A stretch of 64,000 nucleotides of DNA from the NCBI RefSeq assembly GCF_030503435.1, contig NZ_JAUKPO010000026.1:1-64000 (forward strand). Reading direction: 5' to 3'. Below, piece after piece: positions 1 to 64,000 of this stretch. Under the pieces are notes generated by a model. The model saw only the letters and a program-made list of their open reading frames with translations. It made no database searches and was not told where the DNA came from. Origin of the DNA: Rhodocytophaga aerolata. Its GTDB lineage: Bacteria; Bacteroidota; Bacteroidia; Cytophagales; 172606-1. The number at the start of each line of letters is the position of its first letter. Positions within the stretch are counted from its first letter, which is position 1. A program made the translations under genes and the position numbers.

Positions 1-336
1 GAAATAGTCACAGTAGCATTACTAGTCCGGTTCCAGGCGAAAGCCGGCAAAGAAAGGGAAATTGAAGATTTCCTTCGTTCAGCTTTATCTCTTGTTGAAC
101 AAGAATCAGATACGATTACCTAGTATGCGATTCGATTAGGAACATCTACATTTGGTATTTTTGATACTTTTCCTGATGAAGCAGGCCGTCTGGCATACCT
201 GGCTGGAAAAGTAGCGGAAGCATTACTGGCTAAGGTCCTAGACCTGCTAGCCCAGCCGCCTGTAATAGAATCTGTAGATATATTGGCGCAAAGGCAGCTG
301 AAAGTAAATCTATGGTCTGTGACTAGTATAACTTGA
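1..336 (+). pseudogene. Antibiotic biosynthesis monooxygenase (ABM) domain protein, 5'-truncated by the window edge and interrupted by a stop
   Basis: Frame 1 from the first base reads as a ferredoxin-like ABM-domain protein: VTVALLVRFQAKAGKERE, then a helix, then YAIRLGTSTFGIFDTFPDE, and PPVIESVDILA near the end. Small ABM proteins of about 100 residues use this fold as oxygenases or quinol-active enzymes; the substrate cannot be told. The frame is broken by TAG at 121-123, exactly where family members usually carry Trp (the T-T/I-T-W-Y/F-A-I/L-R motif), so a single TGG to TAG change explains it. The frame then continues cleanly to TGA at 334-336. The real start lies left of the window. Either a recent pseudogene or a base error. 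Confidence 0.7.
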
Positions 337-1102
337 AGACAATCATTTAATTTAACCTGCTGTAGATCATAGGGATTCTAATTTGCATAGTAAGGCCCAC
401 CGTTTTTAGACAGAAACTAAGAAGAAAATCCTACCGTCTTGTATTGTTACGAGTTGAGACAAAGTACATTCTAGATCACTTCATGTAGTAGAAACTGCCG
501 TAACAAATACTCATGAAATTTAGCTAACATAACCTTGATTGATTTTACCAGCTTTTGTCTCTGCTGCCATTATGGCTGATTTTGCAGGGAGTGGATAAAG
601 AAAGAGTTCTGAAATATATTTTATATAAACAGCCATCACTATAAAACAATCGCGTACTGGTATTATTCTGTAAAAAGGAGCAAAATCCACTTACGTTAAC
701 AGAGAAGTGTATTTGCCTAAAGGAAGTTAAAACGAAGATATGGGTAATTGAGCTTATTAATTTATATCAAACTCTTGACTATATAGCTACACAATCTTAT
801 CAGCGATTGTTCTTCTATTATCAGGTAAAAGAAACAATAATTACTTGCTATAATGTCCATGAGTGGCGAATACATTTTATGATAGCTGATATTGGCCAAC
901 ATAATAGTGTTTTTTCAGATATCAGTATATGTGTATTTGAAGGAAAATGTATGGCTGAAGAAGAATGTGAAGTAGCCATGAAAAGAGAAAGTGCATAATA
1001 ACGTGAAATATGTGTTGATTTATATAGGCTAAAGGTAATAATTGCTCATACGAATACATAGGCTGTTTTCCTACCATCAGTAAGGGTGCTTACCAAATAC
1101 TA
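337..1102. other. Intergenic region, no convincing gene
   Basis: About 770 bases between the ABM remnant and the convergent permease gene. The plus frame 645-998 is open for 117 codons (ending KCMAEEECEVAMKRESA) but has no ATG until late; the first usable start is TTG at 807. The composition is rich in Cys, Ile and Tyr and matches no family I know. I treat it as unlikely to be a gene, or as an old remnant. Confidence 0.5.
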
Positions 1103-3742
1103 TTATTCATTTCTTAAAGATTTTACCGGATTAGCTATAGCTGCTTTGATAGCCTGAAAACTTACTGTAAGGGAAGTGATAGTAACTACTAATACGCCTG
1201 TAACTATGAAAATCCACCATTCTACGCGTATACTGTAAGCAAAATCTTGCAGCCATCTATGCAAGGCATACCAGGCAATGGGAGAGGAGATAACAAATGA
1301 AATGAGAACAAGCTTGAGAAAGTCTGAAGAAAAGAGCAGAACAATATGAGCAACCGAAGCGCCCAGTATTTTCCGGACCCCTATCTCCTTAGTTCTTCTT
1401 TCTGCCGTATGGGTTGCCAGGCCAAATAAGCCCAGGCAGGAAACCATAATGGCAAGTATAGAGAAATAAAAGACAATGCGAGCGGTGTTTTGCTCTGTAC
1501 GGTATTGCTTTTCAAGCATCTGGTCTACAAACTGGTAATCCAGGGTAGCCAGCACATTGTATCTTTTATGTACTTGCTCAATAGCGGAAATAGTTTCTTT
1601 TACCCCATTAGGTTTTGCTTTTACAAATAATCCCGAAATGGATTCTTTTGGCCAGTAGCGGAAAAGCAAGGGTGCAATAGCGGTTGTCATAGGCCGGTAA
1701 TGAAAATCGTTTACTACCCCAATTACAGTACCCTCTACATCCCAGAACCTGATTTTTTTTCCTATCGCCTCCTCAATCGTCCAGCTCATTTGTCTAGCAG
1801 CTATTTCGTTAATGATAAAGGCTGAAGAAGTATCTGTTGTAATGGCCGGATTGAAATTTCTGCCGGCAAGCAACCTCATTCCCGTGGTGGTAAGAAAATC
1901 AGGATCTATATTCAGATGGGTGATTAAAATAGAAGCGCCGGGTGGTTGTGTCTCCCATGTAAAATGGGTGGTAGATTGGTTAACATCTACCAGATTGCCA
2001 GAGGTGCTTGCTACACCGGCAATGCTGGGTAGTTTTTCTAAATCCGTTTTTATCACAGAGGCTTTGTTGCGCAGCTCTTCAGGTAGATATACATGCAATA
2101 ACTGAGACTTATCGAAACCCAGGTTTTTGTTTTGCATGAATGCTAATTGTTTGTAAATGACAATCGTTCCGGTAATCAGTATCACCGATAAAGCAAACTG
2201 ACTCACGACCAGACTCTGCCTGAAAAACTGCGCTGACTGCTGAGATTGGAAGCCTTTTAAGACTTTTGCCGGATTAAAATGAGACAGGTACAAGGCAGGA
2301 TAGATGCCAGCCAGCAAGCTTACAAGGAGCGTGAAACCTAGCAGGGCGAACACAAAAGCAGGATCAGTGAAAGGAACAGCAAGTGATTTTCCGGCAATCT
2401 CGTTGAGTATAGGCAAAAACAACTGCAAGAGAAGGAAAGAAAGCATTACAGCGATTACAGTCATACTTGAGGCTTCACTCAAGAACTGAACAATGAGCTG
2501 TTTGCGTAAAGCACCAATCGCCTTCCGCACACCTACTTCTTTGGCCCGGCTCATGGCACGAGCCGTGGAAAGGTTAATAAAATTGAACACGGCAATCAGT
2601 AATATAATCGTACCTACAGCCATGAAAACCCGTACATAGGTGATATTTCCCCTTTTTCCCCAGTCAGTATGAAAGTCAAAATCCGAGTAGAGATAAATAG
2701 CGGATAAGGGTTGCAAAGAAAGGGTAGTAGCATTGGTCAACTTAATGTGTTTTTGCAGGTAATTTTTCAGCTTCTCCTTCAATGCTGCCACATCTGCATC
2801 CTGACTGACTAAAACATAGGTCTGGTAATCATTGCTCTGCCATTTGTAGTTGTCAGAATGGAGTTCATCGTAGCGGCAGGATAGCAATACATCAAACTGA
2901 ATTTGCGAATGTAATGGCGGATTCTCAGCTACCCCTGAGAGAGTTAACAGCCGTCCATCTTTCAGCTTTATTTGCCGGCCCAGAATATTGCCGGCCTGCA
3001 TCCAGTTTTCACGGAAAAACTTTTGAGCCAGGGTTTCACTAATCACCACCTCATCCGGATGTAACAGTACCTTTTGAGGATTTCCCTGAATAAGTTTAAA
3101 ATCAAATACCTGAAAGAAAGAGTTATCCGTTACCAGTATGTTTTCAGGCTCAATAACTTTTTCACCTGTTTGCAGATTTCCGGCCCACCAGGCTTCACTG
3201 ATGCGGCACGTCTGCTGTATTTCGGCGAAGTCAGTTTTCAATGATGGTGCCAGTGGACCAGGGGTGGAAGCTACATCATACAAAGTTCCGGCCTGGGTTT
3301 GTTGTTCCACCACCCGGTAAATATGCCGGTAGTTTGTGTGGAAACGGTCAAACTTGTATTCATCCCAGATATAAAGCCCAATGGTAATACAACAGGCAAG
3401 CCCAATAGAAAGGCCTCCGATATTAATACATGAATAAGCTTTCTGCCTGATTAGGTTGCGGAAGCCTACTTTCAAGTAGTTTGCGATCATATGAGAAGTA
3501 TTTGCTTGTGAATAGTGGTTAATTTTGGAGAAGGGCTTTCGCTTAGGCAAAGGCCTGAGAAAAGTAAAGGCATTTAGGAAATACAGCCAATTAGCTGTTC
3601 TCTCACCCTTTTCCTCTACCCAATGTACATACAATTCTAGCATATCGCCCTGCACCTCCTCAAACTGATCCTCTGGCAACTGCCATTGGAGGAATTTGTC
3701 TATCCAAGAAGGTGGTTGAAATTTATGCCTATCTTGATTCAT
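1103..3742 (-). CDS. MacB/FtsX-type ABC transporter permease with N-terminal permease prefix domain (third in operon)
   Basis: 879 residues. Residues 8-70 form the permease prefix domain (FQPPSWIDKFLQW, then FEEVQGDMLELY and FLRPLPKRK), shared almost word for word with the two upstream paralogs. Next come two repeats of a MacB-type periplasmic core followed by an FtsX transmembrane block: the first membrane segment near 100-125, the FtsX helices near 370-475, and the second core plus helices from about 510 to the end. The cytoplasmic motifs AKEVGVRKAIGA and TKEIGVRKILGA, typical of FtsX permeases, follow the respective cores. The C terminus is NPVKSLRNE. It lies 44 bases after the previous permease in a minus-strand operon headed by a PadR gene. 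The substrate is unknown; such permeases need a LolD/MacB-like ATPase, which is not encoded here. Confidence 0.9.
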   Translation of the reverse strand: MNQDRHKFQPPSWIDKFLQWQLPEDQFEEVQGDMLELYVHWVEEKGERTANWLYFLNAFTFLRPLPKRKPFSKINHYSQANTSHMIANYLKVGFRNLIRQKAYSCINIGGLSIGLACCITIGLYIWDEYKFDRFHTNYRHIYRVVEQQTQAGTLYDVASTPGPLAPSLKTDFAEIQQTCRISEAWWAGNLQTGEKVIEPENILVTDNSFFQVFDFKLIQGNPQKVLLHPDEVVISETLAQKFFRENWMQAGNILGRQIKLKDGRLLTLSGVAENPPLHSQIQFDVLLSCRYDELHSDNYKWQSNDYQTYVLVSQDADVAALKEKLKNYLQKHIKLTNATTLSLQPLSAIYLYSDFDFHTDWGKRGNITYVRVFMAVGTIILLIAVFNFINLSTARAMSRAKEVGVRKAIGALRKQLIVQFLSEASSMTVIAVMLSFLLLQLFLPILNEIAGKSLAVPFTDPAFVFALLGFTLLVSLLAGIYPALYLSHFNPAKVLKGFQSQQSAQFFRQSLVVSQFALSVILITGTIVIYKQLAFMQNKNLGFDKSQLLHVYLPEELRNKASVIKTDLEKLPSIAGVASTSGNLVDVNQSTTHFTWETQPPGASILITHLNIDPDFLTTTGMRLLAGRNFNPAITTDTSSAFIINEIAARQMSWTIEEAIGKKIRFWDVEGTVIGVVNDFHYRPMTTAIAPLLFRYWPKESISGLFVKAKPNGVKETISAIEQVHKRYNVLATLDYQFVDQMLEKQYRTEQNTARIVFYFSILAIMVSCLGLFGLATHTAERRTKEIGVRKILGASVAHIVLLFSSDFLKLVLISFVISSPIAWYALHRWLQDFAYSIRVEWWIFIVTGVLVVTITSLTVSFQAIKAAIANPVKSLRNE

Positions 3743-3786
3743 GGAAGCCTTTTAGAATCGTTTGATTATATAAATCTCAGATTACA

Positions 3787-6447
3787 TTACTCATTTCGTA
3801 AGGACTTGACCGGATTGGTCATCGCTGCTTTTATTGATTGAATACCCACGGTTACTACTGTTATCAGCAAAGCAGCCACTCCGGCAATCAAAAACACGCC
3901 TACACCTATATCCGTGCGGTACGCAAAATCTTCCAGCCATTTGCTCATTACATACCAGCCAACCGGGCTAGAAATCACAAAGGCAAGGATTACGAGCTTG
4001 AGGAAATCTTTACTGAGCAAACCTACAATTTGTAGTACACTGGCACCCATAACTTTCCGGACACCAATTTCTTTTGTACGCTGTACGGCCATAAAAGAGA
4101 TTAGTCCATATAAACCCAGGCAACTAACAAAAATGGCTATTCCTGAAAAGATATTCAGCAGGTAAAATGTACGGGTTTCTCTCCCATATGCCCCATTAAG
4201 CGTTTCATCCAGAAACTGGTAGCTAAAGAGCTGATCGGGAAATGCAAGAGTCCATACTTGCTCAATATGCACTAATGCTTTTTGTAAGGAGGCCTTGGAT
4301 GAAGTCATCTTAATGCCCGCCTGAAAGAAAAACTGCGGATTGATTCCAATAATGGTTGGATCAATTTTCTGGTGAAGGGAATTTACATGAAAATTACGGG
4401 CTACACCTACCACCTGCAAGGGTTGATCTCCATTTTTGATAATTTTACCAAGGGCAGCTTGCGGAGTATGAATGCCCATGCGTTGCATAAATACTTCGTT
4501 GATTACAATCTGTGAAGTATAATCTACGTCGGGTAAACCTTTTCCGGCAAGGAGATCTATACCGTAGGTTGGGATAAAATGAGCATCCGCTAATTTAAAT
4601 TGAGTCCGGATTTTTACCTCTCCCTCTGATGTCTGGTAAACTAGTTCACCCATAAAATTGCTTTCTGCCGAAGGGCTGTTGAAAGAAAAACTCACCTTCG
4701 AGATTTCTGGCAGGCGGGTTAGTTGTACTTGCAGGTGCCGAAGTTTATCTATATCCTGAGTAGGTATCGGCACAATAATGATGGATTCTTTATTAAATCC
4801 CAGGTCTGCATGTTTAAATAAATCTATTTGGCGGGCAACGATGGCTGTTCCGATGATGAGTACCAGGGAGATTGTGAATTGAAGTACAATCATGGTTTTG
4901 GCAAGGGAACTACCTCCCATGCGGCTGGAAGTAACTTTGTTTTTTATTGCCTGCACTGGCCTAAAGGAGGATAGCACAAAGGCTGGATAAAAGCCAGATA
5001 TAAAGCTTACCAGCAAAAAGGTAGTTATTATCAAAAGCCATACTACCGGATGCAGCGCAAATTGTCTTGTTACCGGAATATCTAGTAATGAAGCAACAGA
5101 AGGCAGAAGTAAAAGGGAAATTCCTATAGCCAGCAGCAAAGCTATCAATGTCATAGTGCTGGTTTCACTTAAGAATTGTAAAATTAATTGTCCCCGGCTA
5201 CTGCCTAATACTTTACGGATTCCTACTTCTCTGGACCGTTTGATGGCCTGTGCTGTGGCCAGATTAATAAAATTGACACAGGCGGTTAGAATAAGGAATA
5301 CCCCTATAACCACCATGATATAAATAGTTTTCCACTCCACAGACCTGCCACTGTAATTTCCATTAAAATGTAATTCTCTCAGGGCTAATAATGAGCTTCC
5401 TCTTGTTTTGGATATGCCTCCACCATGATATTTTTCCCACATGCTGGGGAAGCGGCTTGCTATGGTTTGTGGTTTGGTGCCGCTTGCCAGAAGCACATAG
5501 GTTTGAGCATTATCACTCCACCCACGCCATTCATCCGGGTTGAAGTTCTTATCAAGGCTTTTTTGAGTAGGAAAGGAAACAAGTATATTAAATGGAAAAT
5601 TGGTATTCGACGGTAAGTCTTTTAGAATACCAGTAATTTTCAGATTAACCACATGGTCAATCTTAATTGTCTGCCCCAGGATATGCTCTATAGTAGCGTT
5701 TCCAAAGTACTTTCGGGCATACGAATGGGTAAGTATCACCGTGTTTGGCTCGGATAGGGCGGTTGTAGGATTTCCGGCTATCCACTGGTAATCAAATATT
5801 GTAAATAAGTTATTATCTACAAAAGCAATGGGTTCTTTGAATTTAGCATTTTTTCCATTTTTATCGCCAACAGAAAGTAGCCTGCTATCATTAAAATTGA
5901 TAGTAGTTACCTGCCTAATTTCAGGAAAATCTGTGCGTAAGGCGGTTGCCACACCCAAAGGTGCACCAGAGTAGGTATCTGTACCCTCAGGTGAGATTTT
6001 TTGCGTTTCCACCCGGTAAATGCGATCTGCATTTGTGTGGTAGTTATCGTAGGAAAGTTCGTGGATAATGACAATGCAGAGTAATAGGCAGCAAGTGAGG
6101 CTTAGGGTAAGACCTGTTAAATTAATGGCAGAATAGCTTTTATTTTTCAAAAGCGTTCGCCAGGTAGTGATAAAATAATTTCGGAGCATATCAATGGGGT
6201 TTGCTTGTGAGTATGGACTGAGTTTGTGTTGAAAAGATTTTGCCCGTTTGGGCAAAGGCCTCAGAAACGTAAGGGCATTGAGCAGATACATCCGGTCAGC
6301 TTTTCTTTGGCCCATTTCTTTCACCCACTGCGCATATAATTCATGCATATCTCCCTGCACTTCCTCAAACTGCTCTTCCGGCATGCGCCAGCGAAGAAAA
6401 GCATCTATCCTTTTGGGCGGTTGAAACATATCTGGCGGCTGGCTCAT
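3787..6447 (-). CDS. MacB/FtsX-type ABC transporter permease with N-terminal permease prefix domain (second in operon)
   Basis: 886 residues with the same architecture as its neighbours. The prefix domain is at residues 6-72 (FQPPKRIDAFLRW, EEQFEEVQGDMHELY, LRPLPKRAK). The first MacB-type periplasmic domain is at about 115-370 and FtsX helices at about 375-490, with the motif SREVGIRKVLGSSRGQ. The second core and helices run from about 520 to 886, with TKEIGVRKVMGAS and the C terminus NPVKSLRNE. The start lies 30 bases after the stop of the first permease and the stop 44 bases before the third, so co-transcription is very likely. It is divergent in its periplasmic domains from the others, which suggests different ligands or a heteromeric assembly. 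No ATPase domain is present. Confidence 0.9.
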   Translation of the reverse strand: MSQPPDMFQPPKRIDAFLRWRMPEEQFEEVQGDMHELYAQWVKEMGQRKADRMYLLNALTFLRPLPKRAKSFQHKLSPYSQANPIDMLRNYFITTWRTLLKNKSYSAINLTGLTLSLTCCLLLCIVIIHELSYDNYHTNADRIYRVETQKISPEGTDTYSGAPLGVATALRTDFPEIRQVTTINFNDSRLLSVGDKNGKNAKFKEPIAFVDNNLFTIFDYQWIAGNPTTALSEPNTVILTHSYARKYFGNATIEHILGQTIKIDHVVNLKITGILKDLPSNTNFPFNILVSFPTQKSLDKNFNPDEWRGWSDNAQTYVLLASGTKPQTIASRFPSMWEKYHGGGISKTRGSSLLALRELHFNGNYSGRSVEWKTIYIMVVIGVFLILTACVNFINLATAQAIKRSREVGIRKVLGSSRGQLILQFLSETSTMTLIALLLAIGISLLLLPSVASLLDIPVTRQFALHPVVWLLIITTFLLVSFISGFYPAFVLSSFRPVQAIKNKVTSSRMGGSSLAKTMIVLQFTISLVLIIGTAIVARQIDLFKHADLGFNKESIIIVPIPTQDIDKLRHLQVQLTRLPEISKVSFSFNSPSAESNFMGELVYQTSEGEVKIRTQFKLADAHFIPTYGIDLLAGKGLPDVDYTSQIVINEVFMQRMGIHTPQAALGKIIKNGDQPLQVVGVARNFHVNSLHQKIDPTIIGINPQFFFQAGIKMTSSKASLQKALVHIEQVWTLAFPDQLFSYQFLDETLNGAYGRETRTFYLLNIFSGIAIFVSCLGLYGLISFMAVQRTKEIGVRKVMGASVLQIVGLLSKDFLKLVILAFVISSPVGWYVMSKWLEDFAYRTDIGVGVFLIAGVAALLITVVTVGIQSIKAAMTNPVKSLRNE

Positions 6448-6477
6448 ACAAGTTCGGATTAGGTTATACTCTTCACT

Positions 6478-9120
6478 CTATTCGTTACGCAGCACATTAA
6501 CCGGGTTATTCTGGGCGGCTTTTAAAGTTTGTGACCCAATCATACTAATAGCTAAAAGCATAACCACACCTACCCCTGAAAATAACTCACCTATTCCAAT
6601 AGGTTGATGGTAGACAAATTCTCGTAAAATCACCTGGTTAAAAAACAAGTAGGTTAAAGGCAACGCAATAAAGGCGGCGATCAGTAGCAGAATAAAAAAT
6701 CCTTTACTTAGATGGTAAATCAGGCTAAACTCACTTGCGCCTAACACTTTGCGGATACTCAATTCTTTCAGCCTGGTTTCGGTGCTGTATACCACCATGC
6801 CAAATAACCCTACTGAAGCAATGCTAATGGCCAGAAATGCCAGAAAACCAATAATCTTTATCATCACCGAATACTGGCTATACGCTTGTTCAATTTGATC
6901 ATCATAGAAGTTAGCTTCCAGCGGATGTACCTGGTCAATGTTGCTACAGGCCGCCTCAATACTTTCCATGGTAGCTGGCAAATCCGAAGAAAGGATTTTT
7001 ACATTCAGGTAGCCGCCGGGTTCGTTGGAATACCGGAGAATGGTAGGTTCTATATTTTTATCAAGTGTCCCATAATGAAAATCTTTTACTACGCCTATAA
7101 TGGTTAGTTTTTTCCCTTTCACAGTCAATGCTTCACCCAGTGCTTGCTCAGGAACTCGTTTGCCTATGTTAAAGCGGTTCAATACCTGCTCATTTACAAT
7201 TACTTCATCTTCTGATATGGCATTTGCTTTGGCACTGAAATTTTTTCCGGCCAGAAATGTATGCTGGTGTAGCGGTAAATACTGTTCATCCACAATATTT
7301 ATCCAGACGTTGGCAGAATCCACCGGATCTTTGTATTTCATGGAGCCACCATACAGGTTGCCCAGGCTGCTCACTAGTAGGGATGTAGATACATTTTGTA
7401 CAGTTGGTACTTGCGCCAGTTCATTTTTCAGTAGTTTGCTGGAATTGCCCTGAAGCCGGATATTGAGAATATTTTCTGTAGAGAAACCTAGGTCATACGC
7501 GAGGAAAGACCGATACTGGTTGTAGCCAATAATGGTAGTTGTAATGAAAATGAGAGAAAATGTATACTGCACCACAATTAATATTTTGCGTAAGGCAACA
7601 TGATAAAATAACTTCAGCGATGCGTTTTTGAATACCTGAATGGCGTTGATGCGAGAGAAAAATAAGGCAGGCAATATTCCTGCTGTAATTCCCACCAATA
7701 TAGCCAATGCCACAAAATAACCAATGAGCCTAGTCGAAAGCTCCAGTTTAAAAAGATCAGCTGCCTGGGCTGCAAGAGATAGAAACTGGATACGCAGCAA
7801 CAAAAACAGCAGAAAAGAAAAAACCAGCGCAACCAATGCAATCACGATGGCTTCTGTGATAAACTGAACCAGTACCTGGCTTTTTGCCGCCCCAATCATT
7901 TTGCGAATGCCCACTTCTTTGGATCGGCGCAAGGCACGGGCAATAGAGAGATTGGTATAATTAAAACAAGCACTCAGCATCACAATAAGCGCCAAACCTA
8001 CCAGTACCCACCTGGCCGCATTATTAAAATAAGTAGGTCCAATGGGGTTTACCAAACTTTCTCCACTTGAAATTTCCTTCAAAGATTGAAGCGACAGGGT
8101 AATTTTTCGGTTGGTGATACGTGCATTTTGGGCAGCACTTAACTGGTTGAGATTCGCCTGAACGGCTTCAGGGTTTCCATTCGGTGGTAGTAACAGATAG
8201 GCATAATTCATGAAAATATTTTCCCAGGCAAAAAAATCTCCATCACCAGTATCTGGCTTCTGCAATTCAACAGTGGCAAAAGAAACGAGAGCTTCAAATT
8301 GAAGATGAGACAGCTTGGGAACATCTTTCATCACGCCGGTTACGATATAAATTAAGGTATCAAATTGTATCTGTTGGCCTAGTACATCTACCCGTCCGAA
8401 TAGCTTTTTAGCCGTTTTCTCCGTCAGTACCAGAGAATAAGGTTCTTTTAGCGCCGTAACCGGATCACCTTGCAGCAAGGGAAACGTAAATACCTCGAAA
8501 AACGACTCACTGGCCCATAGTCCGGAAAGAGAAATTCTGGTATCTTTTATTATAGCTTCTCCCCCAAATCCCCTGCGAAGCAGGGCTACTAATTCCACAC
8601 CGGCCACTGTTTCTTTGATTTGTTTTCCGGCTTTTACGGAACTAGAAGCCAGGTGCATTTCCGGTTGTCCTGCGAACTGATCTGTAGTGATCACCCTGTA
8701 GATACGATCTTTCTTCTGGTGAAAATCATCCAAAGAGAATGTATCTGAAATCATGGTGATAATGAGCAGCCCCACCGACATACTGATGGCCAGGCCAAAA
8801 ATGTTGATGAAGGAGAATGCTTTTTGACGGGTGAGATTCCGCAAGGCAATAATCAGGTAGTTGAATAGCATATCCAGGAAATTTGCTTGTAGATAAGGTC
8901 TGTGAGTGGAGTAATGATTTTCTTTTCCTTTAGGCAAAGGCCTCAGAAAAGTTAGTGTATTGAGCAGGTACAGCCAACTTGCTTTTCGTTTACCTACATC
9001 TTTCACCCACTGACTATATAGTTCGTGCATATCGCCCTGCACCTCTTCAAACTGATCGTCCGGTAAGCGCCATTGCAGAAAGCGGTCTAACCAAAAAGGT
9101 GGCTGATTGGTGTTTTTCAT
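6478..9120 (-). CDS. MacB/FtsX-type ABC transporter permease with N-terminal permease prefix domain (first in operon)
   Basis: 880 residues. The prefix domain at 6-70 (QPPFWLDRFLQWRLP, then FEEVQGDMHELYSQWV) is followed by two MacB-core/FtsX units. The cytoplasmic motifs SKEVGIRKMIGAAKSQ and LKELSIRKVLGAS mark the FtsX blocks, and the protein ends NPVNVLRNE. Its ATG (9120-9118) overlaps the TGA of the PadR gene (9119-9117) in an ATGA junction, so translation is probably coupled and this permease is under direct PadR control. It is the most diverged of the three paralogs (NPVNVLRNE instead of NPVKSLRNE). The role is probably export or mechanical coupling across the envelope; the substrate cannot be read from sequence. 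Confidence 0.9.
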   Translation of the reverse strand: MKNTNQPPFWLDRFLQWRLPDDQFEEVQGDMHELYSQWVKDVGKRKASWLYLLNTLTFLRPLPKGKENHYSTHRPYLQANFLDMLFNYLIIALRNLTRQKAFSFINIFGLAISMSVGLLIITMISDTFSLDDFHQKKDRIYRVITTDQFAGQPEMHLASSSVKAGKQIKETVAGVELVALLRRGFGGEAIIKDTRISLSGLWASESFFEVFTFPLLQGDPVTALKEPYSLVLTEKTAKKLFGRVDVLGQQIQFDTLIYIVTGVMKDVPKLSHLQFEALVSFATVELQKPDTGDGDFFAWENIFMNYAYLLLPPNGNPEAVQANLNQLSAAQNARITNRKITLSLQSLKEISSGESLVNPIGPTYFNNAARWVLVGLALIVMLSACFNYTNLSIARALRRSKEVGIRKMIGAAKSQVLVQFITEAIVIALVALVFSFLLFLLLRIQFLSLAAQAADLFKLELSTRLIGYFVALAILVGITAGILPALFFSRINAIQVFKNASLKLFYHVALRKILIVVQYTFSLIFITTTIIGYNQYRSFLAYDLGFSTENILNIRLQGNSSKLLKNELAQVPTVQNVSTSLLVSSLGNLYGGSMKYKDPVDSANVWINIVDEQYLPLHQHTFLAGKNFSAKANAISEDEVIVNEQVLNRFNIGKRVPEQALGEALTVKGKKLTIIGVVKDFHYGTLDKNIEPTILRYSNEPGGYLNVKILSSDLPATMESIEAACSNIDQVHPLEANFYDDQIEQAYSQYSVMIKIIGFLAFLAISIASVGLFGMVVYSTETRLKELSIRKVLGASEFSLIYHLSKGFFILLLIAAFIALPLTYLFFNQVILREFVYHQPIGIGELFSGVGVVMLLAISMIGSQTLKAAQNNPVNVLRNE

Positions 9121-9452
9121 AAAGTAGAAGGGCGCAGGGGTTTAGGAATCAACTGCCACAACTCTTCCCGCACCTGCCGGATTTCTGATAAGATAGTAAT
9201 GCCATAGGCTGAGATGGTGAAAATGCGTTTCCGGCGGCCACCCCGCTCAGCAGTAACCCCACCCACAACAGAAGTAACCAAGCCTTTCTCCTCCAGCCGG
9301 TAGAGCACCACATGTACAGCGCTTAAGATGACCATACGGCCTGTGCGCTGTTGAATATCTTGCATAATAGCTGCTCCATATGCTTCACCCTGCAGATGAG
9401 CCACTGTTAAGAGCACAAGTTCTTCAAACTCGCCTAAGTATAATTTTCCCAT
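9117..9452 (-). CDS. PadR family transcriptional regulator
   Basis: 111 residues from ATG at 9452 (MGKLYLGEFEELVLL); an in-frame TTG at 9461 would add three residues but gives a poorer family start. The PadR winged helix-turn-helix is complete: a first helix with the family signature GEFEELVLLTVAHLQGEAYG, recognition region VHVVLYRLEEKGLV, then the wing with GGRRKRIFTISAYGI. The short C-terminal helix is the usual dimerisation element. It heads the operon of three permeases and overlaps the first by four bases, a frequent arrangement for prefix-domain permeases. It probably represses its own operon; a perfect inverted repeat lies 28 bases upstream of the ATG. The inducer is unknown. Confidence 0.9.
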   Translation of the reverse strand: MGKLYLGEFEELVLLTVAHLQGEAYGAAIMQDIQQRTGRMVILSAVHVVLYRLEEKGLVTSVVGGVTAERGGRRKRIFTISAYGITILSEIRQVREELWQLIPKPLRPSTL

Positions 9453-9480
9453 GGCATGCAAAGAATTTAATTATCTTCAT

Positions 9481-9495
9481 ATTTGTTTAACAAAT
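9481..9495. promoter_or_regulatory. Inverted repeat ATTTGTT-T-AACAAAT, candidate PadR operator
   Basis: A perfect palindrome with 7-base arms around one central base lies 28 bases upstream of the padR ATG, where an autoregulatory site or core promoter would be. PadR proteins bind short palindromes in their own promoters. Assignment is by position and symmetry only. Confidence 0.4.
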
Positions 9496-9567
9496 GCCTT
9501 GCCAAGAGATAAAATAGGCCTTATTACGTCGTTAAGGCCCTTTTGTTTATAGAAGCTTTGCAGTAAG

Positions 9568-9583
9568 TGTCCGGAAGCGGACA
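9568..9583. promoter_or_regulatory. Inverted repeat TGTCCG-GAAG-CGGACA in the padR/tetR divergent region
   Basis: Perfect 6-base GC-rich arms with a GAAG loop stand out in an AT-rich spacer and lie about 115 bases upstream of padR. It could be a protein-binding site or a small RNA hairpin; a weaker CTGTG...CACAG pair follows directly (about 9586-9607). The rest of the 9453-10070 spacer shows no gene. Confidence 0.3.
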
Positions 9584-10076
9584 ATGCTGTGTTCATTTTC
9601 AGCACAGTGATGAAAGCACAGACCTGGATTAATTGGTGCTACAACTAAATTTTGAAATAGTTGTATAGGCACTTCAATCTCTACTGGATTTGTTTGAATA
9701 CAATTAAAAAAGGTGCTACCATTAATCTATAAAATTATAGAAAATGAAAAAGCTATTTTCGTAAGGCGATACTCAATTTGATGAGTAACTCTCAAAAAAT
9801 ATAAGCGGAATTTCTATACAATTACAGTCTTTTCTGTAAACATAGGTTTTACCGGCTAAGGAACTTTGTAAATCTTTTGAAGGATACAAAGTAATTAATC
9901 TGACTGCAATTGTATCATTTAGTTTTCTTTCTTGAACAGGAGATTTTTCCAATAAGAAAGATATTTGTTCTATATCCCTTTCCTCTTTTCCTTCTATATA
10001 GTTCAGTCCTATCCAGAAAAAAAAGAATGAGCTCTATTTTGTCTGTAAGAGATGGCTGAAAATAATTGACAAATTG

Positions 10077-10108
10077 TTTGGAGATGACCGATCGGTCATT
10101 TATATTTG
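10077..10108 (+). promoter_or_regulatory. Bacteroidota-type promoter of tetR (TTTG, 20 bases, TATATTTG)
   Basis: The -33 box TTTG is at 10077-10080 and the -7 box TATATTTG (consensus TAnnTTTG) at 10101-10108, with a 20-base spacer inside the known 19-21 range. The TetR operator fills the spacer, so repressor binding would block the promoter directly. A start of transcription near 10115 fits translation from ATG 10128. Confidence 0.65.
10084..10099. promoter_or_regulatory. TetR-family operator O1, ATGACCGATCGGTCAT
   Basis: Perfect 16-base palindrome sitting between the two promoter boxes of the tetR gene. The core TGACCGATCGGTCA is a well-known type of TetR-family operator. Three further variants occur downstream within 1.9 kb. 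Confidence 0.8.
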
Positions 10109-10127
10109 TGTCATCAAGAACAAGAAA

Positions 10128-10715
10128 ATGACAAAAGCAGAACGAACCAGGCAATTAATTCTTGAAAAAGCCGCTCCGCTTTTTAATACGAAAGGTGTAG
10201 CAGGCACTTCTTTAAGTGATATTCTGGAGGTAACTAAACTAGCCAAAGGAAGTCTGTATGTGCATTTTGAAAACAAGGAAGACTTGGCTCATGAAGTGGT
10301 TGATTATCAACTTGACCGGCTTGCAAATGTGGTAGAAACAGCCATGAGCCGGAAAAAAACGGCTAAAGAGAAGTTATTCGCCTACATTGATTTGTATCTG
10401 GACCCCTTGAATCCGCCAATCATCGGCGGCTGTCCACTGCTCAATTTTGGCATGGAAGCCGATGATACCGATGAAGTGATCCGGAAGAAAGTACATCAGT
10501 TAGTGGAAAAAGCCCAACAAAATATTCGAAGCATTGTGGAGAGGGGCATTGAAACTGGTGAGCTTAAATCAGACTGGGATGCCAAAGAGTTTGCTACCAC
10601 GATGTTCGCCATGGTGGAAGGAGGAATTATGATGTCACGGATAGCAGGAAACAACAAAGCTATGCAAGTAATTGCTCGTTCCTTAAAAAATGAAATTGAA
10701 GAAAAAGTAAACTAA
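10128..10715 (+). CDS. TetR/AcrR family transcriptional repressor
   Basis: 195 residues starting MTKAERTRQLILEKAAPLF. A longer in-frame start (TTG at 10074) is rejected because it would lie inside the promoter and operator. The N-terminal TetR helix-turn-helix is at about residues 6-52 (GTSLSDILEVTKLAKGSLYVHFENKE). The C-terminal ligand domain carries GGCPLLNFGMEADD, characteristic of the AcuR/YxaF-like group, whose members sense small electrophiles or organic compounds. Operator copies in front of this gene, the next small gene and the SDR gene point to a local autoregulated regulon. The inducer is not identifiable; the nearby Ohr and SDR suggest an oxidative or electrophile signal, which is inference. 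Confidence 0.92.
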   Translation: MTKAERTRQLILEKAAPLFNTKGVAGTSLSDILEVTKLAKGSLYVHFENKEDLAHEVVDYQLDRLANVVETAMSRKKTAKEKLFAYIDLYLDPLNPPIIGGCPLLNFGMEADDTDEVIRKKVHQLVEKAQQNIRSIVERGIETGELKSDWDAKEFATTMFAMVEGGIMMSRIAGNNKAMQVIARSLKNEIEEKVN

Positions 10716-10732
10716 TTTTTTTTGCATAGAAT

Positions 10733-10748
10733 ATGACCAATCGGTCAT
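10733..10748. promoter_or_regulatory. TetR-family operator O2, ATGACCAATCGGTCAT
   Basis: Differs from the perfect O1 palindrome by one base. It lies 17 bases after the tetR stop and about 105 bases before the next gene. TTTG upstream (about 10721) and TATTTTG downstream give a weak promoter pair around it, as at O1. Confidence 0.65.
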
Positions 10749-10795
10749 TAAATGGTATTTTGAATAAATATGCAATCTTATTTTTTTATCAATAA

Positions 10796-10811
10796 ATGAC
10801 CGATCGGTCGT
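10796..10811. promoter_or_regulatory. TetR-family operator O3, ATGACCGATCGGTCGT
   Basis: One mismatch to the O1 palindrome, 26 bases upstream of the ATG of the DUF2798-like gene. Together with O2 it gives that small gene a double operator, with about 63 bases between the two centres. Confidence 0.7.
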
Positions 10812-10837
10812 AACAATACAATTTAAACTTAATACTA

Positions 10838-11083
10838 ATGAAAACCATGAAACAAAAAGTTGTCTTTGCCATGCTGATGGGTATCATCACAACTGGAATT
10901 GTATCTTTTACACTTATTGTTGTAAACCGGGGATTTGCTCCCGGATTTGCCTCAATCTGGATGAAGTCTTGGGCTATAGCTTACTTTATAGTAATCCCAA
11001 TTATTCTGATCGTTTCACCCGGCGTTCAGCGTGTAGCAAGTTATTTATGCAAGGAGCAGACATATGCCACATCAGACAAATAA
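10838..11083 (+). CDS. Small two-helix membrane protein, DUF2798-like
   Basis: 81 residues with two hydrophobic segments, about 9-30 (VFAMLMGIITTGIVSFTLIV) and 46-66, separated by a loop containing FAPGFASIWMKSWAIAYF. Length, the MGI(I/T)TG motif in helix 1 and the W-x3-W/IAY motif in helix 2 match the DUF2798 family, small inner-membrane proteins of unknown function that are often paired with TetR regulators. It lies directly behind two TetR operators, so it is probably the most strongly controlled target of the repressor. An inverted-repeat hairpin follows the stop, so it may be monocistronic. Confidence 0.75.
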   Translation: MKTMKQKVVFAMLMGIITTGIVSFTLIVVNRGFAPGFASIWMKSWAIAYFIVIPIILIVSPGVQRVASYLCKEQTYATSDK

Positions 11084-11085
11084 AG

Positions 11086-11132
11086 AGAAGATGGAGGTTC
11101 TTTATCTGTTTTTTTATGAGCCTCCATCTTCT
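11086..11132 (+). terminator. Hairpin after the DUF2798-like gene, probable terminator
   Basis: Perfect 12-base arms (AGAAGATGGAGG / CCTCCATCTTCT) enclose a 23-base T-rich loop, three bases after the stop codon. There is no T-tract behind the right arm, so it is not a textbook intrinsic terminator; it may act as a 3' stabiliser. Confidence 0.5.
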
Positions 11133-11246
11133 GGCTGGTAACTAAGTTCAAATTGGTAAGAGTTGGCCACTAAGAATCAAAATGTGACTCTTCTAAACAT
11201 TCCCTCGAAAGTAAATTTAATAAGTATACAATAAATTCATACAACC

Positions 11247-11720
11247 ATGAAAAATGATCAAGTAGATTCCGCAATTACAAGTACAACGTCTGAAGCAACT
11301 CAGCAGACCTCTTTTAAAAAAGCCATTTATACGGCCAAAACACATACTACTGGAGGCAGGGAAGGGGCATCGCGTAGTTCAGATGGTCAGCTAGATGTTA
11401 AACTCGCTACTCCAGGCACGACACGCATTGGTACTAATCCGGAGCAATTGTTTGCCGCTGGCTGGTCGGCGTGTTTTGAAGGGGCCTTAGGGAAAGCTGC
11501 CCATGACAGAAAGGTGAAACTTCCAGCCAATACAGCTATCGACGCAGAGGTAGATTTGTGTCTGGTAGATGGACAGTACTTCCTGCAGGCGCGACTCAAC
11601 GTTAGTCTGCCAGGTTTGGAACGTGAAGTAGCCCAAGCCCTTGTGGATACTGCACACCAGATTTGCCCTTATTCCAAAGCCACCCGTGGCAACATTCCGG
11701 TCGCCATTAATCTGATTTAA
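11247..11720 (+). CDS. ohr: Ohr/OsmC family organic hydroperoxide reductase
   Basis: 157 residues. The OsmC/Ohr core begins near residue 24 (KKAIYTAKTHTTGGREG) and contains the two redox cysteines of the Ohr subgroup: Cys76 in GWSACFEGAL and Cys140 in HQICPYSKATRGN. GTNPEQLFAAGW and the C-terminal strand GNIPVAINL are also typical. Ohr enzymes are cytoplasmic dimers that reduce organic and fatty-acid hydroperoxides using lipoylated partners. The polar 20-residue N-terminal extension is unusual but not disruptive. It lies within the TetR-associated block, yet no TetR operator is visible in its own 5' region, so regulation may differ; no OhrR-type MarR gene is adjacent. Confidence 0.9.
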   Translation: MKNDQVDSAITSTTSEATQQTSFKKAIYTAKTHTTGGREGASRSSDGQLDVKLATPGTTRIGTNPEQLFAAGWSACFEGALGKAAHDRKVKLPANTAIDAEVDLCLVDGQYFLQARLNVSLPGLEREVAQALVDTAHQICPYSKATRGNIPVAINLI

Positions 11721-11885
11721 TTTATTGCTTACCGATGTGCGTCAGCTCAGTAGATAGGCAAAGACTAGTTCACATTTCTTGGAGACTACATTATTTCAGG
11801 AGATTGTTCTAAACTACATAATCCACTGATGAATTTTGCAGCCTATTCCAAACAATAGGTAGTGTATAACACTAATTACCATTAA

Positions 11886-11901
11886 ATGACCGATAGGTTA
11901 T
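11886..11901. promoter_or_regulatory. Degenerate TetR operator O4, ATGACCGATAGGTTAT
   Basis: The left half-site ATGACCGAT is identical to the other operators; the right half has two changes. It lies 27 bases before the ATG of the SDR gene, the same distance as O3 from its gene, which supports a role despite the weaker symmetry. Confidence 0.5.
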
Positions 11902-11927
11902 AAAATATTAATTTAAACAAAAACACA

Positions 11928-12794
11928 ATGAAAACTCAAAAAGTATGGTTTGTTACTGGAGCCTCACGTGGCTTTGGTTTAGAAATTGTGAAGGCAGCCT
12001 TAGCAGTCGGAGATCAGGTTGTGGCTACTGTCCGAAAAAATCCCGAACAGGTGTCTGCTACTCTCGGGAATCACCAAAATTTGCAGGTGGTAGTACTGGA
12101 TGTAACAAAGGTAGGGCAAGTAAAAGAAGGGGTTGAGCAAGCTATTGCTCACTTTGGTCAGATTGATGTATTAGTTAACAATGCAGGGTATGGTTTCTTA
12201 GGGGCTTTTGAAGAGGCCACAGAGGAAGAAATCAGCCGGCAATTTGAAACCAATGTGTTCGGTTTACTGCGCGTGACTCAGGCCATCTTGCCATATATGC
12301 GGCAACGGGCAACTGGCCACATCATCAATTTTTCCTCTGCTTTTGGCTATCGGGCTACAGTCCCAGGATTTGGTTTGTACGGTTCCACTAAATTTGCAGT
12401 AGAGGGAATTTCTGAAGGATTGGCTTTAGAAGTAAATCCTTTAGGTATCCATGTAACTTCTTTAGCACCTGGACTATTCAGTACGGATTTTCTGTCCGGG
12501 GATTCTTATGTAGTTGGTGCCAATGTACTGGAAGCATATGCCCCGACGGTAGGGCGGACAAGAGTCAATGCAGGGCAAATTCACGGGAATCAGCCTGGTG
12601 ATCCAGCCAAACTGGCCCAAGTAGTGATGGAGTTAGCCAACAGCCAGACACCTCCAGTTCATCTACCTGTTGGTAAAGATGCGGTTGCATACTTCCGGTC
12701 AAAGGTAGCCACGATGGAAGCGGAAGTAGATGCTTGGGAAAGTATTTCAGCAAGCACAGATCGGGAAATTGAACCAGCTTTCCCAAAATCATAG
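11928..12794 (+). CDS. Classical short-chain dehydrogenase/reductase (SDR)
   Basis: 288 residues, a full-length classical SDR. The cofactor motif TGASRGFG is at 10-17, with Arg at 14 and no acidic residue at the end of strand 2 (VVATVRKNPEQ), suggesting NADP(H). The structural NNAG is at 84-87, the catalytic Ser in INFSSAFG (136-137), and Tyr151/Lys155 in LYGSTKFAVEG. The sequence belongs to the large group of soluble oxidoreductases of unknown substrate that are often under TetR/AraC control in Bacteroidota. A degenerate copy of the TetR operator lies just upstream, so it probably belongs to the local TetR regulon. Confidence 0.92.
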   Translation: MKTQKVWFVTGASRGFGLEIVKAALAVGDQVVATVRKNPEQVSATLGNHQNLQVVVLDVTKVGQVKEGVEQAIAHFGQIDVLVNNAGYGFLGAFEEATEEEISRQFETNVFGLLRVTQAILPYMRQRATGHIINFSSAFGYRATVPGFGLYGSTKFAVEGISEGLALEVNPLGIHVTSLAPGLFSTDFLSGDSYVVGANVLEAYAPTVGRTRVNAGQIHGNQPGDPAKLAQVVMELANSQTPPVHLPVGKDAVAYFRSKVATMEAEVDAWESISASTDREIEPAFPKS

Positions 12795-12924
12795 GAAATT
12801 CCACCAGTAGCATTTATCAGTCTTCATCCTACATTCCTATATAAATTAAAAGTTGGTCTGGCATTCGGTTAGTTCCAGCCAACGGTCTTTCAGTCATTAT
12901 CCTTTCTAATAAACGCATTATCTT

Positions 12925-13395
12925 ATGAAAACCATTCTTTTAATTGCCTTTTCAATGGTCGGCTTGGTCTTTCAAGCGGTTAGTCAACATACCACTGCAC
13001 AACAAATCCGGGGATCAGAGTCTATTTTGCCACTGCCTTCCGAGCCACCTCCTAAACTGCTTGTGGATCCGCCGCTACCTGGTCCTTTAGCACAAGGCAA
13101 AGTGATTATTCCTTACCAGACGGAAAATCTGCGTATTGTGCCTGTCTTTGGTGAGACTGCCCTGGATGTTTCTCCGCGCATTGGTCACTTACATATTACG
13201 GTAGATAATACACCCTGGCATTGGGCCCATGCCAGCAATGACCAGCCACTTATTATTGTAGGTTTGCTACCTGGGCCACACCATGTTTTAGTGGAGATGG
13301 CGGATGCAAGCCACCAAGTAATCGAAAGTAAGGTTATTTCTTTTACAATTCCGGATTCCAAGCAAATGGAGATTTCTCAGCATGACCAACATTGA
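12925..13395 (+). CDS. Secreted DUF6130-like beta-sandwich protein
   Basis: 156 residues. The signal peptide is MKTILLIAFSMVGLVFQAVS, with cleavage expected before QHTTAQ. A Pro-rich linker (about 35-60) leads to a single compact domain with IGHLHITVDNTPWHWAHAS and LIIVGLLPGPHHVLVEMADASHQ, a pattern I associate with the DUF6130 / DUF4399-like family of small periplasmic proteins; the family name is from memory. The His-rich strand HLHI plus WHWAH could bind metal, but this is inference. It follows the SDR gene by 130 bases and has its own strong hairpin behind it. Confidence 0.6.
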   Translation: MKTILLIAFSMVGLVFQAVSQHTTAQQIRGSESILPLPSEPPPKLLVDPPLPGPLAQGKVIIPYQTENLRIVPVFGETALDVSPRIGHLHITVDNTPWHWAHASNDQPLIIVGLLPGPHHVLVEMADASHQVIESKVISFTIPDSKQMEISQHDQH

Positions 13396-13410
13396 GCAGG
13401 AACTTTTGTT

Positions 13411-13456
13411 CTCACCTGTATTTGGAATTCTACTTGATAATCTAAATACAGGTGAG
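13411..13456 (+). terminator. Hairpin downstream of the DUF6130-like gene
   Basis: Perfect 13-base arms CTCACCTGTATTT / AAATACAGGTGAG with a 20-base loop, starting 15 bases after the stop. A long T-tract is missing; it probably ends or protects the mRNA. Confidence 0.5.
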
Positions 13457-13658
13457 CAAATTATTGGTTTAAATTTCAATGAATAAGCTATTATTAATTC
13501 TGTAAAGTTTGCCAGGAGCTAGACCTTGATTAGATATATGCCTATCTTAGGTATAACAGAAAGAGAGTTGAACAAAGTTAGCAAGCAGTGTAAAAAAACA
13601 ACAGGCAATAGAGTTAATATATATCCCTAAGCCTGGTGCTACTAAATAGGTAACTAAT

Positions 13659-14471
13659 ATGGAAGTACATTCCACATCCGGCGTATATCTATTAGGAATA
13701 AAAAATTCTGTGGAGGAGCCTTTGCTTAAGCCTGCTCAATTTGCACAATATACTATACTATTCATTCAGGAAGGAGAAGGTATTTTCCATGCTGACGTTG
13801 GGGCATTTCCTTTTTGCGGACCAGTCCTTCTATTTGCTACCCCGCTACAAGTGATTTATCTGGAGGTAAGCAAGCCCTTTCCGTTTACGGTACTCCAGTT
13901 TCACGGCGATTTTTATTGTATAGAATACCATCAGGCGGATGTGGGTTGTAATGGCTTATTGTTTAACAATATTTACCTGGAGCCCTTTGTAAAACTCTCT
14001 CCCCAAGAAAGTAAACAATTTGCTCAATTGATGGAACAGCTAGCCGAAGAGCTTCATGCGGCTATTCCCTCTCAAATGGTATTGCAGGCTTGTTTGCAAT
14101 TGTTATTAGCTAAATCGAGCAGTATCAAAAGTAGATCCTTATCAGAGAAACAGGAGCCTACAGACGAGTTGATGGAGCGGTTCCGGCTGTTACTAGACGA
14201 GCACTACCTGCATTTACATAAACCTTCGGATTATGCTTCATTATTAGGGTTACCTCCAAATACCTTCACTAAGCGCATCACCAAGTATTTCAAAAAAACG
14301 CCTTCCCTGCTAATTCAAGAACGGCTGATTCTGGAAGCTAAAAAAAGACTGCATCTCACTCGCAAGAGTATCAAAGAAATTGCATATGCCTTACAGTTTG
14401 GTGATGAATTTTATTTTAGCCGCTTTTTTAAAAAATTAACCGGTGTTTCCCCGCAAACCTTCCGTGATTAG
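13659..14471 (+). CDS. AraC family transcriptional regulator
   Basis: 270 residues. The N-terminal half (about 1-130) is a cupin-like sensor region (FIQEGEGIFHADVGAFPF, then VIYLEVSKPFPFTVLQFHGDF). The C-terminal 95 residues hold two helix-turn-helix motifs: YASLLGLPPNTFTKRITKYFKKTP, and the second with SIKEIAYALQFGDEFYFSRFFKKLTGVSP, the classic AraC signature. Targets are not obvious; the gene stands alone and is followed in the same direction by a second AraC gene. It is not close to that neighbour in sequence, so this is not a simple duplication. Confidence 0.9.
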   Translation: MEVHSTSGVYLLGIKNSVEEPLLKPAQFAQYTILFIQEGEGIFHADVGAFPFCGPVLLFATPLQVIYLEVSKPFPFTVLQFHGDFYCIEYHQADVGCNGLLFNNIYLEPFVKLSPQESKQFAQLMEQLAEELHAAIPSQMVLQACLQLLLAKSSSIKSRSLSEKQEPTDELMERFRLLLDEHYLHLHKPSDYASLLGLPPNTFTKRITKYFKKTPSLLIQERLILEAKKRLHLTRKSIKEIAYALQFGDEFYFSRFFKKLTGVSPQTFRD

Positions 14472-14644
14472 ACCGGTATCTCCATCGTGGCAGATTTGTC
14501 CAAGTGATATCCATTTTTGTCTATGGTTTACTCTTTATAAGGAAGTTAAATTTGATAGATAAAATTCCGATGCCTGACTAAGGGCAGCTAAAAAGTATAA
14601 GACATGTAGAGAACAGAAGCCGGAAGGATTCTATTTTAAAAGTA

Positions 14645-15670
14645 ATGATTTTTGCAATGAAAAATAAAAAAGCAACTATTTCCCCCATTGCTAAAGACAA
14701 GGGTCCTGTATTATATAATTGGGGAGATTTACAACAGGAATGGAGTGAAGCAGTAAAGCGTTCAGGTGAAAATTATTTTGAAATTCACCGCATGGATGAA
14801 CACCATGTAAAAAGTAAGCAACCTGTTGCTCTTTACCGGTTAAATGTGTTCATCATTTTTTTAATTAGCGGTAGAGAAGGCGCTCTGAAGATTGGTTCAG
14901 AAGGATATTCCAGGAAACCAGGCATTTTGTGTTTTGTACCTGCGAACAGATTTATTCCCTGTATGTCAAAGATGGATGAACAATCAGGCTATTTTTGTGC
15001 ATTTACCTCATCATTTTTTGGGCAAAATTTAGCCAATAAAGATAGCTTATTTGAATATCCGTTTTTCAACGTGGAGGAGGGTATTGCTTTGCAACTAGAC
15101 AATTCGCAAACTGTATATTTTAACAAGCTTTTCCAAGAAATGGAAGAAGCATATCAAACTGAGCATGCCAATAAGGAGAACCTGATAAGGGCATTATTGA
15201 ATGTGCTCTTGCAAAAAGCCCAACAATTGATAATCGCTAACAGAGATAATTGCCTGGTAGATAACAGCAATGCCGGAGTTCGTTTGACGAAAGCATTTGC
15301 CCTACTTTTTGAAAAGGATCTGGAGCCATTAAAAAACTTGCATACAATTGAAATTAAATCTTTGTCTCAGTACGCAACAGCGCTACATGTTACTCAAAAT
15401 TATCTCAATGACACGATAAAAGCAGTTACCGGACAGACACCTGGAGAAATTATTCGGGAGAGACTCATTAAAGAAGCCTCTCAATTATTGCTTCATACTC
15501 AATTAAGTATAGCAGAAATATGTTTCTTATTAAAATTTGAAGATGCTTCTTATTTCTCCCGCTTCTTCAAGCGATATACTGGTGTTACACCCTCTCAATA
15601 TAGAAAAAAGGAAGAGGTGACGAACGCCCCCTTCTTTGCTAGATTTAGTAATCAGGACTCATCGAAATAA
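14645..15670 (+). CDS. AraC family transcriptional regulator
   Basis: 341 residues. Residues 1-190 form a sensor domain with a cupin-like stretch (LNVFIIFLISGREGALKIG, then GILCFVPANRFIPC). The C-terminal double helix-turn-helix is at about 225-325, with LSQYATALHVTQNYLNDTIK and the signature SIAEICFLLKFEDASYFSRF followed by FKRYTGVTPSQYRK. ATG at 14657 (MKNKK) is an alternative start. The sensor type resembles regulators in Bacteroidota that control nearby oxidoreductases; divergent targets are absent, so the regulon is unknown. The 24-residue tail after the second motif is unstructured. Confidence 0.9.
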   Translation: MIFAMKNKKATISPIAKDKGPVLYNWGDLQQEWSEAVKRSGENYFEIHRMDEHHVKSKQPVALYRLNVFIIFLISGREGALKIGSEGYSRKPGILCFVPANRFIPCMSKMDEQSGYFCAFTSSFFGQNLANKDSLFEYPFFNVEEGIALQLDNSQTVYFNKLFQEMEEAYQTEHANKENLIRALLNVLLQKAQQLIIANRDNCLVDNSNAGVRLTKAFALLFEKDLEPLKNLHTIEIKSLSQYATALHVTQNYLNDTIKAVTGQTPGEIIRERLIKEASQLLLHTQLSIAEICFLLKFEDASYFSRFFKRYTGVTPSQYRKKEEVTNAPFFARFSNQDSSK

Positions 15671-15836
15671 GTGGCTAAAGAAGTGTACATAAAAACAACC
15701 ATGTGCAAGTGAGCATGCATGAACGTAGCATATATTGATATTTCAATTTCTAGCAAAAGTGAATGCTTATACATAAGACAGAGCGTAATTTTAACCTGAA
15801 TTTCTTATCTTACCAGGGCAAAAAATACATGATGCT

Positions 15837-16409
15837 ATGTATGAAAGACTGTTTGAACACCTGTTAAGATACATTCACTTGGAAGCAGGAGAGCGAGCGA
15901 TACTTCTATCACATCTTCAGCTAAAAAAGTTATCCAGAAAAGAATTTCTCTTAAAAGAAGGGCAGGTATGTTCTGGAATGTACTTTGTTATCGAAGGGTG
16001 CTTACGTTTATATTCGATTACAGAGAAGGGATCAGAGCAGATCTTACAGTTTGGTATTGAAAATTGGTGGATCAGCGATTATCTTAGTTTTGAAAACAAG
16101 TTACCTTCCCCATAATACATACAGGCAGTAGAAGATTCGCAGGTTGCCCTAATTTCCAGGGAGGTATATGAACAATTATTTCATCAAATCCCTGGGCTGG
16201 ATCGCTATTTCCGGCTAATGATGCAGCGGGCTTATACAGCGGCTTTACGAAAAATAGAAATTCTTCTTTGTCAGTCCGCAGAAACACGTTACGAAGAATT
16301 TACAAAGACATTTCCCGGTTTTGTTCAGCGCATTCCCCAATATATGCTGGCTTCTTTTTTAGGATTTACGCCTGAGTTTTTAAGTATGCTCCGTGCAAAA
16401 ATCAAATAG
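15837..16409 (+). pseudogene. Crp/Fnr family transcriptional regulator, interrupted by an in-frame TAA
   Basis: One continuous frame of 190 codons broken only by TAA at 16113-16115. Before it, the cyclic-nucleotide-binding fold is clear: LKKLSRKEFLLKEGQVCSGM, YFVIEGCLRLYS, EQILQFGIENWWISDY. After it, in the same frame, come YIQAVEDSQVALISREVYEQ and a C-terminal winged helix-turn-helix (AETRYEEFTKTFPGF, VQRIPQYMLASFLGFTPEFL, SMLRAKIK). This is the short Bacteroidota Crp type, usually about 190 residues. Such genes often stand beside carboxymuconolactone-decarboxylase-like or oxidoreductase genes, as here. The break falls in the cupin region before the dimer helix, so no functional product is expected unless it is read through. 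Confidence 0.8.
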
Positions 16410-16483
16410 AGCATTTCTTAAACTACTTTAAGAGAAAAGTCTCAAGCAGGTGCGACCTTTGTTTTCAATAAACACAAGGTACT

Positions 16484-17902
16484 ATGAGCACACTCACATA
16501 CACCCCAGCAAGCATCCGGGAAAAGCAAGCGCATTTCATTTCCCGGGAAAAGGCATCGGAAAAAGACTGGTTTCCTACTGCCTCGTCCATGCAACATACT
16601 ACAGACTCTATACAGCCTGCTGATAACAGAAAGCGTATAGTCGTGGTAGGCGGAGGGTTTGCCGGATTAAATCTAATCCAACAATTGGCTACTAATCCCT
16701 CTTATCAAATTACCCTGGTAGATAAGAACAATTACAATTCCTTCACACCGCTGCTATATCAGGTAGCAACGGGCTTTCTGGAACCTTCCAGCATTAGTTA
16801 TCCATTTCGCAAGCTCCTAAGAAATAAGGGAATTACTATCCGGATGGCCCAGCTCTTACGGATAGACTCCCATGCTCAAACACTGTATTTGAGTGATGGG
16901 GAACTTTCGTATGATTACCTGGTGCTGGCAGCCGGCACTAAAACGAATTTCTTCGGAAATGAGGCTATCGAGAAAAACGCTATTGCTTTGAAAGGCATGG
17001 ATGATGCCATTTACATGCGAAATGTGCTGATTCAGACATTGGAAAAAGCAGCTATCGAACAAAATCCTATCGAGCGAAAGAAGCTATTGACCATGGTTGT
17101 AGCCGGTGGGGGACCCACAGGAGTGGAAGTGGCAGGAATGCTGGCGGAAATGAAAAATTATATCATTGAAAAGGATTATCCTGAACTGGTGGGTGCAGGC
17201 GGACAGATTGTGATAGTGGATGCCCAACCTACTTTACTAACGCCAATGAGTGATAAAACGCATAAGGAAACGTACGAGGCCTTAGTCAATCTAGGTGTAA
17301 AAGTAAAGCTCAACACACGGGTAGTAAGTTATGAGAATGAACAGGTGCAGTTTTCCGATGGGGAGATCATAAATGCTAAAACCCTGATATGGGCAGCCGG
17401 TGTTATTGCTTGTACCTTTGAAGGTATTCCCCAAACGAGCCTTGGGGCAGGAAAACGGATGGTTACCGATATGTATAACCGGGTAATAGGCTTCGAAAAC
17501 ATCTATGCCATTGGCGACATCAGCCTGCAACAAACAGATCCTCTTTATCCTACAGGCCACCCCCAGCTGGCACAAGTAGCGATACAGCAGGGAACCAGGC
17601 TGGCAAAAAATTTTAAGGCGATGGCACGAAACAAACCACTAAAACCATTTACGTATTTTGACCGGGGAGAGATGGCCATTGTTGGACGGCATCATGCGGT
17701 GGCTGACCTGTTTAAACATAAGCTGCATTTAAGTGGCTTTTTAGGTTTGCTAGGCTGGCTGTTCATTCATTTGATTTCTCTTGTAAACTATACGAATAAA
17801 ATCAAGACCCTCTATGGATGGATCATCGCCTATCTGACCAGGGATCAGGCCTTGCGAATGATTTTTAGACCGGCAAGCCGCAAAGAGTTTATTTCACATT
17901 GA
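16484..17902 (+). CDS. ndh: Type II NADH dehydrogenase (NDH-2), NAD(P)/FAD-dependent oxidoreductase
   Basis: 472 residues. The FAD-binding Rossmann motif VVVGGGFAGLNLIQQLA is at about 53-69, and the second (NADH) motif VVAGGGPTGVEVAGML at about 205-220. The quinone-site region NSFTPLLYQVATGFLEPSSI, the GDI motif (YAIGDISLQQTDP) and the C-terminal amphipathic/membrane anchor (LSGFLGLLGWLFIHLISL) define NDH-2. It moves electrons from NADH to menaquinone without pumping protons, on the inner face of the inner membrane. The first 48 residues are an odd polar extension; ATG at 16589 gives a more usual start. It lies 74 bases behind the broken Crp gene, probably its former regulator. Confidence 0.9.
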   Translation: MSTLTYTPASIREKQAHFISREKASEKDWFPTASSMQHTTDSIQPADNRKRIVVVGGGFAGLNLIQQLATNPSYQITLVDKNNYNSFTPLLYQVATGFLEPSSISYPFRKLLRNKGITIRMAQLLRIDSHAQTLYLSDGELSYDYLVLAAGTKTNFFGNEAIEKNAIALKGMDDAIYMRNVLIQTLEKAAIEQNPIERKKLLTMVVAGGGPTGVEVAGMLAEMKNYIIEKDYPELVGAGGQIVIVDAQPTLLTPMSDKTHKETYEALVNLGVKVKLNTRVVSYENEQVQFSDGEIINAKTLIWAAGVIACTFEGIPQTSLGAGKRMVTDMYNRVIGFENIYAIGDISLQQTDPLYPTGHPQLAQVAIQQGTRLAKNFKAMARNKPLKPFTYFDRGEMAIVGRHHAVADLFKHKLHLSGFLGLLGWLFIHLISLVNYTNKIKTLYGWIIAYLTRDQALRMIFRPASRKEFISH

Positions 17903-17981
17903 TCTGGTTTACCTGCAATCACTCATTTTATTTAATTTATCCATCAAATCAAGTTTTTAATCACCTAAAATAACTAACACC

Positions 17982-18422
17982 ATGAACCAACGTATTGTCA
18001 TCAAAGAAGTGGAGCCAAAGGCCTACGAAGCTATGTTTGCCTTTGAAAAATACTTGAGCCGAACCAAACTTACGGCTATTGAAAAGCACCTGATTAAAAT
18101 TAGAGCTTCCCAGATAAACGGATGTGCCTATTGTATAAACATGCATACTAAAGAGGCAAGAGAGCTAGGGGAAACCGAGCAACGCATTTATGCTCTAAGT
18201 GCATGGCGAGATACCCCATATTTTACTGAAAAAGAAAGAGCTATTCTGGCTCTTACGGAAGAAGTTACGCTTATTCATCAAAAAGTGTCAGAAAAAACGT
18301 ATCAACAAGCAGCCAGACTATTAGATGAGGTGAGTTTAGCACAGGTGATTATGTCCATCATTGGGATAAATGCCTGGAACCGCATCGCCATTAGCACCCA
18401 TCTAATGCCGCCACTCGAGTAA
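17982..18422 (+). CDS. Carboxymuconolactone decarboxylase family protein (AhpD-like)
   Basis: 146 residues, all-helical. The AhpD-like redox motif is present: NGCAYCINMHTKEAR, with Cys48, Cys51 and His55 (E-x11-C-x2-C-x3-H pattern), so peroxidase/disulfide activity is expected rather than decarboxylation. The second half, TEKERAILALTEEVTLI and LAQVIMSIIGINAWNRIAIS, is typical of the family. It follows NDH-2 by 79 bases in the same direction; together with the Crp relic they form a redox module common in this group. Substrates are unknown; organic hydroperoxides are plausible. Confidence 0.9.
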   Translation: MNQRIVIKEVEPKAYEAMFAFEKYLSRTKLTAIEKHLIKIRASQINGCAYCINMHTKEARELGETEQRIYALSAWRDTPYFTEKERAILALTEEVTLIHQKVSEKTYQQAARLLDEVSLAQVIMSIIGINAWNRIAISTHLMPPLE

Positions 18423-18755
18423 ACCAAGTCCATGGCCTACAAATAAAGTAAGCTAAACTTCCTACATAGACAAATTCCTTTTAAGTACATACTCGCTGTC
18501 GATTGAATTGTCAAATAATTTTCTCTAAGAGAATGTCAAGCAGAAAAAAGCTACCAATACGGACAACTCTTTGCAAGTTACTCAAAGGTAAGTGCTAATA
18601 GAAGGAGAAGGAAAGCAGACTAAGAAGGCATTCATGAGATTTTCTACAGATTTTTTCATGTGACGCATTATCATCTGTGTCAAGTGCTTGTATTACCGAA
18701 GAAAATACCAGACTTCAATAAAATCAACCTATAGTTTTGTAGCACATAATAAGTG
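18423..18755. other. Intergenic region without a detectable gene
   Basis: About 330 bases between the AhpD-like gene and the strong hairpin at 18756-18796. No frame looks coding. The length and the terminal hairpin would permit a small RNA, but no promoter or structure supports it strongly. Confidence 0.4.
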
Positions 18756-18796
18756 ATTAAATCAAAAAAGCCTGTTTAAGGCTTTTTTGATTTAAT
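18756..18796. terminator. Perfect bidirectional intrinsic terminator
   Basis: 18-base perfect arms (ATTAAATCAAAAAAGCCT and its complement) with a 5-base loop GTTTA. A-tract and T-tract flank a short GC core, so it works on either strand. It sits 330 bases behind the AhpD-like gene and 30 bases before the receiver-domain gene. Confidence 0.8.
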
Positions 18797-18826
18797 AGAT
18801 TTTTGTAGTTATTTTTTAAATCACCT

Positions 18827-19222
18827 ATGCTAACTTTTCGTTTTAAAACCGCTCTACTTATTGATGACAATGATGTGGATGCTATGATTCATTCCAGACT
18901 TGTCAAAAATTCCTGTTTTGCCGAGGAAATTATTATTAAATATTCTGCAATAGAAGCGCTTGACTACCTATCAAAGAGATTATTTGCCTCACAAGCTTTT
19001 CCTGAGATCATTTTTTTAGATGTCAATATGCCGTTGATGAATGGATTTGATTTTTTAACTGAATTAGATAAATTTCCTGCTTCTGTTTGGAAAGAAACAA
19101 AGATTATCATGCTCTCTTCTACTATACATAAAGAAGAGATAGCGAAAATACATTCTAATCCGAAAGTATATACTTTTATCTGCAAACCTCTCACCGCACT
19201 AGGGTTAATGAAGCTAATGTAA
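18827..19222 (+). CDS. Stand-alone response regulator receiver protein
   Basis: 131 residues, only a CheY-like receiver domain. The acidic pair is Asp13/Asp14 (LLIDDNDVDAMI), the phospho-acceptor Asp65 in IIFLDVNMPLMNG, Ser97/Ser98 (IIMLSST) and Lys120 in FICKPLTA. The DDN-x-x-D start and the long alpha-2 loop are typical of Rcp1-like single-domain receivers in Cytophagales, which work in phosphorelays or motility control. The C terminus (LGLMKLM) is slightly short for helix 5. No histidine kinase is adjacent, so the partner is unknown; IS-like debris follows immediately. Confidence 0.85.
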   Translation: MLTFRFKTALLIDDNDVDAMIHSRLVKNSCFAEEIIIKYSAIEALDYLSKRLFASQAFPEIIFLDVNMPLMNGFDFLTELDKFPASVWKETKIIMLSSTIHKEEIAKIHSNPKVYTFICKPLTALGLMKLM

Positions 19223-19357
19223 GGTAACCACCCGCAGGAACAGTCCTACTTTAGTGGTAGTTGCCCAAGTAATTTGGTAGAAAAACAGTTGAAGATGATG
19301 GCACCCCAATTGAGAACAGAACTGGAGATATTTCCCTGGTAGAATGTTAGTTTATAA

Positions 19358-19520
19358 AGCGGTCTGACACAAAAACAATTCTGCTCAACTCATCAGATGC
19401 CGGTGCATATTCTGATCTATTGGGTGGGCAAGTACCGTAACTCACAGCTTATTAAGCCTACCGCAGACAAAGCAGAGGTTACTAAGGCTAGCAAAAATAA
19501 TAGTCCTGTTGTTTTATTGT
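19358..19520 (+). mobile_element. Remnant of an IS66-type accessory ORF (TnpA-like)
   Basis: The frame from 19358 reads SGLTQKQFCSTHQMPVHILI then YWVGKYRNSQ, which resembles the helix-turn-helix start of IS66-family orfA proteins (S-G-L-S/T-Q-K-x-F-C ... Y-W-x-x-K/R). It is preceded by a stop and has no start codon. No matching transposase is left nearby. The call rests on this short motif. Confidence 0.45.
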
Positions 19521-19640
19521 GCAGGTTAGAGAACAGTAGTAAAATTGGTGCTTTTTCTCTATAATAGGCATTTGATCCATTATCATTTGTATCAAATAAA
19601 GTTGTCAGCTACTAAGTACTCATTTTGCTTTCCTAATCAA

Positions 19641-20534
19641 ATGGATATTAAAAAGTATTTCTACGTTGCTATTTCTTGCCTAGTACTAGAGGTTGTATCC
19701 AGTCTGTATTTGATTGTTAGCAGCTACAAGAGTGACCCTACCGGAGAAGCCATGGGACAAGGATTAGGTTATATAGGCTTGCTTATGAGTATTCTTTTCA
19801 TAGTTTGTCTTGGAATTAGCTATTCTGCAAATATCCAATGGGCGGTTTCTACTATCTCTATCCTGGTTGCTTTACCCATTCTAGCACTAGTAATGTATCA
19901 AGTGAAAGATTTAGTGGATAAGCATACTACGAAAATGGCACATGATAAATTTGAGCAGGGTGAAGACATTTTTCCCAAGGGAACTCCTACATATTTAGCA
20001 AAAGCGATAGCTGCTAATGATACAGGAGCAATAAAAACATTAATCTCTCAAGGAGCTCAACTGAATCAAAGCAGTAATTCTGGGAGTTCTTATCTACACT
20101 ATGCTATCCAACTAGCTTGTAAATACGGCCATGATTTAACGCCTGTTTATACGTTACTACAAGCAGGGGCCGACCCTAATTTGGGAGCCCCTCTTTTAGA
20201 AGCCTTCTATGCTAATGGTGAAAAAAGCTTGCAAGCCATGGAGTACTTATTACAACATGGGGCAGATCCAAATGTTGAAGATATGTACCAAGTTCCAATC
20301 CTGCATAATTGCAGAGATCTAGCTAAATTGAAAATGTTGGTAGCCTATGGTGCCAACTTAAATATAGAAAGCCACTATTGGACCACCAAAGGTTATACGC
20401 CTGTTATGTCATTAGTCAATCAGGAAAGCTGGGAAGCTATGCTGTTACTGATCGAACATGGGGCAGATCCAAATCATCAGGCAGCAGATGGATCTACTTT
20501 AAAGTTTGCTGCAAAAAAAGCGAAAGATTTATGA
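19641..20534 (+). CDS. Membrane-anchored ankyrin repeat protein
   Basis: 297 residues from ATG 19641 (MDIKKYFYVAISCLV). A GTG at 19545 would add a 32-residue polar leader and is less likely. Three transmembrane segments lie at about 8-28, 42-61 and 66-88. From about residue 115 there are five ankyrin-type repeats: for example TPTYLAKAIAANDTGAIKTL, LLQAGADPNLGAPLLEAFY, YLLQHGADPNVEDMY, LVAYGANLNIES and LLIEHGADPNHQAADGSTL. The ankyrin face should be cytoplasmic and bind an unknown partner. It lies between IS66-like and IS3-like debris. The last repeat ends abruptly at TGA after KKAKDL, so the C terminus may have been clipped. Confidence 0.75.
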   Translation: MDIKKYFYVAISCLVLEVVSSLYLIVSSYKSDPTGEAMGQGLGYIGLLMSILFIVCLGISYSANIQWAVSTISILVALPILALVMYQVKDLVDKHTTKMAHDKFEQGEDIFPKGTPTYLAKAIAANDTGAIKTLISQGAQLNQSSNSGSSYLHYAIQLACKYGHDLTPVYTLLQAGADPNLGAPLLEAFYANGEKSLQAMEYLLQHGADPNVEDMYQVPILHNCRDLAKLKMLVAYGANLNIESHYWTTKGYTPVMSLVNQESWEAMLLLIEHGADPNHQAADGSTLKFAAKKAKDL

Positions 20535-20712
20535 AAGTTCTGCGTCTTCTATTCCTACAAAGTTTCTACAGATAGAAGAAAAATTAGGTATACTAAATGT
20601 GTCACCTTAGTCTTCCGGCCATCTTAAAATAATAGCTAACACAACGTCAAATTGTGATAAAAAACCTACTAAAGGAGTGAATTTATAGAGATGATTTTTC
20701 TCTAAGTGTAGT

Positions 20713-21226
20713 GATTACAACAGGGAAGCTTTATCTATTGAGATAGATACATCACTCCCAGCTGCCAGAGTCAAAAGGGTACTGCAAGCAGTAATTAATT
20801 TACGAGGAAAGCCTGCTCAAATCAGGACTGATAATGGACCCGAATTTATTGCTAGTGAGTTAGACATTTGGTGCGAAAAAGAGAATATCCATCTGCAATA
20901 CATTCAACCAGGTAAGGCTACCCAGAATGCTGATGGATCATTATGATCCACTTGAACGCTTCAATGGTAGTTTCAGAAGAGATGTGTTGGATGCTTACTT
21001 TTTAGAAAGTTTAGCTCAGGTGCGATTACGGACCCAGCGATGCACGATCCTGTCGACACCTCCAGCAGAGGATTGGATGAAGGATTATACCAATCACCGA
21101 CCTCATCAAACACTGAATAACCTATCGCCAGTTGCTTCTAGAGAAAGGGCTGTGAACAGTGGAAAATTGCTAAAGGCTCATCCAGCCCTGGAATTTCCCA
21201 TAATTCACAGCCTTAGCCACAATTGA
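20713..21226 (+). pseudogene. IS3-family transposase (OrfB) C-terminal fragment, frameshifted
   Basis: The first frame (from 20713) reads DYNREALSIEIDTSLPAARV and LRGKPAQIRTDNGPEFIASE, with the second catalytic Asp of the DDE integrase core. After a frame change near 20927 it continues PLERFNGSFRRDVLDAYFLE with the catalytic Glu, and WMKDYTNHRPHQTLNNLSP, the IS3 C-terminal signature. The first third, OrfA and both terminal repeats are missing. A small palindromic insertion (20934-20950) lies at the frame break, and a second irregular stretch follows at about 21020-21065. Dead element. Confidence 0.85.
20934..20950. repeat. Inverted repeat TGGATCA-TTA-TGATCCA inside the IS3 remnant
   Basis: Perfect 7-base arms with a 3-base spacer exactly where the transposase frame is lost, just before the catalytic Glu. 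It looks like a local palindromic insertion that created the frameshift. Confidence 0.5.
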
Positions 21227-21615
21227 ATGAGGTTATTTATTAATAATAATTTCTTTCTTGATATTGTTTGAGAACGGGGAAGTCGACATAAATAGCTCTA
21301 TTTCAGGCCCTTATTTCTTTGAGAAGTCCATTTTGTGTGATATTAAAGCAAATGAGAATACATAAGTTGCACGTAAAACTTTTTTTACTATATTGACATG
21401 ATTTGCCATTGAAAATACTGCATCCTGCTTTTGAATTTAGTGTTCTCACTACAATTGAGTTGTCTAGCTTCAAATAGTTGCTTTCTATTCATACTTTTTT
21501 ATGGCAAGCTCATACCGTAAGTAAAAAGAAATCTATCAAGGATTATTTCTTCACATAAAGATTACTAAAAAGTGCCCTATCAAAAGCTCACGAGTACTAC
21601 TCATATTTCTAATTT
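21227..21615. other. Intergenic, AT-rich, no gene seen
   Basis: About 390 bases between the IS3 remnant and the GT61 gene. All frames are short; no clear promoter or terminator recognised. Confidence 0.4.
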
Positions 21616-22851
21616 ATGAATAAAGCCATACGGACAAAGTTCAAAAGGAAATGCTTAGAAATTATTGGCCGGAATATCCCTTATAATACATTCTACAGAC
21701 CCCGCAACATCTATTTCACAAGTAAAGATTTCGTAAGTGCTGTGGCAGAGAATGAAAAAAGCTCTGCCTGTATAGACGTGTATCCGAATGTCATTTCCAC
21801 CCTTACCATTAGTGAGGAATTTTACGATGCCATTCTGGATATTTTCAAGCCAAGTCTTAAGGTCAAAACAACGTATCTGGTAACTTGTATTGAGAATGGC
21901 AGAATTTTTACTGATCATAAGACATCTATTGCTGTTATTTCGCAGGATAATCACCTTATAGCCGATGTCTCTTTCAGTTATAACTATGGCAAAGTGGTTA
22001 AGCCTGAAGATAATACTGTTTTTTCTCAAAAGTTTTTTAGAGAGCCTGTTAAATACAAAGGCGTAGTCTTTAGTATGCTAGCTGGCCTTGGCGCAGTCCA
22101 TAACTATGGACATTGGCTGATAGATGCTCTACCAAGAATTCATTTACTCAAAAAGAGTGGGTTATTTGATAAAGTAGATTGGTTCTTAGTACCTAACTAT
22201 GAGCATGATTTTCAAAAAGATAGTTTGCGAAGGTTAGGCATCGATGCCGCCAAAATTATTCGGGGAGACAAACAGTTGCATATACAAGCAGATCTAATAA
22301 TTGCCTCTACGGCTCCAAGAGGGATTGATTCAATTATGCCCGTTTGGCCTTGCCAGTTTCTTAGAGACACTTTTCTCACCCAACAAACCTTGCAGAGTCA
22401 TTATCCGCCACTAATTTATATTACCCGAAAGGACTCAAAAATTCGCAATGTAGCTGATGAAGATCAGGTGATAGCTCTTCTGAAAGGATATGGATTTGTT
22501 CCTTTTACCTTAAGCCGGCTACCTTTTATCGAAAAAGTAAAATTATTTGCCTCTGCCCAGGTAATTGTCTCCGCAGCTGGGGCTGCTATGACAAATCTGA
22601 TATTTTGTAAGAAAGGAACAAAAGTGTTAGAGTTATTTGGCAAAGGTTTTGTCCATGCTGAGTCCTATGATAAAGCAAATAAAGTAGGCTTAGATTATTA
22701 TTATATTTTAGGTAAATATGGAGAAGAACCAAAGAAATCGCTACTCAAACAGAGATTTGATGTGGTAATAGATCTAAATGTATTAAAAGTAATGATTGAG
22801 AACATCTTAACAGCTTATGAGCAAGAGCATACCCAAGAGCAGCAGTTATAA
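21616..22851 (+). CDS. Glycosyltransferase family 61 (DUF563) protein
   Basis: 411 residues. The central and C-terminal half carries the GT61/DUF563 signature: GAVHNYGHWLIDALPRIHLL (about 157-176), then WFLVPNYEHDFQKDSLRRLG, LIYITRKDSKIRNVADEDQV, and the nucleotide-sugar region FASAQVIVSAAGAAMTNLIF followed by VLELFGKG. GT61 enzymes transfer sugars such as xylose or GlcNAc to glycans; in bacteria they usually belong to exopolysaccharide or lipopolysaccharide loci. No membrane segment, so cytoplasmic or peripheral. It is the first of several glycosyltransferases in 21-31 kb, and a wrecked paralog lies at 30176-30709. Confidence 0.85.
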   Translation: MNKAIRTKFKRKCLEIIGRNIPYNTFYRPRNIYFTSKDFVSAVAENEKSSACIDVYPNVISTLTISEEFYDAILDIFKPSLKVKTTYLVTCIENGRIFTDHKTSIAVISQDNHLIADVSFSYNYGKVVKPEDNTVFSQKFFREPVKYKGVVFSMLAGLGAVHNYGHWLIDALPRIHLLKKSGLFDKVDWFLVPNYEHDFQKDSLRRLGIDAAKIIRGDKQLHIQADLIIASTAPRGIDSIMPVWPCQFLRDTFLTQQTLQSHYPPLIYITRKDSKIRNVADEDQVIALLKGYGFVPFTLSRLPFIEKVKLFASAQVIVSAAGAAMTNLIFCKKGTKVLELFGKGFVHAESYDKANKVGLDYYYILGKYGEEPKKSLLKQRFDVVIDLNVLKVMIENILTAYEQEHTQEQQL

Positions 22852-23266
22852 AACAAATTCATTCCCCTATAGAAAACAATAAGAGATAATTAACTACTCC
22901 TGTTATCAAGTGACAGGAAAGTAAATCAAGTTGCTACAATAGGAGGTATAAAGCAATTGACTAAGAACCAGTGGCTGAAAGGCTAAAGATATCAGAGATA
23001 CACATACGGTTATAAATAAAATGGAAGAGGTTATTCTTTTTTCCGGCCAAGCATGGAAGAGGGGAAACATAGATCGGGGAGAATAAAAAGGGAAGGGGTA
23101 AAATGTAATGGACCAGCCATTAAAGATGAGATAAAGCCTATACAGTAGAGCAGTAAATAAGCTGGGGCATAGGTGAGACAACTACAAGTTCTATATTATT
23201 GATAGTTACCTTATTTTTTATAGTAATCTGCTAAAATAAAATTATATTAACAGGCGATCCCTGCTT
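22852..23266. other. Intergenic region between two glycosyltransferase genes
   Basis: About 415 bases. A 91-codon minus-strand frame exists (22906-23181) but its composition (many Phe, Ser, Tyr, Leu) and lack of any motif look fortuitous. No RNA gene or clear promoter recognised. Confidence 0.4.
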
Positions 23267-24265
23267 ATGAAACTACTTTATTTAATCCTGGCCCACAAGG
23301 AGCCCTCTCAAATTATTCGATTAGTAAAAACGCTTACTGCCCAACAAGATTATGTTATTATTCACTATAACAAGGATTCCAGCCTTGAAGAATATAAGCA
23401 ACTGTCAGATGCTCTACAATCTAACTTATGCGTATTTTTTACAGACAGGATTAAAACAGCCTGGGGCCATTTTTCGTTGATCCAGGCTATTATCAATGGT
23501 CTGAAAAAAGCTCAGGCTCTGGAGTTAAGCTATGATCATGCCATTATTCTGAGTGGACAAGACTATCCGATAAAATCGAATGCGGAAATTAAGCGGTTTC
23601 TGGCAGCTCATCCCAAAAAGCTGTTTTACACCCATTTCGAAATCACGGACGATTTAGGAACTAACAAAAAGTATGTCCACCCAATTAACGACCGGGTAAC
23701 TACCCGCCCACAGAACCATCGTATAGATTCATATTATTTGCTTTTGAAAGACAGAAAATATCTGCTGCTGCCGGGAGAAATGAATAGCAAATCTATAAGC
23801 CTGAGAGCTCGGTTTACCAATAAGTTAAAAGGGTTTATGAGATATGTCATTAAGAGAAAGTTTCCTGAAGGCTATAAACCGTATTTTGGAGCTACCTTCG
23901 GTATGATCACCGCAGAGTTTGCCAACTACCTACTAGAGTTCTATGACGGGCAAAAAGCATTTAATCAGTATATGAAATATGCATTTTGTGCTGATGAAAT
24001 GTACCTGGTAACCGTAGCTATGAATCATCCCTATTTTGCCAGCAAAATGGTGAACACGAATATGATTTTTTCTATATGGACAGATAATGAAGGCTTTCAA
24101 CCGGTCATGTTAACTTCCCGGCATTTGGATCAGATCATGAACTCTAGAAAGTTGTTTGCCCGAAAATTTGATATATGGGTAGATGCTCACGTATTAAATA
24201 TGATTGATGAGAAGGTAACTACCTCACCGCACCTGACTGCTTCCATTGAAACTAGTGAGAAATGA
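23267..24265 (+). CDS. Beta-1,6-N-acetylglucosaminyltransferase-like protein (GT14, Branch domain)
   Basis: 332 residues. The GT14 core starts at the N terminus: LYLILAHKEPSQIIRLVKTL, then VIIHYNKDS, TAWGHFSLIQAI, and HAIILSGQDYPIKSNAEIKR, which matches the family motif L-S-G-x-D/Q-Y/F-P-L/I-x-S/T. Later come YFGATFGMITAEFANYLLEF and CADEMYLVTVAMNHP, with the conserved acidic pair before the C-terminal strand. Bacterial members add GlcNAc or xylose branches on surface glycans. No transmembrane segment. It stands alone on the plus strand and faces the GT9 gene; its acceptor is unknown. Confidence 0.88.
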   Translation: MKLLYLILAHKEPSQIIRLVKTLTAQQDYVIIHYNKDSSLEEYKQLSDALQSNLCVFFTDRIKTAWGHFSLIQAIINGLKKAQALELSYDHAIILSGQDYPIKSNAEIKRFLAAHPKKLFYTHFEITDDLGTNKKYVHPINDRVTTRPQNHRIDSYYLLLKDRKYLLLPGEMNSKSISLRARFTNKLKGFMRYVIKRKFPEGYKPYFGATFGMITAEFANYLLEFYDGQKAFNQYMKYAFCADEMYLVTVAMNHPYFASKMVNTNMIFSIWTDNEGFQPVMLTSRHLDQIMNSRKLFARKFDIWVDAHVLNMIDEKVTTSPHLTASIETSEK

Positions 24266-24478
24266 GTAAGCCGATAATGCAGGTATTGTTTTAAAGGTAG
24301 CTAGCCAAAACCATTGATAAGCTAAACAAATATTCCTGTATACGGACAATTTAGAAACAGGCAATTAGTTGAGATCCTTATGATCAACCTCTTCATTAGA
24401 TTAATCATACACTATACTTATCCCGTACGTGTTAATGAACTATTAAACTTTTTGCCTTTATTTTTCCTAAAGGGATTA

Positions 24479-25693
24479 TCAAGAAATAGAAGTATAGTCA
24501 GTATGTTTTGTAAGTAGCAAATCAATTGAGGGAATAATATCTGCGGGAGAGATTGAGTTGATATCCAAACTTGAGCCATCATGATATTGGCTTACTAAGT
24601 CATCAAACGTAGCCTTACTGCGGGCAATTTGAGGAGGATATATTGTAATATGCTCCTTAAAAATTTGAGCAGGATATGGATTAAATCTGCCTAAATGGTT
24701 ACCATTAGAAATACAAATGGTAGGAGTATGAACTGCAGCTGCTATATGAGGGGCACTGGTTTCATTAGAAATCAATAATTTAGCTTTAGACAGCACATAG
24801 GCAAACTCAATCAGCGTAGTTTTTCCACACAAATTAATAACTGTATCCACTTTTTTTAAGTGATGAATAATTTTTTCAGCCAAAAAATAATCAGCTTTAG
24901 AACCTGCAATTAGTATCCATAGATCGTACCTGGTTTGGATGTAGGTGGCTAGTGTTGCAAACTTATCCGTAGGCCATTGCCTGAATGCTGCACTGGCTCC
25001 TGGAAAAAGTATTACAAAATTGTCTGGCAAGCGTTCACTATAAGATACAGAACTGACATCTATGTGGGGATTTGAGATAGACAACGGCTTGTGAAAAGCT
25101 TTTTCAAAAAATTCTTTATTTCGGTAGAATTCAAAAAGCGGTTTCTCTTCAACCTCTACAATTCTGGTATAGTACTTATAATGGTGTTTAGCAAACTTTT
25201 GGGCATAGTCGATAGAAATACCTGAAATACCAATCTTTTCTGTGGCAGAGCTCATCTTTACAAAAAAATCTCCTACATCATGTTTGCGTCTGGTATAACG
25301 CGGACTGAATACTAGTTCATAATGCTTTTTACGGATCTGTTTTATAGTAGCATAAAGGCACCTAAAATTGCCAAAAAAGAACATACGATCAAACCATATA
25401 AATTCGTCTATATACTGACTGTCTAAAGCTTGAGCAAGGTCTTTATACATGCCCCTGCAGAGAAGAGTAATGTGATACTGAGGGAAATTTTTTCTGATTT
25501 CTTCGATAAAGTTTCTAAATAAAATATAATCCCCTATGCCATCCAAGCGGACAATAAGTAAATTCTTTCCTTTTTCAATCTTCCTCTGATTACTTGTAAG
25601 ATGTATAGAAACAAATAAAATATGTTTTATAATGTCTGCACGCAGGTCAAGTATGTTTCTAAAAAGCTTCCTTAGAAATTTGGGCATTTGCAT
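24479..25693 (-). CDS. Glycosyltransferase family 9 (heptosyltransferase-like)
   Basis: 404 residues. The N-terminal Rossmann half carries LLIVRLDGIGDYILFRNFIE (the family D-x-I-G-D motif) and ITLLCRGMY. The C-terminal half has FVILFPGASAAFRQWPTDKF, the ADP-sugar binding region, INLCGKTTLIEFAYVLSKAK and LISNETSAPHIAAAV, matching the GT9 pattern (S/N-D/E-T-G/S-x-x-H-x-A-A). Such enzymes add heptose or related sugars to lipopolysaccharide core. ADP-heptose synthesis genes are not in the window. It is convergent with the GT14 gene; no terminator hairpin is evident in the 213-base gap. Confidence 0.88.
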   Translation of the reverse strand: MQMPKFLRKLFRNILDLRADIIKHILFVSIHLTSNQRKIEKGKNLLIVRLDGIGDYILFRNFIEEIRKNFPQYHITLLCRGMYKDLAQALDSQYIDEFIWFDRMFFFGNFRCLYATIKQIRKKHYELVFSPRYTRRKHDVGDFFVKMSSATEKIGISGISIDYAQKFAKHHYKYYTRIVEVEEKPLFEFYRNKEFFEKAFHKPLSISNPHIDVSSVSYSERLPDNFVILFPGASAAFRQWPTDKFATLATYIQTRYDLWILIAGSKADYFLAEKIIHHLKKVDTVINLCGKTTLIEFAYVLSKAKLLISNETSAPHIAAAVHTPTICISNGNHLGRFNPYPAQIFKEHITIYPPQIARSKATFDDLVSQYHDGSSLDINSISPADIIPSIDLLLTKHTDYTSIS

Positions 25694-25760
25694 GAAACGA
25701 ATGTTATAGAATTTGCAAAAGTAAGTTCTCCAAATTAATTGTTTTCATCTTAAAGACTAT

Positions 25761-25903
25761 CTAAAAATGTAGTTAAAAAAAATATTAAGTATAAGCCGGA
25801 TCATTGCTATATGAAGCATAGCATCAGAGGATTTGATTTTTCGCTCGTAATCAACACCAAATCTTCTATGTGCTGACAGCCAGCTAAACGTTCGCTCAAC
25901 AAT
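25761..25903 (-). mobile_element. IS5-family transposase C-terminal fragment
   Basis: Read on the minus strand, the frame gives IVERTFSWLSAHRRFGVDYE, then KIKSSDAMLHIAMIRLIL and a stop. This is the last 47 residues of an IS5 (IS427-like) DDE transposase, with the catalytic Glu in VERTFSWL. A stop codon precedes it and the rest of the element is gone. Confidence 0.8.
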
Positions 25904-26257
25904 CTAAGGTTTAGATAGTACTTAAAATTTTTTTTTATACCTATGGGCTTATGTATAATCTAGTAAGAGTAAATAAAAGTATTCCTGACTGCATAAAATC
26001 TTTAGCTCATTAAAATTCAGGCAGAAATTAGTGCGAATGGGAAGCAGAGAGGCACTGCGGCACATAGCATACATCTTTCCTTTGGCCATTCCTTCGTGCA
26101 TGATCTGAATGCTACTTATCTGTGAGGCCTTTGTTTTCCGTAACGAATCAACGTACAAAATTTACTCAGATCAAGCTATGTCGCATTACTGTTGATTTAC
26201 TCAAGAGGGGGTAGATTATATAATTGCCTCTACTTTAGCTTCCTGCAGAAGTTCGTG
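25904..26257. other. Region between the IS5 fragment and the sigma-factor operon
   Basis: About 350 bases. A 69-codon minus frame (25949-26158, SQISSIQIMHEGMAKGKMYA) matches no family I recognise; it may be spurious or a relic brought in beside the IS5 fragment. No hairpin or promoter is convincing. Confidence 0.35.
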
Positions 26258-26854
26258 TTAAGTGTTAAGTTCAGCTAACAATTCCTCAGCTTGTTGTAGG
26301 GCTTGCTGATAATACTTCTGTACCCACTTCGCATAAAACAGAAGGAAAATATAACTGATAGGAAAGGAGAAAAGCCAGAAGTGCTTGTTTTCAGAAAGGT
26401 CATTGCCCCCAAACAGCTTAACGAGTAACACAATCATTGTTAGTAATAATACGTAGCTGAAAGTGATATTTAGTTTTTGCAACCTAATAAACCTTTTTTT
26501 ATCAACAGCAAAGGCTTTGAGCGTTTCTGCATATGATTTATTGAAGTTACCTGCCTTGCTTAATTGCCTGATACTTACAAAGCTGATTGTGGGCAGCAGC
26601 AGTAAAAGCAAGATGGCTACAACACCGGTAACTTGCAAAAAAGCTGTATCTAGCTTGTTGAAACTGTAGCCAATGTATAAAGCAGCCACCAGGCAAACAC
26701 TACTGCCGGAAATTTCAGCTGTTATTATTTTCTTGATTCTTAGCCGGTACTTAGTGCGGTTGATTTTTTCCAGCATTGCACGGGTTATTATTTGTGGTTT
26801 TTCTACCCGGCCAGTTGCCTGATGCCAGCTGTTTTTTAGATCGTCCAGTTCCAT
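26258..26854 (-). CDS. Membrane protein partnered with the ECF sigma factor (putative anti-sigma)
   Basis: 198 residues. The N terminus MELDDLKNSWHQATGRVEKP resembles the short cytoplasmic segment of Bacteroidota sigma-linked membrane proteins. Four transmembrane segments follow, at about 47-65, 76-96, 128-147 and 157-175, and an amphipathic Gln-rich tail (KYYQQALQQAEELLAELN). It starts two bases after the sigma-factor stop, so the pair is co-translated. By position it is an anti-sigma candidate, but no zinc-binding ZAS motif (H-x3-C-x2-C) or FecR domain is present, so the role is inferred from context only. Confidence 0.65.
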   Translation of the reverse strand: MELDDLKNSWHQATGRVEKPQIITRAMLEKINRTKYRLRIKKIITAEISGSSVCLVAALYIGYSFNKLDTAFLQVTGVVAILLLLLLPTISFVSIRQLSKAGNFNKSYAETLKAFAVDKKRFIRLQKLNITFSYVLLLTMIVLLVKLFGGNDLSENKHFWLFSFPISYIFLLFYAKWVQKYYQQALQQAEELLAELNT

Positions 26855-26856
26855 TG

Positions 26857-27348
26857 TTATGCTTGTTTAGAAATTTGCTGCTTTAATTTTTCTTTTATTC
26901 GCGACAGTTTAGTGGCAACGTTGCTGACAGAAATACCAATAATTTCGGCCATCTCTTCATAAGTTTTTTCTTCCAAATACAGGATTACTAGGCCCTTGTC
27001 GAGTAAATTTAGCTTGTCAACAAATGTTTTCAGAAGCTTCCATTGCTCTTCATCCTGGCTGTTGTCTACATCTGGTAAGTTGGAAAGCTGCTCATCTATT
27101 GGCACTATAGGGACTTTTCTTTTAGTCACTTTCAGATGGTAAATAGCTACATTCATCGCTACCCGATAGATCCAGGTACTTAATTTTGACTGTTGGTTAA
27201 AGCTGTCAAAGGATTTCCAAAGCTGGTAAATGATTTCCTGCACCAGGTCGTCTCTATCTTCTGCTTCATGGGTATACAGGGAAGCAATTTTATAGATAGA
27301 ACCTTGATTGGCTTGTAGGGCGGCTATAAATGTCTCTGCTTTGTCCAC
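26857..27348 (-). CDS. ECF-type RNA polymerase sigma factor (sigma-70 family)
   Basis: 163 residues. Region 2 spans about 10-80, with EDRDDLVQEIIYQLWKSFDS (2.2) and STWIYRVAMNVAIYHLKVTK (2.3-2.4). A linker with many acidic residues follows, then region 4 at about 105-160: LLDKGLVILYLEEKTYEEMA and the helix-turn-helix EIIGISVSNVATKLSRIKEK. It directs polymerase to a small regulon under control of the downstream membrane protein. Local targets cannot be recognised. The 420 bases upstream hold no gene, leaving room for an autoregulated promoter. Confidence 0.93.
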   Translation of the reverse strand: MDKAETFIAALQANQGSIYKIASLYTHEAEDRDDLVQEIIYQLWKSFDSFNQQSKLSTWIYRVAMNVAIYHLKVTKRKVPIVPIDEQLSNLPDVDNSQDEEQWKLLKTFVDKLNLLDKGLVILYLEEKTYEEMAEIIGISVSNVATKLSRIKEKLKQQISKQA

Positions 27349-27767
27349 AAAAATGAATAGTTTATTGTTTCACCTATATTAGTGTAGCAGAGGTAAAGAA
27401 AATCACAGGATACAATAAATTTTATTGCAGCAATAAGGTGTATGGTGCCTGATACGTAAGGTGAGTTCAAGAAAAGACAGCCATTCCTATATCAATAAGT
27501 TAAGTCAAAAAAAGCATGGATCATGTAACGTTCCATTTTGAAAAGCTGAATTGTGATAGTTTACCTCCTTGCTGGCTGACCGGAAAAGTAACGTAAACAA
27601 AACTTTGGATAGATTTTGCTATCAGTCAGAGCTAGGGTTAGTTAGAAAGTATATACAACCTTTTATCCTCTCATCCTTCCATTACTCTATTTTTAGTTTT
27701 GTAAGAATGTATTTGAGCATACTTTGTATCATGAATTAGATCATCTGAACAGGTAGGATAAGGTTTT
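27349..27767. other. Divergent intergenic region upstream of the sigma factor
   Basis: About 420 bases with no coding frame. It should hold the promoters of the sigma operon (leftward) and of the membrane protein gene (rightward); I could not fix either one. Confidence 0.4.
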
Positions 27768-28313
27768 ATGCTTATTATACAGGAAAATAAAATGACTGTG
27801 GCTCCTTGGCCGATCTATGCCATTACAGTGTTGGTTGGAGGCTTTGTGGTGATTGTATTGGCCATGTGGATCAATAGCCATTTACTTCAAGAAGAACCCA
27901 TTGACCAAACAGCCTGGATCATTTTAGCTGCCTTACTGTTAAGAGTATTCACCATACTTATTGCCCTGGCCAGCATACAGAAATGGGGGCAGTTGTTTCC
28001 TTCATGGGCCGTGCTAGGTGGATTATCTGGTTCAGCCAGTGCACAATTAATCTATCCGGTGGCAGAACTAATAGTAAAATTGGTTCTACTGACGGGTCTC
28101 ATAGAATCTTCTCCCACAGGGTTAGGTAACATGAGCCTAACGGGGTGGTTTAACTTGAGTGCCGTGTGGGTAATATTTGGGATACCGGGAATGTTATTTG
28201 TACTAGCAGCGAAAAACTACAAAACAAGCACATCCCTTTCAACGAAATGGCTATGGATTGGTAGCTTGTTAGGCATCACAAGCTTATTTTTCATCGGATG
28301 GTTAATTGGTTAA
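27768..28313 (+). CDS. Hypothetical multi-spanning membrane protein
   Basis: 181 residues (172 if it starts at ATG 27792, MTVAPWPIYAITVLVGG). Five hydrophobic segments: about 14-35, 46-67, 78-105 (weak, Gly/Ser-rich), 126-148 and 161-180. The loop between the first two is acidic (LLQEEPIDQTAW). No conserved catalytic or transport motif was recognised, and the family is unknown to me. It stands alone between the sigma-factor operon and the GT4 gene. Clean frame, normal composition and length make it a credible gene. Confidence 0.65.
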   Translation: MLIIQENKMTVAPWPIYAITVLVGGFVVIVLAMWINSHLLQEEPIDQTAWIILAALLLRVFTILIALASIQKWGQLFPSWAVLGGLSGSASAQLIYPVAELIVKLVLLTGLIESSPTGLGNMSLTGWFNLSAVWVIFGIPGMLFVLAAKNYKTSTSLSTKWLWIGSLLGITSLFFIGWLIG

Positions 28314-28925
28314 AAAGAGATTCTACTGCAGATCCATCTTGCTTAGCTAACGCATCTTTCAGAGGGCACAGTTCTGAGACTGAGACTGGATATTGCCCAT
28401 TTTATTGAAATACCTCAACATCTACTGTAAGTATATAAACAAATAATACTCTTCTTGACAGCAAAATAATTTGGGTAGTAAAACCATCTGATGGGAGAGT
28501 TACTAAGTTCCGCCAGGAAATCTTGCCGAAGATCTACCAAAAAAACAGCCTGTCCTTTATATTGATTCTTAAATGAAGTATTGACCAACATAAACGGACA
28601 TATATGAGAGGACAATCGACCTTAGACAGCCCCACTTAGAGGTATGTTTACCAGCAAGCCCAATGAGTTCTTCTTCCATGAGTTTTGACCTTGCAGATAA
28701 CTTTTTAAGCTGTATAACAGGAAGCATGCTCCAATAATCAATAGTATCAGGATCACTTCTACAAAAAGCAATACCTTTAGTAATAGATTTACCACATTCT
28801 TTACCATACAGGGTTAAGTAACAAGCATTGCATCTAGTATTAGTTTAAAGTTTCAGAAGGTATACCCATCAGTATCGTCGACTGCTCATTCTACGTTTGG
28901 GTCGTTTTCTTTTTTTACAATACCG
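28314..28925. other. Intergenic region, one possible tiny gene
   Basis: About 610 bases between convergent genes. Apart from the 61-codon minus-strand frame described separately (28622-28807), nothing is convincing. A 66-codon minus frame at 28415-28615 has no motif. Confidence 0.4.
28622..28807 (-). CDS. Possible small single-span membrane protein
   Basis: 61 codons from ATG: MVKNVVNLLLKVLLFVEVIL, then LLIIGACFLLYSLKSYL, a single strong transmembrane helix, followed by a basic, polar tail. Such composition is common in real small membrane proteins but also arises by chance in AT-rich DNA. No homolog recognised and no RBS to support the start. Confidence 0.3.
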   Translation of the reverse strand: MVKNVVNLLLKVLLFVEVILILLIIGACFLLYSLKSYLQGQNSWKKNSLGLLVNIPLSGAV

Positions 28926-30119
28926 TTAAACAGCTTCATATTTCATCTGCTTTTTTGCTTCAATAACCTGCAAATAAATAGCTAACAATTGCTCGTAATT
29001 CTTTTCCGGAGCATATTTATCTTCATAGGTGCAGCGTGCGTTTTTGCCTAATATCCTGGCTAAATCAGGTTGTGTAGTTAGAAGCCTCATTTTTTCGACC
29101 AAATCCTCTACATCTCCCGGTTTTACATGCAAACCGTTACCCTGGTCTTCTATCATTTCAACCATGGCTCCAAGTTTAGAACTGATAACAGGGGTGCCTA
29201 CAGAAAAAGCTTCTAGTATGGTCATTGGAAAACCTTCATACCATACCGAAGGAAAGAGTAATGCCTTGCATTTTTTAAGTGCTTGAATGATTTCCTGTTT
29301 TTGTTTGAACCCTGCATAAACAATATTCTGATGTTGACTCGCATAGTTTTCAACAACTTCCCGCATGGGTCCATCTCCCAAAATCTCTAGGTTAAAACCG
29401 GTTATCCTGGCGGCTTCTAATAGCGTTTCTATGCCCTTTTCAGCCGTAAGCCTTCCAATAAATAAAAAGGAATTTTCTCTGGCTGTATCTCCTACGCCCA
29501 TGTCGGGCGAGAAATTAGGTTTGATGCTCCATTTTTCCTCCGCTACGTTTAGGGATGAATCCAAAAATTTGTTTTTAGCAAACTGGCTCATCACAATATA
29601 GCGGGTAACTTTATTTTTCCAGGTACCTAGAAGTTTATGTGTGCCTGTCATCAAAACAGCCGATGCTGTCTGGATTTTAGAACCTCTGTAAACTCCCTTA
29701 ACAATTGCATCTAATGGAAATATGGAATGAATGCTTTTTTCATAGATTTTGCCAGTATGCAAAAGGGTAGCACTCGGGCAGATCAAGCGATAATTGTGTA
29801 TGCTTAGCACTACTGGAATCTTATATTTATCGGCTACATACAAGATCGATGGTGAGGCGATAGGGAATAAATTATGAACATGAATCAGATCAGGGGAAAA
29901 GTTTTTAATAACCGCTTCTACTATTTTTGCACTTTCAAAATTGTATAAGCTTTTCACTCCTGTAAGAAACTTATCCAAGCCCGTCTTTATTTGATGATTG
30001 TCAAACAACAGTCTTTCAACGCTATGGCCATGGCTTTCCATTAGTTCACTTTCATTTTCAAATATAACATCTTCCCCTCCTCTCTGCTGGTATGTGTTAT
30101 GTATAAAAAGTATTTTCAT
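28926..30119 (-). CDS. Glycosyltransferase family 4 (GT-B) protein
   Basis: 397 residues. The N-terminal Rossmann domain has HNTYQQRGGEDVIFENESEL, with the Gly-rich loop, and SIHNYRLICPSATLLHTG. The C-terminal GT4 domain has ENSFLFIGRLTAEKGIETLL, the donor-binding ILGDGPMREVV, and the E-x7-E motif in EGFPMTILEAFSVGTPVIS. These retaining enzymes transfer hexoses from nucleotide sugars to lipid-linked or surface glycans on the cytoplasmic face. It lies directly downstream of the GT61 relic in the same direction, so both once formed a sugar-transfer operon. Confidence 0.92.
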   Translation of the reverse strand: MKILFIHNTYQQRGGEDVIFENESELMESHGHSVERLLFDNHQIKTGLDKFLTGVKSLYNFESAKIVEAVIKNFSPDLIHVHNLFPIASPSILYVADKYKIPVVLSIHNYRLICPSATLLHTGKIYEKSIHSIFPLDAIVKGVYRGSKIQTASAVLMTGTHKLLGTWKNKVTRYIVMSQFAKNKFLDSSLNVAEEKWSIKPNFSPDMGVGDTARENSFLFIGRLTAEKGIETLLEAARITGFNLEILGDGPMREVVENYASQHQNIVYAGFKQKQEIIQALKKCKALLFPSVWYEGFPMTILEAFSVGTPVISSKLGAMVEMIEDQGNGLHVKPGDVEDLVEKMRLLTTQPDLARILGKNARCTYEDKYAPEKNYEQLLAIYLQVIEAKKQMKYEAV

Positions 30120-30175
30120 GAGAAGTATAGTTACTAAGTAAGCTGTGAGAGTTTAGGTCTGGCAGCTAGCGTTCC

Positions 30176-30709
30176 TTATAATGCTTGTTTAAGTTTGTCA
30201 ATATCCACAGTAATGTCTTACCGTTCGCCTAGTTTTGTAGTAATTAGAGATGCCGGCTCTTTGAAATATGTTTGTTTAAACACCGCATTAACAGGAATAA
30301 TACCGCTTTTGCCGGGGTTATATTGAAAGCATATGTCGTTTATTACTTTATTGTCATTAATTACGGCTATAGTCCCTGCATTATTCCTATAAACACGTTC
30401 CTTGGGCACTTTTACCACGTGATAGTTTGTTCTTACGGCCAATGTTCAGGGCGCATATGCTACATCCTCATTGTACGATAAACCTTTATATAATTGTTCC
30501 GGTACTTTTAAATTGGTGACTAAATTAAAAAATAAAGTACTATATAAGACGCTTATACGATTTGCTTGATAAAACTCTTCGCTTGTAGCAAATGTACCTC
30601 TAGGAAGATAATGAAGATTATGCGGAATAAGCTGTCCTAATAGGCATTTACCCTCATTAACGATCTTTTGGGAAAGTTTTGTCATTAAAGATTTTGATAA
30701 CTGAAACAT
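30176..30709 (-). pseudogene. Glycosyltransferase family 61 relic: internal deletion and in-frame stops
   Basis: The minus frame starting at 30709 (MFQLSKSLMTKLSQKIVNEG) matches the N-terminal region of the intact GT61 protein at 21616, for example TNYHVVKVPKERVYRNNAGT against TTYLVTCIENGRIFTDHKTS, and the stretch ending FKQTYFKEPA against FSQKFFREPV. TGA at 30448-30446 interrupts it. After TTKLGER comes a stop, and the same frame then reads DITVDIDKLKQAL, which lines up with the last part of the intact protein (FDVVIDLNVLKVMIENIL). So about 220 residues, including the DUF563 catalytic core, have been deleted in frame. It cannot make an active enzyme. Confidence 0.8.
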
Positions 30710-31954
30710 ATACTTTTATATCTACCCAAACAGTATACAGTACCTATGCCACGTCAACTTTATTTCACAATTCCACACCTAGGGCAAAACTGATTTTCTT
30801 ATACTTTATCAAAGGCTTATCTTCCCAAACAAATAAATAAGTAAACCTCGAGGATTTAACATGAAAAAAAGCCTTTGAGCAATGTCACACAGGCTTTTAC
30901 CCTATTAAATTTGCATGCTTGCAATGATTTATATCTTTAACTAATTTTTTAAATTAAACAATTATGGCTTACAATACCAGGTTAAGTAATTACAAGAGAT
31001 GAAAAACTTGACTTGTACAGCAATGAAAAGTTGAATTTGATGGTTATAACGGGTTTCAACTCTATCTAGTTGTAAAAAATGATCCTTTTACATCAACTCT
31101 AAATTCTATTAAAATCCATTTGTGTAAAGTTACATTTTACAAGTGCTTAAAATTATTTACCCACCATAAACCTATCATAGCAGCTCATTTTCAATGCTTT
31201 TACACGTCTATTTAATAAAATATCTCCATTAATAAAATAGCTGATGAGAATTAATTTTGTAACGCATTTTTTAATTTTCAGAAGGTGTTTAAATTTTCTG
31301 TTTTCGATTTATCCTTCTCAAGAAAATACCTAAGAAGCTGATAAAATACAAACCCAATCCACCTTATCAGACACTCCTTAGAGTGGATTTAACGATGAAT
31401 TTGTTCCATATAAGAGAATTCTAACAATAGGACAAGCCTTAAATAACCTAAGGGATTTATATTCCGTTATAGGAATTAATTTATCGAAAATTTTACGTGT
31501 GCTTTACTAATAAACTATGATAAAGTATTACATAGTGTAAGTATCGTATTACAATAAACTAGCAATTGCTCGCCTAAAATTGTATGAAATCAAATCTACA
31601 TTTTACATGTAGCCCTTGAGCCTGTTTCTTAGAACGAATGTCAGCGTATGTCCTTGTGATTTTATATGGAGAGTAGAATAATCAGCTTATCAAGAACTTA
31701 CCTATACTACTTATATTAGAAGATTGTACGGTTTAAAAGCAGCTTTTCCTTTTGCTCTGAGTTAATACAACCTTCAGCAAGCTTGCTTTGTCAACCGGAT
31801 ACCCTTTTTCAAACAGGAGCTTACCTGTATAACTTGCTCTATAAACGATAATGGATCTCTCTTGTTTTCAGAGGACTCCTGTATGAGAAGGAGGAAAAGC
31901 CTTCTCTGTTCCTATTTTCAACCCATAAATTATCCACACATAAACGCTTCCATT
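30710..31954. other. Long AT-rich intergenic region, no gene seen
   Basis: More than 1.2 kb without a usable frame, the longest gap in the window. A weak hairpin (AAAAGCCT / AGGCTTTT, about 30868-30897) is the only structure noted; its A/T flanks would suit termination of a leftward transcript. The rest is AT-rich and repeat-poor. It could be a decayed gene or a large regulatory upstream of the secreted glycosidase-like gene. Confidence 0.4.
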
Positions 31955-34291
31955 ATGTGCACACCATTACCTACCCAAATTACTCAGAAAAGCATTTTTT
32001 CCTTATTTACATGCTCTGTCAAAAGAGTGTCTGTGTACCTGTATCTAGCTATACTCCTGCTGTATTTTTCCTCGTATGTTGCCCAGGCTCAGGTTAGGGT
32101 TGGCCAATGGGACCGGTTTGAAGCTTCTCTAACTAATAAAACTGCCTATAAAAATGCTTACAGAGATGTTACCTTGAATGTAACTTATACGAAGCCCGAT
32201 GGGAGTAAAGTTAATTTCTGGGGCTTTTATGATGGGAATTCTACCTGGCGCATCCGTTTTATGCCTGACCAATTGGGGAAATGGACTTACAAAGCAACTT
32301 TTTCAGATGGTTCACCTGGCAAGAGCGGCAGCTTTACCTGTGTTGCCTCTTCTATTCCAGGAATGATCTCCAAAGATGAGACTAATCCCAGGTGGTTTGG
32401 GTATAAAGGCGGGAAGCATATACTGGTCCGTAGTTTTCATGGCGGCCCTCCTTTGCTTGCCTACAACTTCTCCGATACTAAAAGAAAATCTTTTCTGGAA
32501 TGGGTTGATCGACAAGGGTATAACATGCTATCAGTGAATAACTTTCAAGAAACAGGTTATAATATTCCGGACCTCTGGCCATTAGATGCCCGGGCATACC
32601 GGCAGATTGAAAAAGTACTAAATGACTTGGCTGCCCGAAAGATCCTTTTTTATTCTTTTGGAGGCTTACTACCCAGGGATGAAAAGATTCCTACCACTCA
32701 CAAAGATGAAATATTGTTAGTAAGGTATTATCTGGCCCGGCTTGCTCCGTATTGGAATATTCTACTAAATGTATCCGGTTCGGAAGCGAATTATGATAAT
32801 TATATCTCCAGTAGCAAAGTTAGCCGGGTGGGAGCCGAGCTACAAAAAAGGGACGTATTCAAGCACTTGATTGGCAATCATAATAAAGATGGAGATGATC
32901 CGTATAGACATAAAACATGGGTAGGTTTTTCAACGCTTCAGGTGGAAATTACGGATTTGTATGCTTTGAATGCTTTCCTGTTAAAAAACCATACCGGCAC
33001 CAAGCCTGTTTATGCCCAGGAAAATTTGTGGCCGGGCAATACATTGCAACCAGCCCGTGGGTATTCTGCCACTACCATCCGCAAACATGCCTGGGTGCAT
33101 ATGTTATCGGCTACTACGTTGAATTATGGAGATATGGATGGGAAGAATTATTCCGGATTTAGTGGGAGTTTAAACCTGGCCGACAAACTACAGGCCAGGC
33201 ATGATATAGTGGATAAAGTATGGGATTTTATGGAAACGCTGCCCTTCTATAAAATGAACCCTAGCCAACGTTTAGTAAGCAAAGGCTTTTGCCTGGCTCA
33301 GCCCGGACAGCAATATTTGGTATACCTACCTGCCAGAGGCGCTGTTTCTATTGCTGTGGAACCCGGGAAAACATATGCAGTCAGATGGATCAATGGGCAG
33401 AATCCCTTGCAAGACCAACGTTCCGGTGGAACCACTACGACCGGCAAGAATCTAGCTTCTCCCAGGGATGGAGATGATTGGCTGGTGTATCTGACAGTTG
33501 ATAATTCATCACAAGCGTGTAATGCCAAGGGTAGTATTCTGCGGGAGTACTGGGCAAATGTCAGAGGAGGAAAAGTAACTGATATTCCGGTTGGTAGGAA
33601 ACCAAGTTCTTCCTCACAAATCACTTCTTTTGAAACGCCTTCAAATAGGGGAGAAAACTATGCACAGCGCATCCGGGGCTATATCTGTGCCCCTGCAACC
33701 GGGAGCTATAGGTTCTATCTGGCCTCTGATGATCAGGGAGAATTATGGCTGAGTACCAGTGAGAGCCCGGCAAACAAACGAAAGATTGCTCATATCACCG
33801 AACATGCCTCCAGCAGAGAATGGAACAAGCACGCTTCTCAAAAGTCTGTAGCCATTACGTTGCAAAAAGGAAAGAAATACTACATAGAAGCCTTGCACAA
33901 AGAATCCGTTTATGGCGATAACTTAGCTGTTGGCTGGACTGTCCCCGGCAGCAGTAGCATCTCTGTGATTCCAGGATCAGTCTTGTCGCCTTTTGTTCCT
34001 TCTGCTGCTAGATTGGCCGCAGAAGAAGAGCTACAGGTAAGCCCACTGTTGGTTTACCCGAATCCTTTCTCCGATAAGCTAACAATTGCTACTAGCGGCC
34101 AAGAAGGCAAGGTAACAATTACCCTGACAGATGTCGTAGGCAAGTCGTATTTTGTAAAAGAGTATGTACTAACCGGCCAGTCGGAAGTGGAGCTGGATTT
34201 AACAGGTCTCTCCCTGAAAGCAGGAATACATCTGCTCAAACTGCAGACAGCAGAGGGAGAAACAAGGGTGATTAAGGTGATAAAGAAGTAA
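31955..34291 (+). CDS. Secreted DUF5060 / apiosidase-like glycoside hydrolase with PA14 and T9SS sorting domains
   Basis: 778 residues from ATG 31955; an earlier in-frame start (31862) only adds a polar leader. A long N-region ending YLAILLLYFSSYVAQAQVRV serves as signal peptide. Domain order: DUF5060 beta-sandwich (about 45-125, GQWDRFEASLTNKTAYKNAY, WGFYDGNSTWRIRFMPD); an apiosidase/DUF4038-like TIM barrel (about 150-480, GYNMLSVNNFQETGYN, LNVSGSEANYDN, HKTWVGFSTLQVE); a PA14-type carbohydrate-binding domain (about 535-680, LREYWANVRGGKV, YRFYLASDDQGELWLS); and a C-terminal T9SS type A domain (YPNPFSDKLTIAT to GIHLLKLQTAEG). It should act on plant-type or own-surface glycans outside the cell. 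The substrate is unproven. Confidence 0.85.
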   Translation: MCTPLPTQITQKSIFSLFTCSVKRVSVYLYLAILLLYFSSYVAQAQVRVGQWDRFEASLTNKTAYKNAYRDVTLNVTYTKPDGSKVNFWGFYDGNSTWRIRFMPDQLGKWTYKATFSDGSPGKSGSFTCVASSIPGMISKDETNPRWFGYKGGKHILVRSFHGGPPLLAYNFSDTKRKSFLEWVDRQGYNMLSVNNFQETGYNIPDLWPLDARAYRQIEKVLNDLAARKILFYSFGGLLPRDEKIPTTHKDEILLVRYYLARLAPYWNILLNVSGSEANYDNYISSSKVSRVGAELQKRDVFKHLIGNHNKDGDDPYRHKTWVGFSTLQVEITDLYALNAFLLKNHTGTKPVYAQENLWPGNTLQPARGYSATTIRKHAWVHMLSATTLNYGDMDGKNYSGFSGSLNLADKLQARHDIVDKVWDFMETLPFYKMNPSQRLVSKGFCLAQPGQQYLVYLPARGAVSIAVEPGKTYAVRWINGQNPLQDQRSGGTTTTGKNLASPRDGDDWLVYLTVDNSSQACNAKGSILREYWANVRGGKVTDIPVGRKPSSSSQITSFETPSNRGENYAQRIRGYICAPATGSYRFYLASDDQGELWLSTSESPANKRKIAHITEHASSREWNKHASQKSVAITLQKGKKYYIEALHKESVYGDNLAVGWTVPGSSSISVIPGSVLSPFVPSAARLAAEEELQVSPLLVYPNPFSDKLTIATSGQEGKVTITLTDVVGKSYFVKEYVLTGQSEVELDLTGLSLKAGIHLLKLQTAEGETRVIKVIKK

Positions 34292-34579
34292 GACTAGCGT
34301 CATCTACTATGTTTTTTAGGGCAGATAGCAAAACCTATTTGCCTTCTATCTTCTATAGATATGCGTTCCATTTACTTAAGGATAATAAAAAGATAGCAAC
34401 TTCAAAATATACGATGGTGAGGCTAATATAAGGCTAGGGGTTAACAATAAATCTCCCCACGCTAAAAATTACGTCAGGCTACCTTTAACTACCTCTTCTC
34501 TAGGGATGAACTCACCACCATAGACTCATGAACTGTAGAAAGTGCGGAGAAAGACAAACGCTGATTCCAGGCGGATAAC

Positions 34580-34616
34580 AAAAACAAAGTGTACTTATAC
34601 AGTACACTTTGTTTTT
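34580..34616. terminator. Bidirectional terminator between convergent genes
   Basis: 16-base perfect arms AAAAACAAAGTGTACT / AGTACACTTTGTTTTT with loop TATAC, between the secreted glycosidase-like gene (plus) and the haloperoxidase-like gene (minus). The T-tract on each strand makes it bidirectional. The remaining 34292-34678 spacer holds no gene. Confidence 0.85.
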
Positions 34617-34678
34617 GCCTGAGATAGTTGATACAACTATATGGGGAGAGTCATATAGTAAAATTAAAAAAATCGATG

Positions 34679-36010
34679 TTATTTACGGAATTGCAGTCGG
34701 TTGGTAACAAGTTGAGCTGATTTTTTTCCAACTAAAAGTCCTGCATTTACAGAAGCTTTATAATGAATACCTCCATAAAAACGTGATATTCCTGCCTCCT
34801 GAGCCGCAGCTTCAAAATTCTTATAATATCTCGGCTCAAAGCCTAAATCATCATAGGTATGGTCAGTGAAAGAAATATGACTACCTAGTGCCTCACTCAA
34901 AGCTGTAGCAGCAGCCATACAAAGAGAAGAGTGAGCAGAAGGATATTCTGGATGATTAGGCGTATTAATGGTGGATGTCCAGGTAGGCTGGTTCATGTAC
35001 TTATGGATATAGGTAATGGGGCGGATCAAGTTATGTTTATATTTTACCTGAAAGCAGTAAATGAATGCATCATTTACAGAGATTCCCATTTTCGCATAAG
35101 CTACAGCACTTTCCAGCAAAGAGAGTTTTTTATCCGTAATCACCTGCCGTAAGATTGCAGCAAAGTGGCCTGGCCCTGTATAGTATTTTCCATTCGGTAC
35201 ATCGTCCCAGAAATTTGCCATCGTTTTCTGCTCCGCTGTCAATTGAGCGGACGCGTCATATACCTCTTTTACCATCGCATAAAACCCGGAAGAAGGATCA
35301 GTAGAAAAAGGGATTGGCGCTGTTGGTAGAATCTGGGTAATACTGCCTTCTACAAATGTCCGGTTACTGCCTAAATAAGGTACAGCAGGCGCTGCAAACG
35401 CAGGAGGCGTTTTTTCCCATAATCCATCCCCTACAGGTGGTACATAAGGCGGATGTACTGTAGCAAAACCATCTGTTTTTGCATATTCTAAAATAGCTTG
35501 TGCTACTTCTTTTCCATAGGTTTCACCTGCTGTGATACTAGCTTGCGAATAGCCTGCAGTGGAGAGTTTCTGTACATACGCAGTTTCTAAAGAATCTATA
35601 CGTGCGGTACCGCCGGGAGTATTTACATAAAATGCCCGGAGCATATCCGCTAAAGCAGCATTGGCACTGGCAGGCCAGCAAACATCTTTACTTTCCGGAG
35701 AAGCAGGTAACGTAGTAAGCCCCTTTAATTGTCCGCCCAGAGATTTATACTGTTTATTACTTCCTACAATAGATTCGTACAGGGCAACACTGGAATAGGC
35801 AAAATGTCTGCTCAAGCCAGGGGTTCCCACCCCGGTAGTACTTCGTATGAGCTTAAGATGCAAGGTAATCCAGTCTGCCAGTAACTGCCCACTCATAGGT
35901 TTGGTAGTTACTTTGTCCTTTTCTTCGTGAAAGGGAAATTTGTCACAGCCTGTTAATAAGAATGATAGGATAATAAATAGAGATGCTGATAAAAAAAATA
36001 GTTTTTTCAT
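34679..36010 (-). CDS. Vanadium-dependent haloperoxidase / PAP2-superfamily lipoprotein
   Basis: 443 residues. The signal peptide ends in a lipobox (FLLTGCDKF, Cys22), so it is a lipoprotein. The all-helical core matches the bacterial vanadium-haloperoxidase-like branch of the PAP2 superfamily: KYKHNLIRPITYIHKYM (Lys/Arg of the anion site), TPNHPEYPSAHSSLCMAAAT (the P-S-A/G-H motif, His near 354), and SRFYGGIHYKASVNAG (R-x-x-x-G-x-H motif, about 404-412). These residues bind vanadate or phosphate. It could be a haloperoxidase or a phosphatase; families with this arrangement in Bacteroidota are mostly uncharacterised. It is likely monocistronic, with a strong terminator 63 bases downstream. 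Confidence 0.85.
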   Translation of the reverse strand: MKKLFFLSASLFIILSFLLTGCDKFPFHEEKDKVTTKPMSGQLLADWITLHLKLIRSTTGVGTPGLSRHFAYSSVALYESIVGSNKQYKSLGGQLKGLTTLPASPESKDVCWPASANAALADMLRAFYVNTPGGTARIDSLETAYVQKLSTAGYSQASITAGETYGKEVAQAILEYAKTDGFATVHPPYVPPVGDGLWEKTPPAFAAPAVPYLGSNRTFVEGSITQILPTAPIPFSTDPSSGFYAMVKEVYDASAQLTAEQKTMANFWDDVPNGKYYTGPGHFAAILRQVITDKKLSLLESAVAYAKMGISVNDAFIYCFQVKYKHNLIRPITYIHKYMNQPTWTSTINTPNHPEYPSAHSSLCMAAATALSEALGSHISFTDHTYDDLGFEPRYYKNFEAAAQEAGISRFYGGIHYKASVNAGLLVGKKSAQLVTNRLQFRK

Positions 36011-36278
36011 AAAATGTAATTGATTAGTTGATAATGTGATGGGATATTAATTAGTTAGCTATTGTTTTGCTTTACTGGGAGAGACACCATGCAGCACTTC
36101 CGGAACATGTCCGCATCGGGCATGGCATCACCCTTTTGCAGAAGCAAGGTTGAGGTGAACACCAAGTATAAGGGGTGTTTTATTGTTGGTACCTGACGGG
36201 AGGTGTGGTAACCTACCTTAGGCTCAGGTAGGGGTTAGAATGAATAGCTCTCGGTTTTAAGGGTATATAAGATATAAG
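36011..36278. other. Intergenic region between haloperoxidase-like and S74 genes
   Basis: About 270 bases. A small AACACC...GGTGTT hairpin followed by TTTATT (36157-36184) could terminate plus-strand readthrough; no plus-strand gene needs it. Nothing else recognised. Confidence 0.3.
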
Positions 36279-37578
36279 CTATTTGAGTACTACCATCTTC
36301 TTTGTGTCAATAAGATTGCCCTCTATACTGAGTGAATACTGATAAATGCCAGGAACCAGCTTGCCAGCTTCTATCTCTAAATGACCGTTCCCTCTTTCAG
36401 AAATTGGGTAGGTTTTAACCATTTTGCCTTGAATACTGGAGATGGTAATAGCTGCATGGCTGGCATGTTGTGGCACAAAGTAGCTGATTGTAGTTGTTTG
36501 ATGGAAAGGATTGGGGGCATTTTGGGAAAGCCACGCGATCTCTGACATAACTTCTTTTTTAATAGAGCCAGAATTTTCCTGTGTTTGACTACTCTTTAAA
36601 AGTTGGTCTACAAGTGCGGTTAAGTTCTCTATTTTCTTATCCTGACGAGTTATTTTCTCCTGTTGCTCTTGAAGCTGTTCTTGCTGTTCTTGCATACCTT
36701 TTATCAGGATAGGAACCGACATAATTTACTGCCTTGAATTCAACCGTCTCCGCTTTAGCCTCTGTTTGCAGGTCAAATTTTCCATCTTCACCCATTTTTG
36801 TTGGCGCAGCCTCTAACGGGGGTTCAAACTTTGTATCTTTTACCAGGCCAGGTAATACCTTTTCAACTTCCTGTGCCAATAAGCCATACTGTTGCTCATG
36901 TGGTAACTTCATTAGCTTATGATGACCATCCTGCCGGTAGTAATATTTCTTCGGATGCAGTTGACTAATGATGTCCCTTGCACTGGTAACATCCTCTATA
37001 TTTTGTTTGAGTTTCTGATCAGATGGGGCATGGTAACCGTTGCTGGCAAACACACCCCCAACAAAGTATGCTGCATAAGTTTGGCCTATCGCTACCATCC
37101 CATAATAATTCGTGGAACGGGTTACCAGGCCATAGCTACTGTAGGAATTTCCCTGGAGGCCATATCCATTACTATTAACCCCGTACACACCACTGCTGCC
37201 AGCTTGAGATGCACTTCCCCAAATAGCATTACCGGTTCCAGTTGTTGCCGCATAAATGGCAGGCGAAGCATTCGTAGTTGACTGCATTCCAATCTGAATG
37301 GCAGGACCTGGACTTGTTTTTTGAAAATACAATAATATAGGATGACTGTTAGAATTAGGGTTACTGCCAGGGTCTATAATACCAACCCCACCATACGAGC
37401 TAATGTACATTCGTGGGATATTATTTGTCCTGAAAGTAAGATCCCTTGAATCCCTGGTACCTATAAAATTGGTACTTGAGTTTGTTCCAGTGTTACCGGT
37501 AAGCGACCATTGGGCATTAGCAGAAAAGGTTGCTGCACAAAGCAACAAGGCTGCGAAAACTATTTTTCTTTTTTTCAT
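36279..37578 (-). pseudogene. Secreted tail-fibre-like protein with S74 self-cleaving chaperone domain and T9SS sorting domain, frameshifted
   Basis: Two overlapping frames make one protein of about 430 residues. Frame 1 (37578-36637) has a signal peptide (IVFAALLLCAATFSANAQ), Gly/Asn/Ser-rich repeats (about 60-180, like surface fibres) and the peptidase S74 chaperone domain with the catalytic dyad Ser186/Lys191 in HAPSDQKLKQNIEDV and YGLLAQEVEKVLPGLV. At about 36732-36718 the frame should change by one: frame 1 runs out after AVNYVGSYPDKR, while frame 2 (36722-36279) continues with VPILIKGMQEQQEQ, a coiled coil (KITRQDKKIENLTALVDQLL) and a T9SS C-terminal domain (NAPNPFHQTTTISY to GIYQYSLSIEG). 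No slippery heptamer is visible, so decay or a sequence error is likely. Confidence 0.75.
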
Positions 37579-37832
37579 TTTGTAGATTGTGATATTAAGT
37601 ATTGGGAAATGTTTTTTGAGGCGAAATCCTTAATACGCCTTTCGTGTTTTTATTTTTTTGACTTTACTAGATGTGTATGTTGACTACATGAAAGTTTATA
37701 GGCAGTATCTGATGAATTAGGCATGATGGGGTAGCCCGGCTAACTTTCCCACATTTATTATTATTACTGTAGTAAGCTAGTCAGCTGCAATGCAAGGCTG
37801 CTGTAAAAGCAGGCTCACTTAGTAGCCTTTGA

Positions 37833-37869
37833 ATACAATGGCTTATTCGCTGCAGAATAGCCATTGTAT
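37833..37869. terminator. Long hairpin between methyltransferase and S74 genes
   Basis: Arms ATACAATGGCTTATTC and GAATAGCCATTGTAT pair over 15 bases with one bulged T and a 6-base loop GCTGCA. It lies 135 bases downstream of the minus-strand methyltransferase and may end its transcript. No T-tract follows on the minus strand. The rest of 37579-38004 has no gene. Confidence 0.45.
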
Positions 37870-38004
37870 CATCGGCGGTTTAGCATCATGCTATTTGTAG
37901 GGTTGAATTACCTGAGAGGGAATCTGTGGTAATCTTCTAGGCTGGTACCTGTTATCAGCAAACTGCTTGTCTATACTGCTTGCGTATCTGCCGAAACTAC
38001 CTCC

Positions 38005-38850
38005 TTATTTTTGACAATAAATAATAACTGCGCTATAATCAAGAGCCGCCATTCTATCAGGATACTTCTCATCTACGGCGTTAAACACCTCCTTTTTAAT
38101 TCTTACTTTCGTTTCCTCATCAGCTTTGCTTAACGCAGCCACTGCCGGGGCAACTACATCGTTTGTAAAAGTCCAGTATGTATCGTTATCGCCGCAAGGG
38201 AGTTTACCTGTTACTTCGGTTTCAGCGATATTTTTTAGTCCTGCCTGCTCAAACAAACTTGCTATAAAACCAGGGTTGCCACAACGGAATATACCTGGAG
38301 CTCCAGGAGGGGGAGCTGGTAATTGCATGATTCTATTAATCGTACCCATGGAGGCAGTAACCCAAAAATTTTTGGCTGGCACGCCCCATACCGCTGTAGC
38401 TATTCTGCCTCCTGGCTTCAGCACCCGTACCATTTCTTGAGCAGCCATCAGCATATCGGGAAAATACATGAATCCTAAACGGCAGCTTACGGCATCAAAT
38501 GTTTCATCCTCAAAAGGTAAGTTACAAGCGTCACAAACGATAGTTTCGTAATTAGTAATTCCCTTCATAGCTGCATTGTCACGGGCAACCTGAAGCATAC
38601 CTTCGGCAAGGTCAGTAATTACCACTTTCCCATCTCTAACAATGTTGGCAATGCTGAGTCCTGGTTCTCCGGTTCCTCCGGCCACATCGAGTACTGTATC
38701 AGTAGGTTGAAGTTTCAGTGAAGAGATAATTTCTTCGCCCAGTGGCTTTAGCCAGTCCATGGTAAAATCATCCCATTTCCTCCAGCCTGGGGAGAAAGTA
38801 TTCCAGGTATTTTTTTGTTGTTCTCTGATTTGCTCGAATTCTGTTGTCAT
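38005..38850 (-). CDS. Class I SAM-dependent methyltransferase (UbiE/COQ5-like)
   Basis: 281 residues. Motif I, VLDVAGGTGEPGLSIANIV (about 53-71), is the SAM-binding loop. VVITDLAEGMLQVARDNA (motif Post I), ETIVCDACNLPFEDETFDAV and SCRLGFMYFPDMLMAAQEMV follow, then VLKPGGRIATAVWG. This is the UbiE/MenG-like methyltransferase type 11 domain. The C-terminal part with PAPPPGAPGIFRCGNPGFIA and GLKNIAETEVTGKLPC matches a group of uncharacterised small-molecule methyltransferases. The substrate is unknown. Transcribed alone on the minus strand, 262 bases from the next gene. Confidence 0.88.
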   Translation of the reverse strand: MTTEFEQIREQQKNTWNTFSPGWRKWDDFTMDWLKPLGEEIISSLKLQPTDTVLDVAGGTGEPGLSIANIVRDGKVVITDLAEGMLQVARDNAAMKGITNYETIVCDACNLPFEDETFDAVSCRLGFMYFPDMLMAAQEMVRVLKPGGRIATAVWGVPAKNFWVTASMGTINRIMQLPAPPPGAPGIFRCGNPGFIASLFEQAGLKNIAETEVTGKLPCGDNDTYWTFTNDVVAPAVAALSKADEETKVRIKKEVFNAVDEKYPDRMAALDYSAVIIYCQK

Positions 38851-39112
38851 AGTTTTAAATGGATTGTTAGATGTAAAAAGATTGTTTTTTAAATGTTGTT
38901 CGGAATGTTATCATACAGCAAGTGATAGAAGACGGCTATATGGGAAGAATAGGCAGCAGTTTGAGTAATAGGTAATTTTTGTAAGGGCCTGCTTGTTAAG
39001 CTACTATAGTTTATTAGCTGATAAAAAAACAAGCGGTCCTGCAGTCAGTAGAAGAACATTTTTGTGCCATTCTTACCTACTTACTCTTTAAACTGTGCAA
39101 AGATTTGCTGTT

Positions 39113-39595
39113 TTAGAATACAGCAATGCCTTTAAAATCCTCTCTGGTTTCTTTCGTCTCATCTGGATGTACATTCGCTTCACGCTTGATTAAGGTTTGT
39201 AAGGAAAAAGAGTTAGAATACCTATTGCTGGCACTCTTAATGACGAGTGTATAATGGCCATTGGGTAACTCCTGCAGATTATACTTACCGATAAATTTCT
39301 CCCGGTTACCCAGGTATTCAGTATACACTACTTCTTGGTGGTTATTGAGAATCTGTATAGTTATTTTCTCTTGGGTAGGATTTTCAAAATGTACCTTCAT
39401 CACCAGCGAATTCTGCATGATATAGGATACGGCCCTGAGTTTTTCCGGGGAGGCTTCAACGGAAGATACATGAGCATAGTCATTAAAGGAAGGCATCGCT
39501 GTTACAGGCTGTAAATACAGTATACCTAGGAATACAGAAGATACAAATGCTCTAGTGAAAGTAGATTGGTAAAATGGCAAAATTGTTTTTTTCAT
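39113..39595 (-). CDS. Small secreted beta-sandwich protein, unknown function
   Basis: 160 residues. The signal peptide is about residues 1-33 (ending LQPVTAMPS). The mature part (LVMKVHFENPTQEKITIQIL, then NNHQEVVYTEYLGNREKF, GKYNLQELPNGHYTLVIKSA) has the strand pattern of an Ig-like/T9SS-type C-terminal domain, close in shape to DUF3244-like secreted proteins in Bacteroidota. A charged tail follows (REANVHPDETKETREDFKG). It is divergent from the HTCS gene by 261 bases and may be one of its targets; that is inference from position. Confidence 0.6.
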   Translation of the reverse strand: MKKTILPFYQSTFTRAFVSSVFLGILYLQPVTAMPSFNDYAHVSSVEASPEKLRAVSYIMQNSLVMKVHFENPTQEKITIQILNNHQEVVYTEYLGNREKFIGKYNLQELPNGHYTLVIKSASNRYSNSFSLQTLIKREANVHPDETKETREDFKGIAVF

Positions 39596-39856
39596 TGGAT
39601 TGAATGTTTAATGGGATTGTGAAAGTTTTTGTGAAAAATTGATGAGACAAAGGTAGCGTGGGTTACATGCAAAGTCTTTCACTCATAAAGCAAAGAATTG
39701 ATTATCTGTTACATGGACGAGATAAAGCAAAAGGCCAACAGGTTGATTTATACTCGTTTTTTCACGCATGTTTCATTTGTTTTCACTCTTGTTACATGTG
39801 GATTATTTGAAAGGGAATTAGTTGATTTTAGGTGCCACCACTAAACTTCTGGTATC

Positions 39857-42800
39857 ATGCTAACTAGAGGTATTATTTTGATCTTTGTTTGGCTGAGCTA
39901 TTTTTCTGCCTTTGGCCCGGCTATGGCCCAGCTGGATGGACCCGTTTTTTCTTCCAAAGCAAGCCAGGGGATGCCTTTCATACGCAATTATTCTCCTAAA
40001 GAATATAAAGCACACGTGCAGAACTGGGCAATAATCCAGGATTCCCGGGGAAGAATGTTTTTTGGAAATGGAGATGGCGTGCTCGTATTCGACAATGAAC
40101 AATGGCGATTGACCCCGCTTCCGAATTATGATCATGCCCGCTCCTTAGCTTTCTCCTCTGACAGCCTTCTGTATGTAGGCGGAAATAATGAGTTGGGATA
40201 CCTGCAAGAAAATGTATATGGCCAGTATGAGTATAAATCCTTAGTAAACCGCTTACCGGAAGAAGAAAGAGGCTTCGACAGAGTCCGGACAGTTATAGAC
40301 TACAATAAACAACTATTCTTTCAGACCTATGAGCGGCTTTTTGTATGGGATGGAAACGCCTTCACCATCCACCGCTTTGATCAGAAGTTGCACCGGATAT
40401 TTCTGGTAAACGGAAAGCTGTATGGGGTGTTGGAAGATAAGGGCCTGGTTTATTGGGAAGATAACGGGTTTAAGGAATTGCCACACGGAGCTACCTTTGC
40501 ACATAAGCCGGTAACCATGATGTTGCCCTATGATAAAGATAAATTACTGATAGGTATACAAGAGGGCGAGTTGTATATGTACAGTCCGCAGGGGGTGGAG
40601 TTTTTTGAAACAGAGGCAGCACCTTACCTTAAACAGACACTGATAGTAAAAGGCTGTTATATCAATGACACGCATATCGCCTTAGGTTCTGCGGGTTTGG
40701 TGGTCATAGATAAGCAAGGTAAACTCATTAGCTACTATAATGAAAAAAGCAGCCTGCAGGATAAAAATATTCTCCATATGTTCCCAGACAGGGATGGAAA
40801 TTTATGGCTGGGTTTGCAGGTGGGCATATCCAAAATAGCCTTTGGGTCGCCTGTAAAAATTATCAATGAACAGCTGGGCATTAAGGGTGCCGTCCGGTCT
40901 ATTTCTCAGCATCAGGGACAGTTGCTGGTCTTAACCTCTAACGGCCTTTTTCTGGAAAAGAGTGATGATGCGTTACATCACAGGTTCCAACACATCGATT
41001 CTCTGCATGGACAAGTATTTACAACCTATTCACACCACGAGTCATTATTGGTGGGAACTGAAACTGGTATAAAAAAGTGGAAAAATGGAAAGCTTGATAC
41101 GCTTTTTGACTATGGCTACAGAGGCTGTTTTAAAATGCAAGCGTCTATATTCAATCCTACGCATCTGTGGGCCGTCCTTGACGATGGTTTGGCGCTGCTT
41201 ACCTATCAGCAAGGAACATGGCAAGAACTAGGGGCTATCCGTGGCTTAGCGGGTGCCATCCGGAACCTGGTGCAATTGAAACCCAATGAACTATGGCTGG
41301 GTACCAGATCCAATGGGATGTATACAATACATATCCCCATGAGTACTGACTCTATCCTGGATTTTTCCAGACCCACGATCTCACAGCTTGGACCGGCACA
41401 ACACCTGCCAAAAGGAGAGGTGTATTCCTACCTTATTAATGGTCAACTGTATGTCTGGAATGAAATTACCAGGCAAGTGTATCAATGGAATGAGAAAAAG
41501 GAATTATTTGACGTACAGCCTAATTTTGGAGACCTATTTGGCATTTCAGGAAAAAAAGTGAGGCCATGGACATCAGAGGATGCGGCAGGTAAAGTGTATC
41601 TGAAAGTACAAGATACAGCTACTGGCATAATCCAGATAGCCAGAGCCACAAATACATTTAACGGTGCTTATCGCACAGAAATAGTCAAAGTTCCTTCTGG
41701 TCTTTCCTATTTTGAATCCTGCCTGTTTGCTTTGGAAAAGGAAGTCTGGTATGGCGGAAGCGATGGCGTTTTACACCATGATTTATCCGGGGATAAAGAT
41801 AAAAGGGGTGTTGCACCGGTAATTATCTCAAAAGTAACCTATAATCAGCAGCCATACGCGTTCAAAGAATCGCAGGCTTCGCTGCCTTATAAAAAAAATG
41901 CAGTCCTTAGGTTTAATTTTTCTTCACCTACGTATCCGGAAGAGGGGCACATACGATACCAATCCATGTTAGAGGGGTTTGATGAACAATGGTCAGATTT
42001 TCAGAAGCAGTCATATAGAGAATATACCAATTTATGGGAGGGAACTTATGTTTTTAAAATCAGGGCCCTACACCCATCTGGCTATCAATCTGCCACTACT
42101 TCGTTTCCCCTGAAAATTACCCCACCCTGGTACCGGGAACAAGTATTTTACGTTTTGTACCTTATTTTGCTGGCTACTCTGGTGTATGGCTTTGTACGGA
42201 TCAGGTCATATCAATTGCGGAAAAAAAATAAACAACTGGAAATAATCGTAGCCAACCGGACAGAAGAAGTAATGGCACAGGCCGAACAATTAAAACAACA
42301 GGCGCAGCAGTTACAGGAACTGGATGAATTTAAATCCCGCTTTTTTGCCAATATTTCCCATGAATTCCGTACTCCACTCACCCTGATCAACGGCCCGGTT
42401 CAAACACTGTTATTTGGAAACCCTGAACCCAAAGTGAAGCAGCAACTCTCCATCATTCAACGCAATGCCCGGCATCTACTGAAGCTGGTTAATCAGTTAC
42501 TGGACCTCTCCAGAATAGAATCGCATAAGTTAAAGCTAAAAGTATCTATGGGCAATATAGTGGAGGCTGTCCGTATCATTACCATGGAATTAGAATCTGC
42601 CGCCACTTCCAAGGGATTGGCCTTAACTTTTCAGGCTAGCCAGGAAGAGTTATGGGTGTATTATGAACCAGATAAACTAGAGAAAATTGTAGGCAACCTG
42701 GTAGCCAATGCCATAAAGTTTACAGATCAAGGATCAGTTTGCGTAAAAGTTACTAAAACTATCAAGCAGGGTAAGGAATATGCAGCGATTGAAGTTGCCG

Positions 42801-43912
42801 ATACAGGAATTGGCATCGCACAAGAGCAGGTACCTTATGTATTCGACCGTTTTTTTCAGGTGGATTCATCTTCAGTAAGGCAGTACGAAGGTACTGGTAT
42901 TGGGTTATCTTTAGCCAAAGAACTTGTATTGTTGCATGGCGGCGAAATAACTGTAGAAAGCAAATTAGGTGAGGGCACTACATTCTTTGTCTTCTTTGTG
43001 ATGGGCCATGATCATTTTGATGCCGAAAACATAGCTATCCTTTCCTCTAACGAATTCAGAGATACGGCAGGGGATAAGCCAGCTGAATTAACAAAGGGAA
43101 TAGTCCAGGAGAATATGCCCGGTTCTGATCAGGAAGAAAAACCTGTTATTCTGCTGGTAGAAGACAATGCTGATTTACGGTATTACCTGCATACACAATT
43201 AGAAGAATTTTATAAAATAGAAGAAGCAGAAAACGGAAAAGCAGGTCTGCAGAAGGCTCTGGAAGTTATACCCGACCTACTCATCAGCGATGTAATGATG
43301 CCATTGATGGATGGATATACGCTATGTGAACAGATTAAAAACGATGAACGGACCAACCATATCCCGGTAATATTGCTTACTGCCCGAAGTACCATTGAAA
43401 ACAAATTACAGGGGCTGGAAACCGGTGCAGATGAATACCTGATCAAACCTTTTACGCCGGCAGAATTACAGCTTAAGGTGAAAAATTTAATTCAAACCAG
43501 ACAGGCATTGCGTGAAAAGTTTGGCAGAGAGTTCCGTTTACAGCCTACCGATGTAGTGGTTCCATCCCAACAGCATCAATTTCTGGAACAACTCAAGCAC
43601 ATAATCGAACGGCATATGGAAGACGAAACATTTGGTGTGGAAGAACTATGCCGTGAACTAGGCATGAGCCGTACACAGGTAAACCGTAAACTTCAGGCAC
43701 TAGTAAAACAAACACCTAGTGAACTGATCAAGTCTTTCCGTTTGCAACGGGCTACAGAGCTCATCAGGCAGGATGCAGGAAATATGGCTGAAATTGCCTA
43801 TAAAGTAGGATTTAACAGCCAGTCATATTTCACCCGGGCCTTTCAAGATGCGTATGGATGCACACCGATGGAATATAAGCGGCAGAGTTCAAAAGAAACC
43901 TTGCTATCTTAA
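39857..43912 (+). CDS. Hybrid two-component system (HTCS): sensor kinase, receiver and AraC output in one protein
   Basis: 1351 residues. Signal/anchor 1-25 (ending GPAMAQ). The periplasmic part has Reg_prop beta-propeller blades (about 50-690, e.g. MFPDRDGNLWLGLQVGISKI), then a Y_Y_Y domain (about 690-755). One transmembrane helix at about 760-780 (VLYLILLATLVYGFVRI). HisKA has His835 in NISHEFRTPLTLI; the ATPase has NLVANAIKFT, DTGIGIAQEQ and GTGIGLSLAKEL; the receiver has Asp1145 in LISDVMMPLMDGY; the AraC helix-turn-helix is at about 1250-1345 (NMAEIAYKVGFNSQSYFTRA). HTCS proteins sense glycan fragments in the periplasm and switch on local polysaccharide-use genes. A susCD pair is not in the window; the target may be the small secreted gene or the upstream glycan cluster. 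Confidence 0.95.
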   Translation: MLTRGIILIFVWLSYFSAFGPAMAQLDGPVFSSKASQGMPFIRNYSPKEYKAHVQNWAIIQDSRGRMFFGNGDGVLVFDNEQWRLTPLPNYDHARSLAFSSDSLLYVGGNNELGYLQENVYGQYEYKSLVNRLPEEERGFDRVRTVIDYNKQLFFQTYERLFVWDGNAFTIHRFDQKLHRIFLVNGKLYGVLEDKGLVYWEDNGFKELPHGATFAHKPVTMMLPYDKDKLLIGIQEGELYMYSPQGVEFFETEAAPYLKQTLIVKGCYINDTHIALGSAGLVVIDKQGKLISYYNEKSSLQDKNILHMFPDRDGNLWLGLQVGISKIAFGSPVKIINEQLGIKGAVRSISQHQGQLLVLTSNGLFLEKSDDALHHRFQHIDSLHGQVFTTYSHHESLLVGTETGIKKWKNGKLDTLFDYGYRGCFKMQASIFNPTHLWAVLDDGLALLTYQQGTWQELGAIRGLAGAIRNLVQLKPNELWLGTRSNGMYTIHIPMSTDSILDFSRPTISQLGPAQHLPKGEVYSYLINGQLYVWNEITRQVYQWNEKKELFDVQPNFGDLFGISGKKVRPWTSEDAAGKVYLKVQDTATGIIQIARATNTFNGAYRTEIVKVPSGLSYFESCLFALEKEVWYGGSDGVLHHDLSGDKDKRGVAPVIISKVTYNQQPYAFKESQASLPYKKNAVLRFNFSSPTYPEEGHIRYQSMLEGFDEQWSDFQKQSYREYTNLWEGTYVFKIRALHPSGYQSATTSFPLKITPPWYREQVFYVLYLILLATLVYGFVRIRSYQLRKKNKQLEIIVANRTEEVMAQAEQLKQQAQQLQELDEFKSRFFANISHEFRTPLTLINGPVQTLLFGNPEPKVKQQLSIIQRNARHLLKLVNQLLDLSRIESHKLKLKVSMGNIVEAVRIITMELESAATSKGLALTFQASQEELWVYYEPDKLEKIVGNLVANAIKFTDQGSVCVKVTKTIKQGKEYAAIEVADTGIGIAQEQVPYVFDRFFQVDSSSVRQYEGTGIGLSLAKELVLLHGGEITVESKLGEGTTFFVFFVMGHDHFDAENIAILSSNEFRDTAGDKPAELTKGIVQENMPGSDQEEKPVILLVEDNADLRYYLHTQLEEFYKIEEAENGKAGLQKALEVIPDLLISDVMMPLMDGYTLCEQIKNDERTNHIPVILLTARSTIENKLQGLETGADEYLIKPFTPAELQLKVKNLIQTRQALREKFGREFRLQPTDVVVPSQQHQFLEQLKHIIERHMEDETFGVEELCRELGMSRTQVNRKLQALVKQTPSELIKSFRLQRATELIRQDAGNMAEIAYKVGFNSQSYFTRAFQDAYGCTPMEYKRQSSKETLLS

Positions 43913-43916
43913 GAAA

Positions 43917-44103
43917 TTAGCTCTGAGCCACACCACATTACTACGCTTTGTCAGACAGACAAATTCCGGTAATCTTTTGAATAATCGTTGCAATAGGCTC
44001 TCATTTTGATTGGCTCCATTCCCCGGTGTTAGAGTCGAGTTGAGGATTTCTCCCAGAACATTGACCACCACATGCAATTTCCTGCCTTTGTATCGGGTTT
44101 AAT
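43917..44103 (-). mobile_element. IS982-like transposase fragment
   Basis: On the minus strand the frame from about 44103 reads RYKGRKLHVVVNVLGEILNS then TLTPGNGANQNESLLQRLFK, resembling the IS982-family core (F/Y-K-G-x-K-L-H-x-V ... G-E-I-L-N ... T-P-G-N-x-D-D). Catalytic acidic residues after TPGN are missing, upstream codons are full of stops, and the C-terminal part is gone. IS982 is my best match; another DDE family is possible. Confidence 0.55.
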
Positions 44104-44283
44104 CTACTAACCCTTGATCATTCATGTATGGCTGTCGAGCGGATTGCATATTTGTCTCACAAGCCGAGATTGGCGGTAGGCTTGAAGAAAGCCCTTTTTC
44201 TGGAAAGACGATAAATCACCAAATCTATCTAGTATCAGGCCTATAAAATACAACTAAAAACAGACCGGCTTGGTAAGTATATG

Positions 44284-45858
44284 TTACTGCTTTATTTCTG
44301 CTTGTCTGCGTTCCAGTTCTTTTTCTTTCCTGCGCATCTGCTCTTGCGTTGCTTCCATCTCCTCCATATTCTGGCGTAGTTCCTCTTCCTGAGCACGCAT
44401 CTGTTCAGTCTGTGCTTTAAATTGCTCCAACAACTGCTGTGTCCGATCACTTGTTTTGACCGATATCAATGTAGAGGCGGTAATCTCGCTCACTTTCTCT
44501 AACCACTCAACCTGATAGGAATCAAATTTGTCAAAGGCGGCCAGCTCAATAACAGCAATTACTTGTCCATTGTATTGCATAGGGACCAGCAGCAAGCAGG
44601 TAGGCGTAGCATCCCCCAGTCCGGAAGTTATGGTGGTGTAGCCCTGTGGTACCTCAGTAATCAATAAAGTGTCACCTTCCCGATAAGCCTGCCCCACCAG
44701 CCCTTCTCCCAGTTGCACACGTTTTTCTATGAATTTTTTGCGGTTGAATGCGTAGCAACTCATCAGTTCAAGATACGGTTGCTCTTCTTCACGTAGCAGG
44801 AATAACCCCCCTTGCTGGGCTTTTAAATATTTGACAACAAAAATGACTACCTGCTCGCAAAGTTCCTGTAGCTGGTGATGATGGGAGCGTAGAATCTCTG
44901 ATAAAAGGGACAAGCCTTCTGTACTCCATAGCCGCTTTTCATCCTGCTGCTTTATCAGCTTCATTTTTTCACGCATCTGCACAAGTTCTCCTGCCAGGTT
45001 AGTCTGGTTGAGCGAGTGGTTGGCATCCGTGAGACCGTCCCAGTTTACCTGGTAGTTGCCCTGAGAAATCTGGCTGATGAAACTGGCTGCTTTTTTAAAA
45101 TTGATAATTGAATGATTAATAACCTCCCGCTCAGAAAAAGCATGTGTTTGCTGGCCAGGATTAAACAGGTATGTTTGGTTGTTTACTTCCAATTCTTCAA
45201 ATAATTTTTTCCGTTCCTTGGTGTCTCTGCGGATACGTACTGTCATAAATAACAAAGTAGGGATAACAATGAGCAGAAGCAGCACTTGCAGGTAAGCTGT
45301 CCGGGTATTAGAAGCCTGGTAGTCTGTGACAGCTACCATATAAAGTTGATCTTCGAAGGCAGTAAGCTTAAGGGTATATTGTTCGTAAAGCAGCCAAATA
45401 GCTTTTCCACGGTCCTTCATCAGTTCCTGGTTAAATAGAACCATACTATCCTGCCTGGCTAACGCAACCATGTTATCGCACACTTTTACATAATCATTGT
45501 AGGCATTCCAAATACTAGTTAATTCATTTCTATGAGGATACTGTTGAACGTTGAGCAGGGAATCTAATCTCTCAAAGTAAGCAGGATATTTAGCTACCGC
45601 CTCCTTATAGGGACTCAGTAAAGATGCGTCTTTGGTTAAGGCATATCCGCGCAAGCCTACATCAAAATTGCGGATAATATCATCCCAGATTAAGCTATTT
45701 AGCTTTTTAACTTGATCCGTCTGTGATTTGATGGCGGCCATTTGTTCAGTAATCCCTTTATTATAGAAAATCAACCCGGCGTTACAAGTAACCAGAAGGA
45801 TAATAAGGAATGCAGAAAAAACGACAATATTATTTTTGACTTTAGTTAAGAGATGCAT
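44284..45858 (-). CDS. CHASE3-GAF-coiled-coil membrane sensor protein without output domain
   Basis: 524 residues from ATG 45858 (MHLLTKVKNNIVVFSAFLI); an earlier in-frame start at 45912 adds 18 polar residues. Transmembrane helix 1 at about 12-30, a CHASE3-like periplasmic four-helix domain (about 40-190, e.g. RNFDVGLRGYALTKDASLL), helix 2 at about 196-214 (LQVLLLLIVIPTLLFMTV), a linker, and a GAF domain (about 310-465: LLSEILRSHHHQLQELCEQV, QLGEGLVGQAYREG, VPMQYNGQVIAVIELAAF). A long coiled coil ends the protein (MRAQEEELRQNMEEMEATQE). In related proteins this is followed by a kinase or other output domain; here a stop comes directly after QAEIKQ. Confidence 0.75.
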   Translation of the reverse strand: MHLLTKVKNNIVVFSAFLIILLVTCNAGLIFYNKGITEQMAAIKSQTDQVKKLNSLIWDDIIRNFDVGLRGYALTKDASLLSPYKEAVAKYPAYFERLDSLLNVQQYPHRNELTSIWNAYNDYVKVCDNMVALARQDSMVLFNQELMKDRGKAIWLLYEQYTLKLTAFEDQLYMVAVTDYQASNTRTAYLQVLLLLIVIPTLLFMTVRIRRDTKERKKLFEELEVNNQTYLFNPGQQTHAFSEREVINHSIINFKKAASFISQISQGNYQVNWDGLTDANHSLNQTNLAGELVQMREKMKLIKQQDEKRLWSTEGLSLLSEILRSHHHQLQELCEQVVIFVVKYLKAQQGGLFLLREEEQPYLELMSCYAFNRKKFIEKRVQLGEGLVGQAYREGDTLLITEVPQGYTTITSGLGDATPTCLLLVPMQYNGQVIAVIELAAFDKFDSYQVEWLEKVSEITASTLISVKTSDRTQQLLEQFKAQTEQMRAQEEELRQNMEEMEATQEQMRRKEKELERRQAEIKQ

Positions 45859-46259
45859 TGCGAATAAGGAAGTAAACTTTACGTACGAACACTTGTAGAC
45901 AGTATTGTCCAATTGAAAGTATGAGAATATTTTGTTAAGACACGTAGAAAAGCATCATAGAAGGTACTTTTGTAAGCATTGCTATAAATACGCTTTATAA
46001 ATATGAATATCAGGACCAAACAACACTTCCCCACACAAGTTTAACGCATGGCCCGTAGGGCGTGCGCTCATGGAATAGTATTCTATTTTGCTTTTCATTC
46101 TATTTTTGCTTGTTTTTCGAATAAAATGTTTGATCATGATCTTAAAAGGCAGAAAGTAGAAACACTTTTAGAAGCTTACCCATTCTTAGTAACCAGTAGC
46201 AATTGCATTGAGTTGTACTACTTTTGCTAGCATCTATAAAAATATTCTTACTATTGTAC
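45859..46259. other. Divergent intergenic region upstream of CHASE3-GAF and lysR genes
   Basis: About 400 bases. A 60-codon plus-strand frame (46048-46230) has no family match and a Phe/His/Cys-rich composition; I do not call it. The region should hold both promoters; none was pinned down. Confidence 0.4.
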
Positions 46260-47153
46260 ATGTTCGATTTCCGGATCAAAGTTTTTTACACGGTGGCTAG
46301 GCGGCTTAACTTTACTAAAGCAGCCGAAGAACTACTCATATCCCAGCCGGCAGTTACCAATCACATCAAAGAATTGGAAAGCCATTTTAACCAGGCTCTT
46401 TTTGAACGCAGAGGTAATAAAGTAGTGCTCACCGCCGCCGGGAAAGTGCTGCTCAAACATACAGAAGCTATCCTTGAAATTTACCGGCAAATAGAATTTG
46501 ATTTAGGCAGGTTGAACCAATTATTCCAAGGCATTCTCCATGTAGGCGCCAGTACGTCCATTACACAATATGTATTGCCTCCGTTGCTAGCCCGGTTTCA
46601 TAAGCTACATCAGGACGTGAGGATTGAACTGTTTAGTGGCAATACGGAACTTATTGAACAGGCATTACTAGATAAACAAATAGAAGTAGGAGTGATTGAG
46701 GGCAAATCCAAACGCAGGGAACTGCATTATACACCTTTTGTAAAGGATGAAATTGTGCTGATATGCAGCCGTAAAAATCCATTAGCGAAGAAAGAAGAAA
46801 TCAGCCTGGATGAACTCAGAAAGATTCCGCTCTTGCTCAGAGAGCCTGGGTCAGGAACGCTGGAAGTGATTGCAGATGCCTTGAAACAAAAGGGTATCCG
46901 CTTGTCAGACCTGCTTGTAGAAATGCAGCTGGGCAGTACAGAAGCCATCAAGTCTTACCTGCAACATTCCGATTGTGTGGCTTTTTTATCCTTACATGCT
47001 ATTTTGAAAGAACTGGAAAGTGGAACGATCAAAATTATAGAAATTAAAAAGTTTACCATTCACCGTACGTTTTACTTTATCACTCCGCAGGGCCAGGAAG
47101 GCGGTTTACCTGCCCTGTTTATCCGCTTTTTGCTTCAGAATCATAATATTTAA
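46260..47153 (+). CDS. LysR family transcriptional regulator next to sulfite reductase genes
   Basis: 297 residues from ATG 46260 (MFDFRIKVFYTVARRLNFTK); an upstream in-frame start adds only 12 hydrophobic residues. The winged helix-turn-helix is at about 1-60 (AAEELLISQPAVTNHIKELE). The substrate-binding domain from about 88 contains LHVGASTSITQYVLPPLLAR and LREPGSGTLEVIADAL. The type is close to CysL/CysB-like LysR proteins; being next to cysJI in the same direction it probably activates assimilatory sulfite reduction in response to sulfur status. Palindromes before cysJ could be its sites. The precise effector is inferred, not shown. Confidence 0.88.
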   Translation: MFDFRIKVFYTVARRLNFTKAAEELLISQPAVTNHIKELESHFNQALFERRGNKVVLTAAGKVLLKHTEAILEIYRQIEFDLGRLNQLFQGILHVGASTSITQYVLPPLLARFHKLHQDVRIELFSGNTELIEQALLDKQIEVGVIEGKSKRRELHYTPFVKDEIVLICSRKNPLAKKEEISLDELRKIPLLLREPGSGTLEVIADALKQKGIRLSDLLVEMQLGSTEAIKSYLQHSDCVAFLSLHAILKELESGTIKIIEIKKFTIHRTFYFITPQGQEGGLPALFIRFLLQNHNI

Positions 47154-47195
47154 TTATTTACTCTACGGCAGTTAAAATCTTATCAACAAAACGTG

Positions 47196-47330
47196 ATGAG
47201 CATTTTAATTGGGAATAATTTTCGTTTCGAACCATTTTATTGGTATTGGTGTGCCTTGATTTTCGGCCTGATTTTTTTATTCATCTTTTCTTCTTTTATC
47301 ATAGCTATAACTTTAAGTTATTACAGATAA
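47196..47330 (+). CDS. Small single-span membrane protein between lysR and cysJ
   Basis: 44 residues: MSILIGNNFRFEPFYWYW, then CALIFGLIFLFIFSSFIIA and a short tail ending YYR. One transmembrane helix follows an aromatic-rich interface (F-E-P-F-Y-W-Y-W), and the stop is TAA. The start lies 42 bases after the LysR stop and the whole frame is in the same direction as cysJ-cysI. The organised amphipathic layout argues for a true small protein; no homolog is recognised. Function unknown; it may be a transport or stability partner of the sulfur genes. Confidence 0.4.
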   Translation: MSILIGNNFRFEPFYWYWCALIFGLIFLFIFSSFIIAITLSYYR

Positions 47331-47340
47331 AAAAATGCAA

Positions 47341-47428
47341 TTGGGATACGATGTCCGTCTGGACTACCTTTGGATCATTAAAATTAGTATAGATGGGGTA
47401 TGATAATTTTAAGACAGGGATACCCTGT
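47341..47428 (+). promoter_or_regulatory. Candidate cysJI promoter and leader palindromes
   Basis: TTGG (47341) and TACCTTTG (47365-47372, consensus TAnnTTTG) are 20 bases apart, a plausible promoter. Just downstream are AAAATTA...TAATTTT (47380-47410, 7-base perfect arms, further pairing inside) and ACAGGG-ATA-CCCTGT (47414-47428, perfect 6-base arms). These could be LysR sites or leader hairpins; either way they point to controlled expression of cysJ. Confidence 0.4.
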
Positions 47429-47458
47429 TTAAGCTATACGCCATAACCTGATAAATAC

Positions 47459-49267
47459 ATGATCATGGATTTTAAGCAAGGACTAAAAAGAGGCCCATTT
47501 TCTGAAAAACAAGTAACGCAGCTGAGTGAAGCATTGTCTGGATTGGATTCCGGAAGTATTCAATGGCTGTGTGGCTATCTTACCGGAGTATCCCAATCCC
47601 TTCCGTTAGGTGTAACAACCAATAACGGGAAAGTGGCTGATGCAGTAACTACTCAGAAATTAACCATTTTGTATGGTACACATACCGGAAATTGTGAAGC
47701 GTTAGCCCGTAACCTGGCAAGCAGTGCCAAAGCACAGGGCCTAGAAGTAGAGATTTCGGATATGGCTTCTTTTAAAACCAGGGACCTGAAGAAAATTACC
47801 AACCTTGCTGTGCTAGTGAGTACCCATGGAATTGGCGAACCTCCTATGCAAGCTGAGGAACTCTACCATTTTCTGCATAGCAAAAAAGCACCGGATCTTT
47901 CTCATATTCAGTTCTCTGTACTCTCCCTGGGCGACAGCAGTTATGTGGACTTCTGCCAGACCGGGAAAGAATTCGATGCCATCCTGGAGAAATTAGGCGC
48001 CCAGCGCATAAGTCCGCGTGTAGATTGTGATGTAGATTATGAAGAGGATGCAGCCAAATGGCAGGAAGAATTGCTCAAAAGTATGGCTAAGCATTCAAAT
48101 GCAACACCCGCGGTAGAGATAAAAAACAACGGAGAAACTGCGGCAAGCCAGCCAAAATATTCCAGAAAGAATCCGTTTGAGGCTACTATTCTTGAAAAGA
48201 TCAACCTGAATGGCAAAGGATCATCCAAGGAAACGATACATCTTGAAATGAGCCTGGAAGGTTCCGGATTACAGTATGAACCGGGAGATGCACTCGGAGT
48301 ATATGGCACCAATTCTCCTTCCTTGATTGAAGGTGTATTAAAAACAACTAACCTCTCCGATACGCAACTGGTACAAGGTCATAATGGAGAGAAACCACTT
48401 TCCCAGGCATTGACCTACGATTATGAACTGAGTCCCCTTTCTTCGGTTACTTTATCAAAATATGCCCAGCTTACCGGAAGTACCAGGCTGCAAAATATTA
48501 TGGCGGATAATGAAAAGTTATTGAATTATCTGCACGGACGTGATCTGCTGGATCTACTCAAAGAGTTTCCGTATAAATTAAGCGCAACCGATCTGCTGTC
48601 TGTTCTGAGAAAAAATAATCCCAGAATGTATTCTATTGCATCTTCCCAGGCGGCTGTAGAAGAGGAAGTACACCTGCTTGTTTCAGTAGTCCGCTACCAG
48701 GCGTATGGTCGGCATAAAGAAGGGCTTTGTTCTGCAACCCTGGCAGACCGGTTTAGGGTAGATGACAAAGTGAAAGTGTTTGTAGATAAAAACACCCGCT
48801 TCAAACTACCCGACGACCCTCAGGCACCCATTATTATGATTGGTCCTGGCACAGGCGTAGCGCCTTTCCGGGCGTTTATGCAGCACCGGGAGGCTTGCGG
48901 ACACGAGGGAAACTCATGGCTATTCTTCGGAGACCGCAACTTTACCACCGATTTTCTGTATCAAACAGAGTGGCAGCAATACCTGAAGGCAGGCATTCTT
49001 ACCAAAGCAGATGTAGCATTCTCCAGAGATCAGCAGCAGAAACAGTATGTGCAGCATAAAATGATGGATAACGGAAAAGAGTTGTATGACTGGCTGGAAA
49101 ATGGAGCCCACTTTTATATATGCGGCGATGCCAAGCAAATGGCCAAGGATGTCGACCGTACATTGAAGGCCATCATTCAACAACAGGGCGGAATAACCCT
49201 GGAAAAGGCCGAAGAATATGTAAAATATCTGCAACTGTCGAACCGCTACCAGACAGATATTTATTAG
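47459..49267 (+). CDS. cysJ: Assimilatory sulfite reductase flavoprotein subunit
   Basis: 602 residues, full length. The N-terminal flavodoxin-like FMN domain (about 66-210) has LTILYGTHTGNCEALARNLA, VSTHGIGEPPMQAEELYHF and LSLGDSSYVDFC. The connecting/FAD domain (about 235-450) has YEPGDALGVYG and PRMYSIASSQ. The NADPH domain carries GPGTGVAPFRAFMQHR, LFFGDRNFTTDF and YICGDAKQMAKDV. CysJ passes electrons from NADPH through FAD and FMN to the hemoprotein CysI. Start at ATG 47459 or ATG 47465. CysI follows after 50 bases, so they form an operon, probably with LysR control. Confidence 0.95.
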   Translation: MIMDFKQGLKRGPFSEKQVTQLSEALSGLDSGSIQWLCGYLTGVSQSLPLGVTTNNGKVADAVTTQKLTILYGTHTGNCEALARNLASSAKAQGLEVEISDMASFKTRDLKKITNLAVLVSTHGIGEPPMQAEELYHFLHSKKAPDLSHIQFSVLSLGDSSYVDFCQTGKEFDAILEKLGAQRISPRVDCDVDYEEDAAKWQEELLKSMAKHSNATPAVEIKNNGETAASQPKYSRKNPFEATILEKINLNGKGSSKETIHLEMSLEGSGLQYEPGDALGVYGTNSPSLIEGVLKTTNLSDTQLVQGHNGEKPLSQALTYDYELSPLSSVTLSKYAQLTGSTRLQNIMADNEKLLNYLHGRDLLDLLKEFPYKLSATDLLSVLRKNNPRMYSIASSQAAVEEEVHLLVSVVRYQAYGRHKEGLCSATLADRFRVDDKVKVFVDKNTRFKLPDDPQAPIIMIGPGTGVAPFRAFMQHREACGHEGNSWLFFGDRNFTTDFLYQTEWQQYLKAGILTKADVAFSRDQQQKQYVQHKMMDNGKELYDWLENGAHFYICGDAKQMAKDVDRTLKAIIQQQGGITLEKAEEYVKYLQLSNRYQTDIY

Positions 49268-49316
49268 GGCAATCAATCAGATAAGTGTAGTCGTTTACTA
49301 AGAAACAATAAGCAGC

Positions 49317-51014
49317 ATGCAAGAGCCACTAACACAGCAGGAATTATCTGCGGATGAATATATAAAAGAAAAGAGTGATTTCCTGCGGGGAACCATCCAG
49401 GAGAGTCTGAGCAATCCCTTAACCGGCGCTTTGCATCCCGACGATGTAAAGCTGATTAAATACCATGGCTCCTACCAGCAACACGACCGCGACCTGGAAA
49501 GTGAGCGCAAAAAGCAGAAACTGGAGCCCTTATATCAGTTTATGGTACGGGTACGGGTGGCTGGCGGAATTACCACCCCGCAGCAATGGCTAGCCCTGGA
49601 TGAACTTTCGGATATATATGGAAATGGAACCATGAAACTTACAACCAGGCAATCGTTCCAGTTTCATGGGATTTTAAAACGCCACCTCAAACCTACCATT
49701 AAGGCAGTAAACGAAACCTTATTAAGCACCATTGCTACCTGCGGAGATGTGAACCGGAATGTGATGTGTACCCCGAATCCTTACCAGTCTCCCATACATG
49801 AAGAGGTGTATAATATAGCGGTTGAACTAAGTGAGTATTTCATACCGAAAACCACCGCTTACCATGAAATCTGGCTGGATCAGGAAAAAGTAGCGGGCAC
49901 GCCCGATGAAGAACCTATTTATGGGGAAACCTATCTGCCCCGCAAGTTTAAAATTGCCATAGCCATTCCACCCAGAAATGATATTGATGTGTTTGCCAAT
50001 GATCTGGGCTTAATTGCGATTGAAGAAAACGGCGAACTGAAAGGCTTTAATATTTGCGTGGGTGGCGGATTAGGCAGTACTTTTGGAGAAATAGAAACCT
50101 ATCCAAGGCTCGCTGACATTATTGGGTTTGTACCCAAAGAGAAAGTGATAGAAGCTTCAGAAAAGGTAATTACCATTCAGAGGGATTACGGCAACCGTGC
50201 CAACCGGAGAAATTCCAGGCTCAAATACACCATCGATAAAAGAGGGCTGGAATGGTTTGTCCGGGAAATGAATGCCCGCTTAGGCTGGGAATTGGAAAAA
50301 CCCAGACCCTATCAGTTCCAAACTAACGGCGACCAGTATGGCTGGCTGAAGGGGAGCAATGGCAAATGGTTTTATACCCTGTTTGTAGAAAATGGCCGGG
50401 TGAAAGATGAAAAAGGATATGAGCTGAAAAAAGCGCTGAGAGAGGTAGCCCTTATGCTGAAAGGAGACATGCGCCTTACCGGAAACCAGAACTTAATTAT
50501 CGGCAATGTAGCAGAAGATGATAAAAGCGTAATTGAGAGTATTTTAATCAAGTATGGCGTACGCAATCACCCCAAATTAACCGGACTCCGGCGGAGTTCT
50601 ATGGCCTGCGTTGCCCTCAATACCTGTGGCCTTGCTTTTGCTGAAGCCGAACGATATCTGCCTTCCCTCATCGATAAACTGGAGGTTGTCATAAGAAATA
50701 ATGGTCTGGAAGCCCATGAAATTAACATCCGCATGACCGGATGCCCGAATGGCTGCGCCCGCTCTTCGCTGGGAGAAATTGGCTTCATTGGCCGGGCTGT
50801 AGGAAGATATAATTTGTACTTAGGTGCCAGCCACAATGGCGACCGGCTAAACTCCTTGTATAAAGAGATGCTTTCGGAAGAAGCCATTATTGAGGCCCTC
50901 GAACCTATTATTGCCGCTTATGCCCAGGAAAGACAAGAACACGAGCATTTTGGTGATTTTGTTATCCGGAAAAAAATTGTTGAAGCTACAGATAGGCCTA
51001 TTACAATCCGGTAG
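49317..51014 (+). CDS. cysI: Assimilatory sulfite reductase hemoprotein subunit
   Basis: 565 residues. The siroheme-[4Fe-4S] ligands are Cys431 and Cys437 ([15 protein letters not shown]) and Cys476 and Cys480 ([10 protein letters not shown]); the spacing is identical to the E. coli CysI cysteines. Residues for siroheme/sulfite binding are present: [18 protein letters not shown] (the R-Q-x-x-Q region), NRNVMCTP, and [12 protein letters not shown]. CysI makes sulfide from sulfite with six electrons delivered by CysJ. It is the second cys gene in the operon; genes for sulfate activation (cysD/N/H) are not in this window. No N-terminal targeting signal, hence cytoplasmic. Confidence 0.96.
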
Positions 51015-51127
51015 TAATAATAGTACCAGCTATGACCTTGACCTGTCACATTGCCGACGCCTAATCTACAGCAAATTTTACGCTGAAAGTTGCGTTCGCG
51101 CCTGAAACTTACGATAGCAGAACTACT

Positions 51128-51784
51128 ATGACAGACTCCCGGATTATTCAAACAGCCATTGAAAAAATTGAGCATAGACGGTTAGGGTCAACCCAGCAAC
51201 TGCTGGATATTCATGATGTTGTCTATGAGAAAAATCAGCCTAAGGTGCTGCGAGTAGACAAAGATAGTTTCGATGGGTCAGCTATTGTTTATTTTCCCAT
51301 CTTAAATGAAAAGTTCTTTCTGGCGGTTTACCTTGATACTAAACCCGGTATTAGAGTTCGAGACGTTAGTACAGAGGCGTATCATACGGTTTTCTTTAGT
51401 GCAATATCAAACACATTAACTTTTGAGCAGCTTTCTTCCTTAACAAAACTTATACCCAGTAAAGGATGGAGCAAAGGCGATGTGGCAAATTCTGGTAAAT
51501 CAGTTCATAGGAATAGTGGTTTTCATTTTGAGCCTAACCCAGAACCAGATGCCTTCGAAGATAAACTGAATAAGCTACTGGATGCATTAGAACAAGACAA
51601 GAAAGGGGTGCTAGCTTTAGCCAACCAGGCTGATATCCTTATTCAGGTTGGGTCTGTTTTCCATAATGGCAACACTATGCTTGGCGGACATTATCTTACC
51701 AAAGAAAATGTAAAGCGAATGGCCGCCCTAGCACTCAGCATTGATTTTGACCTGTATGCAGAAGGAAATTTTTTTAAAAATTAA
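51128..51784 (+). CDS. DUF4279-like protein with N-terminal extension
   Basis: 218 residues. The C-terminal part (about 88-218) resembles DUF4279: KLIPSKGWSKGDVANSGKSV, then a charged helix (DAFEDKLNKLLDALEQDKKG), then LIQVGSVFHNGNTMLGGHYL and the end MAALALSIDFDLYAEG, matching the family ending (L-x-I/L-D-x-D-L/F-Y). The first 85 residues are an extra domain I do not recognise. The family has no known biochemistry; members are often orphan genes in toxin-immunity or accessory settings. Start 113 bases after cysI, same direction, but a separate transcript is likely. Confidence 0.6.
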   Translation: MTDSRIIQTAIEKIEHRRLGSTQQLLDIHDVVYEKNQPKVLRVDKDSFDGSAIVYFPILNEKFFLAVYLDTKPGIRVRDVSTEAYHTVFFSAISNTLTFEQLSSLTKLIPSKGWSKGDVANSGKSVHRNSGFHFEPNPEPDAFEDKLNKLLDALEQDKKGVLALANQADILIQVGSVFHNGNTMLGGHYLTKENVKRMAALALSIDFDLYAEGNFFKN

Positions 51785-51988
51785 CGCTACTTCTGCTACC
51801 TTCGTTCATCCACTACCATGCCGCAAACTCGTAGCGTTAGATCGTGGGGCCAAGGTTAAACGGCTGCACTCGATCTGTTGTTCGTCAATCTGACAACCAA
51901 TCGATTGCTCAGTGTTTTACGAAAAGCCATGTTACCTACGTACCGGTAGTTATTCATACACTTGTTAAAGGATGGGCTTGCAAAAAAC

Positions 51989-52513
51989 ATGAAAGAACAA
52001 TCAAAAGTCGATCAGGTAACTCACAGGTTAACCACTGGTTTATTTATAATTTATTTGATTGCCTTGTACTGGATTTTGCTATTAAAGTTCGGAGTGCGTT
52101 TTTCTTATATGGGCAACAGAACAGCAAACTTAATTCCGTTCAGTCAACAAGTATTCTTAACGAGTGAAAACATTTTGAACGTAATAATTTTTGTACCACT
52201 CGGCATCTATGCAGGAATATTATTTGAAAGATGGCTTTTTGGTAAAAAACTCCTCTTTTTCTTCTTACTTAGTTTACTGGTTGAAGCACTTCAATATATT
52301 CTGCGTATCGGTGTTTTCGATGTAACAGATTTAGTTACCAATACGGTAGGCGCTGTAATTGGATTAATCATAGTTAAAGGGCTGGACAAAGCATTCAATG
52401 ATAGAGCCAAATCTCAAAAGTTCATCAACTTAATTGCTGCAACAGGAACATTCGTACTGATTTTATTATTCGTATTACTAAAAATGGAGCTGCTGCCAAT
52501 AAAGTATCAGTAA
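51989..52513 (+). CDS. VanZ-like membrane protein
   Basis: 174 residues from ATG 51989 (MKEQSKVDQVTHRLTTGLFI). Four transmembrane helices at about 15-35, 62-85, 93-113 and 148-168. The VanZ-type signature is the stretch NVIIFVPLGIYAGILFE in helix 2 and EALQYILRIGVFDVTDLVTN in helix 3 (E-x-x-Q ... G-x-x-D-x-x-D-x-x-x-N). VanZ-like proteins affect teicoplanin sensitivity in Gram-positives; in Bacteroidota the role is unknown. The gene stands alone; an out-of-frame overlap at 51844-52167 is not a gene. Confidence 0.8.
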   Translation: MKEQSKVDQVTHRLTTGLFIIYLIALYWILLLKFGVRFSYMGNRTANLIPFSQQVFLTSENILNVIIFVPLGIYAGILFERWLFGKKLLFFFLLSLLVEALQYILRIGVFDVTDLVTNTVGAVIGLIIVKGLDKAFNDRAKSQKFINLIAATGTFVLILLFVLLKMELLPIKYQ

Positions 52514-52860
52514 TAAAGTTCATGGATCACAACTGGTATATTTTGGAACAAAGCCAGAAGGTCAACTGATCTGCTCACCAAATGTACAAAGCCGAAGGCT
52601 CGGTAAGTTTGCTTTTGTGCTTAGTGAAGAAACAGAAGTTTCAAGTAGGGTACAATGGCAGCTAATTTTTAGGGCTTGTCTTCTAAAGATAAATATTTAT
52701 ACCATGTACCCTTTATTCTACAGTAATAAGTAAGCGATACAACATTTATTTTACTTCCTCTGTACTAAATTTAGTAGAGCCTTTAGAAGTCTGTCAATAC
52801 ATTTGCTCAGTTTTGCTTACTTTTTTGTAGATTTCTTGCTACGTCAACCCACTTGCCTTT
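52514..52860. other. Intergenic region, possible remnant
   Basis: About 350 bases. A start-less plus frame of about 70 codons (around 52520-52735, e.g. VYFGTKPEGQLICSPNVQSR) is open but not recognisable; it may be a degraded gene end. No structure or promoter is clear before the GH16 gene. Confidence 0.35.
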
Positions 52861-53752
52861 ATGAAACACCTACAAATAACAGTCCTTTTATGGTTCATCA
52901 CTTTTGTTGCCATTGCCCAAACCAACACGTATCATCAGTCCTTTGTCGAGGATTTTACCCGTTCTACCTCCCGCTACTTTGAATACGGATCTACTGGAAA
53001 CAAAACCCCTTTTAAATACAGGATGGGTACGAATTCTGTGACACTAGTAGGCTCCAAAGTTCTTTCCTTTAAGATAGATCCAGCTGATAGTGCCGGTGCA
53101 GGGCGTGGACCCGAAATTATTTCAAAAGAATTTACCCATTTTGGTAGCTATGCGGCACGCCTCAAAGTTCCGGCTGCCAAAAGTATCCAGCCAAATGTTG
53201 GAGCCGTGGTAGGTTATTTTACTTACCATGTAGATAGTATTCCTGGCCTCAGTGAGATTGATTTTGAATGGCTTCTTGCCGACCCTAGCATCATTTATAT
53301 AGGCACCTGGACTGGTCATAACGGAAAGCTTCAACGAATAGGAAGAACCATCAATCTGGCCAAAGGTGTAATCTATGATACTCACTACCGGGAGGATCAT
53401 AAGGGTGTAAGAACCCCGTTAACCGGTAGGCAAAATCAGCCGGAGACCATTGCGGCTATTGAAGGCTACGACGCTTCTTCCCAGTTTTATACTTATGGCT
53501 TTGATTGGTATCCCGACAGAATCCGCTGGTGGATGCTTCATCCCACGACAGGTGAAACAATTGTGTTGTGGGAGTACCAGGGATCTACTAGAGGTATTCC
53601 GCAACACCGCACACGTTACCGGATGAATTTTTTGGCATACCAAGGACTGGTCAGTAGAAACCAATGCTCTTTCCCTTGAAAAACCGCTACAGCCCTATGA
53701 GTTAGAGGTGGATTGGATGTCTTATGTACCGATGAAAAGTGGCTCAAAATAA
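52861..53752 (+). pseudogene. Secreted GH16-like glycoside hydrolase with a T-run frameshift near the C terminus
   Basis: As read, a 272-residue protein ends early (LVSRNQCSFP). The signal peptide is at 1-19 (ending VAIAQ). The jelly-roll body contains EIISKEFTHFGSYAARLKVP and the GH16 catalytic motif GLSEIDFEW (E-I-D-x-E), then FYTYGFDWYPDRIRWWM. At 53628-53633 there are six T; with five, the frame would continue as FWHTKDWSVETNALSLEKPL then LEVDWMSYVPMKSGSK to TAA 53750-53752, exactly the expected GH16 end (F-W-x-x-x-D-W). GH16 enzymes cut beta-glucans or galactans. The lost C-terminal strand probably disables the enzyme unless this is a base error. Confidence 0.82.
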
Positions 53753-54032
53753 ATCTTCCCCGAATTGCACAGGAAAGTTGCCTAAAAAAGTTATTTTAAA
53801 AAGAGAAGTTTACAACAGAGGTGGTGTGAAAACACGCACCACAATGAATTAGTATATGCCGTACAGCTCATGGCAACTTCCATAGCTACACCCGAAAAAT
53901 GGAAAAATGTTGAAACAGAAACTAGGAACCAATATCAGAAAAATGAGTGGGTGCAAAAATAGTATTAGATGGGTAATCCTTTTTGCCTCTGAAGCGGATA
54001 TCGGCAACCTTCAGCTGGGATAAGTTAATAGA
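53753..54032. other. Region between GH16 and MarR-GNAT genes with a start-less frame
   Basis: 280 bases. A plus frame of about 45 codons (to TAG near 53962; RWCENTHHNELVYAVQLMAT) has no start and no family match. It could be the C-terminal relic of a lost gene. Confidence 0.3.
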
Positions 54033-54962
54033 TTAGGATTTAAGTAAAAATAGCTCATAGCGTTGTTCCCGTACAGGTTTACCAAATGCTGTCGATTCTT
54101 TTTCTTCTGTCAGCTCAAATCCATAAGAGCGGTATAAATTTGCAGCTGCTTGCTGCTCATGGGTGGTTAACAAGTAGCAGGATTGATAGTTGCATTGATG
54201 AAGAAACTCCATAAATAAATCCATCATTCTTTTCCCTAATCCTTGTCCCCGGTACTCGGGCAACATAAGAAAATACCGAAGCTGGGCTGCTTTTCCGCGG
54301 TTCATTAATGCCAGACTGGCTACCGTTTTTCCCTCATCTTCTGCCAGCCAGATGCGGTTAGTGGCAGGATCATACTGTTTATAAAATTCATACACACTCT
54401 CTATCACATAGGCTTCAAAGTCGATACCGTACTTGTATTCTTTTTGATAGAGTAAGCCATGCAAATAAATAAGATAGCCTAAATCGGCAGATTGTAGCTG
54501 TGTGCGAATGGTGAGCTGTCGCCTAGTAGTAGTGGCATCGGCTAACAAGGAGTTGATGGTTTGCATACCTTCCAGTAGTTTCTGTTTTTGTGGGAAAGAC
54601 AGGTTGCTGGTCAGTGCGTCAATTTGCCCATTGGATTTTGCCGTAAGTTGTTCAAAAACCTTTTTTCCCAGGTCGGTTAAATGAATGCATGCACTTCTGG
54701 CGTCCTCTACTGACTTTTGTTTTGTAAGTAGTTGCGCTTTTTCCAGGATTTTTAAGTTGCGGCTTACATAACCTGCATCCATATGCAGGCTGTTACATAA
54801 ATGCGTGGATGTGCTTGCTGTGGTATGAGCCAGTTCGTACAAAATCCTGACTTGTGCGAGCGAATACTCACTGTTGAGGATAGATTGATTAAGTAACCCC
54901 AGCTGGAGGGTATAAAACCGGTTAAACTCCCTCACAGACTCTATAAACTGAGTTTGCTGCAT
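54033..54962 (-). CDS. MarR-GNAT fusion: helix-turn-helix regulator with acetyltransferase domain
   Basis: 309 residues from ATG 54962 (MQQTQFIESVREFNRFYTLQ). The earlier in-frame start is rejected because it lies inside two operator-like palindromes. Residues 1-140 are a MarR winged helix-turn-helix (SEYSLAQVRILYELAH, HTTASTSTHLCNSLHM, then GYVSRNLKILEKAQLL). Residues 155-309 are a GNAT domain, with the acetyl-CoA loop LPEYRGQGLGKRMMDLFMEF (Q/R-x-x-G-x-G/A) and C-terminal NLYRSYGFELTEEKE. Such bifunctional proteins are thought to sense a small molecule and acetylate it or be controlled by it. Autoregulation is strongly suggested by the adjacent sites. Confidence 0.88.
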   Translation of the reverse strand: MQQTQFIESVREFNRFYTLQLGLLNQSILNSEYSLAQVRILYELAHTTASTSTHLCNSLHMDAGYVSRNLKILEKAQLLTKQKSVEDARSACIHLTDLGKKVFEQLTAKSNGQIDALTSNLSFPQKQKLLEGMQTINSLLADATTTRRQLTIRTQLQSADLGYLIYLHGLLYQKEYKYGIDFEAYVIESVYEFYKQYDPATNRIWLAEDEGKTVASLALMNRGKAAQLRYFLMLPEYRGQGLGKRMMDLFMEFLHQCNYQSCYLLTTHEQQAAANLYRSYGFELTEEKESTAFGKPVREQRYELFLLKS

Positions 54963-54981
54963 GCCTGTAATAACTAATTGA

Positions 54982-55016
54982 TTGACAAAGTCAATTAAAA
55001 TATTTGACAAAGTCAA
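54982..55016. promoter_or_regulatory. Two identical palindromes TTGACAAAGTCAA, candidate MarR operators
   Basis: TTGAC-AAA-GTCAA occurs at 54982-54994 and again at 55004-55016, 22 bases apart (two helical turns), on the promoter side of the MarR-GNAT gene and 20 bases from its ATG. The arms are perfect. Exact duplication and helical phasing are typical of cooperative dimer binding. Confidence 0.75.
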
Positions 55017-55508
55017 GCAAGTAGTAAGATAAAATGTAGGAATGCCAAAAGTATGTGTGGCATCATATTTTCTAGCCTCACTGTTTTTGCAATAATTATT
55101 GAATGTTGGTCCTAAGCTGGTTAGATTAGCTTATTTGGCCAATAAAAATCATTATCTTGCCTAGCTTTTCACTTGAGTGGTGCTACAGCTCACAGCCATT
55201 TATTTACAGAATGCACGGAATAGTCAGAAGTATCTAATTTATATAAGTTTGTTATAGTTAATTGGAGCAATAACTGGCAGGGGAGGGGATTAATTTTCAA
55301 GGGATACTCATATTTGCATAAAGTTTGATGAGTGTTATCGTTTTTCCTACCCTAAAGCACTAAAAAGGACAATTAATATTAGTCCTCGGACTTATGTCTG
55401 AACTAAAATATAATCTGTTGGCTGCACTTGCCGGAATACCAAGTATATAGTCCGTGGGTTTAATAAAATTAATACAAAGCGTTGTAATGCTGAATAAAAT
55501 AGTTTTTT
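55017..55508. other. Intergenic region, no gene seen
   Basis: About 490 bases between the MarR operators and the end of the truncated-haemoglobin gene. No coding frame or strong hairpin stands out. Confidence 0.4.
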
Positions 55509-56006
55509 TTACTTCTCAGCCTGGTAAGGGCCTTTGGTTTCTCCCCATCCCCACGCCGGCATGGGCTCACTTTCACCTACCGGATTGGTGGTGGTGTGCG
55601 AATTGATCACAGCTATTCGGCTACCCCACTCCAAGTAAGCCACAAAAGCAGAACGGAACTCCGCATCATCTGCTAGTCCTATTTCATCAGCCGTTTCTAT
55701 TAACAGGTGTATCCAACGTTTTCGTTGCTTTTCATCTAAGTTTTTGCCTATGTGATGAGCCACCATCCGGGAATGGCTGCCCTTCGCCTGTTCTGTATAG
55801 AGTGCAGGCCCTCCAAAAACCTGTGCAATAAAAAAGGCTACATGTTTAGCATGCTCACTAGACATATGCTCGAAAACCGGACTGAGTAATTCATCGGCGT
55901 TTACTTTTTGGTAGAAGAGGCTAGTAAGCTTCTCAAAGACTTCTTTGCCTCCTGCCCACTGATACAAAGTAGGGATAGGATTGGGTGTATTGGGTATCGT
56001 TTCCAT
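55509..56006 (-). CDS. Group II truncated haemoglobin
   Basis: 165 residues. The trHbO-type pattern is clear: PTLYQWAGGKEVFEKLTSLF (helix A/B), then SSEHAKHVAFFIAQVFGGPA (helix E), HSRMVAHHIGKNLDEKQRKR with the F8 proximal His at 84 or 85, WIHLLIETADEIGL with the G8 Trp98 typical of group II, and LEWGSRIAVINS. These proteins bind O2/NO and help against nitrosative or peroxide stress. The Trp- and Pro-rich tail (PMPAWGWGETKGPYQAEK) is common in this clade. It is divergent from an HxlR gene across 108 bases. Confidence 0.92.
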   Translation of the reverse strand: METIPNTPNPIPTLYQWAGGKEVFEKLTSLFYQKVNADELLSPVFEHMSSEHAKHVAFFIAQVFGGPALYTEQAKGSHSRMVAHHIGKNLDEKQRKRWIHLLIETADEIGLADDAEFRSAFVAYLEWGSRIAVINSHTTTNPVGESEPMPAWGWGETKGPYQAEK

Positions 56007-56045
56007 AGTATCTAAGCTAAATGAATAAAAGCAGAAAAGGAAGTA

Positions 56046-56061
56046 CTGACAGATTTGTCAG
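56046..56061. promoter_or_regulatory. Inverted repeat CTGACA-GATT-TGTCAG, candidate HxlR operator
   Basis: Perfect 6-base arms with a 4-base spacer in the divergent space between the haemoglobin gene and the HxlR gene. It overlaps a possible TTG start of HxlR at 56055, supporting the later GTG start and a shared regulatory site. Confidence 0.45.
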
Positions 56062-56114
56062 CTATAGATGGTTTGGTTAGTTTTACTGTTTATCAAGCCA
56101 TTAAATTTAAGCTT

Positions 56115-56495
56115 GTGCAAAAAAAAGATAAAACATACTATATTATCATCGGAGAAAAAACCTATTACTGTCCGGTAGAAGTGGCCATGGATGTAGTCGG
56201 AGGTAAATGGAAAGGCGTAGTTATCTGGTATTTGCAAGAGCAGACCTTGCGATTCAGTGAGCTGAAGAAATGTATAATCACTATTTCTGAGAAGGCACTT
56301 ATCCGGGAACTTCGGGAATTAGAACAAGCAGGCATTGTTACCAGAACTGTTTATGCACAGGTGCCGCCAAGGGTGGAATACAGCTTGTCTGAGTTTGGTA
56401 GAGGTATCTCTTCACTAATAAGCGAAATCAGTAAGTTTGGAGAGGTCTATGCCCAAAGGTTTGGCCAGGTAGTTGAGCAGCTTCCACAGAAGTAA
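56115..56495 (+). CDS. HxlR family transcriptional regulator
   Basis: About 126 residues with GTG at 56115; an in-frame TTG at 56055 would add 20 residues but overlaps the inverted repeat. The HxlR signature is strong: YYCPVEVAMDVVGGKWKGVV (conserved Cys and G-G-K-W-K), LRFSELKKCIITISEKALIR, ELEQAGIVTRTVYAQVPPRV and YSLSEFGRGISSLI. HxlR proteins often use this N-terminal Cys to sense electrophiles or redox stress. By position it should control the divergent haemoglobin gene, itself, or both. Its start codon is not settled. Confidence 0.85.
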   Translation: MQKKDKTYYIIIGEKTYYCPVEVAMDVVGGKWKGVVIWYLQEQTLRFSELKKCIITISEKALIRELRELEQAGIVTRTVYAQVPPRVEYSLSEFGRGISSLISEISKFGEVYAQRFGQVVEQLPQK

Positions 56496-56700
56496 ACAAG
56501 CTGGCTTGCTGCAAACAACCCAGTAATTTGATAGGGTAGGTATTCGAGCATCTCCTTTACGTGACCTACAGTTTTTATTTTGTTTTTCATTTACTAAGAC
56601 GAGATAGTCCGTTGCCTAAACCGCATTCCATACCTAGAATTAGTAAAATGCCCCAAAAAGGCTTGTAAGTATTTTACTTTCAAACCTACCCTTTTTTCGA
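56496..56700. other. Short intergenic region
   Basis: About 205 bases between HxlR and the M28 fragment, convergent. No hairpin with a T-tract found. Confidence 0.3.
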
Positions 56701-57255
56701 TTACTTTGTGCTGAGTTGGCTATTGTATAATTTTTTGCCTGCCGCTTCGTATTTGTCACCGGGTTTCCAGAAAGGTGTTTTGGAGTCATTGGCTATTTTT
56801 CGTCCGGCTAATACATACGCCTGAAAAAACTTAAACAGATACTCATAATCTAAGGTATTGGGATTGTCAGCAGCCTGGTGATAATATTTTTTTATCTCTT
56901 CATTAAAACTGGTAAAACCCATACTAATCGTAGGCGCAGGTATTCCTTTCTGGGCAAAATGTAGGTTGTCTGACCGATCGAACAGGTTTTGCTCAGGGGC
57001 AGGGTCATCTATTACTTTCAGTCCAAAAGGTATGGCAGCTTGGTTTAGACTCTCATCGGCAGTGGTGAGGCCAAGACCAACAACGGTAATCAGACTTGTA
57101 TCAGTATAGCCCCTATTGTCTGAGTTGAGACAAAACACCATTTTATCTAAAGGCACCAGGGGATGATCTACATACCATTTGCTACCTAACAATCCTACTT
57201 CTTCTCCTGTAAAAAGAATAAACAAGGCCGAGCGTTTGGTAGGATATTTCGACAA
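56701..57255 (-). pseudogene. 5'-truncated M28 family metallopeptidase
   Basis: 184 codons from a TTG-like start; the frame can be read a little further upstream (to about 57300: NNFYQSIAELL) without an ATG. The C-terminal half of the M28 catalytic domain is there: LFILFTGEEVGLLGSKWYVD (the general-base and zinc Glu pair), CLNSDNRGYTDTSLITVVG in the place of the usual N-L/x-D-M/x motif, PTISMGFTSFNEEIKKYYHQ with the last zinc His. The first half, which holds the H-x-D and bridging Asp ligands and signal peptide, is missing; the giant macroglobulin gene ends 48 bases upstream. It is probably a deletion relic, inactive. Confidence 0.65.
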
Positions 57256-57302
57256 AAGTTCTGCTATACTCTGATAAAAGTTGTTACGGAAAAAAGTAGG
57301 TA

Positions 57303-60300
57303 TTACTTGATTGTTACGTTCTTTAACGCATTCCTGCCGTAAAAGACCGGGAAGTACATCAACTGAGCTTTAGCCGGATTGAGGGTATAGGTGCCTGAAT
57401 ATCTGGGCAATAGATGTATAGTAAATTGATACGTACCTTTCATTAGCTGTTGGCAAAAGATACTAGTTTTATGTATAAAATACTCCCGGTGCACTTCAAA
57501 GGAGTAATTCGCTCTTTTTTCGACATAAGAGCAGCCAGCCGGAATGGGTACTTCCAGCATTATATATTCAGCATCCTGTTTCACCTCAACCTCCACTACT
57601 AACTTTACCGGCTTACCTGCTTTTACCTGTACCTGATCAGAGGACTTATTGTCTATAAATGTTTGTATGATAAAATCTTTTTCAACTGGCCCTGGCAGTG
57701 CATTCCAGTATTGCTGAAAGGCAGATACATATACCGGACGTTTACCTGACTTTTGTAGAATGAGCGGCTGACCTGGTGTAAACTCGGCCTGGTAAGGAAG
57801 ATTGCTTATGGTTGCTTGTAAATCGCCTTGCAAGGTAAGTGTAGAGGCAGGCAGCTTACCCTTTGTCAGCACATCAGGCAGGATGGTTGTTAGAATCAAC
57901 GCCGATTCATAGGTATTACGCCAGTGTCCATTGTTTTTTCTTTCCAGAAAATACCTGCGTATAGCCTGTAAGGCTTTTTCATGGCCACCGCTGGCTTTCA
58001 AAATCCGGTAAGCTATCACTGTATTGGTGATGGCATTATCTGTTAAATGCTGCCCTTCTTTTCCCGATACTTTGCTAATATACATACCGCCTGTTAAGGT
58101 AGTTTGTTTGTATTTATTAAGTGAGTCCAGACTATAAGGCAAAGCTGTTTGCTGTTGCAGTTCAATTAGCTGAAGTTGGTCATGTACACTAAGAGAAGTA
58201 TCTTTTGAAAGAGATTCCATAGATCTCGGGTAATCAACTTTGACCTCCAGTGTTTTCAACAGAAGCAGGAATCTGAGCTTATCGCTTGCTCTGGCGTTTT
58301 CCATTTCAAACATGAGGTAATCTTGTAAGGCTTGTTTATTGAACCTGACCTGATACCCAGATTTTTGTGCCATCACTAAGGCTTCTGTTACATGTGAGCT
58401 TATCCAGAGTGTAGGGGAGGAGGTTGGCCACCAGCCCCAGGTTCCATCTTTACGTTGTGCCGATTGCAATTTGTTTATAAGCTTTAAAATTTCTTGTTCT
58501 CCTTTGAATGATTCACCTAGGCTGGTTCTTATTTTTTTCTCTAGCAGTAAGGCGATCAGTTTAGAAGCTGCCTGTTCGTTACAATCATATTCATACTGCT
58601 TAATTTCTTCTATTTCGTCTAACAGCACTTGTAGTATATCTCCCTGGATATACATGTTTACCTTGCCTAAAGCCGGATCAAAATTGAGTGTAAGGGTAGT
58701 ATCTGTATCCAGATTTGCGAATACACCCTTTGTTTCCGGCGTGCCTTTAAGGAAAACAGGAATATAGCGTTTTTCACCGTCTTGTTCCCCTCCAGTTTGT
58801 GTGGAAACGTAGCTTACCTCTACTGAATCAGGAGTTGCAGCCCCGATTTGCAAGGAGTCAACCAGCGTATGCATCACCCGGCTAGTAGAAGCATTTACGG
58901 TTTTCCCATTCAAAATAAAGGCCGTAGAAAGCGACAAAGTATCAGAAGTATAGTTCATGGTTTTTCCGATAACAAGGCTGCTATCTCCTTCTACTAGAAA
59001 TCTAGGTACTGCCAGCGTACTTACTACAGGCTTAAATGCTTTGATCGTACTTTCGGAAAGTCCGGAACGTTTCCGTCCATCCATAGCTAGTACAAAGGTG
59101 CGCCAGGTAGTAACGTCATCTGGAAAAGTAATGTTAAAAACGGCTTTGCCTTGTTTGTTGGTCTTTAACCTTGGTTGCCAATACGCATAGTCGGAAAACT
59201 TATTGCGCAGGCTGGCAGCTCCGGAAAGATCTGCCGTTGTTTCAAAATTTTTGGATGATGTATCGTTTTTAGTGGATAGTGAAAATAACGAAGTAGTAAT
59301 CATAACCACTCCATTCCTTGCTCTTTCTCCATACAAGGCTTTGGCTGCTTCTCCTTTCAGTACTTGTGTTTTAGTAATATAGGCAGGATCAATGTCTGCC
59401 AGCATACCATTATAAGGTACCCCATTTATAAGAATGAGTGGCGTATTGTTGGCATCTAAGGAGGAGATACCCCTCAAATCAACAGAATCAGATATCTGTA
59501 CACCAGCTACCCGGCCTTGCAGGGGAGCTACTGTTGTGACCGCACCAGTTAAACTTACTCTCCGCTGTTCACCATACCCAACAACTACCACTTCAGATAA
59601 GTGTTTTACATCTTCCAGCAGCTGTGCGTCTATCACATCTTTGGAGCCAACGAGTATTTCATCTGTGCTAAAACCGATATAGGAGAATACTAGTACACCA
59701 TTTGAGGGGACATATAGCTGATAAAAGCCATCCATATTGGTGACAGTGCCAATCTTGGTTCCTTTGACTAATACATTTACGCCTGGTAAAGCCTCCCCAT
59801 TTGAATCTGTTACCTGCCCGGTGATTAGGTGTGTAAAGCTACCGCTAGGAGTGATGTTGTAGGTATTGTAGTAATTTTCTTTTACTTCCTGCAAGTTCTT
59901 TTTTTCCTCGGCTACACTGAATACTTCTTCCTCTAATAAGTGAGCTGCTTTCCGGCTGAACTCAGTGGGCAACTGAACCGGAAGATCCTTAATAGTGAGG
60001 TAGGTGCTGCCGCCAAATTGCACATCAAAGAAATCTGTCTCAATAAATTCGTTGAAATACAACAGCAGTACTACCTTATAGTGCCCAGGATTCAGTTGAT
60101 GAAACGTGTTGGAAGTAGCCGGATATACTTGCAAGTAGTTAGGGTCTTCTTTCCGGAACAGCAGCACTCCTTTAATGCGTTGTTCGGCACTGTCTGGCAA
60201 AGCCATCTGATGAAGAATGAGTTTACCAAATTCTTTTGTGGTCGTTGTAGCGTAGCTGTATTGGTGCTTTCTGGCTATACGGGCTTCTTTCTGCCAGGCC

Positions 60301-63137
60301 CACAAGGAATCAATCTCCGTCTGACGGTAAGGTTGCTCTGAAAAATTGGGATATATCTCCTTGTAATCTGGGTGAAGTCTGTATTTGTAAAAATTTTGCG
60401 GATTGATGCTGCGCATCTTTAGCAGTTGCTCAGAAAACTCATAGGTATATAATGGCTCGAAAGTAAAGGAGGTGGTGAAACCATCTCTCAAGATATATTG
60501 CATAGGGGAGGGCATAAATACACCAGTAATAAGCGTGTTTTTGCTGTAGTAGTTTGACAAGCGGAATGGAATAGGTTGAATAAACTCTCCTTGTTTCAGG
60601 TAAGCATTTTTACCAGGTGTATATTCCATATGCATCACATAGCGGTTAAGCAGCTGCTGTTCCTGCAGGCTATATTCTTTTTTTATTTCCTCGGTTTTCA
60701 CTTGCGGATGTACAGCGTTTGCCTCTACACTCAGTACTAGTTTACTATTCGGTTTTATGCGTACACTATCAATCGAGATAAGTTTATCTATGGTCCGTAA
60801 TTTCAGGGTATGGTAGCCGCTACTTATCCGGAAAGAGTATCTCTGTTCAACATCTGCATTCCGGTAATAGATAGGCCGGTTATCCAGGTAGATCAGGTAA
60901 ACTGGCAGCAATTGGCCATTTTGCACGACAAAGGGAGCAAATAGAGAAATGCTATCCGAAGTGGAAATATACTGTGTAAAAATTCCCTTCTCAGGATAAA
61001 GAAACTGGAAATAAGCTATACTATCCAGGCCCATCTCCGGATTCCAGTACTGCCAGTCAAGCGGGCGGTTTGCCACGGCATCCTTGGAGAATTTGTGGTC
61101 AAGGTCAAATTGGTGGAGACCTTTCCGGCTTTTGTAGGTTTTGCCCATATACGGAAGTTCAGGTGCAGAGGCGTTTTTAAATTTTCTGGTAACTGCATAG
61201 GCCGTGAGGTCTACATCCTTTGCTGGCGATCCTTCGGCATCTGTCACCAGAATATTAATCTGTGCTTGTTGACCTGGGTTTACTACCATTGGCTGATTGA
61301 CCGTAACAGTTAGCTGGTTGTGTTGAAATGGTATGCTATACTCTCTTTCCTGCACCTCACCCGACCAGATGTATTGCAGCGAGATAAAGTAATTGCCCGG
61401 TGTGGTTACTTTTGAAGCAAAATTCATTGTGTTGCCAGTGCCTCTGTCAATTGCCTGGTTTTTCCGGTATATGGTATAGTAAAACGGAAGTTTACGCGGA
61501 TTGTCCACCGATATAAAAAGGGAATCAGCGGTTCGTTGGGAGTAACATTGCAACAGGGGATCTTCTTCCCTAAGAAAAAAACTTTTTGTCAAACTTTTAA
61601 CCCGGCATTCATAATTGAAGGCATACGGGTTTAAGGCTTTCTTGAACGGAAGTTTCACCATAGTAATTTCCGGTTTTTCCTGCCCATGTAGCCAGGTAGA
61701 AAGCTGGGCATCTACTTGCTGTGGTTTGCCTGCTACCAGATATGTTGCGAGTAAACTATCTTTGTCTAGCGTAAGATTTATTTCCTGCGGAGAATGGATA
61801 TAGTGTAGTTTTAAGGTCTGGTAATGACGTTCATTGTTTGAATTAAGGAATACAGCATGAAGGCTATAGTCTAGAGATACAGCTGGAAAAATACTGTCCG
61901 GCAATACTATTTTTGTTTCTCCAACCGGATCTAGTTTCTGCTGGTAATGCCAGAGGGTATCCTTCACAAAAGCCTGTTTTCCGCTGAAATGGATTACCTG
62001 CTCAGGTGTAATAGTAAGTTGTAGGGTGGCATCTGCAACTGGTAAGTCATTTTCATCTTTTCCCTGAGCATACAGAGAAACAGGTGTGCCGCTATGGTGT
62101 GTAGTTACGTCGCTTCTGAGGTTAAAGGAGTTGGAGGTTAGTTCATAGGCTTCCAGCTCAAAAGAGCCATACATCACTGACCGGAATTTTTTTCTCTCTA
62201 GGGATATACCATACCTTTTGTCCAGGTGTAATTGCAGGCTGTCGTGCAGAACAAACTCATAAAAATAGCCGCCTTTGCGGTAAGGCTGAAGGGTGGTAAG
62301 CGTTTTACCGCCTTGTGAAGTATGGAGCACTACCTGCAAATCAGGATGAATAGGTGTTCCCCGTTTTTTTAGGATAAAAGCTTTGAATTTTACGGTATCA
62401 CCGGGCATGTACAGCGGTTTATTAAATGCCATATAGCCCCGGTATTTTGTGTCATGCTCCCTAAACTCATCCGGGTTGAATATGCCGGCTATTCTTCTAA
62501 TCCACCCTTCCGGATACCCATACCTGATCGTTTTTACCACATCTCTGATTGGTTTCCAGACCCAGTAAACAGGTTTTGTGTAAACAATTCTGTTTTTAAC
62601 TTTTCTCAAAAAAGGCTGTTTATTTTTGGTGTCAATATGATGATAAGAAGTAAAGCCCTGGTAGTGGATACTTAGCAATCCTTTCCGGCTTGTTCTTTTC
62701 TGCAAATACGCACCAGCTTTTTTATCAAAAGCAATCTTCTTATTTCGTAGATGCATTGTGGCTTCTTCAATTGGATGCCCGGAAGTATCAGTTACCAGAA
62801 TAGATAAATCCACTTTGTTATTCAGCAGTTGTACCTGAACGTTGCTTATTGGCTTGAATTCATACACCAGGTCTCCTCCCTCAGCATAGGTAAATAAATA
62901 GTGGCCATAAGGTAAGTCTCTATGATAGTCTTTGCCTGTCGGAAAAGAATCTACGGCCGTATGAAAATACGCTTGGTTAACTACATCTAAATCTTTCGTA
63001 TAGATTCTTTTTGCCTCCTCATTCCTTAGTTGATAAATGTAGGTGTAATAGCTTGTCCGGCTGCTATGCGTCAGGCTCTGCGCGGCTACCAGCAAGGGAA
63101 GAGCAAACAGGGTAAAAAGCAGTAAATGTTTTTTCAT
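57303..63137 (-). CDS. Alpha-2-macroglobulin family protein with inserted SusC-type regulatory and plug domains
   Basis: 1944 residues. Signal peptide 1-19 (LLLFTLFALPLLVAAQ), no lipobox, so periplasmic or surface. The macroglobulin MG2-type domain is at about 235-320 (FNKPLYMPGDTVKFKAFILK), with further MG domains to about 1050. Then, unexpectedly, come a carboxypeptidase-regulatory-like domain (about 1105-1180, TGQVTDSNGEALPGVNVLVK) and a TonB-receptor plug (about 1182-1280, EVVVVGYGEQRRVSLTGAV, LQGRVAGVQI, LILINGVPYNGML, KALYGERARNGVVMITT), with no beta-barrel after it. The A2M core resumes (about 1300, AVFNITFPDDVTTWRTFVLA), and the thioester motif C1519-N-E-Q1522 (YEYDCNEQAASKL) lies in the helical TED. 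Bacterial A2M proteins trap proteases by thioester attachment. Confidence 0.88.
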   Translation of the reverse strand: MKKHLLLFTLFALPLLVAAQSLTHSSRTSYYTYIYQLRNEEAKRIYTKDLDVVNQAYFHTAVDSFPTGKDYHRDLPYGHYLFTYAEGGDLVYEFKPISNVQVQLLNNKVDLSILVTDTSGHPIEEATMHLRNKKIAFDKKAGAYLQKRTSRKGLLSIHYQGFTSYHHIDTKNKQPFLRKVKNRIVYTKPVYWVWKPIRDVVKTIRYGYPEGWIRRIAGIFNPDEFREHDTKYRGYMAFNKPLYMPGDTVKFKAFILKKRGTPIHPDLQVVLHTSQGGKTLTTLQPYRKGGYFYEFVLHDSLQLHLDKRYGISLERKKFRSVMYGSFELEAYELTSNSFNLRSDVTTHHSGTPVSLYAQGKDENDLPVADATLQLTITPEQVIHFSGKQAFVKDTLWHYQQKLDPVGETKIVLPDSIFPAVSLDYSLHAVFLNSNNERHYQTLKLHYIHSPQEINLTLDKDSLLATYLVAGKPQQVDAQLSTWLHGQEKPEITMVKLPFKKALNPYAFNYECRVKSLTKSFFLREEDPLLQCYSQRTADSLFISVDNPRKLPFYYTIYRKNQAIDRGTGNTMNFASKVTTPGNYFISLQYIWSGEVQEREYSIPFQHNQLTVTVNQPMVVNPGQQAQINILVTDAEGSPAKDVDLTAYAVTRKFKNASAPELPYMGKTYKSRKGLHQFDLDHKFSKDAVANRPLDWQYWNPEMGLDSIAYFQFLYPEKGIFTQYISTSDSISLFAPFVVQNGQLLPVYLIYLDNRPIYYRNADVEQRYSFRISSGYHTLKLRTIDKLISIDSVRIKPNSKLVLSVEANAVHPQVKTEEIKKEYSLQEQQLLNRYVMHMEYTPGKNAYLKQGEFIQPIPFRLSNYYSKNTLITGVFMPSPMQYILRDGFTTSFTFEPLYTYEFSEQLLKMRSINPQNFYKYRLHPDYKEIYPNFSEQPYRQTEIDSLWAWQKEARIARKHQYSYATTTTKEFGKLILHQMALPDSAEQRIKGVLLFRKEDPNYLQVYPATSNTFHQLNPGHYKVVLLLYFNEFIETDFFDVQFGGSTYLTIKDLPVQLPTEFSRKAAHLLEEEVFSVAEEKKNLQEVKENYYNTYNITPSGSFTHLITGQVTDSNGEALPGVNVLVKGTKIGTVTNMDGFYQLYVPSNGVLVFSYIGFSTDEILVGSKDVIDAQLLEDVKHLSEVVVVGYGEQRRVSLTGAVTTVAPLQGRVAGVQISDSVDLRGISSLDANNTPLILINGVPYNGMLADIDPAYITKTQVLKGEAAKALYGERARNGVVMITTSLFSLSTKNDTSSKNFETTADLSGAASLRNKFSDYAYWQPRLKTNKQGKAVFNITFPDDVTTWRTFVLAMDGRKRSGLSESTIKAFKPVVSTLAVPRFLVEGDSSLVIGKTMNYTSDTLSLSTAFILNGKTVNASTSRVMHTLVDSLQIGAATPDSVEVSYVSTQTGGEQDGEKRYIPVFLKGTPETKGVFANLDTDTTLTLNFDPALGKVNMYIQGDILQVLLDEIEEIKQYEYDCNEQAASKLIALLLEKKIRTSLGESFKGEQEILKLINKLQSAQRKDGTWGWWPTSSPTLWISSHVTEALVMAQKSGYQVRFNKQALQDYLMFEMENARASDKLRFLLLLKTLEVKVDYPRSMESLSKDTSLSVHDQLQLIELQQQTALPYSLDSLNKYKQTTLTGGMYISKVSGKEGQHLTDNAITNTVIAYRILKASGGHEKALQAIRRYFLERKNNGHWRNTYESALILTTILPDVLTKGKLPASTLTLQGDLQATISNLPYQAEFTPGQPLILQKSGKRPVYVSAFQQYWNALPGPVEKDFIIQTFIDNKSSDQVQVKAGKPVKLVVEVEVKQDAEYIMLEVPIPAGCSYVEKRANYSFEVHREYFIHKTSIFCQQLMKGTYQFTIHLLPRYSGTYTLNPAKAQLMYFPVFYGRNALKNVTIK

Positions 63138-63638
63138 AAAATAGCTGCAGGTAATTTTGATTAGCCAATGAGGAAAATGCTATTAGAACATAGATGCAGC
63201 CGCTGTAGAGATTCCATAACTTATTACAATCAGGAGCCGAAAAAATAGGAGGTAAGGGTAAAACCTATCCCAGAGAGTACAGAAGGTGCCCAATTAAGAT
63301 TCGATACAGTAGGATAGGCTGACCCAGGGAAAGCAGATCAGGTACTTCTGGAAACGTTAACTGGGTACACCTCAAATATCAAGTAAAATTTCCATGCAGT
63401 TGGGAAATGAGCGTAGAACGGGCCATTTTATGAAGTAAGGTTCTCTTCAAAATCCTACTTTAGAAGATGTAGGTATTTCTTACCTTGACCAAGAGTAAAG
63501 AATAACTCATTTACAATGAAGGATGTTAGACAAAGCTTTCGATTCACCACACAAATGGTAGTGGAGGTAGTTTATAAAATATACAGTCAAACAAGTTTAA
63601 AGAGATCTGTAGAAGATGGACTAATTACTAACGGGAGA
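63138..63638. other. Divergent intergenic region between the macroglobulin and DUF3857 genes
   Basis: About 500 bases without a gene. Minor inverted repeats (ATTTCC...GGAAAT near 63390-63410) are weak. Promoters of both genes should lie here but were not fixed. Confidence 0.35.
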
Positions 63639-64000
63639 ATGGTGGCGAAGTTTAGGCGTCTGGTTTATCTTTTCCTGCTTATAACAGTGGCATCTCAGTT
63701 GCAAGCCCAATCTCCTCCACCTCTTCAATGGGGGAAAGTCAATGCTGAGGAAGGGCAATTAAAAGTATGTCCTTTTGATAGTTCCGCAAGTGCTGTAGTG
63801 CTGAGCGATTATGGTAGAATTGTTTTTGGCTATGAGGCTGTCTATATTGAGCGGCACAAACGTATTAAAATTCTTACCCGCAAAGGTTTACAGGAAGCTA
63901 CTATTTCTATCCCCTATTATGCCAAAGACAACTTAGAAAAGATTGCTTTTTTGCGGGCCCAAACCCTCAAACTGGATGAAAAAGGCAAGGTTAGTAGCCA
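63639..64000 (+). CDS. DUF3857 domain protein, start only (runs off the window)
   Basis: 120 residues visible from ATG 63639 (MVAKFRRLVYLFLLITVASQ), a signal peptide ending LQAQS; an in-frame ATG at 63555 would bury the signal and is rejected. The mature part reads WGKVNAEEGQLKVCPFDSSA, SAVVLSDYGRIVFG, then ERHKRIKILTRKGLQEATIS and IPYYAKDNLEKIAFLRAQTL, the opening of the DUF3857 beta-sandwich, usually followed by a transglutaminase-like domain in Bacteroidota. Exported envelope protein of unknown function; divergent from the macroglobulin gene, so they may be coregulated. Confidence 0.75.
   Translation, partial: MVAKFRRLVYLFLLITVASQLQAQSPPPLQWGKVNAEEGQLKVCPFDSSASAVVLSDYGRIVFGYEAVYIERHKRIKILTRKGLQEATISIPYYAKDNLEKIAFLRAQTLKLDEKGKVSS

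What the first reader, a model, noticed from the sequence alone, without database searches (positions are those of the whole stretch)
57303..63137. Alpha-2-macroglobulin carrying a SusC-type regulatory and plug module in its middle
One 1944-residue frame holds a signal peptide, MG domains, a carboxypeptidase-regulatory-like domain, a TonB-receptor plug (with GYGEQ, VAGVQI, INGVPY and the N-G-V-V-M-I-T-T end), and then the A2M core with an intact C-N-E-Q thioester motif. The plug lacks a beta-barrel. The plug may have been captured as an interaction or docking module, for example to a SusC barrel or to TonB-linked machinery, making a protease trap tied to the outer membrane. Automated pipelines may label such proteins TonB-dependent receptors and hide the macroglobulin. 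I do not know of a functional description of this architecture.
Basis: partly seen in the sequence, partly recalled or inferred. Interest (0 to 1): 0.78.

Follow-up and report, generated by a model that had tools for sequence, protein, structure and literature searches.

The report
Protease trap carrying TonB-binding plug
A family of bacterial protease-trap proteins (alpha-2-macroglobulins) carries, in the place where the protease-cutting 'bait' normally sits, the TonB-binding front end of a nutrient transporter without its membrane barrel, which suggests that the trap docks to the cell's TonB machinery.

Summary
Confirmed. One intact 1944-aa frame encodes an alpha-2-macroglobulin (MG domains, TED, CNEQ) with a SusC-type NTE, TonB box and shortened plug before the A2M domain, and no barrel. 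It is no artefact: a scan made with the A2M core alone kept the best 80 of 432 related stretches; NTE matches in 81 of 81 (80 loci plus window), Plug in 76. The module sits in the slot of the bait region (A2M) or anaphylatoxin (C5), inside MG6. AlphaFold2 gives a folded NTE (1.1 A from a SusC NTE crystal structure), a disordered TonB box, and a folded rear plug half on flexible linkers. NTE and plug are under purifying selection; the box is a conserved island in fast-evolving linker. No plugless SusC barrel was seen in this genome (partial scoring), so barrel docking is unlikely. Plugs occupy the same slot in two other macroglobulin classes; NTE inserts, often with a box, occur in DUF4139 proteins. 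Best reading: an unanchored periplasmic trap tied to TonB, with linkers as bait. Fold (predicted), slot and selection are shown; TonB binding and trapping are inferred. Ten library searches found no description.

The parts
57303..63137 (-). whole gene, 1944 aa, plug-bearing alpha-2-macroglobulin
63081..63137 (-). putative signal peptide (residues 1-19), no lipobox; cleavage site is my reading
   Evidence: sequence; 7 of 72 relatives with complete starts match a loose lipobox pattern
62247..62438 (-). MG2 domain (residues 234-297)
61188..61328 (-). first half of MG6 (about residues 604-650)
   Evidence: N-terminal end of the model aligned with Salmonella/E. coli A2M and A2ML1
59838..61070 (-). 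about 410 residues (690-1100), mostly well folded in the model, no Pfam family over cut-off, also inside the MG6 slot
59604..59825 (-). SusC-type NTE, CarbopepD_reg_2 (residues 1105-1178)
   Evidence: VIA Z 15.4, rmsd 1.1 over 80 residues to 9hfj
59574..59600 (-). TonB box L-S-E-V-V-V-V-G-Y (residues 1180-1188)
   Evidence: same place and nearly the same letters as the published Bt1763 TonB box; conserved; predicted disordered
59490..59567 (-). linker and eroded first half of plug (residues 1191-1216), candidate bait segment
   Evidence: pLDDT under 50; dN/dS 0.47
59286..59489 (-). folded rear half of plug (residues 1217-1284)
58929..59186 (-). PF00207 A2M domain, second half of MG6 and start of MG7 (residues 1318-1403)
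57858..58640 (-). thioester domain (about residues 1500-1760)
   Evidence: model aligned with the C5 TE domain, Z 19.8
58572..58583 (-). thioester motif CNEQ (residues 1519-1522)
57348..57653 (-). bMG10, C-terminal MG domain (residues 1829-1930)

Best explanation
The gene encodes a soluble periplasmic thioester alpha-2-macroglobulin whose bait slot has been taken over by the periplasmic front end of a SusC transporter: NTE, TonB box and plug. The free TonB box (LSEVVVVGYG) binds the C-terminal domain of TonB, and the NTE and plug help or give specificity, so that a trap without its own membrane anchor is held at the Ton complex, under the transporters through which large molecules enter. The flexible linkers around the plug act as bait: a protease that cuts there untethers the MG6 insert, the macroglobulin changes shape and the CNEQ thioester captures the protease. 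Shown: domain content, position in the bait slot, conserved TonB box, purifying selection; and, by prediction, folded NTE and rear plug on disordered linkers and a native-like arrangement. Inferred: periplasmic location, TonB binding, cleavage in the linkers, trapping.
For: Architecture: NTE 81 of 81, Plug 76 of 81, in loci found with a query that excluded the module (best 80 of 432 kept). Slot: the conserved core begins at human A2M residue 726, A2ML1 705, C5 764; structure alignment places the insert inside MG6 of Salmonella A2M, A2ML1 and C5, and residues 1314-1944 run on with A2M, C3, C4 and C5, best with native forms. TonB box: Bt1763's box VDEVVV follows the same kind of NTE, its mutants grow on levan as poorly as a SusD deletion, and it is flexible outside the NTE fold (PMC7782687 passages); here it is predicted disordered, with L, E, V, V, V, G, Y at 0.89-0.93 in 87 sequences against 0.2-0.6 at neighbours other than the following G. 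Selection: dN/dS NTE 0.19, box stretch 0.21, plug 0.18, linker 0.47, N-terminal MGs 0.13; the box window set beforehand from Bt1763 has pN/pS 0.28, and the windows with the lowest pN of residues 1160-1217 all overlap it. Precedent: a barrel-less NTE+plug fragment of M. xanthus Oar binds TonB C-terminal domains in two-hybrid tests (PMC6434023 passages). Three members without the folded plug half keep a box: L143 (EVIVVGYG, inside the plug clade), L052 and L053 (ESVVVT, acid shifted). An unrelated family, DUF4139, carries an NTE insert: 14 of 30 loci, 8 of these with LxEV[VA][VI].
Against: No interaction or activity data. Among all 604 windows of residues 690-1300 the box is not exceptional: 361 evolve more slowly. 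A core value of 0.09 used positions picked after the fact. Nine of 87 fail a box pattern: L085 has an extra G, L052, L053, L129, L140 and L141 have the acid shifted or replaced, and L101, L115 and L123 are degenerate. TED-less MG+plug proteins such as L152 cannot trap covalently, so the slot plug need not serve trapping. 10 of 28 assessable class-wide relatives have neither NTE nor plug. No Pfam bait-region domain (PF07703) is recognised in the window protein. pTM of the model is low (0.49), so the packing of the module is unknown. A few relatives may be lipoproteins after all (7 of 72 loose lipobox matches, L116 and L131 the most plausible).
Confidence: 0.43

Rival explanations
1. Integrated decoy: the bait slot copies the exposed TonB-box/plug segment of the cell's own SusC transporters, so that a protease which attacks transporters cuts the copy instead and is trapped. 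TonB binding is not needed.
For: The module lies in the bait slot. Sister macroglobulin classes often have low-complexity bait-like sequence there, and short SusC-like pieces occur in that slot of the paralogous 2100-aa class: 3 of 22 tested at p of about 0.01 or less (L056, L060, L200) against 0 of 22 upstream control segments at p 0.05; L059, left out of these 22, has NTE, box and start of plug. The linker evolves fast.
Against: The folded plug half is under purifying selection and would make poor bait. TED-less proteins with the same plug cannot trap covalently. I know of no protease specific for this segment. In the 1500-aa class the slots do not exceed the control segments (2 of 9 against 3 of 9 at p 0.05), and the 1850-aa class has 0 of 9.
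Confidence: 0.2
2. Structural filler: the module is an inherited insertion that keeps its fold because a misfolded insert would harm the protein, without a function of its own.
For: Slot content is very labile across the superfamily: 28 assessable class-wide loci have NTE+plug 5, NTE only 13 (some weak), neither 10; the tree needs at least 5 plug changes and 12 NTE changes. The folded plug half is absent in L052, L053 and L143.
Against: Conserved TonB box inside a disordered linker, dN/dS of about 0.2 for NTE and plug, and the module in unrelated DUF4139 proteins.
Confidence: 0.22
3. The plug docks in trans into a SusC-like outer-membrane barrel (one of the first reader's examples).
For: Plug motifs such as RG (0.94, 0.98) and the glycine of DG (0.98) remain conserved; that the RG arginine contacts the barrel in transporters is recalled, not tested.
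Against: No plugless SusC among 52 over-cut-off genes of the own genome, one starting at profile position 84 but with plug (56 of 133 candidates scored). SusC-like flanking genes in only 7 of 80 loci, at no fixed place. The front half of the plug is shortened and predicted disordered.
Confidence: 0.07
4. Assembly or annotation artefact joining two genes.
For: None found.
Against: The same order of domains in one frame in orthologues of many genera.
Confidence: 0.01

Closest known systems
Type I bacterial alpha-2-macroglobulins (E. coli ECAM/YfhM, Salmonella A2M)
   Same: MG domains, TED with CxEQ, C-terminal MG, insert within the same MG domain; model aligns over about 608 residues with native forms, Z 21-22
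   Different: [quoted passage not shown] here no lipobox, no pbpC among the three neighbouring window genes scanned, no PF07703, and the slot holds about 650 residues including NTE, TonB box and plug
MagD, type II A2M of Pseudomonas aeruginosa
   Same: periplasmic A2M without lipobox that relies on another protein (MagB) for its association (PMC5764988 passages)
   Different: MagD has no thioester and sits in a six-gene operon; here the thioester motif is intact and no conserved neighbourhood was seen
SusC/RagA TonB-linked transporters
   Same: NTE, TonB box, plug in the same order
   Different: no beta-barrel; plug shortened; module lies in the middle of a macroglobulin
Complement C3/C5
   Same: a folded domain (anaphylatoxin; recalled) in the same MG6 slot
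   Different: an unrelated plug module here, and no release by cleavage is shown
Oar of Myxococcus xanthus
   Same: NTE plus plug with TonB box; the fragment without barrel binds TonB in two-hybrid tests (PMC6434023 passages)
   Different: Oar is a full transporter used for protease secretion

Membership tests
thioester alpha-2-macroglobulin | MG domains and A2M core | tested here: met
   MG2, PF00207, bMG10 over cut-off; structure alignment
thioester alpha-2-macroglobulin | CxEQ in a helical thioester domain | tested here: met
   CNEQ 1519-1522; predicted TED aligned with C3, C4, C5 and A2M; Pfam TED model only E 0.32
thioester alpha-2-macroglobulin | bait region | tested here: inconclusive
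   slot present, with disordered linkers, but PF07703 not found
thioester alpha-2-macroglobulin | protease trapping | not testable with these tools
   needs protein
SusC/RagA TonB-dependent transporter | NTE (PF13715) | tested here: met
SusC/RagA TonB-dependent transporter | TonB box after the NTE | tested here: met
   sequence match to the Bt1763 box
SusC/RagA TonB-dependent transporter | plug | tested here: met
   PF07715 E 2.2e-9 on the fragment, shortened; not listed when the whole protein is scanned
SusC/RagA TonB-dependent transporter | beta-barrel, whole-family score | tested here: not met
   TIGR04056 190.8 of 368.25 bits, positions 3-204 of 981 only
TonB-binding protein | binding to a TonB C-terminal domain | not testable with these tools
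   precedent only

The most novel reading that the evidence does not exclude
NTE-TonB box-plug is a portable TonB-addressing module that Bacteroidota graft onto periplasmic proteins that are not transporters (thioester macroglobulins, TED-less MG proteins, DUF4139 proteins). The Ton system then anchors, or even pulls on, these proteins; in the macroglobulin a pull or a cut in the bait slot would be the switch that springs the trap.
Probability: 0.2. Interest if true: 0.86.

Novelty: new variant of a known kind. Interest (0 to 1): 0.66.

Why it matters
If right, the TonB system serves something other than outer-membrane transport, and a bacterial relative of complement has filled its bait slot with a docking or decoy module, as complement has an anaphylatoxin domain there. 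It gives a direct handle on two open points: what the NTE of SusC proteins is for (called unknown in PMC7782687, passages read), and how bacterial macroglobulins without membrane anchor are placed. It also warns that SusC profile hits can hide macroglobulins.

Tried and rejected
Assembly artefact: rejected by orthologues. Conserved neighbourhood: the two largest clusters of flanking proteins cover 16 of 80 loci each; clusters were read by eye, not annotated. Rechecked for SusC partners: one mixed cluster holds SusC-like proteins at 7 loci (L067, L072, L077, L085, L093, L128, L137) at no fixed place, plus pieces or copies of the A2M gene; a strict box-plus-plug pattern finds 3 of 80. Vacant SusC barrel: none seen (partial scoring). 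Decaying relic: weakened by dN/dS of about 0.2. Post hoc box core (pN/pS 0.09) set aside in favour of the beforehand window (0.28). C143 734-aa frame first taken as a barrel-less plug protein: it is a SusC gene broken by one stop. Snippet test in the 1500-aa class: no excess over control segments. Foldseek and VIA on the whole model listed no plug structure among the rows shown; the plug was not folded on its own, so that is no evidence. Papers: searches returned nothing; one search listed four papers, none on this by title and abstract start; (macroglobulin with SusC) was swamped by words beginning 'susc', 15 of 4,367 listed; some searches were on SusC/NTE or bacterial A2M and gave the four papers of which I saw passages (PMC7782687, PMC6434023, PMC4498604, PMC5764988).

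Full report
What is there. The minus-strand frame at 57303-63137 is open for 1944 codons. Pfam gives MG2, CarbopepD_reg_2, A2M (PF00207) and bMG10 over cut-off, and NCBIfam a SusC (TIGR04056) match to 1105-1283 only. The plug is listed by Pfam only when the fragment is scanned alone. The thioester motif is CNEQ.

Host. The window lies on contig 121 of a 9.07 Mb genome of 202 contigs. Xanthocytophaga (Rhodocytophagaceae, Cytophagales) is in the same family: the 652,675-base contig of G003, same family, has the length of the named Xanthocytophaga contig. This is an inference.

Family. In 59 genomes of the relatives set, 10 including the own have a close orthologue (E of 1e-80 or better; one is a fragment), while the one same-genus genome has none that close (best 4.7e-10). 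A scan of genome contigs with the A2M core alone (residues 1290 on, so that the module could not steer it) found 432 stretches encoding a relative and kept the best 80: Pontibacter, Rufibacter, Mucilaginibacter, Pedobacter, Chitinophaga, Saprospiraceae, Bacteroidales and others. Two of the 80 are MAGs titled otherwise (Thalassovita L098, Clostridiales L113); the rest bear Bacteroidota names. In the window plus these 80, NTE matches in 81 of 81, A2M in 81 and Plug in 76 at E 0.001. In phylum-wide sampling the close family is sparse: 5 of 296 genomes at E 1e-60; in class-wide sampling 25 of 295 at 1e-25; at most four candidates per genome were scored in both.

Position. Against PDB sequences the core profile starts at human A2M 726, A2ML1 705 and C5 764. 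These are just at or after the end of the bait region or C5a; those boundaries are recalled. The AlphaFold2 model of residues 590-1420 (75 sequences, mean pLDDT 79.6, pTM 0.49) has two ends that align together with Salmonella A2M (Z 15.0, 171 residues), A2ML1 and C5. About 650 residues are inserted between: among them a 410-residue block without Pfam family over cut-off, then the NTE, TonB box and plug. The model of residues 745-1944 (mean pLDDT 81.9, pTM 0.64) aligns from residue 1314 on with native C4 (Z 27.3), A2M (26.7) and C3 (26.4), and less well with activated A2M forms (Z 18-20, rmsd 15-20 A); for the E. coli protein the gap is small in Z (21.2 native, 20.1 activated) but large in rmsd (4.8 against 18.7).

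The module. The NTE matches the crystal structure of a SusC NTE, 9hfj (Z 15.4, 1.1 A, 80 residues). The TonB box and the eroded front half of the plug (model 592-630) and the linker 698-721 have pLDDT under 50; the rear half of the plug is folded with pLDDT about 80. In Bt1763 the TonB box VDEVVV follows the NTE, box mutants grow on levan as poorly as a SusD deletion, and NMR shows the box flexible and outside the NTE fold (PMC7782687, passages). So conservation of EVVV here is not explained by the NTE fold.

Selection. Eleven independent pairs (70-97% identity) give dN/dS of 0.19 for NTE, 0.21 for the box stretch, 0.18 for plug, 0.47 for the linker 1191-1216, 0.22 for the second linker, 0.13 for the N-terminal MGs and 0.07-0.10 for the core. 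The box defined beforehand from Bt1763 has pN 0.128 (pN/pS 0.28); windows on either side reach 0.3-0.37. Among 604 windows of residues 690-1300, 361 evolve more slowly, so the box stands out only within its disordered surroundings.

The slot elsewhere. Of 29 class-wide loci 28 could be assessed: NTE+plug 5, NTE only 13 (some weak), neither 10; two of the 28 (L179, L186) look like pieces of one gene. L216 and L217, a different class of about 1567 aa, carry a box and full plug in the same slot, while L208-L214 and L218 of that class have low-complexity sequence there and L215 a plug remnant. TED-less proteins such as L152 (MG2, plug, then a weak match to the start of PF00207, then the end) carry a plug too; L221 keeps a weak plug match and L220 none. 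In the 2100-aa class, 3 of 22 slots hold SusC-like pieces at p of about 0.01 or less, against 0 of 22 control segments at p 0.05; the 1850-aa class has 0 of 9, and the 1500-aa class no excess over controls. A quick tree of 70 rows groups 21 NTE+plug members with L143 (SH-aLRT 83); L168 and L052 fall outside; at least 5 plug and 12 NTE changes. Many inner branches are weak, so origins are not settled, and whether L052 lost its plug or never had it whole is open.

The module outside macroglobulins. L149 of the own genome is a DUF4139 protein with an NTE, LNEVVITGYG and LAGKIAGV inside its DUF4139 match. Of 30 related loci fetched, chosen by likeness to L149 and so biased to carriers, 14 have the NTE; by eye, 8 of these read LxEV[VA][VI], and 5 also LxGxx[AP]G.

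Mechanism. The module is a known TonB-binding front end: a barrel-less NTE+plug fragment of Oar binds TonB C-terminal domains in two-hybrid tests (PMC6434023, passages). The window protein has no lipobox, and only 7 of 72 relatives match a loose pattern, of which L116 and L131 could be real; it thus differs from ECAM, and like MagD may need a partner to be placed (PMC5764988, passages). I therefore favour TonB docking with the flexible linkers as bait. In E. coli A2M, cutting the bait untethers a disordered stretch that binds the CTMG domain and prevents its protective contact with the TED (PMC4498604, passages). The decoy and filler readings remain open. Docking into a SusC barrel is unlikely.

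Verdict. A real, conserved, and as far as I could search undescribed architecture; a new variant of a known kind. The placement is well supported, the use is inferred.

Noticed in passing
window:56701-57255, minus strand: Peptidase M28 matching only profile positions 54-186 of 193: it seems to lack its N-terminal part and lies 47 bases downstream of the A2M stop.
   Followed up: partly
window:59838-61070 (residues 690-1100): About 410 mostly well-folded residues without Pfam family over cut-off, also inside the MG6 slot of this family.
   Followed up: no
L149:1315-3204 minus strand (own genome C77): DUF4139 protein with NTE, TonB box and a plug remnant inserted; 14 of 30 related loci have the NTE.
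   Followed up: partly
L152:402-2882 plus strand (own genome C22): 826-aa MG2+plug protein without thioester domain; a family with several members per genome in some relatives.
   Followed up: partly
L148:549-2447 minus strand (own genome C123): YfbK-like VWA protein with an N-terminal NTE followed by LQEVVTI, half a TonB box.
   Followed up: no
L216, L217: 1567-aa macroglobulins of another class with a TonB box and full plug in the same slot.
   Followed up: partly
L060 and L200 slots: Short SusC-like pieces (LSGKVAGVRIRG, MNEVVVTGMG; SVNIRGVGS) in otherwise low-complexity bait-like sequence.
   Followed up: partly
L136, L084, L085, L098: L136 has a second A2M-like frame of 1916 aa directly upstream of the first; in L084, L085 and L098 the start of the A2M gene lies in a separate frame, so these copies are broken or misassembled.
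   Followed up: no
window:55509-56006, minus strand; window:63516-63998, plus strand: A bacterial globin gene; and the start of a DUF3857-like protein divergent from the A2M gene (Pfam score below its cut-off).
   Followed up: no
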